Of a DNA stretch of 64,000 nt, positions 1 to 64,000 are shown piece by piece. The DNA is from Nocardioides sp. B-3. GTDB lineage: Bacteria > Actinomycetota > Actinomycetes > Propionibacteriales > Nocardioidaceae. The DNA is taken from positions 3,968,001 through 4,032,000 of the forward strand of contig NZ_CP087968.1 of assembly GCF_024703895.1 (NCBI RefSeq). The letters are read 5' to 3'. Positions within the stretch are counted from its first letter, which is position 1. Every line of letters starts with the position of its first letter. Below the pieces are notes generated by a model, which made no database searches, was not told where the DNA came from, and saw only the letters and a program-made list of their open reading frames with translations. A program made the position numbers and the translations under genes.

Positions 1-34
1 AGTGGCCCCCGGACGAGCGGCAGCACGGCCGGGG

Positions 35-569
35 TCAGTCGAGCAGGCCCAACGGAGCCGCGCCGGTCACCAGCGTGATTGCCACGGGTGGCTGCCTGTC
101 CACGAGGACGCAGCCGCTCGTTCGGACCACCCCCTCGTAGGCCGACCGCCCGAGGCACAGATAGCGCGGCTCGCCAGACCACGGGATCCTGAGCCGTCCC
201 TCCACCACCGGCGCCACTGCTGGGCCCTGAGCCGGCTGGCCGCCGACCTCGAGGGGGGCGAGGTCTTCCTCAGGGAGTTTGAGGCCGGAGAACCCATATT
301 GGTATGGCTTCGGCTGCTCGTTCCCGGGCCAGGGAGGCGGCGTAGGCGTCGAACATCGCCTGTTCGGTCAACACGACGGCTACCGAGTAGTGGGTGGCCA
401 CGCGCTCGCCGCCGATCACCGGCTGGTCCCGGACTGCAACGACCACGGCGGTCATCTCACCTTCGCCGGGATCCTCCGGAGATGGTCCGCGTAGGGCAAG
501 CGCCACAAGGGCCACAACCACGATCACCGCACAACCGACCAGCAGTCGGCGACGGGCGGTGTGGGTCAT
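35..569 (-). CDS. small membrane-anchored hypothetical protein (one frameshift)
   Basis: I do not recognise a family. Read across one shift near 297, the gene gives roughly 177 residues. An N-terminal hydrophobic helix (VGCAVIVVVALVALAL, residues 11-26) follows a basic stretch (TARRR), so the bulk is probably outside the membrane. The soluble part contains SVAVVLTEQAMFDAY and, after the shift, PRYLCLGRSAYEGVV, and ends PLGLLD. The ATG lies 3 bases beyond the mshC stop on the same strand, so it is probably the last gene of that transcript. The shift is inferred because the first frame stops at 270 while the next frame continues with actinobacterial codon use to a stop at 35. Function is unknown; a link to mycothiol rests on position only. 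Confidence 0.55.
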
Positions 570-572
570 GGA

Positions 573-1820
573 TCAGAGCAGCAGACCGAGGGCCGCGTCG
601 AGCACCGGCCGCAGGGTCGCGGCGGCATCGGGGTCGCTGGTGTCGGCGAGGCCGTGCTCGGTGTCGCCCGGGGTCGAGGCGACCCAGTCGTCGACGGCCG
701 CGACGGCGGTGGGGGCGTCGAGGTCGTTGGCGAGCGCGGCGAGTACGGCGGTGACGACCGGCTCAGCCGGCGCGCCCGCACCCGGGACGAGCGCCTTGCG
801 CCACTGGGCGACGGTGTCGACCGCGTCCCAGAGCTGAGCGTCGGTCCACTCCCAGTCACTGCGGTAGTGGTGGCGCAGCAGGACGAGTCGGATCGCCATC
901 GGGTCGACGTCGCTGTTGCGCAGCGCTGAGACGAAGACGAGGTTGCCCTTCGACTTCGACATCTTCTCGCCGTCGTAGGCCACCATCCCGGCGTGGGAGT
1001 AGGCCTTCGCGAACCGCTGGCCCGGCTCGGCGACCTGCGCCTCGCCGGCGCACATCTCGTGGTGCGGGAAGATCAGGTCGCTGCCGCCGCCCCGGACGTC
1101 GAACGCCGAGCCCGGGTGCTCGAGCGCGATGGCGGTGCACTCGATGTGCCAGCCGGGACGACCGGGGCCGAAGGGGCTGTCCCAGGGACGGTTCCCCCCT
1201 CGCGCTTGCCGCGCCACACGACGCAGTCGAGCGGGTCGCGCTTGCCCTCACGGTCTGGGTCTCCCCCGCGCTCGCCGAAGATCCGCAGCATCTCGTCGCG
1301 CGACCAGCCGGAGACGTCGCCGAAGGCCGCATCGGCGGTGACGGAGAAGTAGAGGTCGCTCTCGACCGAGTAGATCGCGCCGGCCTCCTGCAGTCGGGTG
1401 ATCAGGTCGATGACGAGCGGGATCGACTCGACGGCCCCGATGTAGTGGTCGGGGGCCGGGACGCGCAGCGCCTCCATGTCGTGACGGAACAGCTCGGTCT
1501 CGCGCTCGGCGAGCGCCACCCAGTCGACCTTGACCTTCTCGGCCCGCTCGAGCAGCGGGTCGTCGACGTCGGTGACGTTCTGCACGTAGGTGACGTCGTG
1601 ACCGGCGCAGCGCCGGGGCACGGTTGAGCAGGTCGAAGGCGAGGTAGGTCGCGGCGTGTCCCATGTGCGTCGCGTCATAGGGCGTGATCCCGCAGACGTA
1701 GAGCCGAGCCGGCCCCTCTGGCCGGGTCTCGACGAGGCCACCGGAGCTGGTGTCGTGGATCCGGACGGTGGGACCGGCAACGGTCAGGTCTGGGACCTCG
1801 GGAGATGACCACGAACGCAT
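573..1820 (-). CDS. mshC: MshC, cysteine:GlcN-Ins ligase of mycothiol synthesis (frameshifted)
   Basis: MshC is a cysteinyl-tRNA-synthetase-like ligase that uses ATP to join cysteine to 1-D-myo-inosityl-2-amino-2-deoxyglucopyranoside, the penultimate step of mycothiol synthesis in the cytoplasm. The start MRSWSSPEV is typical of MshC. Visible motifs are YVCGITPYD (zinc Cys 43), the HIGH-type THMGH (51-55), [42 protein letters not shown] and the KMSKS loop [10 protein letters not shown]. The reading changes frame near 1620 and again at 1182-1199. In the second place one extra G and one extra base in a CCAGG site break the conserved GEPSWDSPFG stretch. With these corrected the length (about 415 residues) is normal. 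The gene is single-copy and central to thiol chemistry in these bacteria, so the shifts are most likely sequence errors. Confidence 0.95.
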
Positions 1821-1839
1821 GCCGCGCAGCCTATCCGGC

Positions 1840-2599
1840 TCAGAATGGCGGCCGGGGGATGACCGGGTACTCGTCGCGCGGCGAGGGCAGCTCGCCCGCA
1901 GCGAGCAGGGCCCTGCAGCGGCGCGCGAGGGCCGAGATCTCAGCCCGTGTGACGTGCTCGGACAGTGCTTCGCCGAGCGCGCCGTCGACGACCGCTTGCA
2001 CGCGGCGTACGCCCGACTGCTCCTCCTCGAGCAACGGCGAGCCCAGCCAGCCCCACAGGACCGTGCGCAGCTTGTGGTCGACGTGGAAGGTGAGGCCGTG
2101 GTCGACGCCGTAGCGGTGGAAGTCGGGCATCGCGAGCACGTGCCCGCCCTTGCGGTCGGCGTTGTTGACGAGCACGTCGAAGACGGCCATCAGCCGCAGC
2201 GGGATCGAGTCCTCGTGGATCAGCGACACCTCGCGGTCGCGCGCGTCGACGCCGTCGAAGACGTGCCGGAACCCCTCGGGTGTCAGGCCGGCGGGGACGA
2301 GGTCGACAGCGGCCTGCGTCGGGTCGGGCTCCTGCCAGACTCGGACCATGCCCGGGCCGTGCGGCCCGTCGCGCAGGATGGTGCGCGGGACGATGTTCCA
2401 GCCCGGGGCCTCGCTGACGAGGTAGGCCGCGATCTCGCGGCCGGCCGAGGTGCCGTCGGGGAAGTCCCACAGGGGGCGCTCCCCCCGCGATCGGCTTGTA
2501 GACGACGCGGAGCCCGCCGATCTCGCCGACGAAGGTCGCGTTGGAGGCGGGCATCACCCGCCCGTGGAGCGTGAGCTCACCGGCGAGCGGGTCGCTCAC
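1840..2599 (-). CDS. SCO1664-family protein (kinase-like fold, function unknown; frameshifted)
   Basis: This matches the SCO1664 family, distantly related to phosphatidylinositol 3/4-kinase-type folds. It begins [14 protein letters not shown], continues [20 protein letters not shown] (a Lys in the usual nucleotide-binding strand) and, after a shift near 2480 in a G run, reads [20 protein letters not shown]. Later come [15 protein letters not shown] and [20 protein letters not shown]. The latter two resemble the catalytic loop (N-N-x-D-R-K) and metal-binding segment (V-D-H-G) of HipA/PI4K-like kinases, so phosphotransfer is plausible but unproven here. The GTG start overlaps the DUF3090 stop (GTGA), showing translational coupling. 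This gene, DUF3090, a histidine phosphatase and mshC form a conserved actinobacterial neighbourhood. Confidence 0.85.
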
Positions 2600-3180
2600 G
2601 ACTGCTGCGGGTCGCGGCGACGGAAGCCGTTGGCCCGCACGCACAGGTGACCGTCGGGGTCGATGGGGTTGCCGCAGAACGGGCAGTCCGGGCGGCCGGC
2701 GCCGATCACGGTGCGGGCACGGTCGACGAAGGCGCGGGCGCCGCCGGCCGTGAGCTTGACGAGGAAGATCTCGTCGGGCTCGGGCTCCTCCGGGTCCTCG
2801 TCGACCCGGTCGGGCGACACCACGGCCGCCTCGGTGAACGGGAACACCTCGATCACGATGCGCTCGATCGCGATGTCCCACGACAACGTCATGGTGCCGG
2901 CGCGGAACTCCTCCTCGATCGGCTGCTCGAGCGGATGGTTGTCGACGAGGTCGAAGGGCGCCACGGCCGGGATCAGCGCCGTGTTGGCGTCTGCCTGCAT
3001 GACCTCGTCGAGGAGCTCGTCGATGCGCTCTGCGAGTGCCTCGACCTGCTGCTTCTCGAGTGCGACGGTGGTGATCCGGGCGCCGTCGCGGGCCCGGAGG
3101 AAGAAGGTGCGGGCACCGGGCGGGCCGACCGTGCCGACGACGAAGCGCCCCGGCGGGTCGAAGGCGTGGACCAATGGCAT
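2596..3180 (-). CDS. DUF3090 family protein
   Basis: An intact 194-residue protein starting MPLVHAFDPPGRFVVGTVG, the hallmark opening of DUF3090. It has an acidic middle (DEDPEEPEPDEIFLVKLTA) and a C-terminal four-Cys/His patch CPFCGNPIDPDGHLC (about residues 169-183) that probably binds zinc. There is no signal peptide or membrane helix, so it should be cytoplasmic. Its function is not established. Across actinobacteria the family sits between a SCO1664-type protein and a histidine phosphatase, as here. Its stop overlaps the next start by GTGA, so the two products are probably made in matched amounts and may act together. It is one of the few genes in this block without a frameshift. Confidence 0.9.
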   Translation of the reverse strand: MPLVHAFDPPGRFVVGTVGPPGARTFFLRARDGARITTVALEKQQVEALAERIDELLDEVMQADANTALIPAVAPFDLVDNHPLEQPIEEEFRAGTMTLSWDIAIERIVIEVFPFTEAAVVSPDRVDEDPEEPEPDEIFLVKLTAGGARAFVDRARTVIGAGRPDCPFCGNPIDPDGHLCVRANGFRRRDPQQS

Positions 3181-3189
3181 GTCGTCAGC

Positions 3190-3918
3190 CTAGCCAGCGG
3201 TGGTTGGCCCGGCTCCCCCGCCGACCACGGCGTCGTCGGCCTTCCGTCGCGACCTCTTGGCCGGCTTGCGTGCGGACGGCGGTGGCGTCAGCCACGACAG
3301 GTCGCCGGCCGACGTGTTGGTGCCGAGGACATAGGGCCGCGCCTCGGTGTAGCGCACGATCGAGACCGACGCCGGATCCACGTGGATGCGCTGGAAGAGG
3401 TCGAGGTGGGTGCCGAGGGCATCGGCCGGGATCGCCTTGATCACGTCGCCGTGGCTGACCGCCAGCCAGACCGCCCCGGGACCGTGCTGCTCCTCGACGA
3501 GCCGATCATGTCGGCGTACGGCCTCGACGGCGCGGTCCTGCATCGCGCGCATCGACTCACCGCCGGGGAACGCGGCGGCCGACGGCTGGGTCTGGACAAC
3601 CTTCCACAGGGGTTCCTTGGCGAGGTCCTTGATCGCGCGGCCCTGCCAGTCGCCGTAGTCGCACTCGGTGAGCTTGCGATCGGTGCCGAGCGCGAGCGGC
3701 GCGCCCCGGGCGGCGGTGATGGCCTTCGCGGTCTGCTTGCAGCGCTCGAGCGGACTGGAGATGACGGCGGAGAGACGCACCGCGGCGAGTCGCAGGGCGG
3801 TGGCCGTGGCCTGTTCGTGGCCGCGTTCGTCGAGCTTCACACCGGGCAGCCGACCCGCCAGCACGCCGGACGTGTTGGCCGTCGAGCGACCGTGCCGGAC
3901 GAGGATCACCGTTGCCAT
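3190..3918 (-). CDS. histidine phosphatase family protein (MSMEG_4193 type)
   Basis: A phosphoglycerate-mutase-like phosphatase of 242 residues. The phospho-histidine signature is at the N-terminus (VILVRHGRSTANTSG, RHG at about 8-10). Further motifs are SSPLERCKQTA, LTECDYGDWQGRAI and the second catalytic His in WLAVSHGDVIKA. The C-terminal 30 residues are basic and low-complexity (RKPAKRSRRKADD), absent from most housekeeping mutases. I chose the ATG at 3916-3918 because the RHG box must be near the N-terminus; an upstream extension in the same frame would run over the divergent corA start. Family members with this context are called putative phosphomutases. The substrate is unknown; the gene probably heads the block that includes DUF3090, SCO1664 and mshC. 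Confidence 0.9.
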   Translation of the reverse strand: MATVILVRHGRSTANTSGVLAGRLPGVKLDERGHEQATATALRLAAVRLSAVISSPLERCKQTAKAITAARGAPLALGTDRKLTECDYGDWQGRAIKDLAKEPLWKVVQTQPSAAAFPGGESMRAMQDRAVEAVRRHDRLVEEQHGPGAVWLAVSHGDVIKAIPADALGTHLDLFQRIHVDPASVSIVRYTEARPYVLGTNTSAGDLSWLTPPPSARKPAKRSRRKADDAVVGGGAGPTTAG

Positions 3919-3928
3919 GCTCGCGACC

Positions 3929-3941
3929 CTAGTGGCACTAG
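3929..3941. promoter_or_regulatory. 13-bp palindrome between divergent phosphatase and corA genes
   Basis: CTAGTG-G-CACTAG is a perfect inverted repeat with a one-base centre. It lies in the middle of the only 33 bases separating the divergent starts at 3918 and 3952. A dimeric repressor bound here could affect both genes. No matching regulator is in the window, and the assignment rests on symmetry and position only. Confidence 0.35.
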
Positions 3942-3951
3942 CCTGACGGTT

Positions 3952-4927
3952 GTGATCGTCGACAACGCGCTCTACCACCGGGGGCGTGCGTCCCCCCCTT
4001 GACAGCGAGGACCCGAGCCCGGGGCACGCACGGGTGCCCTGCGGCGCGGGTGACTTCCAGTGGATCGGCATCCACGATCCGACGCCCGAAGAGCTCCAGC
4101 AGATCGCGACCACCTTCGACCTGCACCCGCTCGCGGTCGAGGACGCCGGCGACTCGCACCAACGCCCCAAGGTGGAGCGCTACGGCGACACGTTCTTCAT
4201 GGTGCTCAAGACTCTTTGGTACGTCGATGAGTTCGACGCCGTCGAGACCGGGGAGATCAACGTCTTCATCGGTCCGGACTTCGTCGTCACGGTCCGGCAC
4301 GGTGAAGGGATCAACCTCGCAACGTCGCGTCGCGACCTCGAGCAGCGCGAAGGTGCTTGAGCACGGGCCGATGGCGGTCATGTATGCGATCTGCGACCGC
4401 GTCGTCGACGAGTACGAGAAGGTCGGCGCCGCCCTCGAGGAGGACGTGGACGAGGTCGAGGAGTCCGTCTTCTCCCCGCCCGCACCAACGACTCGATCCG
4501 GATCTACACGCTCAAGCGGGAGATCGCGGAGGTACGCCGCGCGGTGATGCCGCTCCGCGAGCCGATGCGCCGCTTCGCCCCGGGCCAGATGGACGGTGTG
4601 GACGAGGAGACGGCGACCTACTTCCGCGACGTCTCCGACCACCTGCACCGGGTCACGGAAGTCATCGACAACCTCGACGGGATGCTGTCCACGGCCTTCG
4701 ACGCGCACCTCGCTCGCATCTCGGTGCAGCAGAACGACGACATGCGCAAGATCTCGGCCGGCGCCGCACTGGTGGTCGTGCCGACCCTGATTGCGGGGAT
4801 CTACGGCATGAACTTCGACCACATGCCCGAGCTGGGCTGGGCCTACGGCTACCCGTTCGCGGTGGCGCTGATGGTGGGCGTCTCCGCCGCGCTGCTGTGG
4901 TTCTTCAAGAAGTCCGGCTGGCTGTGA
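3952..4927 (+). CDS. corA: CorA-family divalent cation channel (three frameshifts)
   Basis: CorA proteins are pentameric inner-membrane channels for Mg2+ or Co2+. The chain starts at GTG 3952 ([11 protein letters not shown]) and shifts in a C run at 3992-3998. It continues [36 protein letters not shown] and [16 protein letters not shown], then shifts near 4355 (into [20 protein letters not shown]) and near 4480 (into [20 protein letters not shown]). The C-terminus has the two CorA helices, with the signature [10 protein letters not shown] between them and the basic end FFKKSGWL. Corrected length is about 325 residues, normal for the family. The stop overlaps the GTG start of the MFS gene by four bases. 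Ion specificity cannot be read from sequence. Confidence 0.92.
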
Positions 4928-6146
4928 GCTCCGACCCAGCCCGGCCCCCGGCTGGGCGCCCGGCAGGTGGTGTGGTGGTTCGGCTTCGTCAGTCTCGCCG
5001 CCGACATGGTCTACGAGGGCGCGCGCTCGATGTACGGCCCCGTCCTCGCGGCGCTCGGCGCCTCCGGCCTCGTCGTCGGTCTCGTCACCGGTGCGGGCGA
5101 GGCCGTTGCACTGGTGCTGCGACTCGTCTTCGGCCCTGTCGCCGACCGCACGGGGCGCTACTGGTCGCTGACGATCGTCGGCTACGGCCTCACCGCGGTG
5201 TGCGTCCCGTTGCTGTGGTTCGCCCCACGACTCGGCGCCGCCGGACTGGCCTTCGCAGTCGTGATGATCCTGCTCGAGCGCCTCGGCAAGGCGATCCGCT
5301 CGCCGTCCAAGTCCGCGTTGCTCGCCCACGCGGCGGGCGCCGTCGGTCGCGGTCGCGGCTTCGGCGTGCACAAGGCTCTCGACCGGGTCGGCGCCTTCGC
5401 CGGCCCACTGGTGGTGGCCGCGGTGGTGGCAGGTGCCTCGATCTGGGCCGGGATGGCGGTGCTCGCGATCCCGGGCTCGATCGCGATGGCGTTGCTCGTC
5501 GCCCTGTGCCTGCGGGTCCCCGACCCGTCGGTCTACGACCCGTCCGCCGCACCCTCCTCCGACGATCGGCCCCGACAGGGTTGGTTCAAGGACGCGCTCG
5601 GCGCCGACCTGCCGCCTGTCTTCTTCCGCTACGCCTTCGCCTGCGCGCTCACCACGGGCGCCCTCGTGACCTTCGGCATCATCGGCTACCACCTCACCGT
5701 CGACAAGCTCGTGCCCGTCGCGGCGGTGCCTGTGGTGTACGCCGGCGCGATGGCCGTCGAGGCGGTCGCGGCGCTCGTCGTGGGGTCCCTCTACGACCGC
5801 ACCGGCGCGAAGATCCTCTTCGTCGTGCCGGTCCCGGTCGCGCCTGTCCCGGCCCCGGCGCTCGGCGGGTCCTTCACGCTGGTCCTCGTCGGCGTCGCGG
5901 TCTGGGGATTCGCGCACGGCGTCCAGGGACTCCACCATCAAGGCCGCCGTCGCAGACCTCGTCCCGGCGCAGCGTCGCGCGACGGCGTACGGCGTCTTCG
6001 CAGGCATCCGGGGCGCGCTGGCGATCGCCGGCGGCGCCGGGGCCGGCTGGCTCTACGACCGGTCGCTGCCCGCGCTGGTGGTCGCGGTCGTGATCAGCCA
6101 GCTGGTCGCGCTCGCGTTGCTCGCGACCACCCTCCCCAAGCGCTGA
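4924..6146 (+). CDS. MFS transporter (two frameshifts)
   Basis: A roughly 407-residue major facilitator protein with about twelve hydrophobic segments. The motif-A-like loop FGPVADRTGRYW follows the second helix, and SLYDRTGAKILF is the equivalent loop in the second half. Substrate is unknown. The likely start is GTG 4924, overlapping the corA stop; one extra base near 4944 then separates it from the long frame beginning VVWWFGFVSLAADMVYEGAR. Otherwise translation would have to begin at GTG 4967. The second shift is an inserted G in a CCAGG site at 5923-5928, after which the chain continues DSTIKAAVADLVPAQRRATA and ends in the last two helices (LVALALLATTLPKR). The last stop codon is part of the repeat at 6144-6245. 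Confidence 0.85.
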
Positions 6147-6245
6147 CCGGTCACAAAGTGGCGCGACTTTCCTGTCGACCGGTCACAAAGTTCCACACTT
6201 TTGTGCCCGGTCAGCACGTTCTGGGTGCCACTTTGTGCCCGCTCA
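6144..6245. repeat. four-copy 15-18 bp repeat array between convergent genes; likely bidirectional terminator
   Basis: A unit resembling TGACCGGTCACAAAGTGG occurs directly at 6144-6161 and, as GACCGGTCACAAAGTT, at 6178-6193. It recurs inverted at about 6197-6213 and 6228-6245 (CCACTTTGTGCCCGCTCA). The outer pair matches at about 15 of 18 positions, and the arms contain the stop codons of both flanking genes. The transcript can fold as nested hairpins in either direction, which suits termination between convergent genes. Confidence 0.6.
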
Positions 6246-7068
6246 GGCGTTGAGGACGCCGGCACCCAGCAGGATCAGCGTCGCGGTGCCGAGGCGCGAC
6301 GCGGTAGAGCACGAACGGCGTGTAGGACTTCGTGGAGACGTAGCGCAGCAGCCACGCGATCGCGGCGTAGCCGACGACGAAGCTGACGACCGTCGCGACC
6401 GGGGTCGGGCCCCAGCCGTAGGAGTTGTCCCCGCCGGGGATCTCCTTGAGCTCGAAGATGCCGGCACCGACGACGGCCGGGATGGCGAGCAGGAAGGCAT
6501 AGCGGGTTGCCGCCTCCCGCTCGTAGCCGAGGGCGCGGCCCATCGAGATGGTCGCGCCGCTGCGCGAGACGCCGGGGATCAGGGCGAGTGCCTGCGCGAG
6601 GCCCATCAGGACCGCGTCGCGCAGGCTGATGTCCCGGATCGTCCGGTCGTTGCGGGAGAGCCGGTCGGCGACACCGAGCACGATGCCCATCACGATCAGG
6701 GTGCTGCCGATGATCCACAGGTTGCGGAAGTCCTGCTCGATGATGTCCTTGAGCAGCACACCGAGGATCACGATCGGCAGCGAGCCGATGATGATGAACC
6801 AGCCCATCCGGGAGTCGAGCTGGCCGCGCCACTCGGGCTTGAAGAGCGACAGCACCCATGCCTTGCCGATGCGCCAGATGTCGTGCCGGAAGTAGATCAG
6901 CACGGCGAGCTCGGTGCCGATCTGGATCACCGCCGTGAAGGCGGCTCCCGGGTCGCCCCACCCGAACAGCTCCGGGAAGATCCGCAGGTGCGCACTGCTC
7001 GAGATGGGCAGGAACTCGGTCAGGCCCTGAATGGTGCCGAGCACCACGGCCTTGAGCAGGTCTAACAC
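6243..7068 (-). CDS. uppP: undecaprenyl-diphosphatase UppP/BacA (one frameshift)
   Basis: UppP recycles undecaprenyl pyrophosphate to the monophosphate lipid carrier at the membrane, feeding peptidoglycan synthesis and giving bacitracin tolerance. The start is GTG 7066-7068 (VLDLLKAVVLGTIQGLTEF). Family motifs are LTEFLPISSSAHL near residues 14-26 and the catalytic PGVSRSGATISMGRAL in the middle. The protein is hydrophobic throughout with about eight helices. A single inserted base near 6293 throws the last 15 codons out of frame; read through, the end is VALGTATLILLGAGVLNA, as expected. The corrected length is about 275 residues, normal for UppP. It is convergent with the MFS gene, and an aldo-keto reductase is divergent from it. 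Confidence 0.95.
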
Positions 7069-7143
7069 GTCGCAGGAGCCTACGCGTGGCGATGTCGGCG
7101 AGCCGTGGGGGGCTCGCTCGGCGCGCGTGGCTAATCTCGGCGC

Positions 7144-8091
7144 ATGCAGCAGCGCGCACTCGGCTCCACGGGCCTGAAGGTCTCCCGACTCGGCCTCGGC
7201 ACCATGACCCGGGGGCGCGACACCGACGAGCACGAGGCGCGCGACCAGCTGATCGCCTTCGCGGAGAAGGGCGGCACGCTGCTCGACACCGCGGCCGGCT
7301 ACGGCGACGGGGCCAGCGAGGAGCTGATCGGGAGCCTGCTCGGTGACGTCATCGGGCGCGACGAGGTTGTGCTCGCGACGAAGGCGGGCATAAGTCGCCG
7401 TACGGGCGAAAGGGTCACGAACACCTCGCGCGGCCACCTCCTGACGTCCCCGGACGCAAGCCTCAAGCGGCTGAAGGTCGACCACGTCGACCTGTGGCAG
7501 GTGCACGTCTGGACCGACGACACCCCGGTCGAGGAGACGCTGACGGCGCTCGACTTCGCCGTGTCGTCGGGTCGGGCGTCCTACGTCGGCATCTCCAACT
7601 ACTCCGGCTGGCAGACCGCGCAGGCCGCGACCCGGCAGCGGGCCGTCCCGGGTCGTACGCCGCTGGCGTCGACGCAGGTCGAATACTCGCTGCTCGCCCG
7701 CGGGATCGAGCACGAGGTGCTGCCCGCCGCCGCTGCCCCGGGCCTCGGGGTCCTGCCCCGGTCGCCGCTCGGACGCGGCGTGCTCACGGGGAAGTACCGC
7801 ACCGGCACGCCGTCCGACTCGCGCGCGGCGTCGCCGCACTTCGCGAGCTTCGTCAACCACTACCTCGACGAACGCGGTCGCGGCATCGTCGAGTCCGTGG
7901 TGCGCGCGGCCGAAGGACTCGGCTGGACGCCCCCGGAGGTCGCCCTCGTCTGGGTGCGCGACCGGCCCGGCGTGACCGCCCCCATCGTGGGCGCGCGCAC
8001 CGCCGCCCAGCTCGACGGGGCGCTCGGCATCGAGGACCTCGCGCTCCCCCCGGAGATCATCGACGCGCTCGACGACGTGAGCGGAGACTGA
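7144..8091 (+). CDS. aldo/keto reductase
   Basis: Intact, 315 residues, a cytosolic NADPH-dependent (beta/alpha)8-barrel oxidoreductase. The catalytic tetrad can be assigned: Asp48 and Tyr53 in LLDTAAGYG, Lys80 in VVLATKAG and His121 in LWQVHVW. Substrate and cofactor segments include YVGISNYSGWQ, TQVEYSLLARGIE and the C-terminal IVGARTAAQL. The pattern fits the large AKR class that includes YghZ/voltage-channel-beta-like enzymes; the substrate is not predictable. It starts 75 bases from the divergent uppP gene and is followed 14 bases later by the DUF5703 gene, with which it may be co-transcribed. Confidence 0.92.
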   Translation: MQQRALGSTGLKVSRLGLGTMTRGRDTDEHEARDQLIAFAEKGGTLLDTAAGYGDGASEELIGSLLGDVIGRDEVVLATKAGISRRTGERVTNTSRGHLLTSPDASLKRLKVDHVDLWQVHVWTDDTPVEETLTALDFAVSSGRASYVGISNYSGWQTAQAATRQRAVPGRTPLASTQVEYSLLARGIEHEVLPAAAAPGLGVLPRSPLGRGVLTGKYRTGTPSDSRAASPHFASFVNHYLDERGRGIVESVVRAAEGLGWTPPEVALVWVRDRPGVTAPIVGARTAAQLDGALGIEDLALPPEIIDALDDVSGD

Positions 8092-8105
8092 ACCATGGCG
8101 GAACG

Positions 8106-8330
8106 ATGACCGGGGCACACCGACGCCCGCCCCGCCCCGGTGTGGAGTGGGAGTTCGACACCCTGACCGTGCCGCGCGAGCTCCCGCGCACCGTGGTCAC
8201 GCGGATGCTGGTGGAGCGGGCGGAGATCGGCGGCTGGGAGCTCGACCGGCTGCGGATCGGTGCCGATGGCGTACGCCGCGTGGTGCTCCGCCGCAAGATC
8301 ATCCGCCAGCGACTGACGCTCTTCGGCTGA
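8106..8330 (+). CDS. DUF5703 family small protein
   Basis: A 74-residue actinobacterial protein recognised by WEFDTLTVPRELPRTVVTRM and GGWELDRLRIGADGVRRVVL, ending in the basic segment RRKIIRQRLTLFG. I chose ATG 8106, which gives the family's usual length; the same frame is open far upstream but only as a shadow of the reductase. There is no signal peptide, membrane helix or catalytic motif. The alternating basic and hydrophobic pattern suggests one small alpha/beta domain. Function unknown. It follows the aldo-keto reductase by 14 bases and is convergent with cydB. Confidence 0.8.
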   Translation: MTGAHRRPPRPGVEWEFDTLTVPRELPRTVVTRMLVERAEIGGWELDRLRIGADGVRRVVLRRKIIRQRLTLFG

Positions 8331-8333
8331 TCC

Positions 8334-9332
8334 TTACGAGTGCGTCCAGCGCTCGCTCTGGGTGAGCACGTAGAGATAGCCCAGCGCCGGCACGACGAGC
8401 ACGGCGGCGATCCCGACGGCGATCAGCAGGGCCTGCAGCGTGGCCGGAGCGCCGGCCCCGTCGACGATGGTGACCTCGTCGACGAGCAGCCACGGGTATT
8501 GCCCCACGCCCCAGCCGAGCACCACGGCGCCCACCGCGAGGACGGCGCCGATCCGCGCCGCCGCAAAACGTCGGCGCCACAGCAGGACCGGGGTCGCGGC
8601 ACCGGCGAGCGCGGAGCCGATCATCAGCACCAGACCCCGGCTCGCGAGGCCGTCGAAGAACGTCGGGGCGTCCGCCTTCAGCGGGACCGGGGTCGCGAAG
8701 ACGAGCAGTCCAGTCGCGATCCCGACGCCGAGCGTGCGGACGCGGAGGCCGGCCGTCAGGGAGTCGTGCCGACCGCGGGCGGCATCGGCGGTCAGGAAGC
8801 AGCCGGCCGGGAACGCACAGGTCCCGACCGCGATCAGGCCGCCCAGGATCGAGGTCGGCGTGAGCCAGGACCCCATCAGGTCGCCCGCCCCTCGGCCGGC
8901 ACCCGTCCCGACACGATCGCGCCGGCGGCGGCGCCCGGAAGAACGGGGTGATCAGGGAAGATGCAGCGAAGACCACGCCGAAGAGCCGGGCCCGGGCCAG
9001 CGTCGCGGCGTACTTCCTGAAGGCGAAGCTCGCTCCGCGCAGCACGATCCCCAAGAGCGCCAAGAGCAAGGGGATCGCGAGCGTGCTCATCGTCGCGGCG
9101 AACGTCATCGGGAAGGCGGTCCACCGGTCACCGGGACGTAGATCAGCCAGACGTGGTTGGCCTCCCACACCGGGCCGATGCTGTGGTCGATCAGCGTACG
9201 CGTCTCCGCTCCCCGCGCCGTGCCACCGGCCGTGGCGTCGAAGAACCCGGAGCCGAAGTCGGCTCCGCCGAAGATCGCATAGATCACGACGCCGGCGAAC
9301 AGGGCGGCCGCGACGGCCAGCTCGAGGCTCAT
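8334..9332 (-). CDS. cydB: cytochrome bd oxidase subunit II CydB (three frameshifts)
   Basis: CydB pairs with CydA in the membrane to form the bd-type quinol oxidase, which reduces O2 at low oxygen without pumping protons. The N-terminus MSLELAVAAALFAGVVIYAI with GGADFGSGFFDATAGG is diagnostic, followed by IGPVWEANHVWLIYV. Frame changes occur near 9120 (before WTAFPMTFAATM), 8935 (between SLITPFF and GAAAGAIVSGR) and 8885 (before MGSWLTPTSILGG). The rest runs intact to YVLTQSERWTHS. Corrected length is about 333 residues with eight or more helices, as expected. The ATG overlaps the cydA stop (ATGA). The assembly exporter genes cydDC are not in the window. Confidence 0.93.
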
Positions 9333-10707
9333 GCCGACGCCTCCGGTCCGTACGGCGACGGGAGATCGTGCTCGCCGGCCCGCCAGCGTCGCGCCATGGA
9401 GCGGAGAGTGACGATCGCGGCAGTGGTCATGCCGGCGTACACGATGATCGTCCCGGTCAGGCTCCACCAGATCCGGGGGCTGTCCCCGGCCGCCTCGGTC
9501 GTGCGCAGCACCTGCCAGACCACCCGGGGTTGTCGGCCGACCTCGGTGGCGATCCAGCCGGCCTCGAGCGCGACCACGGCGAGCGGTCCGGCGAGCACCG
9601 CGAAGCGCAGGAACCAGCGGTTCTGGGTGAGGTCGCGCCGTCGCCAGCGCGCCAGCCAGAAGAGCACGGTGGAGCCGGCCAGCAGCGTGCCGAGGCCGAC
9701 CATCGTCTGGAAGGAGAGGTGCGTGAGGTTGACCGGCGGGTGCTCGTCCTCGGGGATCGTGTCGAGGCCGGGCACCGGCTTGTCGAAGCTGTTGCGCGCG
9801 ATCAGCGAGCCAATCTTGGGGATGTCGAAGTTGTAGCGGACCTCACCGTCGATGATCACCCCGCCGAGCCGCAGCGGGGCCGGCTGCTCGGTCGTCTCGG
9901 CCAGCTCGAAGGCCGCGAGCTTGGCCGGCTGGGTCTCGGCGACGCGCAGGCCGAGGATGTGTCCCACGAACGGCTGGGTGATCGCGGCCACCGTTGCGAA
10001 GGCGAACGGCACGAGGAACCCCAGCCGGTGGTGGCGGTCTCGGCGGCCGCGCAGCATGCCGGCGGCGTACACCCCCCGCGACGGCGAAGCCGACGACGAC
10101 GTAGGCGCCGACCCACATGTGGGCGAACATCAGCCAGACGCCGTCGTTGAACATCGCGGCCCACGGATCGACGTCGGTGACCTCCCCGTTGACCATCCGG
10201 AAGCCGGCCGGGTTGTTCATCCAGGGCGTTGACGGCGAGCACGCAGAAGGTGCCGACGACACCGGCGACCATCATCGGGACCAGCATGAAGAGGTGGACG
10301 CGTGGCGGCATCCGGTTCCAGCCGTAGAGGTAGATGCCGAGGAAGATCGCCTCGATGAAGAAGGACAGGCCCTCGAACGCGAAGGGCAGTCCGAGCACGT
10401 CACCGAAGGGGCCCATCAGGCCCGGCCACAGCAGACCCATCTCGAAGCTGAGCACGGTGCCGGAGACGGCCCCGATCGCGAACAGCACGGCCGAGACCTT
10501 GGACCACCGCTTCGCGAGCTCCAGCGCGTCCGCGTCGCCGCGCATCACGCCGCGCCAGTGCACGACGAAGATCATTGCCGGGAAGGCGACTCCGAAGCAG
10601 GCCGGGATGATGTGCCAGCCGAGCGATATGGCCATCTGGTTGCGGGCCGGCATGAGGCCCGCCGGGTCGGTGGCGAGGGCGGTGATGATCTCTGTCGAGA
10701 AGTTCAC
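9329..10707 (-). CDS. cydA: cytochrome bd oxidase subunit I CydA (two frameshifts)
   Basis: CydA carries hemes b558, b595 and d and the quinol site. The start is GTG 10707 (VNFSTEIITA). The conserved axial His lies in SLGWHIIPACFGVAFPA. Further motifs are VLSFEMGLLWPGLMGPFGD and PFAFEGLSFFIEAIFLGIYL, then VNAWMNNPAGFRMVNGEV, which is broken by an inserted base in a CCAGG site at 10221-10226. After a second shift near 10073 come PFVGHILGLRVAETQP and TEVGRQPRVVWQVLRTTEA, the last corresponding to the GRQPW motif. The quinol loop looks short, as in actinobacterial enzymes. Corrected length is about 459 residues. The stop overlaps cydB by four bases. Confidence 0.95.
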
Positions 10708-10721
10708 ATGAGCATGCTAAC

Positions 10722-10749
10722 CCCGCTTGTGCATTTTTTCACAAGCGGG
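10722..10749 (-). terminator. hairpin between M20 peptidase gene and cydA
   Basis: A perfect 10-bp stem, CCCGCTTGTG (10722-10731) against CACAAGCGGG (10740-10749), encloses an 8-base loop with six T on the plus strand. It lies between the M20 stop and the cydA start, both minus strand, so it most likely ends the peptidase transcript. There is no U tract after the stem in that direction. Confidence 0.65.
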
Positions 10750-10759
10750 TCTCCCTGGC

Positions 10760-12078
10760 TCAGACTCGGTCGAGGAACCGGTCGAAGACCCGGGCGCCGA
10801 ACTCCAGCGCGTCCACCGGCACCCGCTCGTCGACGCCGTGGAAGAGCGCGGTGAAGTCGAGGTCGGCGGGCAGGCGGAGCGGCGCGAAGCCGTAGGAGCG
10901 CATCCCCAGCTTGTTGAAGTGCTTCGCGTCGGTCCCCCGCTCATGAGGTACGGCGCCACGACGGCGTCCGGATCCTCCGCGAGCAGCGAGCGGGTCATCG
11001 CGGCCACCGGGTCGCCCTCGTAGGGCGTCTCCCGGGGCTGCTGGTGCGAGAGGAAGTCGATCTCGATGCCGTCGCCGGCGAGCTCGCGCAGGGTGTCGAA
11101 GAACTCGTCCTCGTAGCCCGGCAGGAAGCGGCCGTCGATGTGCGCGGTGGCCTCGGTGGGGATGACGTTGACCTTGTAGCCCGCGCCGAGCTGCGTCGGG
11201 TTGGCGGTGTTGCGGATGACGGCACCGAGCATCCGGGCCGCGCTGCCGAACTCCTCGATCAGTGCCTCCGCGTTCTCCGGGGTGGCCTCGGTGCCGGCGA
11301 TGTCGGCGACCGCAGCGAGCAGCACCTCCATGGTCGGGGTGAGCCGGACCGGCCACTGGTGCGCGCCGATGCGCGCGACCGCGCCCGAGAGCCGGGTGAC
11401 GGCGTTGTCGGAGTTGATCATCGAGCCGTGCCCGGCCCGACCGCGGGCGGTCAGCTTCATCCGTGCCATGCCCTTCTCGGCGGCCTCGATCAGGTAGACC
11501 CGGCGGCCGCGGACCGTGGCGCTGAACCCGCCCACCTCGCCGATCGCCTCGGTGCAGTCGGCGATCTCGTCGGGGTGGTCGTTGACGATCACCTCGGCGC
11601 CCTTGTGGCCGCCCGCCTCCTCGTCGGCGGTCAGGCAGATCACGACCTCGCGCTCCGGCGCTGCGCCGGTCCGCGCCCGGGCGCGGACCACGCTGAGCAG
11701 CATCGCGTCGAAGTCCTTCATGTCGACCGCGCCACGACCCCACACGAAGCCGTCCTTGATCTCGCCGGAGAACGGGTCGACCTGCCAGTCCTCCGCTGCG
11801 GCGGGCACGACGTCGAGGTGGCCGTGGACGAGCAGCGGGGCTCGCCCGTCTCCCCCCGCCCCAGCGCGGACGAGCGAGGTCCGGCCCGGCTCGGGCTCGT
11901 AGAGGCGGGACTCGATGCCGACCTCGTCGAGCAGCCCTGCGGCGTACTCCGCGGCCTTGCGCTCCCCCGGGCCGGCACTGTCGCCGTAGTTGCTGGTGTC
12001 GATCCGGATCAGGTCCCGACACAGCTCGACGACCTCTGCGGCGGGGTCGTAGGTCCGGCTTTCCGAGGTCTGCGACAT
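10760..12078 (-). CDS. M20/M25/M40 family metallopeptidase (one frameshift)
   Basis: A di-zinc aminoacylase or dipeptidase-type hydrolase of about 439 residues acting in the cytoplasm. Metal and catalytic motifs are clear: LLVHGHLDVVPAAAEDW (His and catalytic Asp), GRGAVDMKDFDAML (bridging Asp) and CLTADEEAGGHKGAE (general-base Glu and metal Glu). The dimerisation-domain His is in RGRAGHGSMIN. The last metal His lies in SGGTDAKHFNKLG, readable only after correcting a base lost in a G run near 10935. The end is FGARVFDRFLDRV. ATG 12078 (MSQTSESRTYDP) was chosen over an upstream in-frame start that would enter unrelated sequence. Substrate unknown; family members include dipeptidases, ArgE and DapE-like enzymes. 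Confidence 0.9.
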
Positions 12079-12168
12079 GTCCTCATCCTGCCTCGCAATG
12101 GGGGCATTCCACAGGGTCACCCCGATGAGGGAGTTTGCCGCCCGTCTTGCTACTGTTTCCCAGCACTC

Positions 12169-12253
12169 GTCCGGGTGGCGGAATTGGCAGACGCGCTAGC
12201 TTGAGGTGCTAGTGCCCGTATTAGGGCGTGGGGGTTCAAGTCCCCCTCGGACA
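12169..12253 (+). tRNA. tRNA-Leu(GAG)
   Basis: Class II tRNA. The acceptor 5' strand is GTCCGGG (12169-12175), the D arm is GGCGGAATTGGCAGAC, the anticodon stem CTAGC/GCTAG encloses TTGAGGT (anticodon GAG), there is a long variable arm, and the T arm is GGGGG-TTCAAGT with a C run. The C run has five bases where stem plus acceptor strand need six, consistent with a lost base in a homopolymer. No CCA is encoded. Confidence 0.93.
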
Positions 12254-12286
12254 CTGAGAAGGCTCCGGCTCCACGGGGCCTTTTCT

Positions 12287-13438
12287 TCATTTCGGCAGGC
12301 GCATCGATGCGACGGACCGCACCAGCCGTCGAACGTGCGCGGGCTCCAGCCCGTGAGCTGCTGCCAGCGATCTAGGCGGTACGTCACCGAGTTGGCGTGC
12401 AGATGCAGGGAGCGCGCGGCCGCGCTCACCGAGAATCCGTTGTCCGCAAATGCCGGGACGGCCTCGGCGAGGTGCGCCTGATCGTTCGCCACCTCCAACC
12501 CCCGTGCGAGCAGCGACGCACACTGCTCGGGGTGGGCGGCCAGCAGGGCTGTCGGCCAGACGACGTCGAACGAGGCCACGGCGCCGGGCCCCGCCGTGCG
12601 TAGCGCGAGCCGCGCGTCTTCGATGGTGGCGGCGGCGCCGGGCATCCCGGCCCGAGACATGCCGATGCCGATCCTCGTCCCCGTCACACGCGCAAGAAGT
12701 GCGTCCACCACGGGCGCGGTCGAGCTGCCTTGGGTGAGGATCACGACCGGGTCCCCCACTCGGCTGCACTGGACCGTGTCGAGGTGGCCGGCCGGGGGTG
12801 CGGCGGCTGCGCTCCGTGGCGTGCTGGAAGGACTCCACGTCGAGCTCGTTCCACCCCTCAGCGGGTGCGAGCACGGCAACGAAGGGGGTCGCGAGGTCGA
12901 AGCCGATCCCGGTCGCGAGCCCCTCGAGGTCTTCCGGGGTGACCGCGGGCCAGCGGCTCAACGCCTCGATGAAGCGGTAGCGCAGTCCCGCTCGAACTGC
13001 CTGCGCACTGCGCGTCGCCTCACCGTGTCCGTCGGCGACCGCCGAGGTGAGGACGTGCACGTTGTCCCACAACCAGCTGGAGGCCTCGAGCAGCGCGGGT
13101 CCGGCGTCGTCGCCCTTCTCGACCAGCCCGGACCAGATCGCCTTGAGACCGAGGTGATAGCTCTGGACGACGTCTTGCAAGGTCATCCCCTGCTGGGCCC
13201 GCCGCTTCCCCAGCTCGCGGGTCTCGGCGACCAAGGTGTCGGGCAAGGAGGCGCCGTGTGCCGGGCAGTCGAGCATGATGACGAACTCGGCGCGGATGTA
13301 GGCGTACTGGTCCTCGAACGCGACGCTGGCGTAGGCCGGCACCACGTGTCGAATGCGCTCGACGAGGCGCTGGACGACGTCGTCGAGGTCTGCCTCGACC
13401 CGGGCGCAGACAGCGACCATCGTGTCGTCCGGGCTCAT
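12287..13438 (-). CDS. PucR-family transcriptional regulator (two or more frameshifts)
   Basis: PucR/CdaR-type activators have an N-terminal sensory part and a C-terminal helix-turn-helix (HTH_30). Here the C-terminal FSVSAAARSLHLHANSVTYR and LDRWQQLTGWSP show that HTH. The first 260 residues contain the RsbRD-like segment LGKRRAQQGMTLQDVVQSYH and a GGDEF-like middle (DPVVILTQGSS, RIGIGMSRAG). Shifts are at about 12800 and near 12336, after which the chain ends VRSVASMRLPK. ATG 13438 is set by a strong ribosome site (AAGGAGGA six bases upstream). It is divergent from the DUF3311/symporter/amidohydrolase operon by 118 bases and probably controls it; the ligand is unknown but may be the transported compound. 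Confidence 0.88.
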   Translation of the reverse strand: MSPDDTMVAVCARVEADLDDVVQRLVERIRHVVPAYASVAFEDQYAYIRAEFVIMLDCPAHGASLPDTLVAETRELGKRRAQQGMTLQDVVQSYHLGLKAIWSGLVEKGDDAGPALLEASSWLWDNVHVLTSAVADGHGEATRSAQAVRAGLRYRFIEALSRWPAVTPEDLEGLATGIGFDLATPFVAVLAPAEGWNELDVESFQHATERSRRTPGRPPRHGPVQPSGGPGRDPHPRQLDRARGGRTSCACDGDEDRHRHVSGRDARRRRHHRRRAARATHGGARRRGLVRRRLADSPAGRPPRAVCVAARTGVGGGERSGAPRRGRPGICGQRILGERGRALPASARQLGDVPPRSLAAAHGLEPAHVRRLVRSVASMRLPK

Positions 13439-13556
13439 GGCTCCTCCTTGGTGATTTTCACGAAGTCTGCCCCACAATCTCGTGCAATCACAGTGGCCCT
13501 CTCGACGTGACCGAGCCCACACTGGACGGCATCCCCTGACTCATCTGGAGCTGATC

Positions 13557-13793
13557 ATGTCCAACGAACTCAAGAGCGTCCTGCTCTCCATGGGGGTGCC
13601 CTTCGCGGGTGTCCTTGGTGGAATCCTCATATTTGCCCACTCGACGGCGCAGGTCGCGGGCTTCCCCGTTCTCTTCGCCCGGCTCTTCTTGTGGATGCCC
13701 CTCACGGCGCTGTGCATCCACCTCGCGTGGAAGTGGTTCGACGAGGCGGAGTATGTCGCTCGCGAGTCGCAGGACGCGGAGGAGCCCGCATGA
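13557..13793 (+). CDS. DUF3311-type small membrane subunit
   Basis: A 78-residue protein with two hydrophobic helices (VPFAGVLGGILIFAH and VLFARLFLWMPLTALCIHLA) and a charged end DEAEYVARESQDAEEPA. Small proteins of this kind (DUF3311/YhdT-like) are regularly encoded just before sodium:solute symporters and are thought to be accessory subunits. The GFPVLFARLFLWMPLTA stretch matches the usual GFPFFYWYQLLWVPL-like pattern. ATG 13557 follows a CTGGAG ribosome site; upstream in-frame starts lack one. The stop overlaps the symporter ATG (ATGA), which supports coupled synthesis. Confidence 0.8.
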   Translation: MSNELKSVLLSMGVPFAGVLGGILIFAHSTAQVAGFPVLFARLFLWMPLTALCIHLAWKWFDEAEYVARESQDAEEPA

Positions 13794-15297
13794 TCCTCCT
13801 GACCTTCAGCCTCGTCCCGGGCGCCGCTCTCGCGGCCGGCTTCATGTCGCGACGCGCGAGCACCTCCGACATCGACGACTACCTCGTCGGCGGCCGGTCG
13901 TTCGGCCCGATCCCGGTCTTCGTGCTCGGCGCCGGCGAGGCCTACAGCATCGGCACGCTGCTCGGGTTTCCCGGCGGCGTCTACGCCTTCGGCTCCAACT
14001 TCGGCGTCTGGTTCATCGCCTACATCCTGCTCGCCTACCCCATCGGCTACTGGCTGGCGCCCTACCTCTGGCAGGCGGGCAAGCGGTACGGCGCCATGAC
14101 CCTGCCGGACGCTGCCGGCTCCCACTTCCGCTCGCGCACCCCGGAGCTGACGATCGCGATCTCCTCGGTGATCTTCCTGATCCCCCCGGGGGCAGCTCCA
14201 GCTGACCGGTCTCCGGGTGGCGATGAGTGCGCTGGGGATCCGGATCGACCCGACCGCCGCGGTGCTCGCCGGCGCCGGGTTGACCATGGTGTTCCTGCTG
14301 CTGTCGGGCGTGCGTGCGCCAGCCTTCGTCTCCTTCGTCAAGGACGGCGCCCTGCTCCTCGGCGCGATCCTCGTCGGGCTCGCGGCGGTGGCCAAGTCCG
14401 ACGGCACGACCGCGCTGTTCGACAAGGCCGCCGCGGCAGGAGCCGTCCCGGCGACGCACTACACGCTGGAAGGTCCCTCGCTGACGTTCACGATGACCAC
14501 GATCGTCTTCCGTGCCATGGGCTTCTTCGTCTTCCCCTTCATCGTGCAAGCGATCTTCTCGGCCAGTCCGAGGGCACCCTCAAGCGCGCCGCCCGCTTCA
14601 ACCCGCTCTACATGTTGATGTATCCCTTCCTCGGTCGCCGCGGCCTTCGCGGCCGTGGCCCTGCTGCCCGAGAAGCTCGAGGGACCGGCGTCCAACCGGG
14701 GCCCTGCTCCAGCTCTCCCGCCCGGTGCTGCCCGACTGGCTGACCGGCCTCGTCGCCGGTGGCGCCGCGCTGTGCGCGATCGTCGTCCTGTGCGGCTCCG
14801 CGCTGGGCATCGGCTCGCTGGTGTCGCGCAACATCATCCGTGGGATCCCCGCCGAGAAGCAGCGCACCTGGGGTCCGGGGCGTGATCTTCGCCTACCTCG
14901 TCATCTCACTGATCCTGACCCCGGAGCTGCCCTCGCTCCTGCTCACGCTGGTCAACACGTCCTACTACGGCGTCACCCAGTGCGCTGATCGTGTTCCTCG
15001 CGATGATCTTCGGCTGGCAGGTCCGCCCGATCGCGCTCGCGGCCGGTGTCATCGTCGGTGACGTGCTCGTGCTGGCGATGTTCCCCGGTGCAGGAGGGCG
15101 CCTCGACCCCGCCGTGGTGGGTCGAGCACGGCCTCAACATCGGGTTCCCGGCCCTGCTCGTCAACGGCGCCGTCGTGGTCGTCAGCCGGGTCGTGTGGCC
15201 TGCGGAGCACCCGGTCCCCGGTCTGCGGTCGCTGCGCCCGCGTGCCCACTCCACCATCAACCGACCCGTCGAGGTCGTGGCGGTGGAGGCGCGATGA
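13790..15297 (+). CDS. sodium:solute symporter, SSS family (many frameshifts)
   Basis: A sodium-coupled permease of about 502 residues, the usual SSS length. The N-terminal RRASTSDIDDYLVGGRSFGP is the hallmark, followed by VFVLGAGEAYSIGTLLGFPG and YWLAPYLWQAGKRYGAMTLP. Reading then changes frame near 14190, 14565, 14640, 14700, 14880, 14985 and 15100. The pieces cover LGIRIDPTAAVLAGAGLTMV, VFRAMGFFVFPFIVQAIFSA, RAARFNPLYMLMYP, the segment around GLVAGGAALCAIVVLCGSAL and GLNIGFPALLVNGAVVVVSR. It is the most damaged gene in the window, probably because of its dense G/C runs. Substrate unknown; the downstream amidohydrolase suggests an amide, ureide or related nitrogen compound. The stop overlaps the amidohydrolase start. 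Confidence 0.85.
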
Positions 15298-16879
15298 GCG
15301 ACCTGCTCCTCGTCGGCGCCGACGTGGTGACGATGGACCCGGGCCGACCGTCGGCGGAAGCCATCCCGGTCAGGGACGGCATGGTGGTGGCCGTCGGCAC
15401 CGAGGCTGAGGTTGCCGGCCGTGCACCCGCCGACGCCGATCGGCTCGACCTCGAGGGGGCAACCGTCGTCCCCGGCCTCATCGAGTCCCACGTCCACCCG
15501 GCCTACACCGGCCTCACCGACCTGTGGGCCGACTGCCGCTCCCCCGGCGTCGCGAGCATCGCCGACCTGCAGGCAGCCCCGGGCGGCACTGCCCGTCGAG
15601 GACGGCGCGTGGGTGCGCGGTTGGGGGTACGACGACACACTGATCGCCGAGGGTCGCCATCCGACCCGCGACGACCTCGACGCGGTCAGCGACACCCAGC
15701 CCGTGATCGTCTCGCACATCTCCGGACACTTCTCCGGTCGCCAACACCGTCGCGTTGGGGCTGGCGGGCGTCGACGAGGAGACGATCGCCGTCGACGACC
15801 CGCGGTTCCCTCGCGCTGCGTCCGGGCGCCTCACCGGCATGGCTCGGGAGATCGACGCCGTGAGCCGGTGCTCGCGGCGGTCCCCGCCCCGGGGCGACAC
15901 CGACCTCGAGGACGCACTGCTCCGGGCCCTGACCCGCGCCCGCGAGCGCGGGATCACCACGGTGCACGACCCGGGGGTGGGCCTGATCGGCGGTCCCGAG
16001 GAGCTCGCTGCCTACCGTCGGCTCGACAGTGCTGGCCGGCTCCCGGTCCGCGTGGTCGGCTTCCTGCGGGGAGACATCGCCCGTGCCGGTGGCACCGTCT
16101 TCGAGTCCGCGGGACGGGCTCAGGGACGATTCCGCCTCGCCGGCGCCAAGTTCTGGGCCGATGGCTCGATCCAAGGGCTCTCGGCGGCCCTGCGGGCGCC
16201 GTACCTCTGCGACCCGGGGCACCACGGCGACCTGCTCCAGCCGCAGCCAGAGCTGGACGCGATGGTGGCACCTGTCGCGGCGGCTGGCGGACAGCTGGCC
16301 GTGCACGCCAACGGGGATGCTGCCGTCAGCGCCGCGTTGACCGCGATCTCCCGCGCTCAGGACTCGACGGACGACCCCCGCCACCGGATCGAGCACTGCC
16401 GGGTGACGAGTGCGTCCGATCTCGACGCGTTGAAGAAGGCAGGCGTCGGGGTGAGCTTCTTCGTCAACCACGTCTACTTCTGGGGTGACCGTCACCGCGA
16501 CCGGTTCCTCGGCGAGGAGCGCAGCGGGTTCCTCGATCCACTGGCCTCCGCGGACGCCGCCGGGCTGCGGTTCGGACTGCACTCCGACTGCCCCATCACT
16601 CCGATGGATCCGCTGGCGACCATCCGCACAGCGGTCAACCGGCTCACCAGCGGTGGGTCGGTGCTCGGCCCGGACGAGCGTATCGGCGTGCACCGCGCAC
16701 TGAAGGCGATGACCGTCGACAGCGCCTACCCGGTGCACGAGGAAGGTCTCGTCGGCACGATCGCCCCCGGGATGCGGGCCGACCCGGTCGTCCTCGACGG
16801 GCCACTCTCAGCGGTCGCTGACGCAGCCGCCCCCATGCCGAAGCCGATCCGCGTCATGGTCGGCGGCAGCTGGGACTGA
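15294..16879 (+). CDS. amidohydrolase family protein, YtcJ type (frameshifted)
   Basis: A metal-dependent TIM-barrel hydrolase of about 528 residues. It starts MSDLLLVGADVVTMDPGRPS and shows the barrel's first metal motif PGLIESHVHPAYTG. After shifts near 15590 and 15745 it continues with ALTRARERGITTVHDPG, AKFWADGSIQGLSAAL, AVHANGDAAVSAAL (metal His), HRIEHCRVTSASDLDAL and FGLHSDCPITPMDPL (catalytic Asp), the typical order for YtcJ-like enzymes. The exact substrate (an N-acyl amide, ureide or similar) is not predictable. It closes the operon with DUF3311 and the symporter, so uptake and hydrolysis of one compound under PucR control is the simplest reading. Confidence 0.88.
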
Positions 16880-16924
16880 CCTGCCTGTTGCCAAGGGCAC
16901 TCCGGTCGATGCACCGTGGAAGGC

Positions 16925-17499
16925 ATGCGGCAGCTGCTGGTGGACTTCATCACCTCGCTCGAGGGCTGCGCGTCGGCGGAGGGCTGGCCGGGCTTCTGGG
17001 GGATGGAGGGCCCGGAATACCTCGGCTGGCTGGCGGAAGCCCCCGAACGCGACTGGACCATGCTCATGGGAGCGAAGACCTACCGACTGATGTCGGGCTT
17101 CGCCGCGACCGGCGAGGAAGGGCTCGACGAGCTCAACCAGGGCGCGCAAGGTCGTCTTCTCCTCGACCCTGACCGAGCCGCTGGAGTGGGCCAACACCGA
17201 GCTGGTGTCGACCGACCCGATCGAGGCCGTGCGGTCGATGAAGGCGGACGGCGAGCACGACCTGCGCACGATCGGCAGCCTCACCCTGTGCCGGTCGCTG
17301 CTCGAGGCCGGCCTCGGTGGACCGCTTCCGCACGGTGATCTTCCCGGTCGTCACCGGCAGGACCGGCAGCGAGCGGATCTACGAGGGCTGGCCCGACGTC
17401 GGGCTCGAGCTGGTGGACAGTCGGCTCTTCGACGGCAAGCTGCAGCTGCTGGAGTATGTCCCGACGGTGCTCGACGGCCCGCCGGTGCCGAAATTGTAG
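16925..17499 (+). CDS. dihydrofolate reductase family (RibD C-terminal domain) protein, two frameshifts
   Basis: A roughly 191-residue NADPH-binding reductase of the RibD-C/DHFR fold. The start MRQLLVDFITSLEGCASAEG and the middle LMGAKTYRLMSGF correspond to the first strand and the nucleotide-site helix. An inserted G in a CCAGG site at 17137-17142 hides KVVFSSTLTEPLEWANTEL, and a second shift near 17315 precedes FRTVIFPVVTGRTGSERIYE. The end ELVDSRLFDGKLQLLEYVPT is typical. ATG 16925 was preferred to GTG 16916 because GGAAGG lies just before it. Members are mostly uncharacterised and should not be called a folate enzyme. A relative lies at 19435-20028 on the other strand. Confidence 0.82.
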
Positions 17500-17533
17500 A
17501 ACCGCCCACGGTCTCGGGTCCGTAGGCGGTTCT
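17498..17533 (+). terminator. hairpin after the reductase gene
   Basis: A 14-bp stem with one mismatch, AGAACCGCCCACGG (17498-17511) against CCGTAGGCGGTTCT (17520-17533), encloses 8 bases. It begins at the stop codon of the upstream gene and precedes a convergent gene. No T tract follows, as is common in high-GC actinobacteria. Confidence 0.7.
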
Positions 17534-17598
17534 GATGGAAAGGTACGCCGCGGAAAATCCTCAATTCAAGAACATCTGATCCACGGCTGATCCACAGA

Positions 17599-17989
17599 TC
17601 AGAACAGCTGCGCGAGGGCGGTGCTGATCTCGACGTGGCGGACCAGGGAAGGCGCGCTCGTCCAGGCGCTTGCGACGCAGCCAGCCCGTCACCTCGTCGT
17701 TGCACTTGCTGGCGTTGCACGAACCGCACGCCGGCGCGATGTTGTCGAGCGTGTATCGCCCGCCGCGGGAGATCGGGAGCACACAGTCCTTCTGCAAGGG
17801 CTTGTCGGTCGCGCGGCAGTAGGCGCAGCCGCCCCACGCCTCCCGGAGAGCTGACCATTCCGCGACGCTGAGGTCGTGCTCCACGGCGTCCATCCGGCGC
17901 TTCCGCTTGCGGGCGGCCCTCGCCGTGACGACTCCGACTGACCGCCATTCCCACAGCCTAGGGGTCTGCTCCGACGTGAACCTGCTCAC
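17599..17989 (-). CDS. HNH-like nuclease domain protein (one frameshift)
   Basis: A small basic protein (about 130 residues) with a zinc-finger HNH fold. CAYCRATDKPLQKDC supplies the first Cys pair, then VLPISRGGRYTLDN, then PACGSCNASKCNDE with the second Cys pair and the distal Asn. In the canonical D-H motif of HNH nucleases the His is the general base; here the position reads D-C, so activity is uncertain. The N-terminal half is Arg/Lys-rich (ARAARKRKRRMDAVEHDLS), suiting nucleic-acid binding. An inserted G in a CCAGG site at 17643-17648 hides the true end VRHVEISTALAQLF. The start is uncertain: GTG 17989 (VSRFTSEQTPRLWEWRS) is my choice. No mobile-element context surrounds it. Confidence 0.7.
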
Positions 17990-18210
17990 GCGCCGGGCGC
18001 CGTACGAGCGTGAAATCGCAGATTTCTGGCAGATCGGGATTCGACTTGCCCGCCGGCTCGTGTTGTCGTGGTGGGGCCGCAGGCTGTGCCCTCCGTCCGA
18101 GAGGCGCCTCCCCATCGTGAGGTGTTGTACGCCGCGGCCTCGACGCCCGCTCCCGTGGTGTCGCGTCCGAGCGCCCCCGATGGCGCAGAGAATCTCGTGA
18201 GGTCCTGCTC

Positions 18211-18991
18211 GTGCTTGCCACCAACAGAACAGCTCTCCGCGTAGTCGCCGCCATGGCGACGACCGCCCTTGCCTTCACCCTCGTGCCCGGCGCTGCCGTG
18301 GCTCAGGACACGGTCGACGTCCGCCTGAAGGTCGCCACCGCGCCGGCCGTCGAGGTGGCCGTCGCACCCCGCGTCTGGCCAAGCGAGCTGATCGAGGAGC
18401 AGGCCGTCGAGGTCGACGACAACGACATCGTCGAGGTCGTCCGCGACGGGCGCGAGGTCACCGGCGACAACAAGCGGGTGCGCGACGGCGACACGGTGCG
18501 CGTCGTCGCCGTCGAGCGCGAGCGCAAGACCAAGACCCAGTCCGTGCGCGCCGGTGTCGTCGAGGTGCCCACCACCGATCTCGCCCCGGGCCGCCGCAAG
18601 GTGGTGCGCGAGGGCCGCGCCGGAGTGCGGGAGGTCGTCGCCGTACGCACCTTCCACAACGGCGAAGCCGTGAAGTACCGTGTCGTCGACCGCACCATGG
18701 TCCGCGAGCCGCGGGCCCGCCGGGTGCTCGTCGGCCGCGAGCCGTGGTCCGTCCCGGGCACCGACGGCCTCAACTGGGGCGCGCTGGCCGACTGCGAGTC
18801 CGGTGGCAACCCGCGCGCGGTCAATCCGGCGGGCTACTACGGGCTCTACCAGTTCAACGTCGCCACGTGGCGCAGCGTCGGCGGCTCCGGCATGCCGCAC
18901 CTTGCGTCGGCCGGAGAGCAGACCTACCGCGCCAAGCTGCTCTACAAGGCCCGTGGCCGCTCCCCCGCCGAACTGCGGGCGCCTGCTCTGA
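18211..18991 (+). CDS. resuscitation-promoting-factor-like transglycosylase with G5 domain (one frameshift)
   Basis: A secreted muralytic enzyme of about 260 residues. A signal peptide (LRVVAAMATTALAFTLVPGA, cut near AVAQD) is followed by a DUF348-like region (APRVWPSELIEEQAVEVDDN), then a G5 domain (VPTTDLAPGRRKVVREGRAG to RVVDRTMVREPRARRVL). The C-terminal Rpf domain has NWGALADCESGGNPRAVNP with the catalytic Glu, GYYGLYQFNVATWRSVGG and HLASAGEQTYRAKLLYKARG. This order matches RpfB-type proteins, which cleave peptidoglycan and promote growth resumption. A shift in a C run near 18965 hides the true end NCGRLL (stop 18989-18991). I looked upstream for a c-di-AMP riboswitch, common before rpf genes, and could not see one. 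Confidence 0.88.
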
Positions 18992-18997
18992 GCGGGA

Positions 18998-19438
18998 TCA
19001 GCCGAGCTGCTGGAACAGGTTCACGATGATTCCTTCGGGCCCGCGCACGTAGGCCATCCGCACAGTGTTCTCGTAGTCCCCGATGCCGCCGATGAGCCCG
19101 TAGCCGTCCTTCGCCACGGAGTCCACGGCGGCCCGGAGGTCGCCCACTTCGAAGGACACGTTGCGCAGGCCGAGCTCGTTGGCCATCGGAGCGGGTGATC
19201 CGGGGATGTGGTCCGGTGCGACGAAGCTTGCGAGCTCCAGACGCGCTCCGCCGTCCGGCGGTCGCAGCATCGCGATCTCGCACTGCGCGCCGGGGATGCC
19301 GCAGACGGTCTCGACGAACTCCCCCTCGACGTATCCGGTGCCCTCGACCTCGAGCCCGAGACCGACGAAGAACGCCGTCACCGTGTCGAGGTCGGCGACG
19401 GTGATGCCGACATGGTCGAAGCGGCGTACGTGGGTCAT
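18998..19438 (-). CDS. VOC (glyoxalase/bleomycin resistance/dioxygenase) family protein
   Basis: Intact, 146 residues, two beta-alpha-beta-beta-beta modules. Module one has RRFDHVGITVADLDTVTAFF and LELASFVAPD; module two has LRNVSFEVGDLRAAVDSVAK and ends with the conserved PEGIIVNLFQQLG. The His in FDHVGI and Glu residues in LELAS suit the metal site. The VOC superfamily covers isomerases, dioxygenases and resistance proteins, so the reaction is not predictable. Its ATG overlaps the stop of the upstream reductase gene (19435), so the pair form a two-gene operon convergent with rpf. Confidence 0.88.
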   Translation of the reverse strand: MTHVRRFDHVGITVADLDTVTAFFVGLGLEVEGTGYVEGEFVETVCGIPGAQCEIAMLRPPDGGARLELASFVAPDHIPGSPAPMANELGLRNVSFEVGDLRAAVDSVAKDGYGLIGGIGDYENTVRMAYVRGPEGIIVNLFQQLG

Positions 19439-20028
19439 GGGTCCATCCTCGCGTCCTGCTTCGGCGATGCGTCCTGCGCGGACCGATATCGCAGGACAAG
19501 GGCCCCCGACGCGAACTCATGGCGATCCACGAGCTCGAGCTGGATCCGCTCGCGCAGGCCGGCGAGCAAGGTCGGTCCATGCCCGGCGAGGACTGGCTGC
19601 ACCACGAACTCGTACTCGTCGATCAGTCCCGGGTCCGCCAACGCCAGTGGGAGTGTCACCCCGCCCATCCAGATGCCCTCGCCCGGCTCCTCCTTGAGCT
19701 GCTGAACCGCCGGGCCCAGATCACCGCGCACCAGCTCGGCATTCCAGTCGACGCTCAGCGTGCTCGAAACGACGTACTTCTTCGCCCGATCGATGGTTTC
19801 TGCGAAGGGGACCTCCGACTCGTCCATCCAGTCGGGCCAGATGCCCGTGGCCGGCCGCCGCCACGCCGACTCCATCATTTCGTAGGTCACCCGGCCGAAC
19901 AGGAGGGCATCGGCCCGTGCCATCTCGCCGGTCCAGTAGCGCATCGACTCCTCGTCCGGCGGGAGGCCTGCCTCGTGGTGGCAGCAGCCGTCGAGCGTGA
20001 CGTTGATCGAGTATCGAAGTGGTCTCAT
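19435..20028 (-). CDS. dihydrofolate reductase family (RibD C-terminal domain) protein
   Basis: Intact, 197 residues. The family pattern is MRPLRYSINVTLDGCCHHEA at the N-terminus, ADALLFGRVTYEMMESAW for the cofactor helix, KKYVVSSTLSVDWNAELV, IWMGGVTLPLALADPGLIDE for the NADPH loop, and YEFVVQPVLAGHGPTLLAGL. It is an uncharacterised reductase of the DHFR fold. It overlaps the VOC gene by four bases, so the two are co-translated. It is a distant relative of the frameshifted gene at 16925, which sits on the opposite strand with different neighbours. Nothing suggests a role in folate metabolism. Confidence 0.9.
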   Translation of the reverse strand: MRPLRYSINVTLDGCCHHEAGLPPDEESMRYWTGEMARADALLFGRVTYEMMESAWRRPATGIWPDWMDESEVPFAETIDRAKKYVVSSTLSVDWNAELVRGDLGPAVQQLKEEPGEGIWMGGVTLPLALADPGLIDEYEFVVQPVLAGHGPTLLAGLRERIQLELVDRHEFASGALVLRYRSAQDASPKQDARMDP

Positions 20029-20095
20029 CTCGCCACCCTGCCAGCATCTTGGACAGTGCCCAGCTCGCTGGCACCCGTGAGGGGTTGCCGCCGCG

Positions 20096-20531
20096 TCAGC
20101 TTGCGGGCGGCTCCGGCAGCGTTGCGTCGAGCACCGAGAGCTGCTCGGTCAGGAGCCGCCGCATCTGGCCACGATGCTGCTTGTCCATCTCACGGAGCGC
20201 GGCGATCTGCGCCTCAAGGGCTGCCTTCTCATCGCTCAGCCCGGACAGTGCCGTGACGCGCTCTTGCTCGAGCGCGGCGGCCTGCTCCGACTTGCGCCCG
20301 GTCAGCTCGCCTGCGACCTGATCGGCCTCTTTGCGGCTGGCCTCCGGGATCGCGTCAGCCTTGGCTCCGGGCGGCGCTCACCAGCGATGCAGCCTCGGTC
20401 CCCGCGTCGTTGACGAGCCGGTCGGCGGTGTCACCAGCCAGCTCGAGCATCCGCGCAACGGAGCTCGTCTGGGTCTCATCGGCCGCAGTCGGCACGACCG
20501 CGAGAGGGCCTTGATCGAAGCTCGACGACAT
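20096..20531 (-). CDS. coiled-coil protein, DivIVA-like (one frameshift)
   Basis: A short gene found by translating through one shift: ATG 20531 (MSSSFDQGPLAVVPTAADET), a helix SVARMLELAGDTADRLVNDA, then after the shift at 20359-20364 a long charged helix. That helix includes EASRKEADQVAGELTGRKSE, ERVTALSGLSDEKAALEAQI and MDKQHRGQMRRLLTEQLSVL. About 144 residues, almost wholly heptad-like coiled coil rich in Ala, Glu, Arg and Gln. The layout recalls DivIVA/Wag31-type actinobacterial scaffold proteins, but the characteristic N-terminal lipid-binding motif is not seen, so the name is only a resemblance. AAGGGG before the ATG is a good ribosome site. The break is in CCTTGG, readable as CCTGG with an extra T. 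Confidence 0.65.
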
Positions 20532-20635
20532 GTTTCCCCTTGTGTTTGGGTGCGGGCGCGTCCTTGGCAGGTCGCGGCGATCTCAACGTGAATGCAGTTG
20601 TGACGTTACTTCACCGACAAGCACGGTGAGGTGGG

Positions 20636-22364
20636 TCACGCCCGAGCCCGGGCCGCCACGCCGTCCTCGGCCGGGATCGTGGACGGCAGCCAGTCGGCCC
20701 CGAGGAGCTCTGCCAGTCGGCGAGGCCGGTGGTGTCGCTGCCCACCGTGTCGGAGGCTGCGGCGATCCGCTCCACCATCACCTTGCCGACCTGCTCCTCG
20801 ACCGTGCCCTCGGCGTAGGCGATGTGCCACGGGGAGACTCGGTGGTCGCGGTGCGTGCGGCCGGTGACCCGGCGCCCCGCGATGCCGGAGAAGCGGGCCC
20901 GGTGGAAGACGCCGACCCGCGGTTCGGTGCTCGCCTGACTGCCGTCGGGGAGGCTCTCCCCCGCGTGCAGGCTGATAGAGGCGACCGTGGTGAAGACGCA
21001 GACCTTCGCCTGCCCCGTCTGGAACTTGAGTCGCTCGGCCTCGGGGTCGAACCGGTCGCGGCCGTAGATCGTGGCCACGTCGATGCCGGAGTCGCGGAGC
21101 CGGTCGGCGATCGGGTCGGCAGCGGTCCCGACGAACTCGACCGAGCAGGCGACCTGCCGCTCGGCGTCGACCTGCTGGGCGATCCGGGCGACGGTCGAGT
21201 CGACCCGGATCAGGCCGGCCTTCTGCCGGAAGCGCAGCAGCGCGGCGCGACCCTTGGCGGTGTTGCGGCCACGCCGGGCGAGGTCCATCTCGCGGCAGAA
21301 CTCCCCCACTCCGCCTCGTAGCTTGCGCGCTCGGCGGGCGTCAGTGCGACCGGCATGCCAGAGATCGGAACCGGTCCCCACGGGGCAGCGCGGTGCAGCA
21401 TGGCGGTCGGCCGCTCGTCCTCGAGCCAGCCACGGACCAGCTTCAGGTCAGCTGCCCGACGGGCCGGGTCCGTGGTCCAGGGTCGGTCCCGTAGCGACCG
21501 CCCGGCTCGAGTCCGATCCCGTTGCGCTCCAGTGCTGAGGCGAAGACGGCGCCGGGCTGCCGCGCGGCGAACCAGTCACTGATGGGCTCTTCGAGGACCT
21601 GCGCGAAGGCCGGGGCCAGATAGGGCAGCTCGAGCGGGGTGTGCCCGGGGGTGGCCGTGGTCGCGATGACGAAGGGCGCCTTGTCGTGGGCCTTGGTCAT
21701 CCCGGAGGTCTTCACCCAGAGCTTCCAGCGCTTGGTCGTCGTGCGGCGCAGCGCGTGCGCCTCGTCCGCGATGATCACGTCCCACGTGTGGTCCCGGACC
21801 TTCGCCAGCCGGTCCCACGTGATCACCACCCACTCGAGGCCGCCATCGCCCAGTGCCGTGATCGTGCGGCACCAGTGGCCGATCGTGATCGCGGCGGGAC
21901 GGTCGGCGACGACGAGCACGCGTCGCGCACCGCGGGAGGTCGGCCACCGCCGACGCACCGAGCACGGCGGAGATCGTCTTCCCCACGCCGGGCTCGTCGG
22001 CCAGCAGGAACTGCCGTCCGCCGGCTGCGGCCCGTGCGGCGATCGCATCGGCCGCTTCGAACTGGATCCTCCGGGGCTCAAGCTCGTCGGTCGTCTCGGG
22101 GCCGGGCGTCGGACTGTCGGGATTGAGGGTGTTCTCGATGAACCGACCGAGTGTGTGCGGCCCCGGGGCGTACGGCACGAGGTGTGCGGGCAGAGCGCGT
22201 CCGACGTACAGATGGGTCTTGACCGCCGGATGCCACGTCGCGTCGTCGACCTGCGTCCCGTAGGGCACGTCGAGCACCCACAGCCGCTCGCCGGGGCCGG
22301 CGACCGGCAACGGCCGCGGCGGGGAGGCACGGCGACGAGCGCTGGTACGGCGAGGTCTGGCCAC
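20636..22364 (-). CDS. SNF2-like DEAD/DEAH-box helicase (frameshifted)
   Basis: About 576 residues, a superfamily 2 ATPase. Motif I is LLADEPGVGKTISAV (GVGKT), motif II is DVIIADEAHALR (DEAH), motif III is FVIATTATPGHTP. The second RecA domain has VACSVEFVGTAADPIADRL, VCVFTTVASISLHAGESL and the Arg-finger-like RVTGRTHRDHRVSPWH, followed by YAEGTVEEQVGKVMVERI. Shifts are near 21930, 21440 and 20700; the true end is LLGADWLPSTIPAEDGVAAR then ARA. The N-terminal 40 residues are basic. Such stand-alone helicases are common in actinobacteria; no restriction or phage gene is adjacent, so a remodelling or repair role is only a guess. The gene ends just upstream of the coiled-coil gene on the same strand. 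Confidence 0.85.
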
Positions 22365-22433
22365 CCCCGGACGCTATCGGGGCCTCGTCCGCGACCAGCG
22401 CCGGCTCGCCCACGTGCCCGCTTCGCGACGATA

Positions 22434-22507
22434 TGGAGCGGACGCGAGGATTTGAACCTCGACTCCTTCCCCGGAAGGGAAGCGTGCTGCAACTACACCA
22501 CGTCCGC
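22434..22507 (-). tRNA. tRNA-Gly(TCC)
   Basis: Minus-strand cloverleaf: acceptor GCGGACG/CGTCCGC, D arm GTGTAGTTGCAGCAC, anticodon stem CTTCC/GGAAG around CTTCCGG (anticodon TCC), T arm CGAGG-TTCAAAT-CCTCG, discriminator T and an encoded CCA (22434-22436). All stems pair, with no sign of an indel. Confidence 0.97.
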
Positions 22508-22631
22508 GAAGCCAGCCCCTGACGAGACTGACACGTTCGTAGTATGAACCAGTTGGGACTGTCTGGGCGCCAGCGGCCGCGAAGAACTTGTGGCCCGCCT
22601 GCGTCAGGGTCGGTCTGTCACCCTTGTCCCC

Positions 22632-23146
22632 GTGACGCCGGGGGTGGCAACCGAGACGCTCAGCCAGCGCATCGATCGCGGGTTCGCGTTCGCCGTACGA
22701 ACCATCTGGCACCTCCTGCCGCGGCCGATCCGGACGCGCGTCCCGATGAGCTTCGTCGGCTTCGCGCTGATCAACGGGTTCACGTTCTCCGTCGACATCG
22801 CGCTGCTCTCCCTCCTCTATCGAGGCGTCGGACTCCCCCACCCGCTCGCCATCACGATCGGCTACGTCGTGGCATTCGGACTCGCCTTCGTGCTCAACCG
22901 TCGGTTCAACTTCCACGCGCACGGACCGGTCGCGGGCCGGGGCGCGATGGGCCTTCGTCGTCGCCGTCAACTACGTCGCACTGGTGCTCGGCATGGGCAG
23001 CGGGCTGGTCACGATCGGGGTGCCCTTCCTGCTCGCGCGGGGTGGTCGCGGCGGGCGCGGAGGCGGTCTGGATGTACTCCACGATGCGCTGGTGGGTGTT
23101 CGCCCCGAGGCGCGCACAGTGGGACAAGTCGCACAGACACGTTTGA
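22632..23146 (+). CDS. GtrA family membrane protein (two frameshifts)
   Basis: GtrA-like proteins are four-helix membrane proteins linked to flipping or transfer of lipid-carried sugars onto surface polymers. Here PMSFVGFALINGFTFSVDIA and ITIGYVVAFGLAFVLNRRFN (the conserved NRRFNF end of helix 2) are intact. After a shift near 22950 come AFVVAVNYVALVLGMGSGLV and GVPFLLAR, and after one near 23045 the end AVWMYSTMRWWVFAPRRAQW with the typical RWWVF. About 172 residues. The GTG at 22632 is chosen; an in-frame GTG at 22590 would add 14 non-conserved residues. The partner glycosyltransferase is not adjacent. It lies between tRNA-Gly and telA, without obvious operon links. Confidence 0.85.
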
Positions 23147-23229
23147 GGCGCTCCCATGGGACGCAGGACGTGGATAGTGTCTGCGCAGGGGCCGCACGTT
23201 CGGTGGGGCTGACGAGGGGAAATAGCACT

Positions 23230-24466
23230 ATGAGCACGCCGTCGGAAACCGCTCCTCCCGCGCCGTTGGCGCCGCCGGAGGCCACCTTGACCCTCACCGC
23301 GCCGGAGGCTCCGGCCGCGGTCGCCGAGACCCGGGCGCCCAAGATGGCGCCGCAGGTCCCCGTCGAGGTCCTTCCCGAGCTCGACGCCAAGGTCGAGGGC
23401 TTCCTCACCGCACTGTCGGCGACGGCCGTCGGCAGCCCCGAGTTCTCCGCGCAGGCCGAGAACGTCCGCACGATGGGCGACGCCGACATCCGCAAGGCCG
23501 CCGAGACCTCCAACCGGATGCTCGACAAGCCCGTGCGAGCGCTCCCGGGAGGGCGGGATCGCGCAGGGGTCGGCCGTCGGCAAGACGCTGCTCGAGCTTC
23601 GCCGTACCGTCGAGGACCTCGACCCGAGCGCAGCGAAGGGCGTCCCGCGCTGGATGGACTGGCTGCCCTTCGGCGACAAGGTGGAGGACTACTTCCGCAA
23701 GTACCAGTCCTCCCAGTCGCAGCTCAACGGCATCCTGCACGCCCTGCGCAACGGCCGGGACGAGCTCACCAAGGACAACGTCTCCCTCAACCTCGAGAAG
23801 ACGAACCTCTGGTCCGTCATGGGGCGCCTCAACCAATACGTCTACGTCGCCGAGAAGCTCGACGCCAAGCTGACCGCGCGCATCGCCGAGCTCGAGCTGA
23901 GCGACCCCGAGGCCGCCAAGAAGCTCAACCAGGACGTCCTCTTCTACGTCCGCCAGAAGCACCAGGACCTGCTGACCCAGCTCGCGGTGTCCATCCAGTC
24001 CTACCTCGCGATCGACGTGATCATCAAGAACAACATCGAGCTGATCAAGGGCGTCGACCGCGCGTCGACCACCACGATCTCTGCCTTGCGTACGGCGGTC
24101 ATCGTGGCCCGGGCACTGGGCAACCAGAAGCTCGTGCTCGATCAGGTGACGGCCCTCAACTCCACGACCTCCGGCATGATCCGGCGCACCTCCGAGATGC
24201 TCAAGGACAACTCCGCGGCCATCCAGGAGCAGGCGGCGTCCTCGACCATCGACATGGAGGACCTGCAGGCGGCGTTCGCCAACATCTACGCCACCATGGA
24301 CTCGATCGACGAGTTCAAGGTCAAGGCGCTCGACTCGATGGCGCAGACCATCGGCGTGCTCGAGACCGAGGTCGAGAAGTCGAAGTCCTACCTCGATCGC
24401 GTCCGCGACCACGACGCCCGCAACGCGGCAGGCACCCTCGACCTGACCGAGCTTCCGCGTCGCTAG
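23230..24466 (+). CDS. TelA-like toxic anion resistance protein (one frameshift)
   Basis: A soluble helical protein of about 412 residues in the TelA/KlaA family. It has a Pro/Ala-rich N-terminus (to about 45), then KMAPQVPVEVLPELDAKVEG. An inserted C near 23548 hides the join to GGIAQGSAVGKTLLELRRTV. The family core follows: GDKVEDYFRKYQSSQSQLNG, LNLEKTNLWSVMGRLNQYVY, FYVRQKHQDLLTQLAVSIQS and ALGNQKLVLDQVTALNSTTS, ending in a Glu/Lys-rich coil. Tellurite resistance is the historical name; the family is now mostly seen with signalling and stress modules containing VWA proteins, as here. ATG 23230 has GAGGGG upstream. It heads the operon that includes PknG. Confidence 0.88.
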
Positions 24467-24479
24467 TGAGCGGGTTCCA

Positions 24480-24996
24480 GTGGGGCTGAAGTCATGGTTC
24501 GAGAAGGTGCGGGGGCCGTCGGCGGACGAGATCGTCGACGCGACTCCTGCCGCGCCCACGGAGGCGGACATCGTCGCCGCTCTGGCGCGGGTCGAGCAGA
24601 TGCTCGCTGACGGCAACGCACCCCCCGGTCGTCGTGTCGCGCGTGCACCGCATCGGCGCCCTCATCACCGACACGCTCCCCCGGCTGCGCAACCTCGGGC
24701 AGGGCAGCCTCGACTCCTACTCCGTCGTCGCCACCGCCACCGACTACCTCCCCGAGGCGCTCGGCGGCTACCTCCGACTCCCCCGCGAGTGGGCCGACAC
24801 CCGCCCGATCGACGGCTACAAGACCGCCCTCATGGTGCTCATCGACCAGCTCGAGCTGCTTGCCGCCACCATGGACAAGGTCCTCGACGCCGCCACCCGC
24901 TCCGACGCCCGGGCGCTGATCGCGCACGGGCAGTTCCTGCAGGCCAAGTTCGGACACCCGACCGACGGCCCCGACCTCAACCCGGGACCAGCATGA
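24480..24996 (+). CDS. hypothetical protein of the PknG operon (one frameshift)
   Basis: No family recognised. GTG 24480 (VGLKSWFEKVRGPSADEIVD) leads through AALARVEQMLADGNAPP, where an extra C in a run at 24621-24627 shifts the frame, to VVVSRVHRIGALITDTLPRL. It continues with YSVVATATDYLPEALGGYLR, GYKTALMVLIDQLELLAATM and AHGQFLQAKFGHPTDGPDLN. About 171 residues, all-helical, cytoplasmic, without cysteines. It lies 13 bases after telA and overlaps the AAA ATPase start by ATGA, so it belongs to the same operon. A small helical partner of TelA is a reasonable guess from position. Confidence 0.75.
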
Positions 24997-26484
24997 GCAC
25001 TCTGCGAGAGGCGCTCGACGCCCTCACCACGATCGCCACCACGGCCGGCATCGACCCCGCAGTCGCGCGCGCCGAGGGCGAGTCGCTCGCCGCGACCGTC
25101 GCCGAGCCCGCTCGGGGGTGCGTACGTCGACTGGTGCGCCGAGACCGGACACGGCACCGCCGAGGACTTCACCACAGCCGCGTCGCGCGGGCGCCGCTTC
25201 CGCGTGGCCCAGACGCCGGCCATGGCGTCGCTCGCGTCGTCGGGGTCGGCCCACGCTGCGGCGTACGCCCGGGCGCTGTCGGACGTCGCGCTGGCCGGCA
25301 GCTTCCTCGGTGAGGAGAACGCCCGCAGCATCGGCAACGCCGCGACCGCGGCCGCCGCCCAGCTCGGAGGCGCGCCCGGTCAGGTCGCGCCGACGGCACA
25401 GCGCGAGCACGTCCCCGGCGTGGCCGACCACTTCCTCTCGCAGGTCATGGAGCAGAGCCGGATCGTGCGCGACAAGCTGGCGGCGCTGGAGGGCACGCAG
25501 ATCGTGCGTGATCCCTCGGTCCTCGGCGAGACGCCGGACAAGGTGCAGACCGCACCGCCGCCGGGGACGCCGGTGGCACCCCCAGCCGAGCCCAAGGAGC
25601 CGGAGCCGCCCGCCAAGACCGTCGAGGAGCTCCTCGCCGAGCTCGACGACCTCGTCGGCCTGACCGACGTCAAGGCCGAGATCCACCGCCGGGCCGCGGT
25701 CCTGCGCGTCGAGGGCCTGCGCGCCGACGCGGGTCTCGAAGGCCTCACCATCACCCGCCACCTGATCTTCAACGGCAACCCCGGCACCGGCAAGACCACG
25801 GTCGCGCGGCTCGTCGCCGGCATCTACCGCGCGCTCGGCCTGCTCTCCAAGGGCCAGCTCGTCGAGGTCGACCGGTCCGAGCTGGTGGCCGGCTACCTCG
25901 GCCAGACCGCGATGAAGACCGCCGAGGTCGTGAAGTCCGCCATCGGTGGCGTGCTCTTCATCGACGAGGCCTACTCACTGGCCGGCGACCAGTACGGCCG
26001 GGAGGCGATCGACACGCTGGTCAAGGAGATGGAGGACCACCGCGGCGACCTCGTCGTGATCGTGGCCGGCTATCCGCTGCCGATGGCCGTCTTCATCGGC
26101 CAGAACCCCGGCCTCGAGAGCCGCTTCCGCACCGAGATCAACTTCCCCGACTACACCGACGACGAGCTCGTCGCGATCTTCGACGTGATGGCGACCGGCG
26201 CGCAGTACGACGCCGGCGAGGGCGTGCAGGACCGCCTGCGCGAGCTGTTGTCGCAGGTCGAGCGCGGCCCGTCCTTCGGCAACGCACGCTACGTCCGCAA
26301 CGTGCTGGAGGCCGCGATCGGCCGCCACGCCCGGCGGTTGCGTGAGGTCGACTCCCCCACCCTCGAGCAGCTGCGCCTGCTGCTCGCCGAGGACCTCGCG
26401 CCGCCGGCGGAGGTCGTCGAACCATTCGAGCAAGAGCCACCGGTCGACGTACAGACAGAAACCGCAGCCGAGGAGCAGCCATGA
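24993..26484 (+). CDS. AAA ATPase of the CbxX/CfqX (EccA-like) type (one frameshift)
   Basis: About 497 residues. The N-terminal 190 form a helical region (MSTLREALDALTTIATTAGI, GRRFRVAQTPAMASLASSGS, HVPGVADHFLSQVMEQSRIV), broken by an inserted G near 25115. Then a Pro-rich linker and one AAA domain: ELDDLVGLTDVKAEIHRRAA, Walker A FNGNPGTGKTTVARL, VDRSELVAGYLGQTAMKTAE, Walker B VLFIDEAYSLAGD, sensor VVIVAGYPLPM and Arg finger NPGLESRFRTEINFPDYT. This is the CbxX/CfqX family, known as Rubisco activases and as EccA in type VII secretion. No esx gene is present, so it more likely remodels a partner in this operon. The stop overlaps the glnX-like start. Confidence 0.88.
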
Positions 26485-27779
26485 CCCGGGCCCCCAGCAG
26501 GCGCCAGCGCCAGCGCCTGCCCCAGCGCCCCCGGTTCCAGCGCCCGCACCGGCCGTGCCGGCGGCTGCGCCGACCGAGGCGACGAAGAAGGCAGCCAAGG
26601 TCGACGTGCCTCGCCTGCTCAACAAGTGGCAGCTGATCGCCGTCACTGCGTGCGTGCTCTTCGCCGTCGTCACCGCTGCCCTCCAGCTGCTCGGCTGGCA
26701 GGCCAACCGGGCCGCCGCGGACAACACCGAGCAGCTCGTGCGGGTGCAGAACATCCAGTCGACGCTGTTCCGTGCCGATGCGCTCGCCACCACCAGCTTC
26801 CTCGTCGGCGGCCTCGAGGACCCGGCCCAGCGGGCGGCGTATGACAACGCGATCGACCGGGTGACGCGGCAGATCACCGAGGCGGCGCAGGCACAACCCG
26901 CCGACAGTGCGGTGCTCTCCGCCCTGAACGCCGCCGTCAACCGCTACACGACGGCCAGCACGCAGGCCCGCGACAACAACCGGCAGGGCTTCCCGGTGGG
27001 CGCCGAATACCTCCGCGGGGCCAGCAACCAGCTCCGCGCCGATGCGCTGCCGCTGATCGAGGCGCTGACCGAGTCCAACTCCGACCGCGCCGAGACCGAG
27101 CTCAGCGGCCAGCGGCCGCTGACGATCCTGATCATCGGGCTGGTCGCGCTCGCCGTGCTGTGGTGGGTCAGCACCCAGCTGGCCAAGACCTTCAGGCGCC
27201 GGTTCAACGTCGGCATCGCCGCCGCCTTCGTCGTGGTCGCGGCACTGACCCTGATCTCGGCCGCCGTCAGCTCCGGCCGGGAGGGCGACAACGACGACCT
27301 GCGCGACGGCAGCTACCGCCTCGCAGTCGACGAGGCCACTGCCCGGACCGCGGCCAACGACGCGAAGTCCAACGAGAGCCGGCGGCTCGGTGCGCAGGGA
27401 TCGGGCGCCGTCTTCGAGGAGGGCTGGCAGGCCGCCGCGTCGACCGTGACCAGCACAGCGTCCTCGAACACGCTCGGCCTGTGGCAGACCTACTCGGCCC
27501 TGCACGACGAGGTGCTCGCCCTCGAGCAGAGCGGCAAGTACGACGAGGCAGTCGCGCTGGCCACGACGCTCGACCCGAACGGCCCCACAGCGGCCCCGGA
27601 CGCCTTCGACGAGGGATCCCAGATCGTCATCGACCGGGCTGCCTCCGACACCACCGACGCGCTCCGCTCCGGCAACAGCATCTTCCCTGGTGCTGGCCGG
27701 GCTGACGCTGCTTCTCGGGCTCGGCGCCGCCGGCCTCGCCACCCGGGGCATCGCCCAGCGCCGTAGGGAGTACGCATGA
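26481..27779 (+). CDS. glnX: GlnX-like membrane sensor protein (two frameshifts)
   Basis: In mycobacteria and corynebacteria, GlnX is a membrane protein that relays amino-acid binding by GlnH to PknG. This gene has the same position and design. After a Pro/Ala-rich cytoplasmic N-terminus (shifted near 26490), a first helix KWQLIAVTACVLFAVVTAAL leads into an outside domain of about 140 residues. That domain carries QSTLFRADALATTSFLVGGL and is followed by two further helices (LTILIIGLVALAVLWWVSTQ and VGIAAAFVVVAALTLISAAV) and a second outside domain. A fourth helix LVLAGLTLLLGLGAAGLATR appears only after correcting CCCTGG at 27685-27690; the end is GIAQRRREYA. The two periplasmic helical domains resemble four-helix chemoreceptor sensors. 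The ATG overlaps the AAA gene and the stop overlaps glnH. Confidence 0.85.
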
Positions 27780-28726
27780 AAGTCCAGCTCGCCAAGGTCC
27801 GGCTCTTCGTCGGCACGCTTGCCGTCCCGGCGGCAGCCGGCTGTGGGTACGACGCAACGCCGCTGCCCCGGGCCGAGGTGCCCGCCGTCGAGGAGGCCGA
27901 GCCGGGCACCCCACCCACGTGCGACGCCAGCACCGCGACCGTGTCCTACGCCCCGGAGGCCGGCGATGCGACCAGCCCGTCCCTGTCGCGGATCCGCCAG
28001 CGCGGCTACCTCGTGGCCGGGGTCGCGGCCGACAACTACCTCCTCGGCTACCGCAATCCCTTCTCCGGCCAGATCGAGGGCTTCGACATCGACATGGTCA
28101 ACGCGATCGCGGAGGCGATCTTCGGCGAGAAGGGCCACGTGCAGCTGCGGGTCATCACCGCTGCCGACCGCATCCCGCTGCTGGTCGCCGACGAGGTCGA
28201 CATCGTGGCGCGCAACATGACCATCAACTGCACGCGCTGGGAGCAGATCGCCTTCTCGGCGGAGTACTTCCGCTCCGGCCAGAAGCTGCTCGTGCGCAAG
28301 GGCTCCGGCATCAACAAGATCGAGGACATGGTGGGCAAGCGCGCCTGCGCGCCCGTGGGCACCACCAGCATCGAGAACATCCAGCGCCTCGCCCCCGAGG
28401 CGATCCCGGTGACCGCGGTCAACGACACCGGCTGCCCGGTGAAGTTCCAGAACGGCGAGACCGACGCGATCACCACCGACGACACGGTGCTGGCCGGGCT
28501 GGCGGCCCAGGGACCCCTACGCCCGGGTGCTGACCAAGCAGCGGCTCACGGAGGAGCCCTACGGCATCGGCGTCAACGCCGATCGCCCCGACCTCGTCCG
28601 CTTCATCAACACCGTCTTCGAGCGGATGCGCGCCAACGGGTCGTGGCAGGCGTCCTACGACAAGTGGCTCAAGCCGTCGCTGCAGACCGCCGCCACCCAG
28701 CCTGCCCCCCTCTACGGCCGGCGCCC

Positions 28727-28730
<4 letters not shown>
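27776..28730 (+). CDS. glnH: GlnH, amino-acid-binding lipoprotein (one frameshift)
   Basis: A lipid-anchored type II periplasmic-binding protein of about 318 residues. The signal segment ends AVPAAAGCGYDATP, whose Cys is the likely lipidation site. The binding fold has LSRIRQRGYLVAGVAADNYL, GYRNPFSGQIEGFDIDMVNA, VDIVARNMTINCTRWEQIAF, KLLVRKGSGINKIEDM and ETDAITTDDTVLAGLAAQ, and after an inserted G in CCAGG (28507-28512) YARVLTKQRLTEEPYGIGVN. Four Cys in the mature part suggest a disulfide. No amino-acid permease genes lie nearby, as for mycobacterial glnH, whose product senses Asp/Glu/Gln and signals through GlnX to PknG. Here it sits between glnX and two genes before pknG. Confidence 0.92.
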
Positions 28731-32160
<3,430 letters not shown>

Positions 32161-32164
<4 letters not shown>

Positions 32165-33337
32165 CTGTGACCAACCGAACCTGTCCCTCCTGCGGCACCG
32201 TCGCGGAAGGCGAGTCCAACTTCTGCGAGGAGTGCGGCGCAGCACTCTCCGCAGGACCCGCGGCCTCCGACGCGCCCAAGGTGCTGATCACGGAGCCCGC
32301 CCCGGCCGAGCCCAGCCCGATGGACGACCTCGGCAGCGGCCCCATCTCGCGCGCGACCAGCCAGACCTCGGCGCCGCCCGCGGCTCCGACCGCGATCCCG
32401 GCGTGCGCGAGCTGCGGCGGCACCGTGGGACCCGACGGCTACTGCGAGCAGTGCGGCGTCAAGGCCCTCAGCCCGCGCGACCACTTCCGCGAGCAGGCCG
32501 CCCCGTGGGTGGCCGGGGTGTGCGACAAGGGCATCCGCCACCACCGCAACGAGGACGCGATGGCAATGGTCGCCAGCGCCGATGGCGCAGCCGCCGACCG
32601 GCGGGCCGTGCTGATCGTGCTCGACGGTGTGTCCAACACCGACGACTCGCAGGTCGGTTCGCTGGCCGGCGCGCAGGCGGCCCTCGACGCACTGCGGGTG
32701 CCGTTGCCGCGCGGGATGGGGACCCCCGACGGCGTGCTCGCCGCCGTCACCCGCGCCATGTCCGAGGCCGTGAAGGCGGCCAACGCCGGGGTCGTCTCCG
32801 CCGCTCCGGCCGACGCGAAGAACCCCGCCTCCGCGACCTACTGCGCGGCCGTGCTCGAGGGCGAGACGCTCACCTACGCCAATGTCGGCGACTCGCGGAT
32901 CTACTGGCTGCCAGACGGAGAGCCCGGCGTGCAGCTCAGCGTCGACGACTCGGCGGCCCGAGGACCAGATGGAGGCCGGGGTGCCGCGCGAGGTGGCCGA
33001 GACCTCGGCGCAGGCGCACGCCATCACCAAGTGGCTCGGGCGCGACAGCGAGGACCACACCCCGCGCGTCGGCCAGCTGGAGCTCGCCACCCCGGGCTGG
33101 CTGCTCGTCTGCTCCGACGGGTTGTGGAACTACGCCTCCGAGCCTGCAGCGCTGGCCACGCAGATCGCGACCGCGGCGCAGACCGATCCCGCCGCGCTCG
33201 CCCTCGCGCTCACCGACTTCGCCAACGGGTGCGGCGGCCGGGACAACATCACCACCGTGCTGGCCCGCGTCGAACGCGTCACCACCGTGCAGAATGCCGA
33301 TCAGACACCGACCACGAAGGAGCAGCCACATGGCTGA
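32161..33337 (+). CDS. PP2C-family Ser/Thr phosphatase with zinc ribbons (one frameshift)
   Basis: About 391 residues. Two zinc ribbons precede the enzyme: CPSCGTVAEGESNFCEECG (about 9-27) and CASCGGTVGPDGYCEQCG (about 82-99). The metal-dependent phosphatase domain follows with RHHRNEDAMAMV, VLIVLDGVSNTDDS (metal Asp and Gly), YANVGDSRIYWLPDGE, VCSDGLWNYA and GCGGRDNITTVLARV. All PP2C metal Asp positions are present. A shift near 32960 lies before QMEAGVPREVAETSAQAHAI. The GTG start overlaps the PknG stop (GTGA), so kinase and phosphatase are translationally coupled; it is the natural candidate to reverse PknG phosphorylation. The stop overlaps the VWA gene by eight bases. Confidence 0.93.
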
Positions 33338-34609
33338 GTTCGCCGCCACCGTCTACCAGAACGAGTTCCTGCCGGACGGCGGGACCGACGTCAACGCGAT
33401 CGTCACCGTCACCTGCACCGGAGCGGGCACGGCCGGCCAGACCGGCTCGGGCGCGGTCGGGGAGATCATCATCGTCGACACGTCCGGCTCGATGGGCTAC
33501 GAGACGATGGAGGCGGCCAAGGACGGCGCCCGGGCGGCGCTGGCAGAGATCCTCGACGGCACCCGCTTCGCGGTGATCGCCGGCACCGAGGGCGCCACCC
33601 CGGTCTTCCCGCCCGTGCAGTCCGGCCCGGCGCTGGCCGTGATGGACGCGTCGAGCCGCGAGCAGGCCTCCGCGGCCATCTCCAGCTTCCGCGCTTCGGG
33701 CGGTACGGCGATCGGTTCCCGGCTCGACCCGGCCGGCACCGTCTTCGCGTCAGTCCCCGAGGTCACCCAGCGCCACGCGATCCTCCTCACGGACGGCGAG
33801 AACGGCGAGCAGCCGAAGGTGCTGGACGACGCGATCAAGCGAGCCACCGGCTACTTCCAGTGCGACTGCCGCGGCGCCGGCACCGACTGGAAGGTCGAGG
33901 AGCTCCGCCGCATCGCCACCGCGCTGCTCGGCACCGTCGACATCATCCCGTCGCCCGCGGAGATGCGGGAGCAGTTCAAGGCGATGATGCAGACCGCGAT
34001 GGCTCGCGGCGTCGCCGACGCCCAGCTGCGCGTGTGGGCCCCGCAAGGCGCCCGGGTGATGTTCGTCCGTCAGGTCGCGCCGACCGTGGAGGACCTCACC
34101 GATCGTCGCGTCGAGGTCAACGCGCTCACCGGCGGCTATCCCACCGGCGCATGGGGCGACGAGTCGCGTGACTACCACGTCGCCGTACGCCTCCCGGCGA
34201 AGGCGGTCGGCCGGAGCAGCTCGCCGCGCGGGTGCAGGTCGCCATCGGCGCCGACGTCGCGGCCCGGGGCCCGGTGAAGGCCACGTGGTCCAACGACTCC
34301 GAGCTGACCGCCAAGATCGACAAGCAGGTCGCGCACTACACCGGGCAGACCGAGCTCGCCTCGATGATCCAGGAGGGGCTCGCCGCCAAGGCGGCCGGTG
34401 ACGACGCCACCGCGACCACCAAGCTCGGCCGGGCCGTCCAGCTCGCCGCCGAGACCGGCAACGAGGAGGCGACCACGCGACTGAAGAAGGTCGTCGACGT
34501 GGATGACGAGAAGGAAGGGACCGTCCGCCTGAAGAAGTCCGTCGACAAGGCCGACGAGATGGCGCTCGACACCGCTTCCACCAAGACGTCGAGGATCAAG
34601 AAGTCATGA
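33330..34609 (+). CDS. VWA-domain protein with Thr/Lys repeat tail (one frameshift)
   Basis: About 426 residues, soluble. The start MAEFAATVYQNEFLPDGGTD leads into a von Willebrand A domain with a perfect MIDAS motif (EIIIVDTSGSMGYETMEAAK), the second metal Thr in SGGTAIGSRLDP and HAILLTDGENGEQ. A shift near 34210 joins VAVRLPAKAVG to EQLAARVQVAIGADVAARGP. The last 60 residues are peculiar: a TPR-like segment (DDATATTKLGRAVQLAAETG), then three related patches TTRLKKVVDVDDE, GTVRLKKSVDKAD and KTSRIKKS. Thr next to R-L-K-K could be phosphorylated and read by the FHA protein encoded next; this is inference. The ATG overlaps the PP2C gene and the stop overlaps the FHA gene. Confidence 0.9.
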
Positions 34610-35286
34610 AGTGTCCTGCCGGCCACGACTCGACGGCGTCCGACTACTGCGACGTCTGCGGGGTGGCGATGCCCGCGGGTGCTTCCCCGGCGACGGCCCC
34701 GCCCGAGCCCGCGGCGCCCGCTGCCACCGAGTGCCCCAGCTGCTCGGCCGCCAACTCGAAGGACGCGCTGTTCTGCGAGGCGTGCGGCTATGACTTCACC
34801 ACCGGCTCGATGCCGCGGCGTGCGGACACACCTCCGGCCGCGCCTGCCGCCGCCGACACCGGCAACATCTCGCCGGCCCTGTCGACCGGGTGGGTGGCGG
34901 AGGTCTGGATCGACCCGGACTGGTATGCCGACCGGGGAGGCACCGACCAGCTGCCCTCCCCCGGCCTCCCCGACGTCGTGCCGCTCAAGAACACGTCGAT
35001 CCTGATCGGTCGCGCGTCCAAGAGCCGCAACATCACCCCCGACATCGACCTCAGCTCCGACACCGGCATCAGCCGTCGGCACGCCCAGCTGACCACCGAC
35101 GGCAGCCGTTGGTGGGTCGAGGACCTCGGCTCGTCCAACGGCACCTACGTCGGCGGCGCGGTCGACGCCCTGCCCAAGACCCCGGTGGCCGCCGGGCAGA
35201 AGCAGGAAGTGAAGACCGGCGACCGGATCTACCTCGGCGCTCGGACGCGGATCGTGGTCCGCAAGGCCGCTCCGGGCGAGGTCTGA
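34606..35286 (+). CDS. FHA-domain protein with two N-terminal zinc ribbons
   Basis: Intact, 226 residues. Two zinc ribbons open the protein: CPAGHDSTASDYCDVCG (3-19) and CPSCSAANSKDALFCEACG (about 44-62). After an Ala/Pro linker comes GWVAEVWIDPDWYADRGG and an FHA phosphothreonine-binding domain with TSILIGRASKSR, DTGISRRHAQLTTDGSRWWV and EDLGSSNGTYVGG, which holds the G-R, S-x-x-H and S-S-N-G-T contacts for phosphothreonine. The domain resembles GarA, the FHA protein that PknG phosphorylates in mycobacteria, but GarA has no zinc ribbons. Candidate ligands are phosphorylated PknG itself or the Thr-rich tail of the VWA protein. It overlaps the VWA gene by ATGA. Confidence 0.93.
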   Translation: MKCPAGHDSTASDYCDVCGVAMPAGASPATAPPEPAAPAATECPSCSAANSKDALFCEACGYDFTTGSMPRRADTPPAAPAAADTGNISPALSTGWVAEVWIDPDWYADRGGTDQLPSPGLPDVVPLKNTSILIGRASKSRNITPDIDLSSDTGISRRHAQLTTDGSRWWVEDLGSSNGTYVGGAVDALPKTPVAAGQKQEVKTGDRIYLGARTRIVVRKAAPGEV

Positions 35287-35290
35287 GCCG

Positions 35291-35869
35291 GTGATCCAGC
35301 CCTTCCGCGTCGGCTTCGTGACCGGCGCGACCCCCGACAAGTGGGCCCGCGCTCGGCGCGAGCGACGCCGTGAGACCCTCCAGCTCGTGCCGATGCTCGA
35401 GTCCGAGCAGGAGGACGGCGTCCGCAGCGGAGACTTCGACATGGCGCTCGTCCGGCTGCCCGTCAACCGCGACGGGCTGCACTGCATCACCCTGTACGAC
35501 GAGGTGCCGGTCGTCGTCGCCGGCGCCGAGCATTTCGTCGCGGCTGCGGACGAGGTGGCGCTCGCAGACCTCGCCGACGAGCAGCTCGTCCGTCCGCACG
35601 CCAGCGGCTGGACCCCGTCCGCCTTCCAGATGGACTGGCCGCCGATGTCCGAGAAGGACGCCATCGAGACCGTGGCCGCCGGCACCGGCGTCGTCATCCT
35701 GCCGATGTCGATCGCCCGGCTGCACCAGCGCAAGGACATCGTCCAGCGCCCGGTCACCGACCTCGATCCGACGCAGATCGCACTGGTCTGGCTGCTCGAT
35801 CGCGACGCCGAGGACACCCAGACCTTCGTCGGTGTGGTCCGCGGCCGATCCGTCCGGAGCTCGCGCTAG
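35291..35869 (+). CDS. LysR-type substrate-binding domain protein without DNA-binding domain
   Basis: Intact, 192 residues. It starts VIQPFRVGFVTGATPDKWAR, where the effector-binding half of a LysR regulator would begin. It continues VRSGDFDMALVRLPVNRDGL, ITLYDEVPVVVAGAEHFVAA, VAAGTGVVILPMSIARLHQR and DLDPTQIALVWLLDRDAEDT, the standard order of that periplasmic-binding-like fold. The N-terminal helix-turn-helix is absent; the GTG start is 4 bases after the FHA stop, and no HTH-coding frame precedes it. Free-standing domains of this kind are known in actinobacteria. In this operon it may sense a small molecule for the kinase module. It meets the minus-strand nucleosidase gene tail to tail, sharing the CTAG of both stops. 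Confidence 0.85.
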   Translation: MIQPFRVGFVTGATPDKWARARRERRRETLQLVPMLESEQEDGVRSGDFDMALVRLPVNRDGLHCITLYDEVPVVVAGAEHFVAAADEVALADLADEQLVRPHASGWTPSAFQMDWPPMSEKDAIETVAAGTGVVILPMSIARLHQRKDIVQRPVTDLDPTQIALVWLLDRDAEDTQTFVGVVRGRSVRSSR

Positions 35870-36407
35870 CAGTTCTCGCGCAGCCACGCGCCGAGCTCGA
35901 CCGCGCTGGCCTCGATCGCGGCCGGCCAGTCCATCGCCGACTCGTCGGCCGAGTCGGACACGTGCTTGACGAGTCGGACGGGCACGCCGAACTGCTGCGC
36001 GGCCCATGCGACGGCGTAGCCCTCCATGTCGACCCAGGTGCGCCTGCTTCGCGAGTCGCGCGCACGAGCGGGTCGGTGACGAAGGTGTCGCCGGTGGCCG
36101 GGACGATGTCGGAGTCGCCCACGGAGAGGCGCTCGCGGACGTCGTACCCCAAGGACCTCAACATGTCCGCGCTGATGTCGTGGTTGAGCACGACGCCGGG
36201 TTCGTGCAGCCCGACGACGTCGTCGCGCAGTGATCCCGCGGTGCCGATGTTGATCACGACGAGCCCCTCGAGCGTGGACTGCGCGGCCAGTGCGCGGGCG
36301 GTGGCGACGCCCGCCGCGGTCTTGCCCATACCCGTGATGACCAGCGGAAACGACGACGGGACATGGGCTGCTTCGGCGGCCGTGGCGGCCACGACGAGGG
36401 TCTGCAC
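35866..36407 (-). CDS. nucleosidase/nucleoside phosphorylase family (MTA/SAH type) protein (one frameshift)
   Basis: About 180 residues of the PNP/UDP phosphorylase fold, short for the family. It begins MQTLVVAATAAEAAHVPSSF and has the phosphate/ribose segments LVITGMGKTAAGVATARALA and VVINIGTAGSLRDDVVGLHE, then DIVPATGDTFVTDPLV. After a lost base near 36040 it continues WVDMEGYAVAWAAQQFGVPV (the catalytic M-E-G purine site) and VRLVKHVSDSADESAMDW, ending WLRENC. The M-E-G and distal D-S-A-D motifs are as in MTA/SAH nucleosidases and futalosine hydrolases, so it likely cleaves the N-glycosidic bond of a purine nucleoside. It is divergent from the BCCT transporter gene. Confidence 0.85.
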
Positions 36408-36431
36408 GCGGTCACGCTAGCGGGTCGGGAG

Positions 36432-36462
36432 TTGACGGACACTGGTCCAGACCACCTAGGGT
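36432..36462 (+). promoter_or_regulatory. candidate promoter of the BCCT gene
   Basis: TTGACG (36432-36437) and TAGGGT (36457-36462) are spaced by 19 bases, near to the actinobacterial housekeeping consensus. A start about 7 bases on would give a leader of roughly 45 bases before the GTG at 36516. Confidence 0.45.
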
Positions 36463-36504
36463 CGAACGGTTGCCCCTTTCAACCAACTCACCCCCTCGGG
36501 AGGT

Positions 36505-36520
36505 GTCACGACCTCGTGAC
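36505..36520 (+). promoter_or_regulatory. palindrome over the BCCT start codon
   Basis: GTCACGA-CC-TCGTGAC is a perfect 7-bp inverted repeat with a 2-base centre and contains the GTG start (36516-36518). As RNA its stem would pair the start codon; as DNA it is a dyad for a repressor. It follows GGGAGGT, the likely ribosome site. Confidence 0.4.
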
Positions 36521-38293
36521 CCGGGCTCCGCCGCACGATCACAAGCACCACGACCACCCGATCACGGACGCGATCAAGACCCCGACCGACACCGTGATCC
36601 CGCACCCCGCGCTCGATGTCGAACCGCCCGCTGAGTCGGCACGACCACAGGTCATCGACAAGATCGTCTTCAGCGTCACGGCGGTGATCGCGATCGCGTT
36701 CGTCGCCCGGGGGTTCCTCGACACGGCGTCGCTCTCCAGCGCCTCGGGCGATGCCCTGACCGGCACGATGAAGTATCTCGGCTGGCTGTTCGTCCTCTCC
36801 GCCTCGGGCTTCGTGGTGTTCGCGCTCTGGCTCGCGCTCGGCAAGTACGGCAACATCCCGCTCGGTCGCGACGACGACGAGCCGGAGTTCTCCACCACCT
36901 CGTGGGTGGCGATGATGTTCTCCGCCGGCATGGGCATCGGACTGATGTTCTACGGCGTCAACGAGCCGCTCACGTTCTTCGCCGACACGGCCGGCTTCGC
37001 GCCGCCCGGCACCGAGGGGCTCTCCGATCCCCAGCGCGCCGAGTCCGCCATGGCGCACACCCTCTTCCACTGGACCCTGCACCCGTGGGCGATCTATGCC
37101 GTCGTCGGTCTCAGCGATCGCGTACGGCGTCTACCGCAAGGGTCGCCTGCAGCTGATCAGCGCCGCGTTCGAGCCCCTGCTGGGCCGGCACGCCCACGGG
37201 CCCGCGGGCAAGGTGATCGACATCCCGGCGATCTTCGCGACCCTCTTCGGGTCCGCTGCCTCGCTCGGTCTCGGCGCGATCCAGATCGCGTCCGGCCTCG
37301 AGATCGTCGGCGGCATCGGCACTGTCGGCAACGGCGTCCTCGTCGGGATCATCGCGGTCCTGACAGTGTGCTTCGTGCTGTCCGCCGTGTCCGGGGTGGC
37401 CAAGGGCATCCAGTGGCTCTCCAACATCAACATGGTGCTGGCGCTCTCGCTGGCGGCCTTCGTGTTCGTCGTGGGTCCGACGATGTTCATCCTCAACCTC
37501 GGTGCCGAGCTCGATCGCGTCGTACGCACGAGAGCTCCCCACGATGGCGGGACGCACCAACGCCGAGGGCGAGGAGGCGGCCGCGTGGCTGAGCAGCTAC
37601 ACGGTCTTCTACTGGGCCCGGTGGATCAGCTGGACCCCGTTCGTCGGCATGTTCATCGCGCGCATCTCGCGCGGTCGCACGATCCGTCAGTTCGTCACTG
37701 GCGTGCTGCTGGTGCCCTCGCTGGTCAGCCTGATGTGGTTCGCCATCTTCGGTGGCTCCACGATCAAGCTGCAGATGGACGGCACCGACATCTACGGCGC
37801 CGGCGGCGTCGAGGGTCAGCTCTTCACGATGCTCGACCAGTTCCCGCTGGCGACCGTCGCGAGCGTCGTGGTGATGGTGCTGGTCGCGATCTTCTTCGTG
37901 TCCGGGGCCGACGCCGCATCCATCGTGATGGGGTCGCTGTCGTCCAACGGCGCGATCGAGCCGAAGAAGTTCCCGGTGATCTTCTGGGGCTGCGCCACCG
38001 GCGGCGTGGCCGCGGTGATGCTGCTCGTCGGTGGTGACACCGCGCTCGACGGGCTCAAGACGATCACCATCGTGGCGGCGGTGCCGTTCGTGCTGGTGAT
38101 GATCGGGCTGTGCGTCGCGCTGGTGCGCGATCTCAGCACCGACTCGATGATCGTGCGTACGCGTTATGCCCGCGAGGCAGTGCACGACGCCGTGATCGCC
38201 GGGGTCACCGAGCACGGTGACGACTTCCGGCTCACGGTCGAGGAGGAGCCGGCCTCGGAGCCGGCCTCGGAGCCGTACGACTCGAAGGATTGA
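36516..38293 (+). CDS. BCCT family betaine/choline/carnitine transporter (two frameshifts)
   Basis: About 592 residues, twelve membrane helices, sodium- or proton-coupled uptake of quaternary ammonium osmolytes. After a His-rich cytoplasmic start ([16 protein letters not shown]) come [20 protein letters not shown] and [20 protein letters not shown], followed by [10 protein letters not shown] and [16 protein letters not shown] (conserved Trp residues). After a shift near 37120 the chain reads [20 protein letters not shown] and [18 protein letters not shown]. After one near 37520 it has [20 protein letters not shown] with the W-x-x-W substrate site, and [19 protein letters not shown]. The tail has a direct repeat coding [13 protein letters not shown] 36516 follows GGGAGGT. 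Substrate (betaine, choline or other) is not determinable. Confidence 0.93.
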
Positions 38294-38298
38294 CCGAC

Positions 38299-39749
<1,451 letters not shown>

Positions 39750-39758
39750 CCGGCGAAT

Positions 39759-40376
39759 CTACGCCGCAGGCAAGCGGCGCGGGCGCAGGCCGACGTCGCG
39801 CAGCTCGAGCTCGGCCAGCCGCGTCACCACGACCGGGTCCCGTCGTCGCCAGTCCCCCGCCGGGTCGTCGCTGACCTTCGCCAGCACTCGCATCGGCTGG
39901 TTCGTCAGCGCCCGCAGCGCGAAGAGGTCGAGGTCGTGCCCGGAGTCGATGAACTTCACGCCCGCAGTCGCCTCCCGGATGAATCTCAGCCGGCCGGGCA
40001 CGTAGAACGCCATCACGACCGGGATCGGGATCAGGGCGATCGACAGCCCCAGCACGAACGCCAGCTTCTCCACCGCCGCCACCGACGACCGGCCGGCCGC
40101 GGCGAGCCCGTCGGAGGCATCCGCTGCCTTGTCGAAGGGCGTCGCGACGTCGTCGCCGATGAGGGGTACGTCGTCGAGCCGGCCACCGGCGTCACGCAGC
40201 TGTCCCGCCATGGCGGACGCCGACTCGTCGGTCTGCCGACCGGGCGCGGCCAGCGCCATCGTGCCGTCGTGGACGACCAGCCCGATCCACACCCACATCA
40301 CGAGCCGGGCGACGAAGGTCAGGTCCGCCACGATCTGGAAGGTGCGACGACGAGCCGTATCGGCGTAGAGCTTCAT
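39759..40376 (-). CDS. hypothetical membrane protein
   Basis: Intact, 205 residues, no recognised family. Two hydrophobic helices (VADLTFVARLVMWVWIGLVV at about 16-35, and EKLAFVLGLSIALIPIPVVM further on) flank a hydrophilic loop of about 70 residues that should be outside the membrane (GRQTDESASAMAGQLRDAGG, DVPLIGDDVATPFDKAADAS). The C-terminal 70 residues are cytoplasmic and basic (RFIREATAGVKFIDSGHDLD, RALTNQPMRVLAKVSDDPAG), ending RPRRLPAA. The gene lies between guaB1 and the decarboxylase on the same strand with short gaps (9 and 4 bases), so the three may be one transcript. No enzymatic motif is visible. Confidence 0.8.
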   Translation of the reverse strand: MKLYADTARRRTFQIVADLTFVARLVMWVWIGLVVHDGTMALAAPGRQTDESASAMAGQLRDAGGRLDDVPLIGDDVATPFDKAADASDGLAAAGRSSVAAVEKLAFVLGLSIALIPIPVVMAFYVPGRLRFIREATAGVKFIDSGHDLDLFALRALTNQPMRVLAKVSDDPAGDWRRRDPVVVTRLAELELRDVGLRPRRLPAA

Positions 40377-40380
40377 GCGT

Positions 40381-41816
40381 TCATAGTGCCCGCTGGAGCT
40401 CAGCCCGGGTCGTGTCGATGTCCGCGCGTCGTGCGCCAGCTGCCCACGGCCGGGCGCATCGCGGCCCGCCCCTCGACCACGGTGTGGCTCAGGTAGGCGA
40501 CCCCACTGGCGTTCAGGGCATGCATCGCCGACAGGGTCTGCTCGTCTCCCCCGACGTGCCGGAAGACGACCGGGCTCAGCGATCTCGCCGTCACGAGCTC
40601 GAGCCGCTCGTCGTCGGCGACCAGCTCTTCGACGTACGCCGCGAGGTCGACGCCGTCACGGATGTGGGCGCGGAGTCCCTCGAGCCCGTAGGTGCGCAGC
40701 ACCGCCCAGAGCTTCATCGCCCGGAAGCGGCGGCCGAGCTGCGGGTGCCAGTCGCGGTAGTCGACGACCTCGCCCGACTCGGAGGCGGGGTTGCGGAGGT
40801 ACTCGGGGGTGATCGACAAGGCATCCGTCAGCGTCGAGCGGTCCCGCACCCACAGCACGCTGCAGTCGAACGTGGTCAGCAGCCACTTGTGCGGGTTCGT
40901 CACGATCGAGTCGGCGAGGTGCACGCCGCTCAGCAGGCGGTCGCGCAGCTCCGGGCAGACGGCGGCCACGCCCGCCCGGGCGGCGTCGACGTGCAACCAC
41001 GCCCCGACACCGTCGATCGCCTCGGCGATCGCCTGCACGTCGTCGATCGCCCCGGTCGAGGTGGTGCCGACGGCTGCCTGCACGAAGAGCGGCGTCCAGC
41101 CGTCGTCGATGTCGTCGGCGAGCACCAGTTCGAGCTCCCGGACATCCATGGCCCGGGGTGGCGGGATCGACCGCGATCGAGCGCACGCACTCGGCGCCCG
41201 GGCCGGCCATCATCACAGCCTTCATCAGTGACGAGTGCGCCTGCGACGAGGCCGTAGACGGCCCACTTGCGCGACCCGACGCCGGCCTCGCGGGCAGTTC
41301 CGTGGCTGGCGGCGTGGAGGGCCGCGAGCAAGGCCGTGAACGTCGCGGTGGACGCGGTGTCCCGGATGACTCCCCCGCCGCGGCCGTGCTCGAGGAGCCG
41401 GAACTGCTCGGGCAGACCGAGCGCCTGTGCCAGCCAGTCGACGACGACCTGCTCGACCTCGGTGACCGAAGGGCTGGTGGCCCAGATCATCCCTTGTGCG
41501 CCGATGCCGCTCGAGATGAGGTCGCCGAGGATCGCCGCGGGCGACGAGTTGGCCGGAAAGTAGGCGAAGAATCGTGGGTGCTGCCAGTGCGTCAGGCCGG
41601 GCACGACGAGCTCGTCGAGGTCGGCCAACAGTGCGTCGAACGGCTCCCCGACCTCCGGGGGCGACGCCGGCAGCGTGCGGCGTACGGCGCCGGGAGACAC
41701 CGGGACAGCACCGGCAGGTCGTCCGGGCCGGCCCAGTAGTCCGCGATCCAGTCGATCGCCGCGTGACCCTGCCTGCGGAACTCCTCGGGACTCATGTGCG
41801 CCCTGTCATCTGGCAT
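40381..41816 (-). CDS. PLP-dependent decarboxylase, aromatic amino acid/DDC type (three or more frameshifts)
   Basis: About 478 residues, group II decarboxylase fold. The N-terminus MSPEEFRRQGHAAIDWIADY, and after a shift near 41700 LDELVVPGLTHWQHPRFFAY with FPANSSPAAILGDLISSGIG, are those of aromatic-L-amino-acid decarboxylases. Cofactor motifs are GGGVIRDTASTATFTALLAA, LHVDAARAGVAAVCPE (the conserved H-V-D-A-A) and the PLP Lys in DSIVTNPHKWLLTTFDCS. The C-terminal domain has RDWHPQLGRRFRAMKLWAVL. Shifts also occur near 41230-41160 and at 40423; the corrected end is TTRAELQRAL. ATG 41816 or 41795 could start it; I use the former. The product would convert an aromatic amino acid (Tyr, Trp, Phe or DOPA) to its amine; which one cannot be told. 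Confidence 0.88.
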
Positions 41817-41913
41817 GGCCCGAACGTACTGGTCACGGTTGAGCCGGTGTACTCAGGGACGGTCGGGTAGCGCGACAGGTCCGGCGGCACGCGGATCGGG
41901 CGAGGCTTCTGCC

Positions 41914-42204
41914 ATGCCCACCTCACCGAGCACCACCGCCAAGAACACCACCGCCTTTGCCGCCCGGGCCGCGATCTCCTTCGGCGCCGCGTTGTTCGCG
42001 ATGCTGGTCGGCATCTACTTCATGGATGCCGATCCCCGGATCAAGGGCTTCATGGCCCTCGGCACCCTCTACCTCACGACGTCGAGCTTCACGCTCGCCA
42101 AGGTCGTTCGTGACATGCAGGAGGACAGCATGGTCGTCCACCGCCTCGACGCCGCCCGTCTCGACAAGGCCCTCGCGCAGCACGACCCCTTCAAGTCCGC
42201 CTGA
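41914..42204 (+). CDS. YiaA/YiaB-family two-helix membrane protein
   Basis: Intact, 96 residues. The YiaA/B two-helix domain is clear: AAISFGAALFAMLVGIYFMD, then KGFMALGTLYLTTSSFTLAK, then the conserved charged end VVRDMQEDSMVVHRLDAARL. Function unknown; the family consists of small inner-membrane proteins with N- and C-termini in the cytoplasm. It is divergent from the decarboxylase gene by about 97 bases and is followed by a strong terminator, so it is a monocistronic unit. Confidence 0.88.
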   Translation: MPTSPSTTAKNTTAFAARAAISFGAALFAMLVGIYFMDADPRIKGFMALGTLYLTTSSFTLAKVVRDMQEDSMVVHRLDAARLDKALAQHDPFKSA

Positions 42205-42222
42205 CGCCGTACAGAAAGCACC

Positions 42223-42255
42223 GAAGCCCCTCCCGGATGGTCCGGGAGGGGCTTC
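42223..42255. terminator. strong bidirectional terminator hairpin
   Basis: A perfect 15-bp stem, GAAGCCCCTCCCGGA (42223-42237) against TCCGGGAGGGGCTTC (42241-42255), encloses TGG. It extends outward with CACC/GGTG after a bulge. It lies between the stops of the convergent YiaA/B and acyl-CoA dehydrogenase genes. Confidence 0.9.
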
Positions 42256-42279
42256 AGGTGCGTGTACGGCGAACGGCGA

Positions 42280-43492
42280 TCAGCGCAGCTCGGCGCTGGT
42301 CAGGCCCGGGATTCGGCGGGCGATGATCAGCAGCTGGATCTGCTGGGTGCCCTCGAAGATGTCGAGGATCTTGGAGTCGCGCGACCACTTCTCGAGCAGC
42401 TCGGCCTCGCTGTAGCCGACCGAGCCGGCCAGCTCGACGCAGCTGAGCGTGATGTCGGAACCGACGCGGCCGGCCTTCGCCTTGGCCATCGAGGCCTCGA
42501 GCGAGTTGGGCTTGCGGTTGTCGGCCATCCACGCCGCCTGCATGGTCAGCAGGTGCGCGGCCTCCCAGTCGGCCTCCATCTGGAGGAACTTGGCGGCGGC
42601 GGCCGACTGGACCTGCGCGGGACGGTCGTAGTCGATGACGATCCCGGCCTGTGCGAGCAGGTCGCGGGTCAGGTCGAGCGAGGCGCGCGCACAGCCCACG
42701 GCCATCGCGGCGACCAGCGGCCGGGTGTTGTCGAAGGTCGCCATGGCGCCGGCGAAGCCCTGCTTGACGTCGATCTCCGGCGATCCGAGCAGGTCGGAGG
42801 CGGGGACGCGGCAGTCGGTGAAGGTGATGACCGCGGTGTCGGAGGCGCGGATGCCGAGCTTGTGCTCGAGCCGCTCCACCTTCATGCCGGGGTTGCCCTT
42901 CTTGACCACGAACGACTTGATCGCGGTCCGGCCGAGTGCCTTGTCGAGGGTGGCCCACACGACGACGGAGTCGGCCCGGTCACCGGAGGTGACGAAGATC
43001 TTCTCGCCGTTGAGGACGTACTCGTCGCCGTCGAGGCGCGCCGTGGTGGTGATCGAGGCGGAGTCGGAGCCCGTGCTCGGCTCGGTGATCGCCATCGCTG
43101 CCCACGTGCCGGCGAAGCGCTTGCTCTGCTCGTCGTTGGCGACCGAGGCGATGGCCGAGTTGCCCGGGCCCTGTCGCGGCATCGAGAGCAGCAGGCCGGT
43201 GTCACCCCAGCACATCTCGGCGACCGAGAGGACGGAGGCGAGGTTGGCACCGTTCTTCACGGAACCGTCATCGGCACTCTCGTCGCGGCGGACACCGGTC
43301 GCGCCGGCGCCCTCGCCGGCGCCCGAGTCGGACAGCCCGTCGATCATGGCCGCGAGCATGTCGAGTTCCTTGGGGTACTCGTGCTCGGCCCTGGTCGTAC
43401 TTGCGCGAGATCGGACGGAGCATGTTCATCGCGACCCGGTGGGCCCGGTCGACGAGCACGCGGTGCTTCTTGGGGGTCTCGAGATTGATCAT
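42280..43492 (-). CDS. acyl-CoA dehydrogenase family protein, second gene of pair (one frameshift)
   Basis: About 404 residues, an FAD flavoenzyme of beta-oxidation type. The start MINLETPKKHRVLVDRAHRV runs to ISRKYD, where an inserted base in a CCTGG site (43389-43394) shifts the frame; then HEYPKELDMLAAMIDGLSDS. Family signatures are AAMAITEPSTGSDSASITTT (flavin), YVLNGEKIFVTSGDRADSVV, NPGMKVERLEHKLGIRASDT and the C-terminal KILDIFEGTQQIQLLIIARR, where the Glu in F-E-G-T is the usual catalytic-base position. It overlaps the upstream acyl-CoA dehydrogenase gene (TGATG), and the two probably form one heteromeric enzyme, as in paired steroid and acyl-CoA dehydrogenases of actinobacteria. Substrate unknown. 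Confidence 0.92.
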
Positions 43493-44880
43493 CAGACGAG
43501 CACCGAACCTTCCATGATTCCGACGGCACGCAGATCGTGGTACCACCGCTCGACGGGGTGTTCCTTGACGAAGCCGTGGCCGCCGAGGAGCTGGACGCCG
43601 TCCAGCCCGATCTGCATGCCCTTGCTGGCGCACAGGTTGCGGGCCGGGGCGATGTCGCGGGAGAAGTCCTTGCCGGCGGCGGCCCGGGAGGCCGCCTTGT
43701 AGGTCAGGAGCCGCATCGACTGCAGCTCGATCGCGATGTTGGAGACCATGAACGCCACGGCCCGGGCGGTGGCTGATCGGCTCACCGAAGGCCTCGCGCT
43801 CGTTGACGTACTTCGTGACGTAGTCGAGGACGGCCCGGCCGGTCCCGACCGCGAGGGCACACCGGGCGAGGCGCGAGAGGCGCACGCACTCGGTGTACGT
43901 CGAACCGTCGGTCTCGCCCAGCACGGCCTCGGCCGGCACCCGGACGTTCGCGAGGGTCAGCTTGGCGAGGGACGCGGCCCGGACACCCATCGACGGGTCG
44001 GCCTCGACGGTGAGCCCCTCAGCTGCCGACTCGACCAGGGAACAGCGTCGGCGAGCCGTCGAGCAGGGCGCCGACGATGAAGAGCTCGGAGTCGGCACCA
44101 CGCACGACGCTGGACTTCACGCCGTCCAGGACGTAGCCGTCGCCGGAGCGGGGTGGCGGTCGTCGTCGGGTTGAGCACGTCGAACAGGACCGTCGGCTCG
44201 GTCAGCGCGAGCGAGGCGACCGGGACGTCGTCGCCGGTGAAGGCGGGCAGGTAGGCCTCCTGCTGCGAGGCGGTGCCCCACAGGCCGAGCGCCGTGGCGA
44301 CGGTGCCGGGGCTGAGGGCTGCTAGGGCAAGGCCCATGTCACCCTTGCCGAGCGCCTCGGCAACGAGGGTGCCGGCCATGGCCGAACGCTCCTCGGAGAT
44401 GCCGCCGAGCGCCTCCGGCACGCCGAGGATCGGCAGCCCGATCTCCGGGCTCGCGGCCAGCACCTCGGCCGGCGCGACGCAGGTCTCGTTGGCGTCGGAG
44501 GCCGCGGGGCGCAGCACCTCGGTGGCGTAGTCGGTGACGACGTCGACGAGCATCTGCTCGTCCTCGGTCGGGGTCAGGTCGAAGAGACCGCTCCGGCCGG
44601 CGGCGGCGGGACGCGTGCCGGGGCCGGACTTTCGCGAGACCTTGCCGAACTGGCGGCTCGCGGCGGTCGCGGTCTTGAACCCGTTGCGGGTCGCGGTGAA
44701 GACCAGCTGCTCGGTCTGCTTGCGCAGCCCGAGCCGGTCGATGATGTCGTTCTGGGCCAGCTTGTGGAGCCCGGCGATGGCATAGCCGATCGCGTCACGG
44801 CTCTCACCGGAGGCAAGACCGTGCCGGTTGCCGGACGCACCCATGCTGCCTCGCTTGAAGGTGTCAGTGATGAGGGACAT
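43492..44880 (-). CDS. acyl-CoA dehydrogenase family protein, first gene of pair (frameshifted)
   Basis: About 463 residues. An unusual N-terminal extension (MSLITDTFKRGSMGASGNRH, GYAIAGLHKLAQNDIIDRLG) precedes the dehydrogenase core (FDLTPTEDEQMLVDVVTDYA, GLPILGVPEALGGISEERSA, PVASLALTEPTVLFDVLNPT). Frame changes are near 44155, at the CCAGG site 44035-44040 (joining to LVESAAEGLTVEADPSMGVR) and near 43775, before AVAFMVSNIAIELQSMRLLT and QIGLDGVQLLGGHGFVKEHP. It ends WYHDLRAVGIMEGSVLV, so it has G-S where the partner has F-E-G-T. This suggests an asymmetric pair with one active base per dimer, though this is inferred. The gene starts 9 bases after a perfect palindrome (44890-44904). Confidence 0.9.
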
Positions 44881-44889
44881 GCGATTACT

Positions 44890-44904
44890 GTAACTCCGAG
44901 TTAC
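44890..44904. promoter_or_regulatory. TetR-like operator upstream of the acyl-CoA dehydrogenase pair
   Basis: GTAACTC-C-GAGTTAC is a perfect 7-bp dyad with a one-base centre, 9 bases before the ATG at 44880. Palindromes of this type, with AACTCNGAGTT cores, are typical TetR-family sites before actinobacterial fatty-acid genes. It may also affect the divergent def gene 50 bases away. Confidence 0.65.
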
Positions 44905-44953
44905 ACACTGCGCCACAACTTCCGTCGTGTCGCCTGTCACTAGTATCCGCGCC

Positions 44954-45562
44954 ATGTCCGCAAGCAGCCCAGAAGACGCACCACTCGCGCCCCATGGCCC
45001 CCTCCCCGACGGCGGCACGGCCCGACCGATGACCCGCTGGGGCACCGAGGTCATGCATCGTCCGCAGCAGCTCGTCACGGCGTACGGCGACGAGCTGGCC
45101 GCCCTCGCGGCCGACATGGTCGCCACCATGCGCGCGGCCGAGGGTGTCGGCCTCGCCGCGTGCCAGATCGGCGAGGACGTGGCGATGTTCGTCTTCGACT
45201 GCCCCGACGAGTCCGGTCGGCACACGGTCGGGATCGTCTGCAACCCGACCCTGACCCTGCCCGAGGGACGTGATCGCCGCCTCGACGCCGACGACGAGGG
45301 CTGCCTGTCCTTCCCCGGCGCCTTCGTCGAGTGCGCCCGCCCTGACTGGGCCGCGGTGGACGGCTTCGGCCTCGACGGCGAGCCGGTGCACTTCGAGGGC
45401 GACGGGCTGCTGGCCCGCTGCCTGCAGCACGAGACCGACCACACGTTCGGCACCGTGTTCGGCGACCGGCTCGCGACCAAGGCGCTGAAGAAGCTGCAGA
45501 AGCAGCACGACAAGGTCGCCGCTGACTATCCGCCGCAGTGGCCCGTCGGAGCCGGCGAATGA
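44954..45562 (+). CDS. def: peptide deformylase
   Basis: Intact, 202 residues, Fe2+/Zn2+ hydrolase that removes the formyl group from nascent proteins. The three family motifs are present: I EGVGLAACQIG (63-73), II DEGCLSFPG (metal Cys 117) and III LQHETDHTFG (metal His 159 and 163, catalytic Glu 160). In motif III the third residue is Thr where many enzymes have Leu or Met, giving H-E-T-D-H. The N-terminal 25 residues (SPEDAPLAPHGPLPDG) are a low-complexity extension. ATG 44954 is chosen; an in-frame upstream start at 44927 would overlap the regulatory region. It overlaps the methyltransferase start by four bases. A second, housekeeping def elsewhere cannot be excluded. Confidence 0.95.
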   Translation: MSASSPEDAPLAPHGPLPDGGTARPMTRWGTEVMHRPQQLVTAYGDELAALAADMVATMRAAEGVGLAACQIGEDVAMFVFDCPDESGRHTVGIVCNPTLTLPEGRDRRLDADDEGCLSFPGAFVECARPDWAAVDGFGLDGEPVHFEGDGLLARCLQHETDHTFGTVFGDRLATKALKKLQKQHDKVAADYPPQWPVGAGE

Positions 45563-46348
45563 CGATCCGGGTCACCACCCGCAACGCGAAGTTCCAGCTG
45601 TGGGAGGCGCTGCTCCACAACCGCACCAAGCGACACCGCCGGGGGCGAGTTCCCGGTGCAGGGCGTGCGGCCGATCACGCTGGCGATCGAGCACGGCTGG
45701 ACCATCCGCAGCCTGATCACCGATGGTCGGCCGCGACTCTCGGCCCGGGCCGGCGACGTCTGGGAGAGCACCACGGCCGAGCAGGTCGTGATGGCACCCG
45801 AGCTGGTGGCCGAGCTCGCCGAGAAGGACGAGCCCAGCGAGCTCCTCGCCGTCGTCGAGATGCCGTCCGACGACCTCGCACGTCTCGACCCGACCGGGCT
45901 CACGGTGGTCTTCGACCGTCCCAGCCAGCCGGGCAACCCGGGCACGCTGGCCCGCTCGGCCGACGCCTTCGGCGCATCCGCCCCGGTCGTGACCGGCCAC
46001 GCGGCCGATCCCTACGACCCGCGGGCGGTGCGCTCGAGCACCGGATCCCTCTTCGCTCTCACCGTCGTGCGCCAACCCGGCCACGCTCCCCCGGTCGAGT
46101 GGGCCCGGCAGCACGGTTGCCGCGTCGTCGGCACGGACGAGACCGGCACCGTCGACGTACGCGAGGCAGACCTGACGGGACCGGTGATCGTCGTCGTCGG
46201 CAACGAGACCAACGGCATGACCGCAGCCCGGCGGGAGGCCTGCGACCCACTGGTGTCGATCCCGATGGCCGGGTCGGCCAGCTCGCTGAACGCGGCGACC
46301 GCCGGGTCGATCGTGCTGGAGGAGGCCTTCCGTCAGCGCCGGGCGTGA
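45559..46348 (+). CDS. TrmH/SpoU-family RNA methyltransferase (one frameshift)
   Basis: About 263 residues. After MTIRVTTRNAKFQLWEALLH and NRTKRHRR an inserted G near 45645 shifts into GEFPVQGVRPITLAIEHGWT. The SPOUT methyltransferase core has the knot motifs TVVFDRPSQPGNPGTLARSA, VIVVVGNETNGM and VSIPMAGSASSLNAATAGSI, which bind SAM and the 2'-O of a ribose. The N-terminal domain should bind RNA. The exact target (tRNA or 23S rRNA) cannot be assigned. It overlaps def by ATGA, so the two are co-translated. A second SpoU-type gene is convergent with it (46486-47289), and the intervening 130 bases carry an unusual repeat and hairpin. Confidence 0.9.
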
Positions 46349-46498
46349 GCGGATGGTCGAAACCCGGCGCTGCACCCCCACCCCTCGGTAGTTCAGTGGC
46401 AGATGGCTGTCCAGAGGCCGATCGACAGCCGTCTGCCACTGAACTATCCACCTGCCTGCCGTGGCTGGCCCGCGCCGGCCTTCCGTCAGCGCCGGGCG
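46324..46498. repeat. 22-bp direct repeats flanking a 131-bp spacer
   Basis: An identical 22-bp sequence (GGCCTTCC ... GCCGGGCG) occurs at 46324-46345 and 46477-46498, both on the plus strand. The first copy codes the C-terminus AFRQRRA of the upstream methyltransferase; the second is over the stop of the convergent methyltransferase gene. The copies enclose the hairpin at 46389-46446. Confidence 0.8.
46389..46446. repeat. 23-bp-stem hairpin with tRNA D-arm-like sequence
   Basis: Two 23-bp arms (46389-46411 and 46424-46446) pair with a single mismatch around a 12-base loop. Each arm starts TAGTTCAGTGGCAGA, which resembles the position 8-22 region of a tRNA, but no acceptor, anticodon or T stem follows. 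It could act as a bidirectional terminator or be the relic of a mobile palindrome. Confidence 0.7.
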
Positions 46499-47289
46499 GC
46501 GATGTAGCAGGCGACCGCGCTGGCGGCGGCGACGTTGAGGGAGTCGATGCCCGCGCGCATCGGGATGTTCGCGCGGCGGTCGGCCGACTGCTCCCAGCGT
46601 GGCGAGAGCCCGTGCCCCTCGGACCCGAGGACCGGGGCGAGGCGTTCGACGCCGGCCACGGCGTCCTCGATCGGGGTCGAGTCGTCGGCCGTGGTCAGCG
46701 CGACGGTGGTGAAGCCTGCGGCCGAGAGCGCCGGCAGTGCGGCGTACCAATCGGGAAGGCGCGTCCGGGGCATCGTGAAGACCGCGCCCATGCCGACCTT
46801 GATCGAGCGGCGGTAGAGCGGGTCGCCGCACCGCGGCGCCAGCAGGACGGCGTCGAAGCCCGGGGCTGCGCCCGAGCGGAAGATCGCGCCGACGTTGGTG
46901 TGGTCGACGATGTCCTCGAGGACGAGGACCGAGCGGGCGGTGGCGAGGACCTCCTCCACGCTCGGCAGGGGCTTGCGTTCGAAGGACGCCAGCGCACCCC
47001 GGTGCACGTGGAAGCCGGTGACCTCCTCGGCCCGCGACTCGGGCAGGACGTAGCAGGGGGCGTCGGCGCCCTCGAGCACGTCGGCGAGCCCGTCGACCCA
47101 CCGCGGCGCCATCAGGAACGAGCGCGGGGTGAAGCCGGCCTCGACCGCTCGGCGTACGACCTTCTCCCCCTCCGCGAGGAAGAGCCCGTGCTCGGCCTCG
47201 AGGTGCTTGCGCAGCTCGACGTCGCGCAGGTCGCGGTAGTCCGCCAACCGCGGATCCGCTGGGTCGTCGACCCGGTGGAGATCAGCCAC
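46486..47289 (-). CDS. TrmH/SpoU-family RNA methyltransferase
   Basis: Intact, 267 residues. The N-terminal substrate-binding part has [40 protein letters not shown] and [18 protein letters not shown]. The SPOUT domain has [20 protein letters not shown] (motif 1), [15 protein letters not shown] (motif 2) and [20 protein letters not shown] (motif 3). It is a 2'-O-ribose methyltransferase of rRNA or tRNA; target unknown. The GTG start lies inside the end of the siroheme synthase gene (8-base overlap), an odd coupling of unrelated functions but clear from sequence. It converges on the other SpoU-type gene. Confidence 0.92.
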
Positions 47290-48529
47290 GCGCCGGTGCT
47301 TGATCTTTGAAGTGCTCCGGGTGGGCCACCGCGACCACCGCGCCGACCACGATGATCGCGGGCGGGCGGACCTGCTGGGCCGCGATCTCCTCGGCCGGGG
47401 TGCCGAGAGTGGCGAGCACGGTGCGCTCCTCCGGCATCGTGCCCTCGACGATCACGGCGACCGGGGTCTCGGCGCCGCGGCCCTCGGCCACCAGCGTCTC
47501 CGCGATGGCCGCTGCGTTCTCGACGGCCATCAGCATCACCAGCGTGCCGCGGAGCTTCGCCAGCGCGGCCCACTCGACGAGCGAGTCGGGATGGCCGGGC
47601 GGCAGGTGCCCGGAGATGACGGTGAACTCGTGCGCCACGCCGCGGTGAGTGACCGGGATCCCGGCCCGGGCAGGTACGGCGATGGCGGACGACAGTCCCG
47701 GCACGACGGTCACCGGGACGCCCGCCGCGGCGCACGCAATGACCTCCTCGTAGCCACGCCCGAAGACGAAGTTGTCACCGCCCTTGAAGCGCACGACCCG
47801 CTTGCCCTCGAGGGCACGCGCGACGATCACCTCGTTGATGAAGTCCCGGGAGGCGTAGCGGCCGCGGGGGAGCTTGGCGACGTCGATCAGCTCGACCCCC
47901 GGCGGCAGCACGTCGAGGAGCTCGCGGGGCGCGAGCCGGTCGGCCACGACGACGTCGGCCGAGGCGAGGGCGTGGCGGGCGGCGATCGTGACCAGCTCGG
48001 GATCGCCCGGGCCGCCACCGACCAGCACCACGCCGGGGGTGCGGTCGTGCGCGTCGACGGCGGTGAGGTCGCCCTCGCGCAGCGCGGTGAGGATCTCGTC
48101 GCGCAGGGCGGCCGACTTCTTCGGCTCGCGGTTGCCGACTACGCCGACGGTGACCGTGCCGTGCTTGCCCGTGGCGGGCGTCCGGGCCGACCCGCGTGTC
48201 GCGTCATCACTGCGGACGCAGAAGATGCGGCGCTCCTCCGCGGCCGAGCTGATGCGCTCGTTGGCCTCCGGGTCGTCGGTCGCCGCCACGACGTACCACG
48301 CACCATCGAGGTCGGACTCGGTGAACTCGCGCAGGACCGGGGTCACCTCGGCCGCCATGCCCTCCGGGGCCGGCGTGACCTCGGGGCTGACGACGTGGAC
48401 GCGTGCCCCGGCAGCGATCAGCGTGGGCACGCGACGCTGCGCGACGTGTCCGCCGCCCACGACGACGACGAGGCGGTCAGTGAGGATGAGGCCCGAGAGA
48501 TAGGGGCTGGACTGGTCCATGTCGCCCAT
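47282..48529 (-). CDS. cobA: siroheme synthase: precorrin-2 dehydrogenase/uroporphyrinogen-III C-methyltransferase fusion
   Basis: Intact, 415 residues, two enzymes in one chain as in CysG but shorter. Residues 1-150 are the NAD-dependent precorrin-2 dehydrogenase/ferrochelatase part ([60 protein letters not shown]). Residues 165-400 are the SAM-dependent methyltransferase ([95 protein letters not shown]). The product makes precorrin-2 and siroheme for sulfite and nitrite reductases, or feeds cobalamin synthesis. Whether the N-terminal part inserts iron is not certain. ATG 48529 or 48520 could start it. Confidence 0.93.
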
Positions 48530-48607
48530 TCTCCCGTCACGCCCTGTTCACGCGACACCAGCGTCCACTGCTTGCCCGAGGCCGGGCGGCCTCCTAGGTT
48601 CGCTGCT

Positions 48608-49130
48608 ATGAGCATCGAGCGCCCGATCGCACCCAATCCCTACGACTACCTCCCGCCGGTCCCGTCGTTCACGGTGAGCAGCGCCGACGTGTCCGACGGC
48701 CAGCCGTTGAAGGACGACCGGGTGGCGGACCTCGGCAACACCTCACCGGAGCTGACTCGGTCGGGTGCGCCGGAGGGCACCCGGTCGTTCGTGGTCACGT
48801 GCTTCGACCCCGACGCTCCGACGCCGTCAGGCTTCTGGCACTGGAGCCCGGTCGACCTCCCGGCCGACGTCACGTCGCTGGCGACCGGGGCCGCCGGCGG
48901 CGAGCTCCCGGCGGGCGCTTTCCACGTCCGCAACGACGGTGGCGAGGCCGGGTTCATGGGCGCCGCTCCCCCGCAGGGCGACCACCCGCACCGTTACTTC
49001 TTCGTGGTGCACGCCGTGAAGGAGCCCACCCCGGGCGTCGACGCCGACGCGTCCAACGCCGTCGTGTCGTTCAACCTTGGCCTTCAAGACGCTGGGCCGC
49101 GCGATCATCCACGGGACCTACCAGCACTAG
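48608..49130 (+). CDS. YbhB/YbcL (PEBP/Raf kinase inhibitor-like) family protein (one frameshift)
   Basis: About 174 residues, phosphatidylethanolamine-binding-protein fold. The start [20 protein letters not shown] is the actinobacterial form. Core motifs are [48 protein letters not shown] (the conserved D-P-D-A-P ligand site) and [13 protein letters not shown]. An extra T in a CCTGG site at 49075-49080 hides the normal end [16 protein letters not shown], with stop TAG at 49128. Bacterial members have no established activity. There is no signal peptide, so it is cytoplasmic. It stands alone, followed by a terminator hairpin. Confidence 0.92.
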
Positions 49131-49142
49131 TCACAGCCACTC

Positions 49143-49198
49143 CGTGCGACCACCCGAACGGACTAGAGCACAACGTCCGTTCTCCGGATGGTCGCACG
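49143..49198 (+). terminator. terminator hairpin after the YbhB-like gene
   Basis: CGTGCGACCA (49143-49152) pairs with TGGTCGCACG (49189-49198), and GAACGGAC (49156-49163) with GTCCGTTC (49175-49182), giving a long stem with a small internal loop. It lies 13 bases after the stop. Confidence 0.75.
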
Positions 49199-49206
49199 CC
49201 TCCGCA

Positions 49207-49222
49207 TCCCCAATTATGGGGA
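49207..49222. promoter_or_regulatory. TCCCC-N6-GGGGA palindrome upstream of CAP gene 1
   Basis: TCCCCAATTATGGGGA is a perfect 5-bp dyad around an AT-rich centre, 50 bases before the start at 49272. A near-identical motif precedes surface protein gene 2 (55345-55357), so it could be a shared operator of this cell-surface region. Confidence 0.4.
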
Positions 49223-49271
49223 CGTTCGAACGGGCACTGGGTCTCGTTCTCGGCAGGCTCCGGAGGCCCCC

Positions 49272-49797
49272 ATGAAGCTGGCGCACGGGCGACTCGCAGC
49301 CGCGCTGCTCGCGGGCCTCATCAGTGTCGCCGTCGCCCCGGTGATCGCAGCTCCGGCCAACGCGGAGGTCTGGGCCGTGCCGCGCACCAGCTCGACGGCC
49401 ATCACCACTACGCAGTCCGACTTCGCCTCGTTCGAGGACGAGGTCATGATCGGGATCAACCGGGCCCGCAGGTCTGCGGGGCTGCGAGAGATCAAGTACT
49501 ACGACTCGTGCGTCGATCGGCTCGCCGAGGAGTGGGGCACCCGCATCGCCGCGACGGGCAGGTTCGCCCACCGCGACCAGCGCCACGTGCTCAAGAGGTG
49601 TCGTCAGAACTGGGTCGGCGAGTGCCCGGTCCAGGGGCACGTCCCTCACCCCGGCAACCATCGTGCAGGCATGGCTGGACTCCCCGGCACACCGGCAGAT
49701 CCTGCTGAAGCGCCGCGCCACGCGGACGGGGATCTCCATCACGACTGACGCCCGCGGCAACTACGTCGGCGTGCTCAACTTCAGCGACCCGACCTGA
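49272..49797 (+). CDS. secreted CAP-domain (SCP/PR1-like) protein (one frameshift)
   Basis: About 175 residues. A signal peptide ([20 protein letters not shown], cut near ANAEV) precedes a CAP domain with [20 protein letters not shown] (helix 1), [17 protein letters not shown] and [20 protein letters not shown] (the His and the G-E pocket). After an inserted G in a CCAGG site (49631-49637) it continues [20 protein letters not shown] and [20 protein letters not shown], ending [10 protein letters not shown]. Two Cys may form a disulfide. CAP proteins are found outside the cell in actinobacteria with no single activity. CGGAGG precedes the ATG. A close paralogue starts at 51587. Confidence 0.9.
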
Positions 49798-49804
49798 GTC
49801 ATCG

Positions 49805-50456
49805 TCAGGCCGGTACGGCGATCACGACGACGTTGCTGCGATAGCCCTCGCCGTCCCAGTCCTCGCAGGTGACAAGGATCAACCGACCCCGGACGCCTTG
49901 GCTGAACAGCGATCCCGCCCGCTGGGCGATCACGTCCTTGTCCGGGACCCGGACCGAGCGGACGACGTAGTCGATGACACCGCGGTCGGTGTGGACGATG
50001 ACGTCTCGGCCGGCCCGGACACGCTCGAGGTCGTCGAGGGCGCCGCCACCACCGTGCACGGTGTGACCGGTGAACAGGGCGCTGCCCCCGAGCAGCACCG
50101 GGCCGAGCACCGTCGCGCCACCACCCGAGCGACCGCGGGTCGTCCGGGGGCACGAGCCCGGACCCGTCGGTGGAGATCGGGACGACGGGTGCACTGATCC
50201 CCGGGGCCGGCACGACGACGCGGCGAGGCTGCCAGCCGAGCCGCGGCACCGCGCTGACGGGCCGGGGCTCGACACTGAGGCGAGCCCGGTCGCGCCGGAT
50301 GCCGGCATCGGTCATGACGGCCTCGGCGCTGCTGGCGGACCCCGCACGGTCGGCCGTGATCCAGCCGAGACCGGCGAGTGCCAGCAGGACCCCGACCGCC
50401 GCCGCCAAGCGGCGGCGGTCGGGACGTGCAGGCGGCGTCAGGGCCTGCTGGATCAA
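49805..50456 (-). CDS. class F sortase 1 (one frameshift)
   Basis: About 217 residues. An N-terminal helix RRLAAAVGVLLALAGLGWIT anchors it, then PRLGWQPRRVVVPAPGISAP and VVPISTDGSGLVPPDDPRSL. After a shift near 50125 the catalytic domain shows GGSALFTGHTVHGGGGALDD (active His), VIDYVVRSVRVPDKDVIAQR and GRLILVTCEDWDGEGYRSNV with the catalytic Cys and an Arg in Y-R-S-N, ending VVVIAVPA. Sortases cut a C-terminal signal of surface proteins and join them to the wall. The start is probably TTG 50456, overlapping the stop of the surface protein gene by TTGA; no ATG or GTG fits. It is the natural partner of the protein encoded just before it. Confidence 0.88.
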
Positions 50457-51151
50457 CGCCCCGCGTCGATCATGGTCGGCACCTTGACGTGACCGGCCGT
50501 GGCCCGGACGCCCTTGACCTCCACCTCGGGGGACTCCTCCCCGTCGGCGTTGTCGTCGTCCGACGCGGTGCTGGTGTCGAGCTCGGGACCGTCGTCCTCC
50601 GCCCGGACGCCGAGGACCGTCGGCGTGGCCGTGGGCGTCCGCGTGGCCGTGGGCGACTGCGACGAAGCCGCGGTCGCGGTCGTCGTGGGTGACGGCGTCT
50701 GGGTGCTGCTCGGCGTGGCCGAGGCGACCTTGGTGGGCGCCACCGTCGGCGTCGGCGTCGCCGAGAGCGACGGCGTCGGCGTCGGCGTCGGCGTCGGGAC
50801 CAGCGTCACGGTGTAGTGGCTGATGTCCTTGCCCGACGGGTGCGTGATCGTCACGGACGCGGCGGGCGGATCGACCACCACGTTGACGGGACCGTTCCCC
50901 TGCTGTGCCGAGCCGGCCTTCACGCAGTAGCCGCTGATGAGGAAGCCCTCCGGTGCCGTGTAGGTCAGGGTCCCGGTCCGAACCGTTCGACGGGAACAGG
51001 TGGCCGCTCTGCGGCTGGCAGACGGCCGCGGCCGCCATACCGGTGTTGCCGGGCGAATCCGCCTCGGGCCGCGGTGGACGTTGCCACCCAGCCCCCCAGG
51101 ACGATGACGGCCGAGGCCGCGATGGGACCTCCCATAGGCATGCGCGCGCAT
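50453..51151 (-). CDS. secreted Thr/Pro-rich surface protein 1, probable sortase substrate (two frameshifts)
   Basis: About 233 residues. A start at ATG 51151 (after GGAGAGG) leads into a hydrophobic export signal (GGPIAASAVIVLGGWVATST). After shifts near 51070 and 51000 comes a compact domain: TLTYTAPEGFLISGYCVKAG, VVVDPPAASVTITHPSGKDI and SHYTVTLVP, with single Cys residues suggesting disulfides (also AAVCQPQSGHL). A Thr/Pro/Ser stalk follows (PTPTPTPTPSLSATPTP and further), and the end is GHVKVPTMIDAGR. No LPxTG motif and no C-terminal membrane helix were seen. The paralogue at 54422-55242 has the same domain and a matching VPTxxxAG element but with a helix after it. It is co-translated with sortase 1. 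Wall attachment is inferred. Confidence 0.75.
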   Translation of the reverse strand: MRAHAYGRSHRGLGRHRPGGLGGNVHRGPRRIRPATPVWRPRPSASRRAATCSRRTVRTGTLTYTAPEGFLISGYCVKAGSAQQGNGPVNVVVDPPAASVTITHPSGKDISHYTVTLVPTPTPTPTPSLSATPTPTVAPTKVASATPSSTQTPSPTTTATAASSQSPTATRTPTATPTVLGVRAEDDGPELDTSTASDDDNADGEESPEVEVKGVRATAGHVKVPTMIDAGR

Positions 51152-51586
51152 ATGTTGTTCCTCTCCCCGATGGCAAGCCGTCCCGATACGGCTCGTGTAC
51201 TTGCCAGTAGCGGCCGCCGGGACAGCGGCCAAGCGCGGGAGACTAGCCCCTCCTGACCATGGGCCATGACCCGGATGGTCACATCGCGGAAAGTGCGCCT
51301 GACCCGATCGGGCCACGCCGTTGCACGAGCATGTGCGGGACCCACGCGTCGCGCGTGACGCTCGTCACTGAAGCAGCACCCTTCAGGGGGCCGGGGGGTA
51401 GTCATGCCGGACCGGGAATTAGGCTCTCCTCTTTTTTAGTGACTACCGTGCAGTAGTTCGTTGAAAACTTTCTGGTCAAACTGCGTCATGCTCCAAGGAC
51501 CAGAGCGTCTCAACGGAGACCTCAGCTCGAGGACCCCCGCCTCGAGGCCCCCCACTGAGGTGACCCCGAACCCCCACGGAGACCCC
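51152..51586. other. 435-bp divergent intergenic region
   Basis: No gene is supported here. It separates surface protein 1 (minus) from CAP gene 2 (plus) and should hold both promoters. An AT-rich island occurs at 51417-51470 and contains TTTTTT. It is partly framed by GGTAGTCA (51397-51404) and TGACTACC (51440-51447), an inverted repeat of 8 bp with 35 bases between. TTGAAAA at 51461-51467 could be part of a -35 region for the CAP gene; no clear -10 was found. Confidence 0.5.
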
Positions 51587-52094
51587 GTGAAGCTCTTCCG
51601 CGCCCTGATCCTGCCTGCCCCGGGAACGATCGTCTTCCTGTCCAGCCTCGTCGGTGCCCCGGCCCACGCCAGCCTCTCCCGCGTGCCAACCAAGGCCCCG
51701 GTCTCTGCCGCCGACAGCGGCGCTGCGTTCGAGTCCAAGGTCATGGTCGAGATCAACGATGCACGAGCACGCTTCGGCCTGAAGCCCGTCCGCTTCTTCG
51801 ACTCCTGCGTCGAGCGGATGGCCACCTCCCCGGGGCAACCACATCGCGACGACCGGCATCTTCGCCCACCGCGACCAGCACGAGGTCCTGCGCAAGTGCA
51901 ACCAGTCCCGGGCCGGCGAGAACCTCATCCGCGGCACCGGGCTCACGGCCCGCGCCATCGTCGACGCCCGGCTCAACTCCCCCTCGCACCGCGCCGTGCT
52001 CCTCAAGGGCCGCGCGACCCTCGCCGGCATGGCGGTCGTGATCGACGGCCGGGGCCGTCAGGTCGGCGTCCTCAACGTCGCCGACGCACACTGA
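51587..52094 (+). CDS. secreted CAP-domain protein 2 (one or more frameshifts)
   Basis: About 169 residues, paralogue of the gene at 49272. GTG 51587 follows ACGGAGA. The signal segment LILPAPGTIVFLSSLVGAPA (cut near AHASL) is followed by AAFESKVMVEINDARARFGL, KPVRFFDSCVERMATS, then after a shift in a C/G run at 51834-51843 NHIATTGIFAHRDQHEVLRK, NQSRAGENLIRGTGLTARAI, DARLNSPSHRAVLLKGRATL and VVIDGRGRQVGVLNVADAH. The G-E-N of the CAP pocket and the Cys pair (DSC, KC) are conserved with the first copy. It is transcribed towards the ABC exporter genes, with 67 bases between. Confidence 0.88.
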
Positions 52095-52161
52095 TCCACG
52101 CCTGACCCGGCCACGACCTGTGGCACGATCGGTCGCTCACGCGCACGGGGGCTGGATCTTG

Positions 52162-52956
52162 GTGTACGTCGCCATCGCGACGCGGGCTTTTCGCCGCTAC
52201 TCGACCTACCGTGCCGCCACCCTGTCCGGCATCTTCACCAACTCGGTGTTCGGCATCATCTACTCCTTCGCCTACCTCGCACTGTGGGAGGCGAACCCCA
52301 CTGCCGGTGGCTACGACAAGGTCGACGCGGTCACCTACGTCTGGCTCGGCCGAGCCCTGCTGATGACGGTCGCGCTCTGGGGCGGCGGCACCACCGACGA
52401 CCTGGCCGAGCGCATCCGCACCGGTGACATCGCCATCGACCTCTACCGCCCGATCGGCCTCGTGTCCCGGTACCTCGCCGCCGATCTCGGCCGGGCGCTC
52501 TTCCACCTGCTCACGCGCGGCCCGGCACCCACGATCGTCGGTGTGATCCTCTTCGACATCTCCCTGCCCGCCTCCCCCGCCGCGGCGCTGGGTTTCGCGT
52601 TCGCCGTACCCCTCGCGGTGGTCGTCAGCTTCGGCATCCGGTTCCTTGTGGCCAGCTCGGCCTTCTGGCTGCTCGACCAGTCGGGCGTGAAGGTGATGAG
52701 CGGTGCCTTCGCGATCTTCTTCAGCGGGATGATGCTGCCGCTCGTGCTGTTCCCCGGCTGGCTGGGCACGCTCGCGCGGGCACTGCCATGGGCGGCCTAC
52801 GTGCAGGTCCCGGCCGACATCTGGCTCGGCAAGCGTCCCGGCGCGGACCCGGTCGTCGCGCTCGGCTTCCGGGTGATGTGGGCGGTGATCCTGCTGTCGG
52901 CCTGCCTGCTCGTGGTGCGAGCCGCGACTCGCAAGGTGGTGGTGCAAGGTGGTTGA
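52162..52956 (+). CDS. ABC-2 type exporter permease, first subunit
   Basis: Intact, 264 residues from GTG 52162 (VYVAIATRAFRRYSTYRAAT); a longer reading from 52120 is possible but the family normally begins here. Six helices are visible, including GIFTNSVFGIIYSFAYLALW, LGRALLMTVALWGGGTTDDL, IRTGDIAIDLYRPIGLVSRY (the amphipathic coupling segment), ALGFAFAVPLAVVVSFGIRF and GAFAIFFSGMMLPLVLFPGW. This is the DUF990/ABC-2 permease group that pairs with a second permease and an ATPase. The next permease overlaps by eight bases, and the ATPase gene is at 55417, separated by the sortase 2 pair on the opposite strand. Exported substrate unknown. Confidence 0.88.
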   Translation: MYVAIATRAFRRYSTYRAATLSGIFTNSVFGIIYSFAYLALWEANPTAGGYDKVDAVTYVWLGRALLMTVALWGGGTTDDLAERIRTGDIAIDLYRPIGLVSRYLAADLGRALFHLLTRGPAPTIVGVILFDISLPASPAAALGFAFAVPLAVVVSFGIRFLVASSAFWLLDQSGVKVMSGAFAIFFSGMMLPLVLFPGWLGTLARALPWAAYVQVPADIWLGKRPGADPVVALGFRVMWAVILLSACLLVVRAATRKVVVQGG

Positions 52957-53754
52957 GGCCCTGCACCACTCTCGCCGCTACCTCGACATCGCCCGGCTCT
53001 GGGTCCGGGCCGCGTGGGCCTATCCGGCGTCCTTCATCATGTTGGCCGTCGGCAACGGACTGATCACCGGCCTCGACTTCATCGGGCTCTGGATCATGTT
53101 CAGCCACCTCGACGACCTCGCCGGCTTCTCCCCGGCCGAGGTCGCCTTCCTGTACGGCGCCGGCTCGGTCGGCCTCGGGATCGTGGACACCCTGATCGGC
53201 AGCGTTGAACGGATCGGCACCTACGTGCGCACCGGTCGCCTCGACCAGATGCTGACCAAACCGGTGCCGCTGCTGGTGCAGGTCTGCGCCGACCAGTTCA
53301 CGCTGCGTCGGCTCGGCCGGATCACGCAGGCCGTCGTCGTCTTCGGGTGGGCCTCGACGTACGTCGACTGGACGCCCGCGCGGTCCTCGTCGCCGTCTCC
53401 ATGATCGTGAGCGGTGCGGCGGTCTTCTTCGGGCTGTTCGTCGGCTTCTCGTGCATCCAGTTCTGGACCACCGACGCGACGGAGTTCGCCAACGCATTCA
53501 CGTACGGCGGAGCCACGGTCACGCAGTACCCGCTCTCGATCTTCCCGCGCGAGGTGATGGTGGCGCTCACCTTCGTGATCCCGGTGGCGTTCGTGAACTG
53601 GTATCCGGCGCTGTTCGTGCTCGGCCGCGACGACCCGTTCGGGATGCCGCAGTGGCTGCAGCTCGCCTCACCCCCGGCCGCGGTGGTCACCGTGGCGTTG
53701 AGCCTGCTGGTGTGGCGCACCGGGGTGCGGCACTACACGTCGACCGGGAGCTGA
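52949..53754 (+). CDS. ABC-2 type exporter permease, second subunit (one frameshift)
   Basis: About 268 residues. It starts VVEALHHSRRYLDIARLWVR, then AWAYPASFIMLAVGNGLITG, IGLWIMFSHLDDLAGFSPAE, FLYGAGSVGLGIVDTLIGSV and RLDQMLTKPVPLLVQVCADQ. After a shift near 53370 come ARAVLVAVSMIVSGAAVFFG, CIQFWTTDATEFANAFTYGG, QYPLSIFPREVMVALTFVIP and FVNWYPALFVLGRDDPFG. The segment from TKPVPL to RRLGRI is the typical cytoplasmic loop of this permease group. It overlaps the first permease by eight bases, so the two form a heterodimer. It meets the sortase 2 gene tail to tail with only 3 bases between the stops. Confidence 0.88.
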
Positions 53755-53757
53755 GGC

Positions 53758-54429
53758 TCACACCGGCCGGGCGATGACCACGACGTTGCCGGCGTAGCCG
53801 GTGCCGTCCCAGTCCTCGCAGGTGATCAGGACGAGTCGACCCCGGATGCCCCGGTTGAACAGGTGGCTCGACGCGCGGCTCACCCGCGTCTTGTCGTAGA
53901 TCTCGACGCGACTGACCCAGTAGTCGATGCTGCCGGCGTCCGTGCGAACGGTGAAGACGTCACCGACGACGAGTCGCTCGAGGTTGTCGAGCGCGCCACC
54001 GCCCGTGTGCACGGTGTGACCGGTGATGATCGCGCTCCCGTCCTTCGCGCCGGGCACCGCTCCGTCGGCCCACCACCCCGGGGTCTGCGGGTCCGACGGC
54101 GGCACCAGTGTGCTGACCTGCAGGTTGATCGGCACCACCGGCACATCGATCCCGAGGGCTTCGATCTGCACCCGGTTGGGCACTCCGGCACCGGCCTCCC
54201 TCGAGCGGGGTACGGCGACGTACCCCGCGGTCGCCGACGGCGGCCCGGTCACGGAGGGCCCGGAGTGCCGCACGAACTCCTTCGACGATGCGGCGCCCGC
54301 GCCGTCCCGCCCCGGTCCCGGGCGGCTGCCCGCGTAGTCGAGGGCGAGGATGAGAGAGCAGACCGCAAGACCGGCCGCGACGAGTCCGAGACTCGCGCGA
54401 CCGGCCTTGATTGCTCGATTCCTAGGCAC
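53758..54429 (-). CDS. class F sortase 2
   Basis: Intact, 223 residues. One N-terminal membrane helix (ASLGLVAAGLAVCSLILALD, 12-31) anchors it outside. Then come VPNRVQIEALGIDVPVVPIN (84-103), TPGWWADGAVPGAKDGSAII, TGHTVHTGGGALDNLERLVV with catalytic His 138, and GIRGRLVLITCEDWDGTGYA with catalytic Cys 204, ending GNVVVIARPV. Where sortase 1 has Arg in Y-R-S-N, this protein has Y-A-G-N, so the usual catalytic Arg is not obvious; R194, R197 or R221 may serve, or the enzyme may be impaired. The start overlaps the end of the surface protein 2 gene (eight bases). The pair lie between permease and ATPase genes of an ABC exporter. Confidence 0.9.
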   Translation of the reverse strand: MPRNRAIKAGRASLGLVAAGLAVCSLILALDYAGSRPGPGRDGAGAASSKEFVRHSGPSVTGPPSATAGYVAVPRSREAGAGVPNRVQIEALGIDVPVVPINLQVSTLVPPSDPQTPGWWADGAVPGAKDGSAIITGHTVHTGGGALDNLERLVVGDVFTVRTDAGSIDYWVSRVEIYDKTRVSRASSHLFNRGIRGRLVLITCEDWDGTGYAGNVVVIARPV

Positions 54430-55242
54430 GTCCCCTCAGGTGACGGGAGGAGATCAGGCCCGGGCCGATGGCGAGTGCCATCAGACCGGCCATGCCAGCC
54501 AGCCAGAGCTGGGTGCTGGACGAGGAAGCCTGCTGCATGTCACCGGAGAGACCAGCCGCGACCGTGGTCGGCACTGCTGCCTGCTCGCCGAGGACCTCGA
54601 CCTTGGGCTCGTCCTTGACCTTGGGCTCGTCCTTCTGCTTGACCTCGTTCTCGGCGGCCTGCTCACCCTTGACCTCGGGGGCCGCGGTGGGCTCGGACGT
54701 GGCGACCGTGACGGGCGGAGCCGCCGGGGTCGTGGCAGGCGTCACCGGTGTGGTGACCGGCGTCGTCAGGGGTGACCGGCGTCGTCGGGGTGACCGGCGT
54801 CGTCGGGGTGACCGGCGTGGTCGGCGTGGTCGGCGTGGTCGGCGTGGTCGGCGTGGTCGGCGTGGTCGGCGTGGTCGGCGTGGTGGGCGGCGGGATCGGG
54901 ATGGTGGTCACGCTGTAGTGGCTGATGTCCTTGCCCGACGAGTGCTCGATCGTGACTGACGCTGCGGGCGGGTCGACGAGCGTGTATTCAGGGACCGTCA
55001 CCCTGCTTGATCGAGCCGGCCTTCACGCAGTAGCCGCTGATGAGCTGCCCCTCGGGTGCGGTGAAGGTGAGCGACTTGGTCGTCTGGTTGTCCGGCTCGA
55101 GGTGCGTGCCCGTGCACACCCCTTCGTTGTCGTTGTCGGCCGCACTGGCGGCGGCAACGCCGAACGGTGCGACGGCCAGCAGCATGGTTCCGGCAAGTAG
55201 CGCCAGCGTGTTTCTCGTTCGCGATGGTGCGGTGGATCGCAT
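54422..55242 (-). CDS. secreted Thr/Pro-rich surface protein 2 with C-terminal membrane helix (two frameshifts)
   Basis: About 273 residues. ATG 55242 follows GGGGAG. Signal peptide NTLALLAGTMLLAVAPFGVA (cut near SAADN), then a domain with SLTFTAPEGQLISGYCVKAG, TLVDPPAASVTIEHSSGKDI and SHYSVTTIP, strongly like surface protein 1. A (Thr-Thr-Pro)n stalk coded by a 9-bp tandem repeat follows, then a charged stretch (ENEVKQKDEPKVKDEPKVEV). The end is LGEQAAVPTTVAAGLSGDMQ followed by a helix LWLAGMAGLMALAIGPGLIS and basic SRHLRGRA. That helix plus positive tail is the layout of a sortase sorting signal, with VPTTVAAG in place of LPxTG. Shifts are near 55000 and 54768. Overlaps sortase 2. Confidence 0.82.
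54814..54885. repeat. 9-bp tandem repeat, eight units, coding Pro-Thr-Thr
   Basis: GGCGTGGTC is repeated seven times exactly from 54814, with an eighth unit GGCGTGGTG (to 54885). Longer 18-bp units with GTGACCGGCGTCGTCGGG lie just to its left. It codes the Thr/Pro stalk of surface protein 2 on the minus strand and should vary in copy number. Confidence 0.9.
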
Positions 55243-55344
55243 CCGGGGCTCCCCTCTCCCGACGGAGCACGCCGGTGAGTCATCTGTGACAGACCCTTCC
55301 GGCCTGATACCCAAACGATGTCCGAGCACCCGATTCACAAGTAG

Positions 55345-55357
55345 CCCCATTTTGGGG
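55345..55357. promoter_or_regulatory. CCCCA-TTT-TGGGG palindrome upstream of surface protein 2
   Basis: CCCCATTTTGGGG is a dyad with an AT-rich centre, 103 bases before the ATG at 55242 and 60 bases before the divergent ABC ATPase gene. It resembles the element at 49207-49222 before CAP gene 1. Confidence 0.35.
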
Positions 55358-55416
55358 ATATCCCCTCGGCGCCCCGCCGGGTCTCGCGTCGCCGGCGCAT
55401 CGGACATGATGGCCGC

Positions 55417-56388
55417 GTGCCTGCGACCGCCGATGCGTTGATCTCCGTCCGCAACCCGGAGCGCGATTTCGTCGTACGGCGCCGTGTGGACGGGCGCCGG
55501 CGCAAGGTGCGCGAGCACGTCCGCGCCGTGCGCGACCTGACGTTCGATGTGGCCGCGGGCGAGATGGTGGGCTACATCGGGCCCAACGGTGCCGGGAAGT
55601 CCACGACGATCAAGATGCTGACCGGGATCCCGGGTGCCGACGCGCGGTGAGCTGCGCGTCGCCGGCCTCGAGCCGCAGCGCAACCGCGTCGAGCTGGCCA
55701 AGCGCATCGGTGTCGTCTTCGGCCAGCGCACGACGCTGTGGTGGGACCTGCCGCTGCGCGACTCGTTCGAGCTGCTGCAGAAGATCTATCGCATACCCAC
55801 ATTGAGGTACGCCGAGAATCTCGACCGCTTCGTCGAGCTGCTCGACCTCGGCGACCAGCTGGACACGCCTGTGCGCCAGCTCTCCCTCGGGCAGCGCATG
55901 CGCGGCGACATCACCGCCGCGCTGCTCCACGACCCGGAGATCCTCTACCTCGACGAGCCGACCATCGGGCTCGACGTGATCAGCAAGGGCCGGCTGCGGG
56001 AGTTCCTACGAGCGCTGAACGCCGAGCGCGGCACCACCCCACGGTGCTGACCACCCACGACCTGCAGGACATCGAGGCGTTGTGCGACCGGGTCATCGTG
56101 ATCGACCACGGCACGGCGGTCTTCGACGGCCCGCTCGCGGGTTTGCACGAGCAGGGCGGCTCCACCCGCACCCTCGTGGTCGACCTCGTCGACGAGACGT
56201 CGCCCATCGTGGTCCCGGGCGCCACCGTGCGCCGGGTGGAGGGGCCGCGACAGTGGCTCTCGTTCCCGGCCGACGCCAGCGCCGCTCCCATCGTCGGCGC
56301 GATCGCGGCGGCCTACGACCTCGCGGACCTCTCGATCCGGGAGCCCGACATCGAAGACGTGATCCGCGAGCTGTACTCCCGCTCCTAG
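55417..56388 (+). CDS. ABC exporter ATP-binding protein (two frameshifts)
   Basis: About 323 residues. It starts [20 protein letters not shown], with the extended N-terminal loop [20 protein letters not shown] seen in this exporter group. Walker A is [16 protein letters not shown]. After an extra base near 55630 come [20 protein letters not shown] and [20 protein letters not shown] (Q-loop), signature [20 protein letters not shown], Walker [17 protein letters not shown]; after a shift near 56040 [20 protein letters not shown] (switch His). The C-terminal 80 residues form a regulatory extension ([20 protein letters not shown]). The [10 protein letters not shown]-loop is typical of ATPases paired with DUF990-type permeases, so it should serve the permeases at 52162-53754. 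Confidence 0.92.
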
Positions 56389-56403
56389 GCTAGCGTTCGA
56401 CGC

Positions 56404-57369
56404 ATGCCGGACGCCTTCAGGACAGACGTGCTGGGCCGCCCCTACGTGGTCGAGAACATCGAGCTGCCCGATGACGGTGAGGGCCCGGTCGTGGCGACGT
56501 TGGTCCGCAAGCCCACCCGCAAGCGGGCGGGGAAGGCCGTGCTGCACGTGCACGGCTTCGCCGACTACTTCTTCCACCGTGAGTACGCCGAGTGGTGGAC
56601 CGCTCGTGGCTACACGTTCTATGCCATCGACCTGCGCAAGTACGGCCGTTCCCTGCGCGAGCACCAGACCCCCAACTTCGTCGAGGACCCGGCGGACTAC
56701 TTCCCCGAGCTCGACGCGGCCCGGCAGCGGATCACCGAACGGGACGGGCACACCAGCGTGGTGGCGACCGCGCACTCGACCGGCGGTCTCACGCTGCCGC
56801 TGTGGCTCGACGAGCGACGCCCGCCGGAGCTGTCGGCGATGTTCCTCAACGCGCCCCGGCTCGACATGCAGGGATCGGCCCGGCTGCGCAACCCGGCGGC
56901 CGCGGCGGCCCTCAACCAGCTCGGCGCGCGACAGCCGCATCGGCTGATCCCGCGCACGGTCAACACGTTCTACGGACGCTCGCTGCACCGCGACCACGAG
57001 GGCGAGTTCGACTACAACTTCGAGTGGAAGCCACTCGAGTCCTACCCCGTCTACGCCGGCTGGTTGCGCGCGATCAGGCGCGGCCACGGGCAGATCCATC
57101 GCGGGCTGGACATCAAGGCCCCCACGCTGGTGCTCTCGTCGGGGCGCACGGTCTATCCCAAGGAGATGGGCGAGGACGTCCACACCAACGACATCGTCCC
57201 GGACGTCCAGCAGATCCGGCGCTGGGCCTCGTCGCTCGGCTCCCACGTCACCAGCATCGGCATCGACGGCGCCCGCCACGACGTCGTGCTGTCCCGTCCG
57301 GAGGTGCGCGTCCGCGTCTACGCCGAGATCGATCGCTGGCTCACGGCGTACGTCGAGAAGCCGGCCTGA
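56404..57369 (+). CDS. alpha/beta hydrolase (serine hydrolase, lysophospholipase-like)
   Basis: Intact, 321 residues. Fold markers: AVLHVHGFADYFFHREYAEW (oxyanion strand H-G), YTFYAIDLRKYGRSLREHQT, nucleophile elbow VVATAHSTGGLTLPLW (A-H-S-T-G-G; Ser nucleophile), the acid strand APTLVLSSGRTVYP and the catalytic His in IGIDGARHDVVLSRPEVR. The arrangement fits the serine aminopeptidase S33/monoglyceride-lipase-like group (Hydrolase_4). No signal peptide, so cytoplasmic. It is 15 bases after the ABC ATPase gene, possibly in the same transcript, and its stop abuts the TSUP stop on the other strand. Confidence 0.92.
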   Translation: MPDAFRTDVLGRPYVVENIELPDDGEGPVVATLVRKPTRKRAGKAVLHVHGFADYFFHREYAEWWTARGYTFYAIDLRKYGRSLREHQTPNFVEDPADYFPELDAARQRITERDGHTSVVATAHSTGGLTLPLWLDERRPPELSAMFLNAPRLDMQGSARLRNPAAAAALNQLGARQPHRLIPRTVNTFYGRSLHRDHEGEFDYNFEWKPLESYPVYAGWLRAIRRGHGQIHRGLDIKAPTLVLSSGRTVYPKEMGEDVHTNDIVPDVQQIRRWASSLGSHVTSIGIDGARHDVVLSRPEVRVRVYAEIDRWLTAYVEKPA

Positions 57370-58129
57370 TCAGGTCAGCAGGGTGATCAGGGCGGCGACC
57401 CCGACGACCACGATGAAGCCGCGCAACACAGCGGCCGGCAGCCGCCGACCGATCGAGGCGCCGAGCACTCCGCCGACGATCGCGCCACCGCCGATGAGCA
57501 CCACGATCAGCCAGTCGACGTCGGCGACCAACGCGAAGAGCACCCCGGAGACGCCGTTGACGAGCACGGCCGGGACATTCTTCAGCCCGTTCAGCCGCTG
57601 CAGGGTCTCGTCGATGCCGATCCCCATGATGGCCATCATCAGCACGCCCTGCGCGGCGCCGAAGTAGCCGCCGTACACCCCGCACGCGAACATCAGCGGC
57701 CACACCCACCGGGCCCCGCGGGCCGGGAGGCCGCCGGTCGCCTCGTGCCGGCGCGCGACCCGTGCGGAGAGTCCGGGGACCGGCAATGACGAGCACCAGC
57801 CCGAGCAGGATCAGGGCGGGCACGATCATCTCGAAGGCACCGGGCTGCCAGAGCAGCAGCAGGCCGCCGAGCAGGCCGCCGCCCGCCGAGGCGCTCGCGA
57901 GGTGCAGGACCCGGCTGCGCTGGCCGACCAGCTCGCGGCGGTAGCCCGGGGCGCCGGTCACCGAGCCGGGCACGAGGCCGATCGAGTTGGAGACGTTGGC
58001 GGTCACGGGCGGCACGCCGAACGCCAGCAGGGTCGGGAAGGTGATCAACGTCCCCGACCCCACCACGGTGTTGATGGTGCCGGCCGCCACTCCCGCGAGG
58101 GCGATCAGCACGGCTTCGAGCGGGCTCAC
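57370..58129 (-). CDS. TSUP (TauE/SafE) family permease (one frameshift)
   Basis: About 253 residues with eight helices. The start VSPLEAVLIALAGVAAGTIN followed by TVVGSGTLITFPTLLAFGVP is the family's first conserved half (G-x-G-S/G-x-L-x-x-P), then PVTANVSNSIGLVPGSVTGA. After a shift near 57780 comes the second half: MFACGVYGGYFGAAQGVLMM, RLNGLKNVPAVLVNGVSGVL and VGGVLGASIGRRLPAAVLRG. Members move sulfite, sulfonates or other organic anions; the substrate is unknown. The GTG start overlaps the SPFH gene stop (GTGA), so it is co-translated with it. Confidence 0.9.
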
Positions 58130-59237
58130 TCCGAGGGGGGCTCCTGAGCAGTGGGAGGCTCGACCGGCGGCGCCACGGGAGCGGCCGTCGGCGTCCGGCT
58201 CGCCGACTCGGCCGCCTTGATGGCTTCCTCGACGGCCTTGTTGGTGGAGCCCGCGCCCGACGACTGCGGCAGCTGCGGCTCGGTCGGGCCCATGTCGACG
58301 CGGGTGCGCGGCGTGGCGTCCTGCGGGATACCGGCGATCTCGTGGATGGAGGAGCCGAGGCCCTCGAGCGCCCCGGTGATCTCGGAGGGGATCACCCACA
58401 CCTTGTTGGCGCTGCCCTCGGCGATCTTCGGCATCATCTGGAGGTACTGGTAGGCCAGCAGCGACTGGTCGGGCTGGCCGTCGTGGATCGCCCGGAAGAC
58501 GGTCTGGATGGCCTGACCCTCACCCCCGGGCACGCAGGATCGAGGCCTCGCGGTCGGCCCTGGGCACGCAGGATCTGCGACTCACGATCACCCTCGGCGT
58601 TGAGGATCTGCGACTGCTTGGAGCCCTCTGCGGTGAGGATGGCCGCCCGGCGCGAACCCTCGGCCGTGAGGATCACGGCGCGCTTCTCGCGGTCGGCGCG
58701 CATCTGCTTCTCCATCGAGTCCTTGATGGAGGGCGGCGGGTCGATGCCCTTGAGCTCGACACGGTTGACGCGGATGCCCCACTTGCCGGTGGCCTCGTCG
58801 AGCACGCCACGCAGTCCGGAGTTGATCTGGTCGCGGCTGGTCAGCGTCTCCTCGAGGTCCATCCCACCGACGATGTTGCGCAGGGTCGTCATGGTGAGCT
58901 GCTCGATGGCCCGGATGTAGTTGGCGATCTCGTAGGTCGCGGCGACCGGGTCGGTGACTCGGAAGTAGATGACCGTGTCGATCGAGACGACGAGGTTGTC
59001 CTCGGTGATGACGGGCTGCAGCGGGAACGACACGACCTGCTCGCGCAGGTCGATGAGGTAGCGAAGCCGGTCGATGAACGGCATCAGGATGTTCAGGCCG
59101 GCGGGCAGCGTGCCCTTGTACTTGCCGAACCGCTCGACGATCCCGGCTCGGGCCTGCGGCACGATGCGCACCGTCTTGGCGAGCACGACGATCACGAACA
59201 GGACCAGCAGCGCCAACAGGATGAGGGCGATCTCCAT
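58126..59237 (-). CDS. SPFH/Band 7 (stomatin-like) membrane protein (two frameshifts)
   Basis: About 370 residues. An N-terminal helix EIALILLALLVLFVIVVLAK anchors it. The SPFH domain follows: RIVPQARAGIVERFGKYKGT, ILMPFIDRLRYLIDLREQVV, VVSIDTVIYFRVTDPVAATY and TLRNIVGGMDLEETLTSRDQ. Then a long helical stalk with repeats of ILTAEG and ILNAEG (DREKRAVILTAEGSRRAAIL). An extra base in a CCTGG site (58558-58563) and one in a G run at 58525-58530 break the stalk; the C-terminal part is VFRAIHDGQPDQSLLAYQYL, LGSSIHEIAGI and a Pro-rich tail. Stomatin-like proteins form membrane-bound rings and microdomains. The NfeD gene upstream is its usual partner. Confidence 0.92.
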
Positions 59238-59267
59238 GGACGTCTCCTTCGGGAGGTGTCGGGTGGT

Positions 59268-59729
59268 TCAGGACTCGAGTCGGGCGACCGGGTGGACGAT
59301 GGCGGTGGCTCCGCGGATCTCCAGCACCTCGACGGTCTCGCCGGCAGCGATCGTGGTGGTCTCGTCGTAGGGCTCGGCGGTCCAGAACTCGCCGGCGAGC
59401 TTGATCCGGCCGGCGGCCGGGCTCGATACCTCCTCGGTGACCGTGCCCTGCTTGCCGACCAGCTTGCCGTGGCCGAGGGACAGCTCGGGACCGTGGTGAA
59501 GACGCTTGACCATGGTCGGGCGCACCATCGCGATCGCCGCCAGCGACGCGGCGGCCGCGGCCGGGACACGGAGGGCGATCGGCAGCCCGATGACCGCGGT
59601 GATCATGCCGACGAGCGCACCGGCCGCGAGCATGATCAGGATCAGGTCGAGGCTGAACATCTCGGCCACGCCCGGGACGATCGTCAGACCGAGCCAGGTC
59701 TCCCACGCGTGATCACGAAGCCACTCCAT
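59268..59729 (-). CDS. NfeD-family membrane protein
   Basis: Intact, 153 residues, the short NfeD form without protease domain. Two or three helices (WETWLGLTIVPGVAEMFSLD, LILIMLAAGALVGMITAVIG, VPAAAAASLAAIAMVRPTMV) precede a C-terminal OB-fold (LVGKQGTVTEEVSSPAAGRI, KLAGEFWTAEPYDETTTIAA, GETVEVLEIRGATAIVHPVA). It sits 30 bases upstream of the SPFH gene on the same strand, a pairing conserved across bacteria, where NfeD and stomatin-like proteins associate in the membrane. Function beyond that is not settled. Confidence 0.92.
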   Translation of the reverse strand: MEWLRDHAWETWLGLTIVPGVAEMFSLDLILIMLAAGALVGMITAVIGLPIALRVPAAAAASLAAIAMVRPTMVKRLHHGPELSLGHGKLVGKQGTVTEEVSSPAAGRIKLAGEFWTAEPYDETTTIAAGETVEVLEIRGATAIVHPVARLES

Positions 59730-59759
59730 GAACCGACCCTATCCGGTGGCCCCGCACGC

Positions 59760-60561
59760 TCAGACAGCCATGTGCCGGGGGCGTCGCCGGGCCGCGAACC
59801 GGCCGTCCTCCCGGGTCAGCAGCATCGGCATGCCGAAGGTCTCCGACAGCGTCTCGGCCGTGACGACACGCTCGAGCGGACCCGACGCGACGACGCGCCC
59901 TTCACGCAGCAGCAGCGCGTGCGTGAACCCGGGCGGGATCTCCTCGACGTGGTGCGAGACCAGCACGGTCGCGGGCGAGTCCGGGTCGAGCGCGATCACG
60001 GACAGGGTGGAGACGAGGTCCTCGCGACCACCGAGGTCGAGGCCCGCGGCCGGCTCGTCGAGCAGCAACATCTCGGGGTCGGTCATCAGGGCGCGCGCGA
60101 TCTGGACGCGCTTGCGCTCCCCCTCGCTGAGGGTGCCGAACGCGCGCTCGCTCAGGTGCGAGGCACCGACCTCGGTGAGCAGCGACGCCGCACGATCGTG
60201 GTCGAGGTCGTCATAGACCTCGCGCCACCGGCCGAGGATGCCGTAGGACGCGGAGACGACCACGTCCTTGACCAGCTCGCTGCGCACGGATCAGGTCGGC
60301 CAGCGCGGCGCTGGTGAGGCCGATGCGCGGTCGCAGGTCGAAGACGTCGGTCGTGCCGAGCACCTCGCCCGGGATGCCCGCGACCCCCGAGGACGGATGC
60401 ATCTGCGCGGCCGCCACCTGCAGCAGCGTGGTCTTGCCTGCGCCGTTGGGTCCAAGGATCACCCAACGCTCGTCCTCCTCGACGGCCCAGTTGACCTCGT
60501 CGAGCAGCGTGGCGCCACTGCGGCGAACCGTGAGGTCGGCGAACTCGATCACGGCGGTCAT
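59760..60561 (-). CDS. stand-alone ABC transporter ATP-binding protein (one frameshift)
   Basis: About 267 residues. MTAVIEFADLTVRRSGATLL opens it, Walker A is VILGPNGAGKTTLLQV, then FDLRPRIGLTSAALADLI (a Q-loop region). An inserted base near 60290 shifts into RSELVKDVVVSASYGILGRW, then signature FGTLSEGERKRVQIARAL, Walker B EMLLLDEPAAGLDLGGREDL and switch TVLVSHHVEEIPPGFTHALL. The type resembles ModF/PhoT-like ATPases with short linkers, here encoding only one ATP site. No permease is adjacent; a role in a system encoded elsewhere is likely. It starts 48 bases from the divergent hypothetical gene at 60609. Confidence 0.88.
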
Positions 60562-60608
60562 GCGACTCACCCTATCCAGCGCCCGGACTGCGCGTATTGT
60601 CCCCGGCC

Positions 60609-61339
60609 GTGTCCCTCGAACTCCCGCTCTCGGCCCGCCTCGCTCGGTGGCTGACCGCCCGGCTGCGCGGCGCCGAAGTCACCGACCACGTGCTCGACGC
60701 CGTCACCGACGGCGACCTCGCGCACGTGGTGACCGGTCTCTCGGGGGGTACGGCGATGCTCGACCTCCTCCCCGGAGGCGCGACGTTCCGGCGCCACCGG
60801 AGCGGGGCTGGCGCTGCCCGTGGAGGGTGATCTGCTCGGGCTCGGCGGGCCACGCCAGCTCAACGACGCCGCCATCGACTCGGGCGAGGCCGTCGTCATC
60901 GGGCACTGGGCCGTGGTGCCCGCGGTGGTGGGCGAGGTGTGCCACTGGCACGTGCACCGGGCCGCGCCGCGGCAGCTGCCCGACGTCGGCGAGGCCGATC
61001 GGATGCTGCGCGCGGCACTGCTCGACTCAGCCACCCTGCTCGCCGACCTCGACGTCGCGCGCTGGCGGCCCGAGGTGGCCGACCAGCTGATGAACCTCGC
61101 CCACCGCCCGAGCATCGAGGCCCCGCTCGGGACGCCGGCGCGCTGCGCCGACCTCGCGGCGCGCGGGCTCCGGGGCTGGGCCATCACGGAGCTGGCGCTC
61201 GAGGACGACGGCGGTGCCGTGTCGGCGTACAGAGATCGAAGCCCGCAGTGGTGCCCTGCGACCGCTCGAGCGCGCGGCGCGGCGCGCGCTCGTCGCGGCG
61301 TGCTCGCCGGAGGTGTGGCCGGACGACCCGTCTCGCTAG
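60609..61339 (+). CDS. hypothetical protein (two frameshifts)
   Basis: No family recognised with certainty; about 243 residues, soluble. GTG 60609 gives VSLELPLSARLARWLTARLR, DHVLDAVTDGDLAHVVTGLS and AMLDLLPGGATFRRHR. After a shift near 60800 come EGDLLGLGGPRQLNDAAIDS, GEAVVIGHWAVVPAVVGEVC, HWHVHRAAPRQLPDVGEADR and VADQLMNLAHRPSIEAPLGT, and after one at 61229 the end EIEARSGALRPLERAARRAL, VAACSPEVWPDDPSR. A central Gly-rich segment and WHVHRA are the most distinctive parts. It is divergent from the ABC ATPase gene and is followed by the AurF-like gene, whose own promoter lies between. Confidence 0.65.
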
Positions 61340-61364
61340 GAGAAAAACTCCTCGGCACAAACCC

Positions 61365-61414
61365 TTGCCTGTGACGTGCTGTCACAGTAACTTGTCTGCG
61401 ACACGGTGTCACAG
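61365..61414 (+). promoter_or_regulatory. promoter with two overlapping palindromic operators for the diiron protein gene
   Basis: TTGCCT (61365-61370) and TAACTT (61388-61393) are spaced by exactly 17 bases. The spacer contains GTGACGTGCTGTCAC (61371-61385), a 5-bp dyad. A second dyad, GACACGGTGTC (61400-61410; wider imperfect form 61396-61414), covers the likely transcription start. Both share the half GTGTCAC/CTGTCAC, as expected for one repressor binding twice. Confidence 0.65.
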
Positions 61415-61434
61415 ATGATCAAGGGAGCACGTCC

Positions 61435-62403
61435 ATGACCGCGCAGACCGAGCAGCTGACCTACGACGAGCTGCTGAACCATCTCTCCGTCGCCTCCGTC
61501 AACCAGCACTTCGACGCGTTCGTCGACATCGCCCGGGACGACCCGGACTTCGCCGTCGACCCGACCGACGTCCGCTGGGTGATGCCGCGGGCCGACTCGC
61601 TCGGCGGCACCGAGTGGTATCGCTCGCTGCCGCTCGAGCGGCAGATCCAGATCGGGATGTACCGCCAGGCCAACATCGCCAAGGTCGGCCTCCAGTTCGA
61701 GCAGCTCCTCATCAGCGGGCTGATGAACCACGCGATGACCCTGCCCAACGGCTCCGCGGAGTTCCGCTACTCGACCCACGAGGCGACCGAGGAGTGCCAC
61801 CACACGCAGATGTTCCGGGAGATGGTCAACCGCATCGGGCAGGACGTCCCGGGTGGTCCCCGCTGGTTCCGCGCCGTCGCCCCGCTGCTGGCCCTCGCGG
61901 CCGGTCCGCTGCCCAACATCTTCTTCATGGGGGTGCTCGCCGGCGAGGAGCCCATCGACCACCTGCAGAAGTCCATCCTGCGCTCCGGCGAGGACATGCA
62001 CCCGATGGTCACCCGGGTCATGCAGATCCACGTCGCCGAGGAGGCCCGCCACATCGGCTTCGCGCACTCCTACCTGACCGAGCGCTCGAAGGACTACTCG
62101 ATCCCCCAGCGCGCCGTGCTGTCGGTGCTGATGCCGGTGATCATGCGGGTGCTGTGCGACGTGATCATGAAGCCCAGCCGGCAGATGCAGCGCGACCTCG
62201 ACATCCCCGCCGAGGTGATCAAGGAGATCTGGTGGGACGGCGAGCACTCCCGCAAGCTGCTGCGCGACACCTTCGGCGACGTCCGGATGCTGGCCGACGA
62301 GCTCGGCCTGATGAACCCGGTGTCGCGCCGGGTCTGGAGCCTCCTCGGCATCGGTGGTCGCCCGTCTCGCTTCCGTAGCGAGCCCCACTCGGCGGCGAGC
62401 TGA
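61435..62403 (+). CDS. AurF-like diiron oxygenase family protein
   Basis: Intact, 322 residues, helical diiron protein of the AurF/PrnD-unrelated N-oxygenase type. Carboxylate and His ligands can be placed: Glu89 in VGLQFEQLLI, E-x-x-H at 119-123 (THEATEECHHTQMF), EEPIDH (171-176) and AEEARHIGFA (E203-x-x-H206). The spacing and the THEATEECHH motif match the family. AurF itself oxidises an aromatic amine to a nitro group; mycobacterial relatives have no assigned substrate. ATG 61435 follows AAGGGAG. The next gene, three bases on, encodes a ferredoxin-NADP reductase fused to a ferredoxin, an ideal electron donor for such an enzyme. As I recall, M. tuberculosis has the same pair (Rv0885-fprB). 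Confidence 0.9.
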   Translation: MTAQTEQLTYDELLNHLSVASVNQHFDAFVDIARDDPDFAVDPTDVRWVMPRADSLGGTEWYRSLPLERQIQIGMYRQANIAKVGLQFEQLLISGLMNHAMTLPNGSAEFRYSTHEATEECHHTQMFREMVNRIGQDVPGGPRWFRAVAPLLALAAGPLPNIFFMGVLAGEEPIDHLQKSILRSGEDMHPMVTRVMQIHVAEEARHIGFAHSYLTERSKDYSIPQRAVLSVLMPVIMRVLCDVIMKPSRQMQRDLDIPAEVIKEIWWDGEHSRKLLRDTFGDVRMLADELGLMNPVSRRVWSLLGIGGRPSRFRSEPHSAAS

Positions 62404-62406
62404 CCG

Positions 62407-64000
62407 ATGCCCTACGTCATCACGCAGTCCTGCTGCGCGGACGCCTCCTGCGTCGTCGCCTGCCCGGTCAACTGCATCCATCCCGCGCCCGGCGAGCCCG
62501 GCTTCGCCGAGGCGGAGATGTTGTACGTCGATGCCGACTCCTGCGTCGGCTGCGGCGCCTGCGTCACGGCCTGCCCGGTCGGGGCGATCGTCCCGGACAC
62601 GAAGCTGACGGCCGCCCAGCAGCCGTTCCCGGCCCTGAACGCCGACTACTACGACACCTTCCCGCACCGCGACCGCACACCGATCGCGACCGTGCCCGAG
62701 CAGCGGCGACTCCGGTCACGGGGTCCGTTCCCGCGTCGCCGTGGTGGGGGCCGGCCCGGCCGGCCTCTACACCGCCGACGAGCTGCTCAAGCACCCCGAG
62801 GTCGAGGCGGTCGACGTCTACGAGCGGTTGCGGACGCCATGCACGGTCTCGTCCGGCACGGCGTGGCCCCCGACCACGCCTCCACCAAGCGGGTGACCGA
62901 GCTCTTCGCGGCCATCGAGGAGCAGCCGGGCTTCCGCTACTTCTCGGGCGTGGACGTCGGGACCGACGTGACCCCCGGCCGACCTGCGCAGCCGCTACCA
63001 CGCGGTGGTCCACGCCGTGGGTGCGTCGTCCGACCGCCGACTCGACATCCCGGGCGAGCAGCTGCCCGGATCGCTCGCGGCGACCGACGTCGTCGGTTGG
63101 TACAACGGTCACCCCGACCAGCGTGGACTCGACGTGCCGCTCAGCCACGAGCGCGCGATCGTCGTCGGCAACGGCAATGTCGCCCTCGACGTCGCCCGGA
63201 TGCTGACCCGTGACCCCCGAGCGGCTGGCCGCGACCGACGTCGCCCCCGGACCGCTCGACCAGCTGCGCTCCAGCGCGGTCCGCGAGGTCGTCGTGCTGG
63301 GTCGCCGCGGACCGGCCGAGTCGGCCTTCACCGTCCCCGAGCTGATCGGCCTCTCCGGGCTCGAGGACATCGACGTGCTGGTGGAGACGGACCCCGGCTC
63401 CTCGGGCGGGCCCGACCAGCGCAGCCGGCTCCTCGCCGAGATCGCGTCCCGGCCCCCGTCGTCCGACCCCACCCGACGCCGCATCGTGCTGCGCTTCGCG
63501 GCGTCACCCGTGGAGATCCTCGGTGAGGACGGGCGGGTCACCGGCGTGCGCCCGGTGCGCAACGAGGTCCTCACCGGCCCGGACGGCCGGGTCCACGCGC
63601 GGGCGACCGGGGAGGAGTCGACGCTCGACGCCGGACTCGTCATCCGCTCGATCGGCCACCGGGGCCAACCGGTGCCGGGCCTGCCCTTCGACAGTGCCAC
63701 CTCGACCGTGCAGCACGACGCCGGGCGGGTCGAGCCCGGGCTCTACGTCGTCGGCTGGATCAAGCGCGGCCCCGTCGGCTTCATCGGCACCAACAAGACG
63801 TGCGCCCGGGGAGACCGTCAACAGCCTGCTGGACGACCTCGACGCGGGACTACCCGACCCGGCTCCCGCGCCGGAGTCGACGAGCGCGTTCGTGCGGCGG
63901 CACCGGCCCGACGTCACCGGACTCGACGGCTGGCGGCGGCTCGAGGCGGAGGAGCTGGCCCGGGGCGCCCCGGTCGGCCGGCCACGGCTCAAGGTCACCG
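62407..64000 (+). CDS. fprB: ferredoxin-FAD/NADPH reductase fusion, FprB-like (frameshifted, runs off window)
   Basis: At least 530 residues, cut by the window edge. N-terminal 7Fe/8Fe ferredoxin: [53 protein letters not shown]. Then an adrenodoxin-reductase-type flavoprotein: [20 protein letters not shown] (FAD), [57 protein letters not shown] (NADP), [40 protein letters not shown] (second FAD motif). Shifts are near 62725, 62830, 62985, 63215 and 63808. Mycobacterial FprB has the same two-part plan. It would carry electrons from NADPH through FAD and its own Fe-S clusters, most simply to the AurF-like protein encoded just before. No stop is seen before 64000. Confidence 0.92.

Follow-up and report, generated by a model that had tools for sequence, protein, structure and literature searches.

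Many actinobacteria carry class F sortases, whose physiological roles are called unknown; a 2026 study of Actinoplanes reports no visible phenotype after four class F sortases were deleted (PMC13251363). The same study describes class F genes that adjoin proteins with an export signal, a helix and a basic tail and without a known pentapeptide, for want of which two neighbour proteins were set aside. An Asn in the position that Arg holds in other classes has been reported for actinobacterial class F enzymes (PMC6998099). SrtF of C. acnes, the first class F enzyme studied and the sole sortase of that species, is described in a review as similar in action to S. aureus SrtA (PMC7913060), that is, on LPXTG, which speaks against the PTxVxAG reading proposed below. 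The signal of class E sortases likewise deviates from LPXTG in its second residue, an example being the LAXTG of Streptomyces SrtE1 (PMC5148588). The NCBIfam sorting domain GVDTG_CTERM (NF058571) shares its place and layout, and a V-x-[TA]-G core, with the signal described below. The GVxTG form already has an NCBIfam entry as a sorting domain, and the PTxVxAG form lies outside its coverage; in the open-licence literature we found no description of PTxVxAG as a sorting signal and nothing relevant for the literal strings (PTAVDAG, GVDTG, GVxTG and others).

The window analysed here is a stretch of 64,000 nucleotides from Nocardioides sp. B-3, whose genome assembly is one contig of 61% completeness, rich in frame breaks. 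A sequence-only reading had described two sortase/surface-protein pairs with a common gene order, overlapping stop and start codons and a shared substrate domain, and the coordinates and sequence confirm this; the domain has ~75 amino acids. Both pairs lie on the minus strand (49805-51151 and 53758-55242), and the segments TAPEG-x-LISGYCVKAG, DPPAASVTI and SGKDISHY are present in both surface proteins, SP1 and SP2. The SP2 gene (54422..55242) runs from an ATG at 55242 to a TAG at 54422 and overlaps by 8 nt the gene of sortase 2 (53758..54429), which runs from a GTG at 54429 to 53758. In the other pair the TGA stop of SP1 (50453..51151) at 50453-50455 overlaps the TTG start of sortase 1 (49805..50456) at 50454-50456, and the sortase 1 gene, with a frame break inside its catalytic domain, ends at 49805. 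A CAP gene stands near each pair on the plus strand: CAP gene 1 (49272..49794) is convergent to sortase 1, and CAP gene 2 (51587..52091) has an intact orthologue in N. allogilvus. Between the cassettes are two plus-strand ABC-2 permease genes (52120..53754), the second frame-broken, whose orthologues at locus L046 match PF06182. Sortase 1, SP1, SP2 and both CAP genes are all frame-broken in this assembly, on which the earlier reading was silent. N. allogilvus carries one intact orthologous sortase/surface-protein pair, and the intact SP2 orthologue is found at L048/L046.

SP2, whose reading frame has at least two breaks, has the general layout of a sortase substrate. It contains an export signal recognized by eye, the shared domain (54905..55071, split by a frame break), TTP repeats, VLGEQ, the motif VPTTVAAG (54551..54574), a membrane helix and a basic tail; motif and tail were read both in SP2 and in its orthologue L048, and the helix of the latter was found by hydropathy. 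A profile of the signal matches SP2 over 54431-54574 with an E value of 2e-8. SP1, frame-broken in its N-terminal part, has an unbroken shared domain (50801..50971), a TP-rich stalk, VLGVR and the motif VPTMIDAG (50459..50482), and its frame stops two codons past this motif, after VPTMIDAGR, with no membrane helix in that frame. VPTTVAAG and VPTMIDAG occupy the place expected for LPXTG at the C-terminus of a substrate. This C-terminal signal, which the sequence-only reading missed and which is more informative than the shared domain, is the key feature of the system.

Both enzymes match the Pfam family Sortase (PF04203, gathering score 26.6), sortase 2 with 71.1 bits and an E value of 9e-20 and sortase 1, in its unbroken piece, with 46.2 bits and 5e-12. 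A structural model (pLDDT 87) has the sortase fold, superposing on 3re9 with a Z score of 15.8 and an rmsd of 2.5 over 127 residues. The closest solved structure by sequence, reached at an E value of only 0.025, is an entry that we take to be a class C-type sortase. The best sortase-class model for both sortase 2 and the sortase 1 piece is class F (NF033748); since the scores, 71.6-73 bits for sortase 2 and 27.7 for the sortase 1 piece, fall below its curated cut-off of 166 bits, we call these enzymes class F-like. The same model matches 17 of 17 sortases scanned, with a best E value in the set of 2.7e-25 versus 3.6e-8 for class E, and ranking of the classes per protein, done within that scan for sortase 2 only, placed class F first. 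The window sortases resemble class F in the pairing with a substrate whose signal ends in [TA]G and in Asn for Arg. In sortase 2 the catalytic His and Cys are H77 and C143 (numbered from 54246), and N154 stands where other classes have Arg; all three residues are invariant among 37 sortase sequences. Asn occupies the Arg position in 80/80 class F-like loci. Of 67 canonical class F loci a script found it in 62, and inspection by eye added L175 and L186; the exceptions are Thr in L189 and Asp in L193, with L191 interrupted. Class E sortases, unlike those of the window, keep Arg: the script found it in 27/30, and L234 and L244 were added by eye. A sortase-CAP fusion suspected at L127 was rejected because the two parts stand in different frames.

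The motif recurs beside related sortases. Among 80 class F-like loci, the Nocardioides and Kribbella relatives of the window sortases, the open reading frame upstream of the sortase carries motif, membrane helix and basic tail in 68, versus a background of 18/3623 other frames of these loci; a stricter pattern, [VLIAMFP]P[TN]x[VIF]x[AS]G, is found in 66/80 upstream frames versus 10/3256. By eye, nine of these ten background matches resemble further substrates. Where a helix and basic tail lie upstream, the motif is present in 68 of 71 loci, versus a mean of 7.3 and a maximum of 16 in shuffled sequences. In canonical class F loci, sampled across the phylum, PxGGVx[TA]G lies upstream in 51/67 (background 2/1147), and, where a candidate anchor is present, in 51/58 (mean of shuffled sequences 6.1, maximum 15), one of the 51 matches, L189, looking spurious. 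All these patterns were composed after part of the loci later counted had been viewed, and the loci are mutually related, so that the counts are not independent events. No upstream motif was found in 12/80 class F-like and 16/67 canonical loci, and four of the latter 16 have AAGGVATG, without the Pro. At class E loci, examined with 1.5 kb flanks, the PTxVxAG/GGVxTG signal was upstream in 0/30. One further locus, L207, in a 2.5 Mb genome from the same order as C. acnes, has an Asn-type sortase adjoining a protein that ends in GGGIHTG and a helix.

The same association holds between genomes. The signal (profile, E <= 1e-5) occurs in 58 of 196 Nocardioides genomes and a sortase match (E <= 1e-10) in 123, and all 58 signal genomes have a sortase (hypergeometric P 2e-15, uncorrected for kinship or linkage). 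Thirteen of 66 signal matches were not near any sortase among the matches listed, and the motif was present in 9 of the 10 of these that were inspected. The spacing from P to V is two residues in the window substrate (PTxVxAG) and three in 42/47 canonical tails, which mostly read PxGGV. As in sortase 2, which differs from canonical class F in both respects, sortases whose substrates have the two-residue spacing score lower for class F (5 versus 42 tails, one-sided p 6e-4, calculated on 47 of the 51 canonical tails with L158, L160, L162 and L189 left out). We read PTxVxAG as the form that the canonical class F signal, PxGGVx[TA]G, takes in Propionibacteriales.

These proteins might also be plain substrates with a drifted LPXTG, in no way apart from known signals. 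The tripartite layout is the same, and several profiles do reach across: of 36 tails searched at E <= 0.1, 8 match LPXTG_anchor (best 4.6e-4), 5 GVDTG_CTERM (2e-3) and 3 Microco_LAVTG (6.7e-5), and at E <= 0.01 GVDTG_CTERM already covers 42 of the 51 tails from canonical class F loci. At the Val position, 31 of these 51 tails have V, nine P, five M, four I and two A, so that nine carry Pro there, as in LPXTG. Conservation argues against drift: in the 66 tails that match the strict pattern, which itself fixes the P and G positions, T stands in 64 although N is also allowed, and the penultimate residue is A in 66 although S is also allowed. Moreover, none of these models, LPXTG (TIGR01167) and GVDTG_CTERM included, recognizes the SP2 piece at E <= 0.5; GVDTG_CTERM also gives 0 matches over the window genome at E <= 0.01, and the sortase changes in step with the signal, in Asn for Arg and in the lower class F scores that accompany the shorter spacing. 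We therefore regard simple drift from LPXTG as unlikely.

Alternatively, a different membrane protease might act at the motif, or the motif might mark a stop-transfer boundary, with the sortase serving other proteins and the substrate kept in the membrane or shed. SP1 and two LPDTG proteins, in L008 and L064, which end at or just after their motif without a helix, would fit such a scheme. This explanation is very improbable given that the motif adjoins a sortase in 68/80 class F-like loci, that all 58 signal genomes contain the sortase and that the motif is absent from the 30 class E loci.

We favour dedicated pairing. Each pair probably consists of a sortase and its own substrate, which would be cut between the A and the G of P-T-x-V-x-A-G and joined to peptidoglycan; as far as can be judged from sequence, class F-like sortases most likely cleave between [A/T] and G and fix the cut protein to peptidoglycan. 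After export, the C-terminal helix and basic tail would keep the substrate in the membrane, where the sortase encoded next to it would recognize the signal and cut it. The sortase Cys would keep the substrate as an acyl-enzyme and pass it to a peptidoglycan precursor, leaving a small beta-domain outside the wall on a Thr/Pro stalk. Compared with LPXTG, the signal would read x-V-x-[A/T]-G, with Val for Pro and Ala/Thr-Gly as the cleaved bond. On a wider scale, we consider it somewhat probable that class F as a whole, marked by Asn, reads P-x(2,3)-[V, more rarely P/M/I/A]-x-[T/A]-G and not LPXTG, with PTxVxAG as a Propionibacteriales dialect, that sortase and signal have co-diverged, and that a genome may hold several private pairs as well as distant substrates.

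The interpretation offered in the sequence-only reading stands in part: its surface-display cassette is supported as a predicted function, the link to CAP proteins is genuine though modest, the single duplication is tentative and the claim of an unrecognized substrate domain holds in part. As that reading noted, each pair lies near a CAP gene, but CAP genes occur in only 10/80 related sortase loci. Of the frame-broken window copies, CAP 1 scores an E value of 0.089 against PF00188 and CAP 2 has no match, whereas the intact N. allogilvus orthologue of CAP 2 scores 44.1 bits versus a Pfam cut-off of 21.1, and both window genes are matched by a profile made from CAP genes of related loci.

The domain shared by SP1 and SP2 has no family match above cut-off in Pfam or NCBIfam, the best Pfam score being weak (E 0.093, in 1/5 members), which agrees with the earlier description of it as unrecognized. 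Its model, from five sequences, is all-beta (pLDDT 80). Fold searches with Foldseek and VIA, in which an adhesin or immunoglobulin-like fold was considered, gave no match worth naming: the best VIA Z score is 4.0 (rmsd 3.3 over 72), the best Foldseek E value 0.1, and a Plasmodium perforin-like domain reaches a Foldseek probability of 0.95 but an E value of 0.11. Such weak matches to a predicted model are no evidence of a new fold. The domain was found in 9/58 genomes searched, the window genome included, all of them Nocardioides. Both N. allogilvus and the window genome have it linked to a sortase; among the 80 class F-like loci, L048, L118 and L121 carry it in their substrates and L079 has it 3' of the sortase. 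In 7/9 genomes, however, one of which has no sortase match, a copy lies on another contig or >140 kb from any sortase among the matches listed, a lack of linkage that is one half of the refutation proposed in the sequence-only reading, and the domain was therefore rejected as the defining feature of the system. It may serve adhesion or binding.

Whether both pairs, CAP gene included, arose by one duplication within this species line, as had been proposed, is a question on which the evidence divides. The two cassettes are collinear in DNA (CAP 67.2% over 293 columns, sortase 70.4% over 345, substrate domain and start of the stalk 74.5% over 298), and a tree constrained to unite sortase 1, sortase 2 and the N. 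allogilvus sortase exceeds the free quick tree in likelihood by 5.9 log units and is not rejected (p-AU 0.59). That free tree, however, groups sortase 1 with the N. sediminis sortase and two MAG sortases (SH-aLRT 86), and in a comparison of 93 columns sortase 1 resembles N. sediminis at 73% and sortase 2 at 58%, the similarity of sortase 2 to N. allogilvus being 86%. Copy 1 is absent from the orthologous 14 kb of N. allogilvus, which has one sortase among the matches listed, and N. sediminis has two in tandem. On this pattern a duplication would predate the divergence from N. allogilvus, or else copy 1 was acquired, and a single duplication within the species line is a tentative reading that we incline to doubt.

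The recurrence of related pairs across actinobacteria suggests how a little-understood sortase class finds its substrates. A readable sorting signal would allow substrates to be predicted genome-wide and the class to be tested in vitro, and sortases with a tag orthogonal to LPXTG might serve in protein labelling.

The two surface-protein/sortase pairs of the window belong to a recurring sortase-substrate cassette, and its interest lies in the sorting signal. The sequence-only reading had described two minus-strand pairs, SP1 with sortase 1 (49805-51151) and SP2 with sortase 2 (53758-55242), in each of which the surface-protein stop overlaps the sortase start, together with a domain common to both surface proteins and two plus-strand CAP genes (49272-49794 and 51587-52091). 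This arrangement was borne out within the limit set by frame breaks. Many window genes have broken frames, and the genome, a single contig of 4.48 Mb, has a completeness of 61%, which together point to an indel-rich assembly, so ORF ends in the window need care. The two blocks are collinear in DNA, with CAP, sortase and substrate domain matching at 67 to 75% in a block-versus-block comparison. SP2 has VLGEQ (54581-54595), VPTTVAAG, a helix and RHLRGRA as its C-terminal features. SP1 ends in KVPTMIDAGR-stop (50453-50482) without a helix, which may be a real truncation or an assembly error. Helix-less ends occur elsewhere too, in surface proteins of two other loci (L008:295-1941 and L064:1059-2147) that stop at LPDTGV(RATSS); these ends, like that of SP1, may reflect truncation of the anchor, an error, or a signal that works without a helix. 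The third Pfam sortase of the genome is class E-like (G000:C1:2540529-2540795; loci L003, L047; piece E 1.5e-13).

An intact form was found in N. allogilvus (loci L046/L048), which has one sortase/surface-protein pair in the same neighbourhood as in the window. The gene order is a PEBP-like gene (named by eye), CAP, two ABC-2 permeases, sortase, surface protein and ABC ATPase, the CAP and ABC names being Pfam matches. The surface protein, of which SP2 is the orthologue, is whole. An export signal (by eye) precedes the shared domain, which is followed by an extended TTPPV repeat and VLGAQ; LPTQVAAG, a hydrophobic helix and the stretch ARRLRGRA come next. N. sediminis (L051:1454-4459) has two tandem sortase-substrate pairs at the same place, between the CAP/ABC permease genes and the ABC ATPase gene, with the signals VPSAINAG and VPTSINAG. 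Copy 1 of the window may stem from duplication or may have arrived from a relative. Sortase 1 is 73% like its N. sediminis counterpart and 58% like sortase 2, which is itself 86% like that of N. allogilvus, and in a free quick tree the partners of sortase 1 are N. sediminis and two MAG sequences (SH-aLRT 86), all of which speaks against the single duplication proposed from the sequence alone. However, a tree constrained to keep the window's two sortases in one group with N. allogilvus was 5.9 log units likelier than the free one and was not rejected (p-AU 0.59); given this higher likelihood, we rate one duplication as a possibility falling only a little short of even.

The shared domain of about 75 residues, with two cysteines conserved in the four copies spanning both, is predicted by the structure model to be all-beta, and structure searches gave no confident fold match. 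That the substrate domain was unrecognised held, in that no Pfam or NCBIfam family scored over its cut-off, but its tie to sortases is partial: some copies sit in sortase-linked substrates, from Nocardioides and Mumia, and others in proteins far from any sortase among the matches listed. The domain is one of many heads borne by this anchor. Shared-domain proteins of four loci (L006, L007, L009, L014) have a second unnamed stretch, FDW.WKY..P.C..LTV.YPS..., and the complete ones are without a membrane anchor. The proposed CAP linkage proved recurrent but not general, since 10 of the 80 class F-like loci (raw count), spread over several parts of the sortase tree, have a CAP gene.

The NCBIfam class F model matched 17 of 17 aligned sortases (best E 2.7e-25), class E reaching at best 3.6e-8. 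Sortase 2 scores 73 bits against a curated class F cut-off of 166, and we accordingly name these enzymes class F-like. In a structure comparison the AlphaFold sortase model, made from 37 sequences with pLDDT 87, reached Z values of up to 15.8 against sortases. A sequence search against solved structures gave E 0.025 at best. At the position after the catalytic Cys where class E has Arg, all 80 class F-like sortases carry Asn, a replacement reported earlier in actinobacterial class F (PMC6998099, available sections).

In window-type substrates P-T-x-V-x-A-G occupies the LPXTG position. The genome collection was scanned with the alignment of 17 sortases, and the best 80 of 179 confirmed loci were kept, coming from Nocardioides, Kribbella, Mumia and kin. 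An upstream ORF ending in [VLIAMFP]P[TN]x[VIF]x[AS]G and then a helix was present in 66 of these best 80, and the same strict pattern in 10 of the loci's 3256 remaining ORFs, nine of them further substrates by eye. P and G in the 66 tails are fixed by the pattern itself; A was counted in 66, T in 64, V or I in 65 and D/N/E in 63. A wider pattern, which fits canonical class F also, was found in 68/80 loci versus 18/3623 other ORFs. In nine of the 12 loci missing the motif, no ORF upstream combines a helix with a basic tail, so that the count among loci having a candidate anchor is 68 of 71 (composition-keeping shuffles, mean 7.3, maximum 16); L088 (IPTEFPAG) narrowly misses the pattern. Part of the same loci had been seen when the patterns were composed; shuffles, background ORFs and a genus-wide search served as guards against this. 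A further conserved string, VLGx[QTENK], lies within 90 residues ahead of the motif in 28 of 69 Nocardioides/Kribbella substrates (L048-L127; 0.24 expected by shuffling) and in 3 of 59 canonical class F substrates (0.4 expected). In six Kribbella loci (L070, L074, L076, L089, L094, L096) an extra protein ending in [VL]PTAV[DN]AG plus helix lies upstream of the first substrate, its ORF ending at ~2.5-2.6 kb, apparently giving two substrates per sortase.

For the genus-wide search, a profile of 36 Nocardioides/Kribbella tails was run against 196 Nocardioides genomes (E ≤ 1e-5), yielding 66 matches in 58 genomes. All 58 fall among the 123 genomes with a sortase match, 65 of which had no signal match at this threshold, and none of the 196 had a signal match without a sortase match; the hypergeometric P of 2e-15 is too small given kinship and linkage. 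Of the 66 signal matches, 53 lie within 2.5 kb of a sortase among the matches listed for the enzyme; the remaining 13 may in part neighbour sortases beyond that list. Sequences were fetched for ten of the 13: nine carry the motif and one (L295) is a false match. These nine are better evidence than the hypergeometric P, though several are close relatives, and some genomes seem to carry substrates distant from the sortase.

Canonical class F was examined across the phylum with the NCBIfam model, which matched 88 of 296 genomes at E ≤ 1e-8, 36 above cut-off. Among 67 distinct loci picked by hand, for the most part high-ranking ones in the list of matches, 51 have an upstream protein ending in P-x(2,3)-[VIMPA]-x-[TA]-G, helix and basic tail, with consensus PxGGVx[TA]GxGG (background 2/1147; shuffles, mean 6.1, maximum 15). 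One of the 51 (L189) looks spurious, and four misses have AAGGVATG, without Pro. The Val position holds V in 31, P in 9, M in 5, I in 4 and A in 2, and the residue before Gly is T in 31 and A in 20. The canonical and Nocardioides signals have x-[V]-x-[TA]-G in common, which aligns with LPXTG with Val for Pro and Thr/Ala-Gly kept. Five loci with the two-residue spacing PxxV score 137.6 to 166.6 bits for class F, and 42 with three residues a median of 188.5, as if sortase and signal had drifted together, although the loci are not independent. Upstream of 30 class E loci (1.5 kb flanks), PTxVxAG/GGVxTG-type signals were found in none. A comparison set of 30 sortase loci in 12 genomes (seven Nocardioides without a match to the window-type sortase and five same-order genomes not searched with it) gave four motif matches, three of them upstream and one downstream. 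One of the four reads PGGVNAG, and the others are plain LPXTG or LPDAG forms. Outside Nocardioides, a CAP domain fused to S-layer homology repeats (L184:637-1857) adjoins a class F sortase whose substrate ends YPTRVDAGGGG.

Taken together, these patterns argue strongly that the neighbouring sortase recognises its substrate by PTxVxAG; the bond cut is probably A|G. The curated model GVDTG_CTERM (NF058571) recognises 42 of the 51 canonical tails (E ≤ 0.01), so that, judging by its name alone, curators already treat the canonical form as a sorting domain, whereas the SP2 piece was not matched and 5 of 36 PTxVxAG tails matched at E ≤ 0.1 (best 0.002). In the accessible portions of the open-licence literature we found no description of PTxVxAG or canonical PxGGVx[TA]G as a class F signal. 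We consider it somewhat likely that class F as a whole reads P-x(2,3)-[V/P/M/I/A]-x-[T/A]-G, a rating lowered because 20 of the 51 canonical tails have a residue other than Val at the Val position. According to the available part of one report, deletion of four class F sortases of Actinoplanes gave no visible phenotype, and two neighbouring proteins have an export signal, helix and basic tail with no known pentapeptide (PMC13251363); our reading predicts V-x-[TA]-G in those two proteins.
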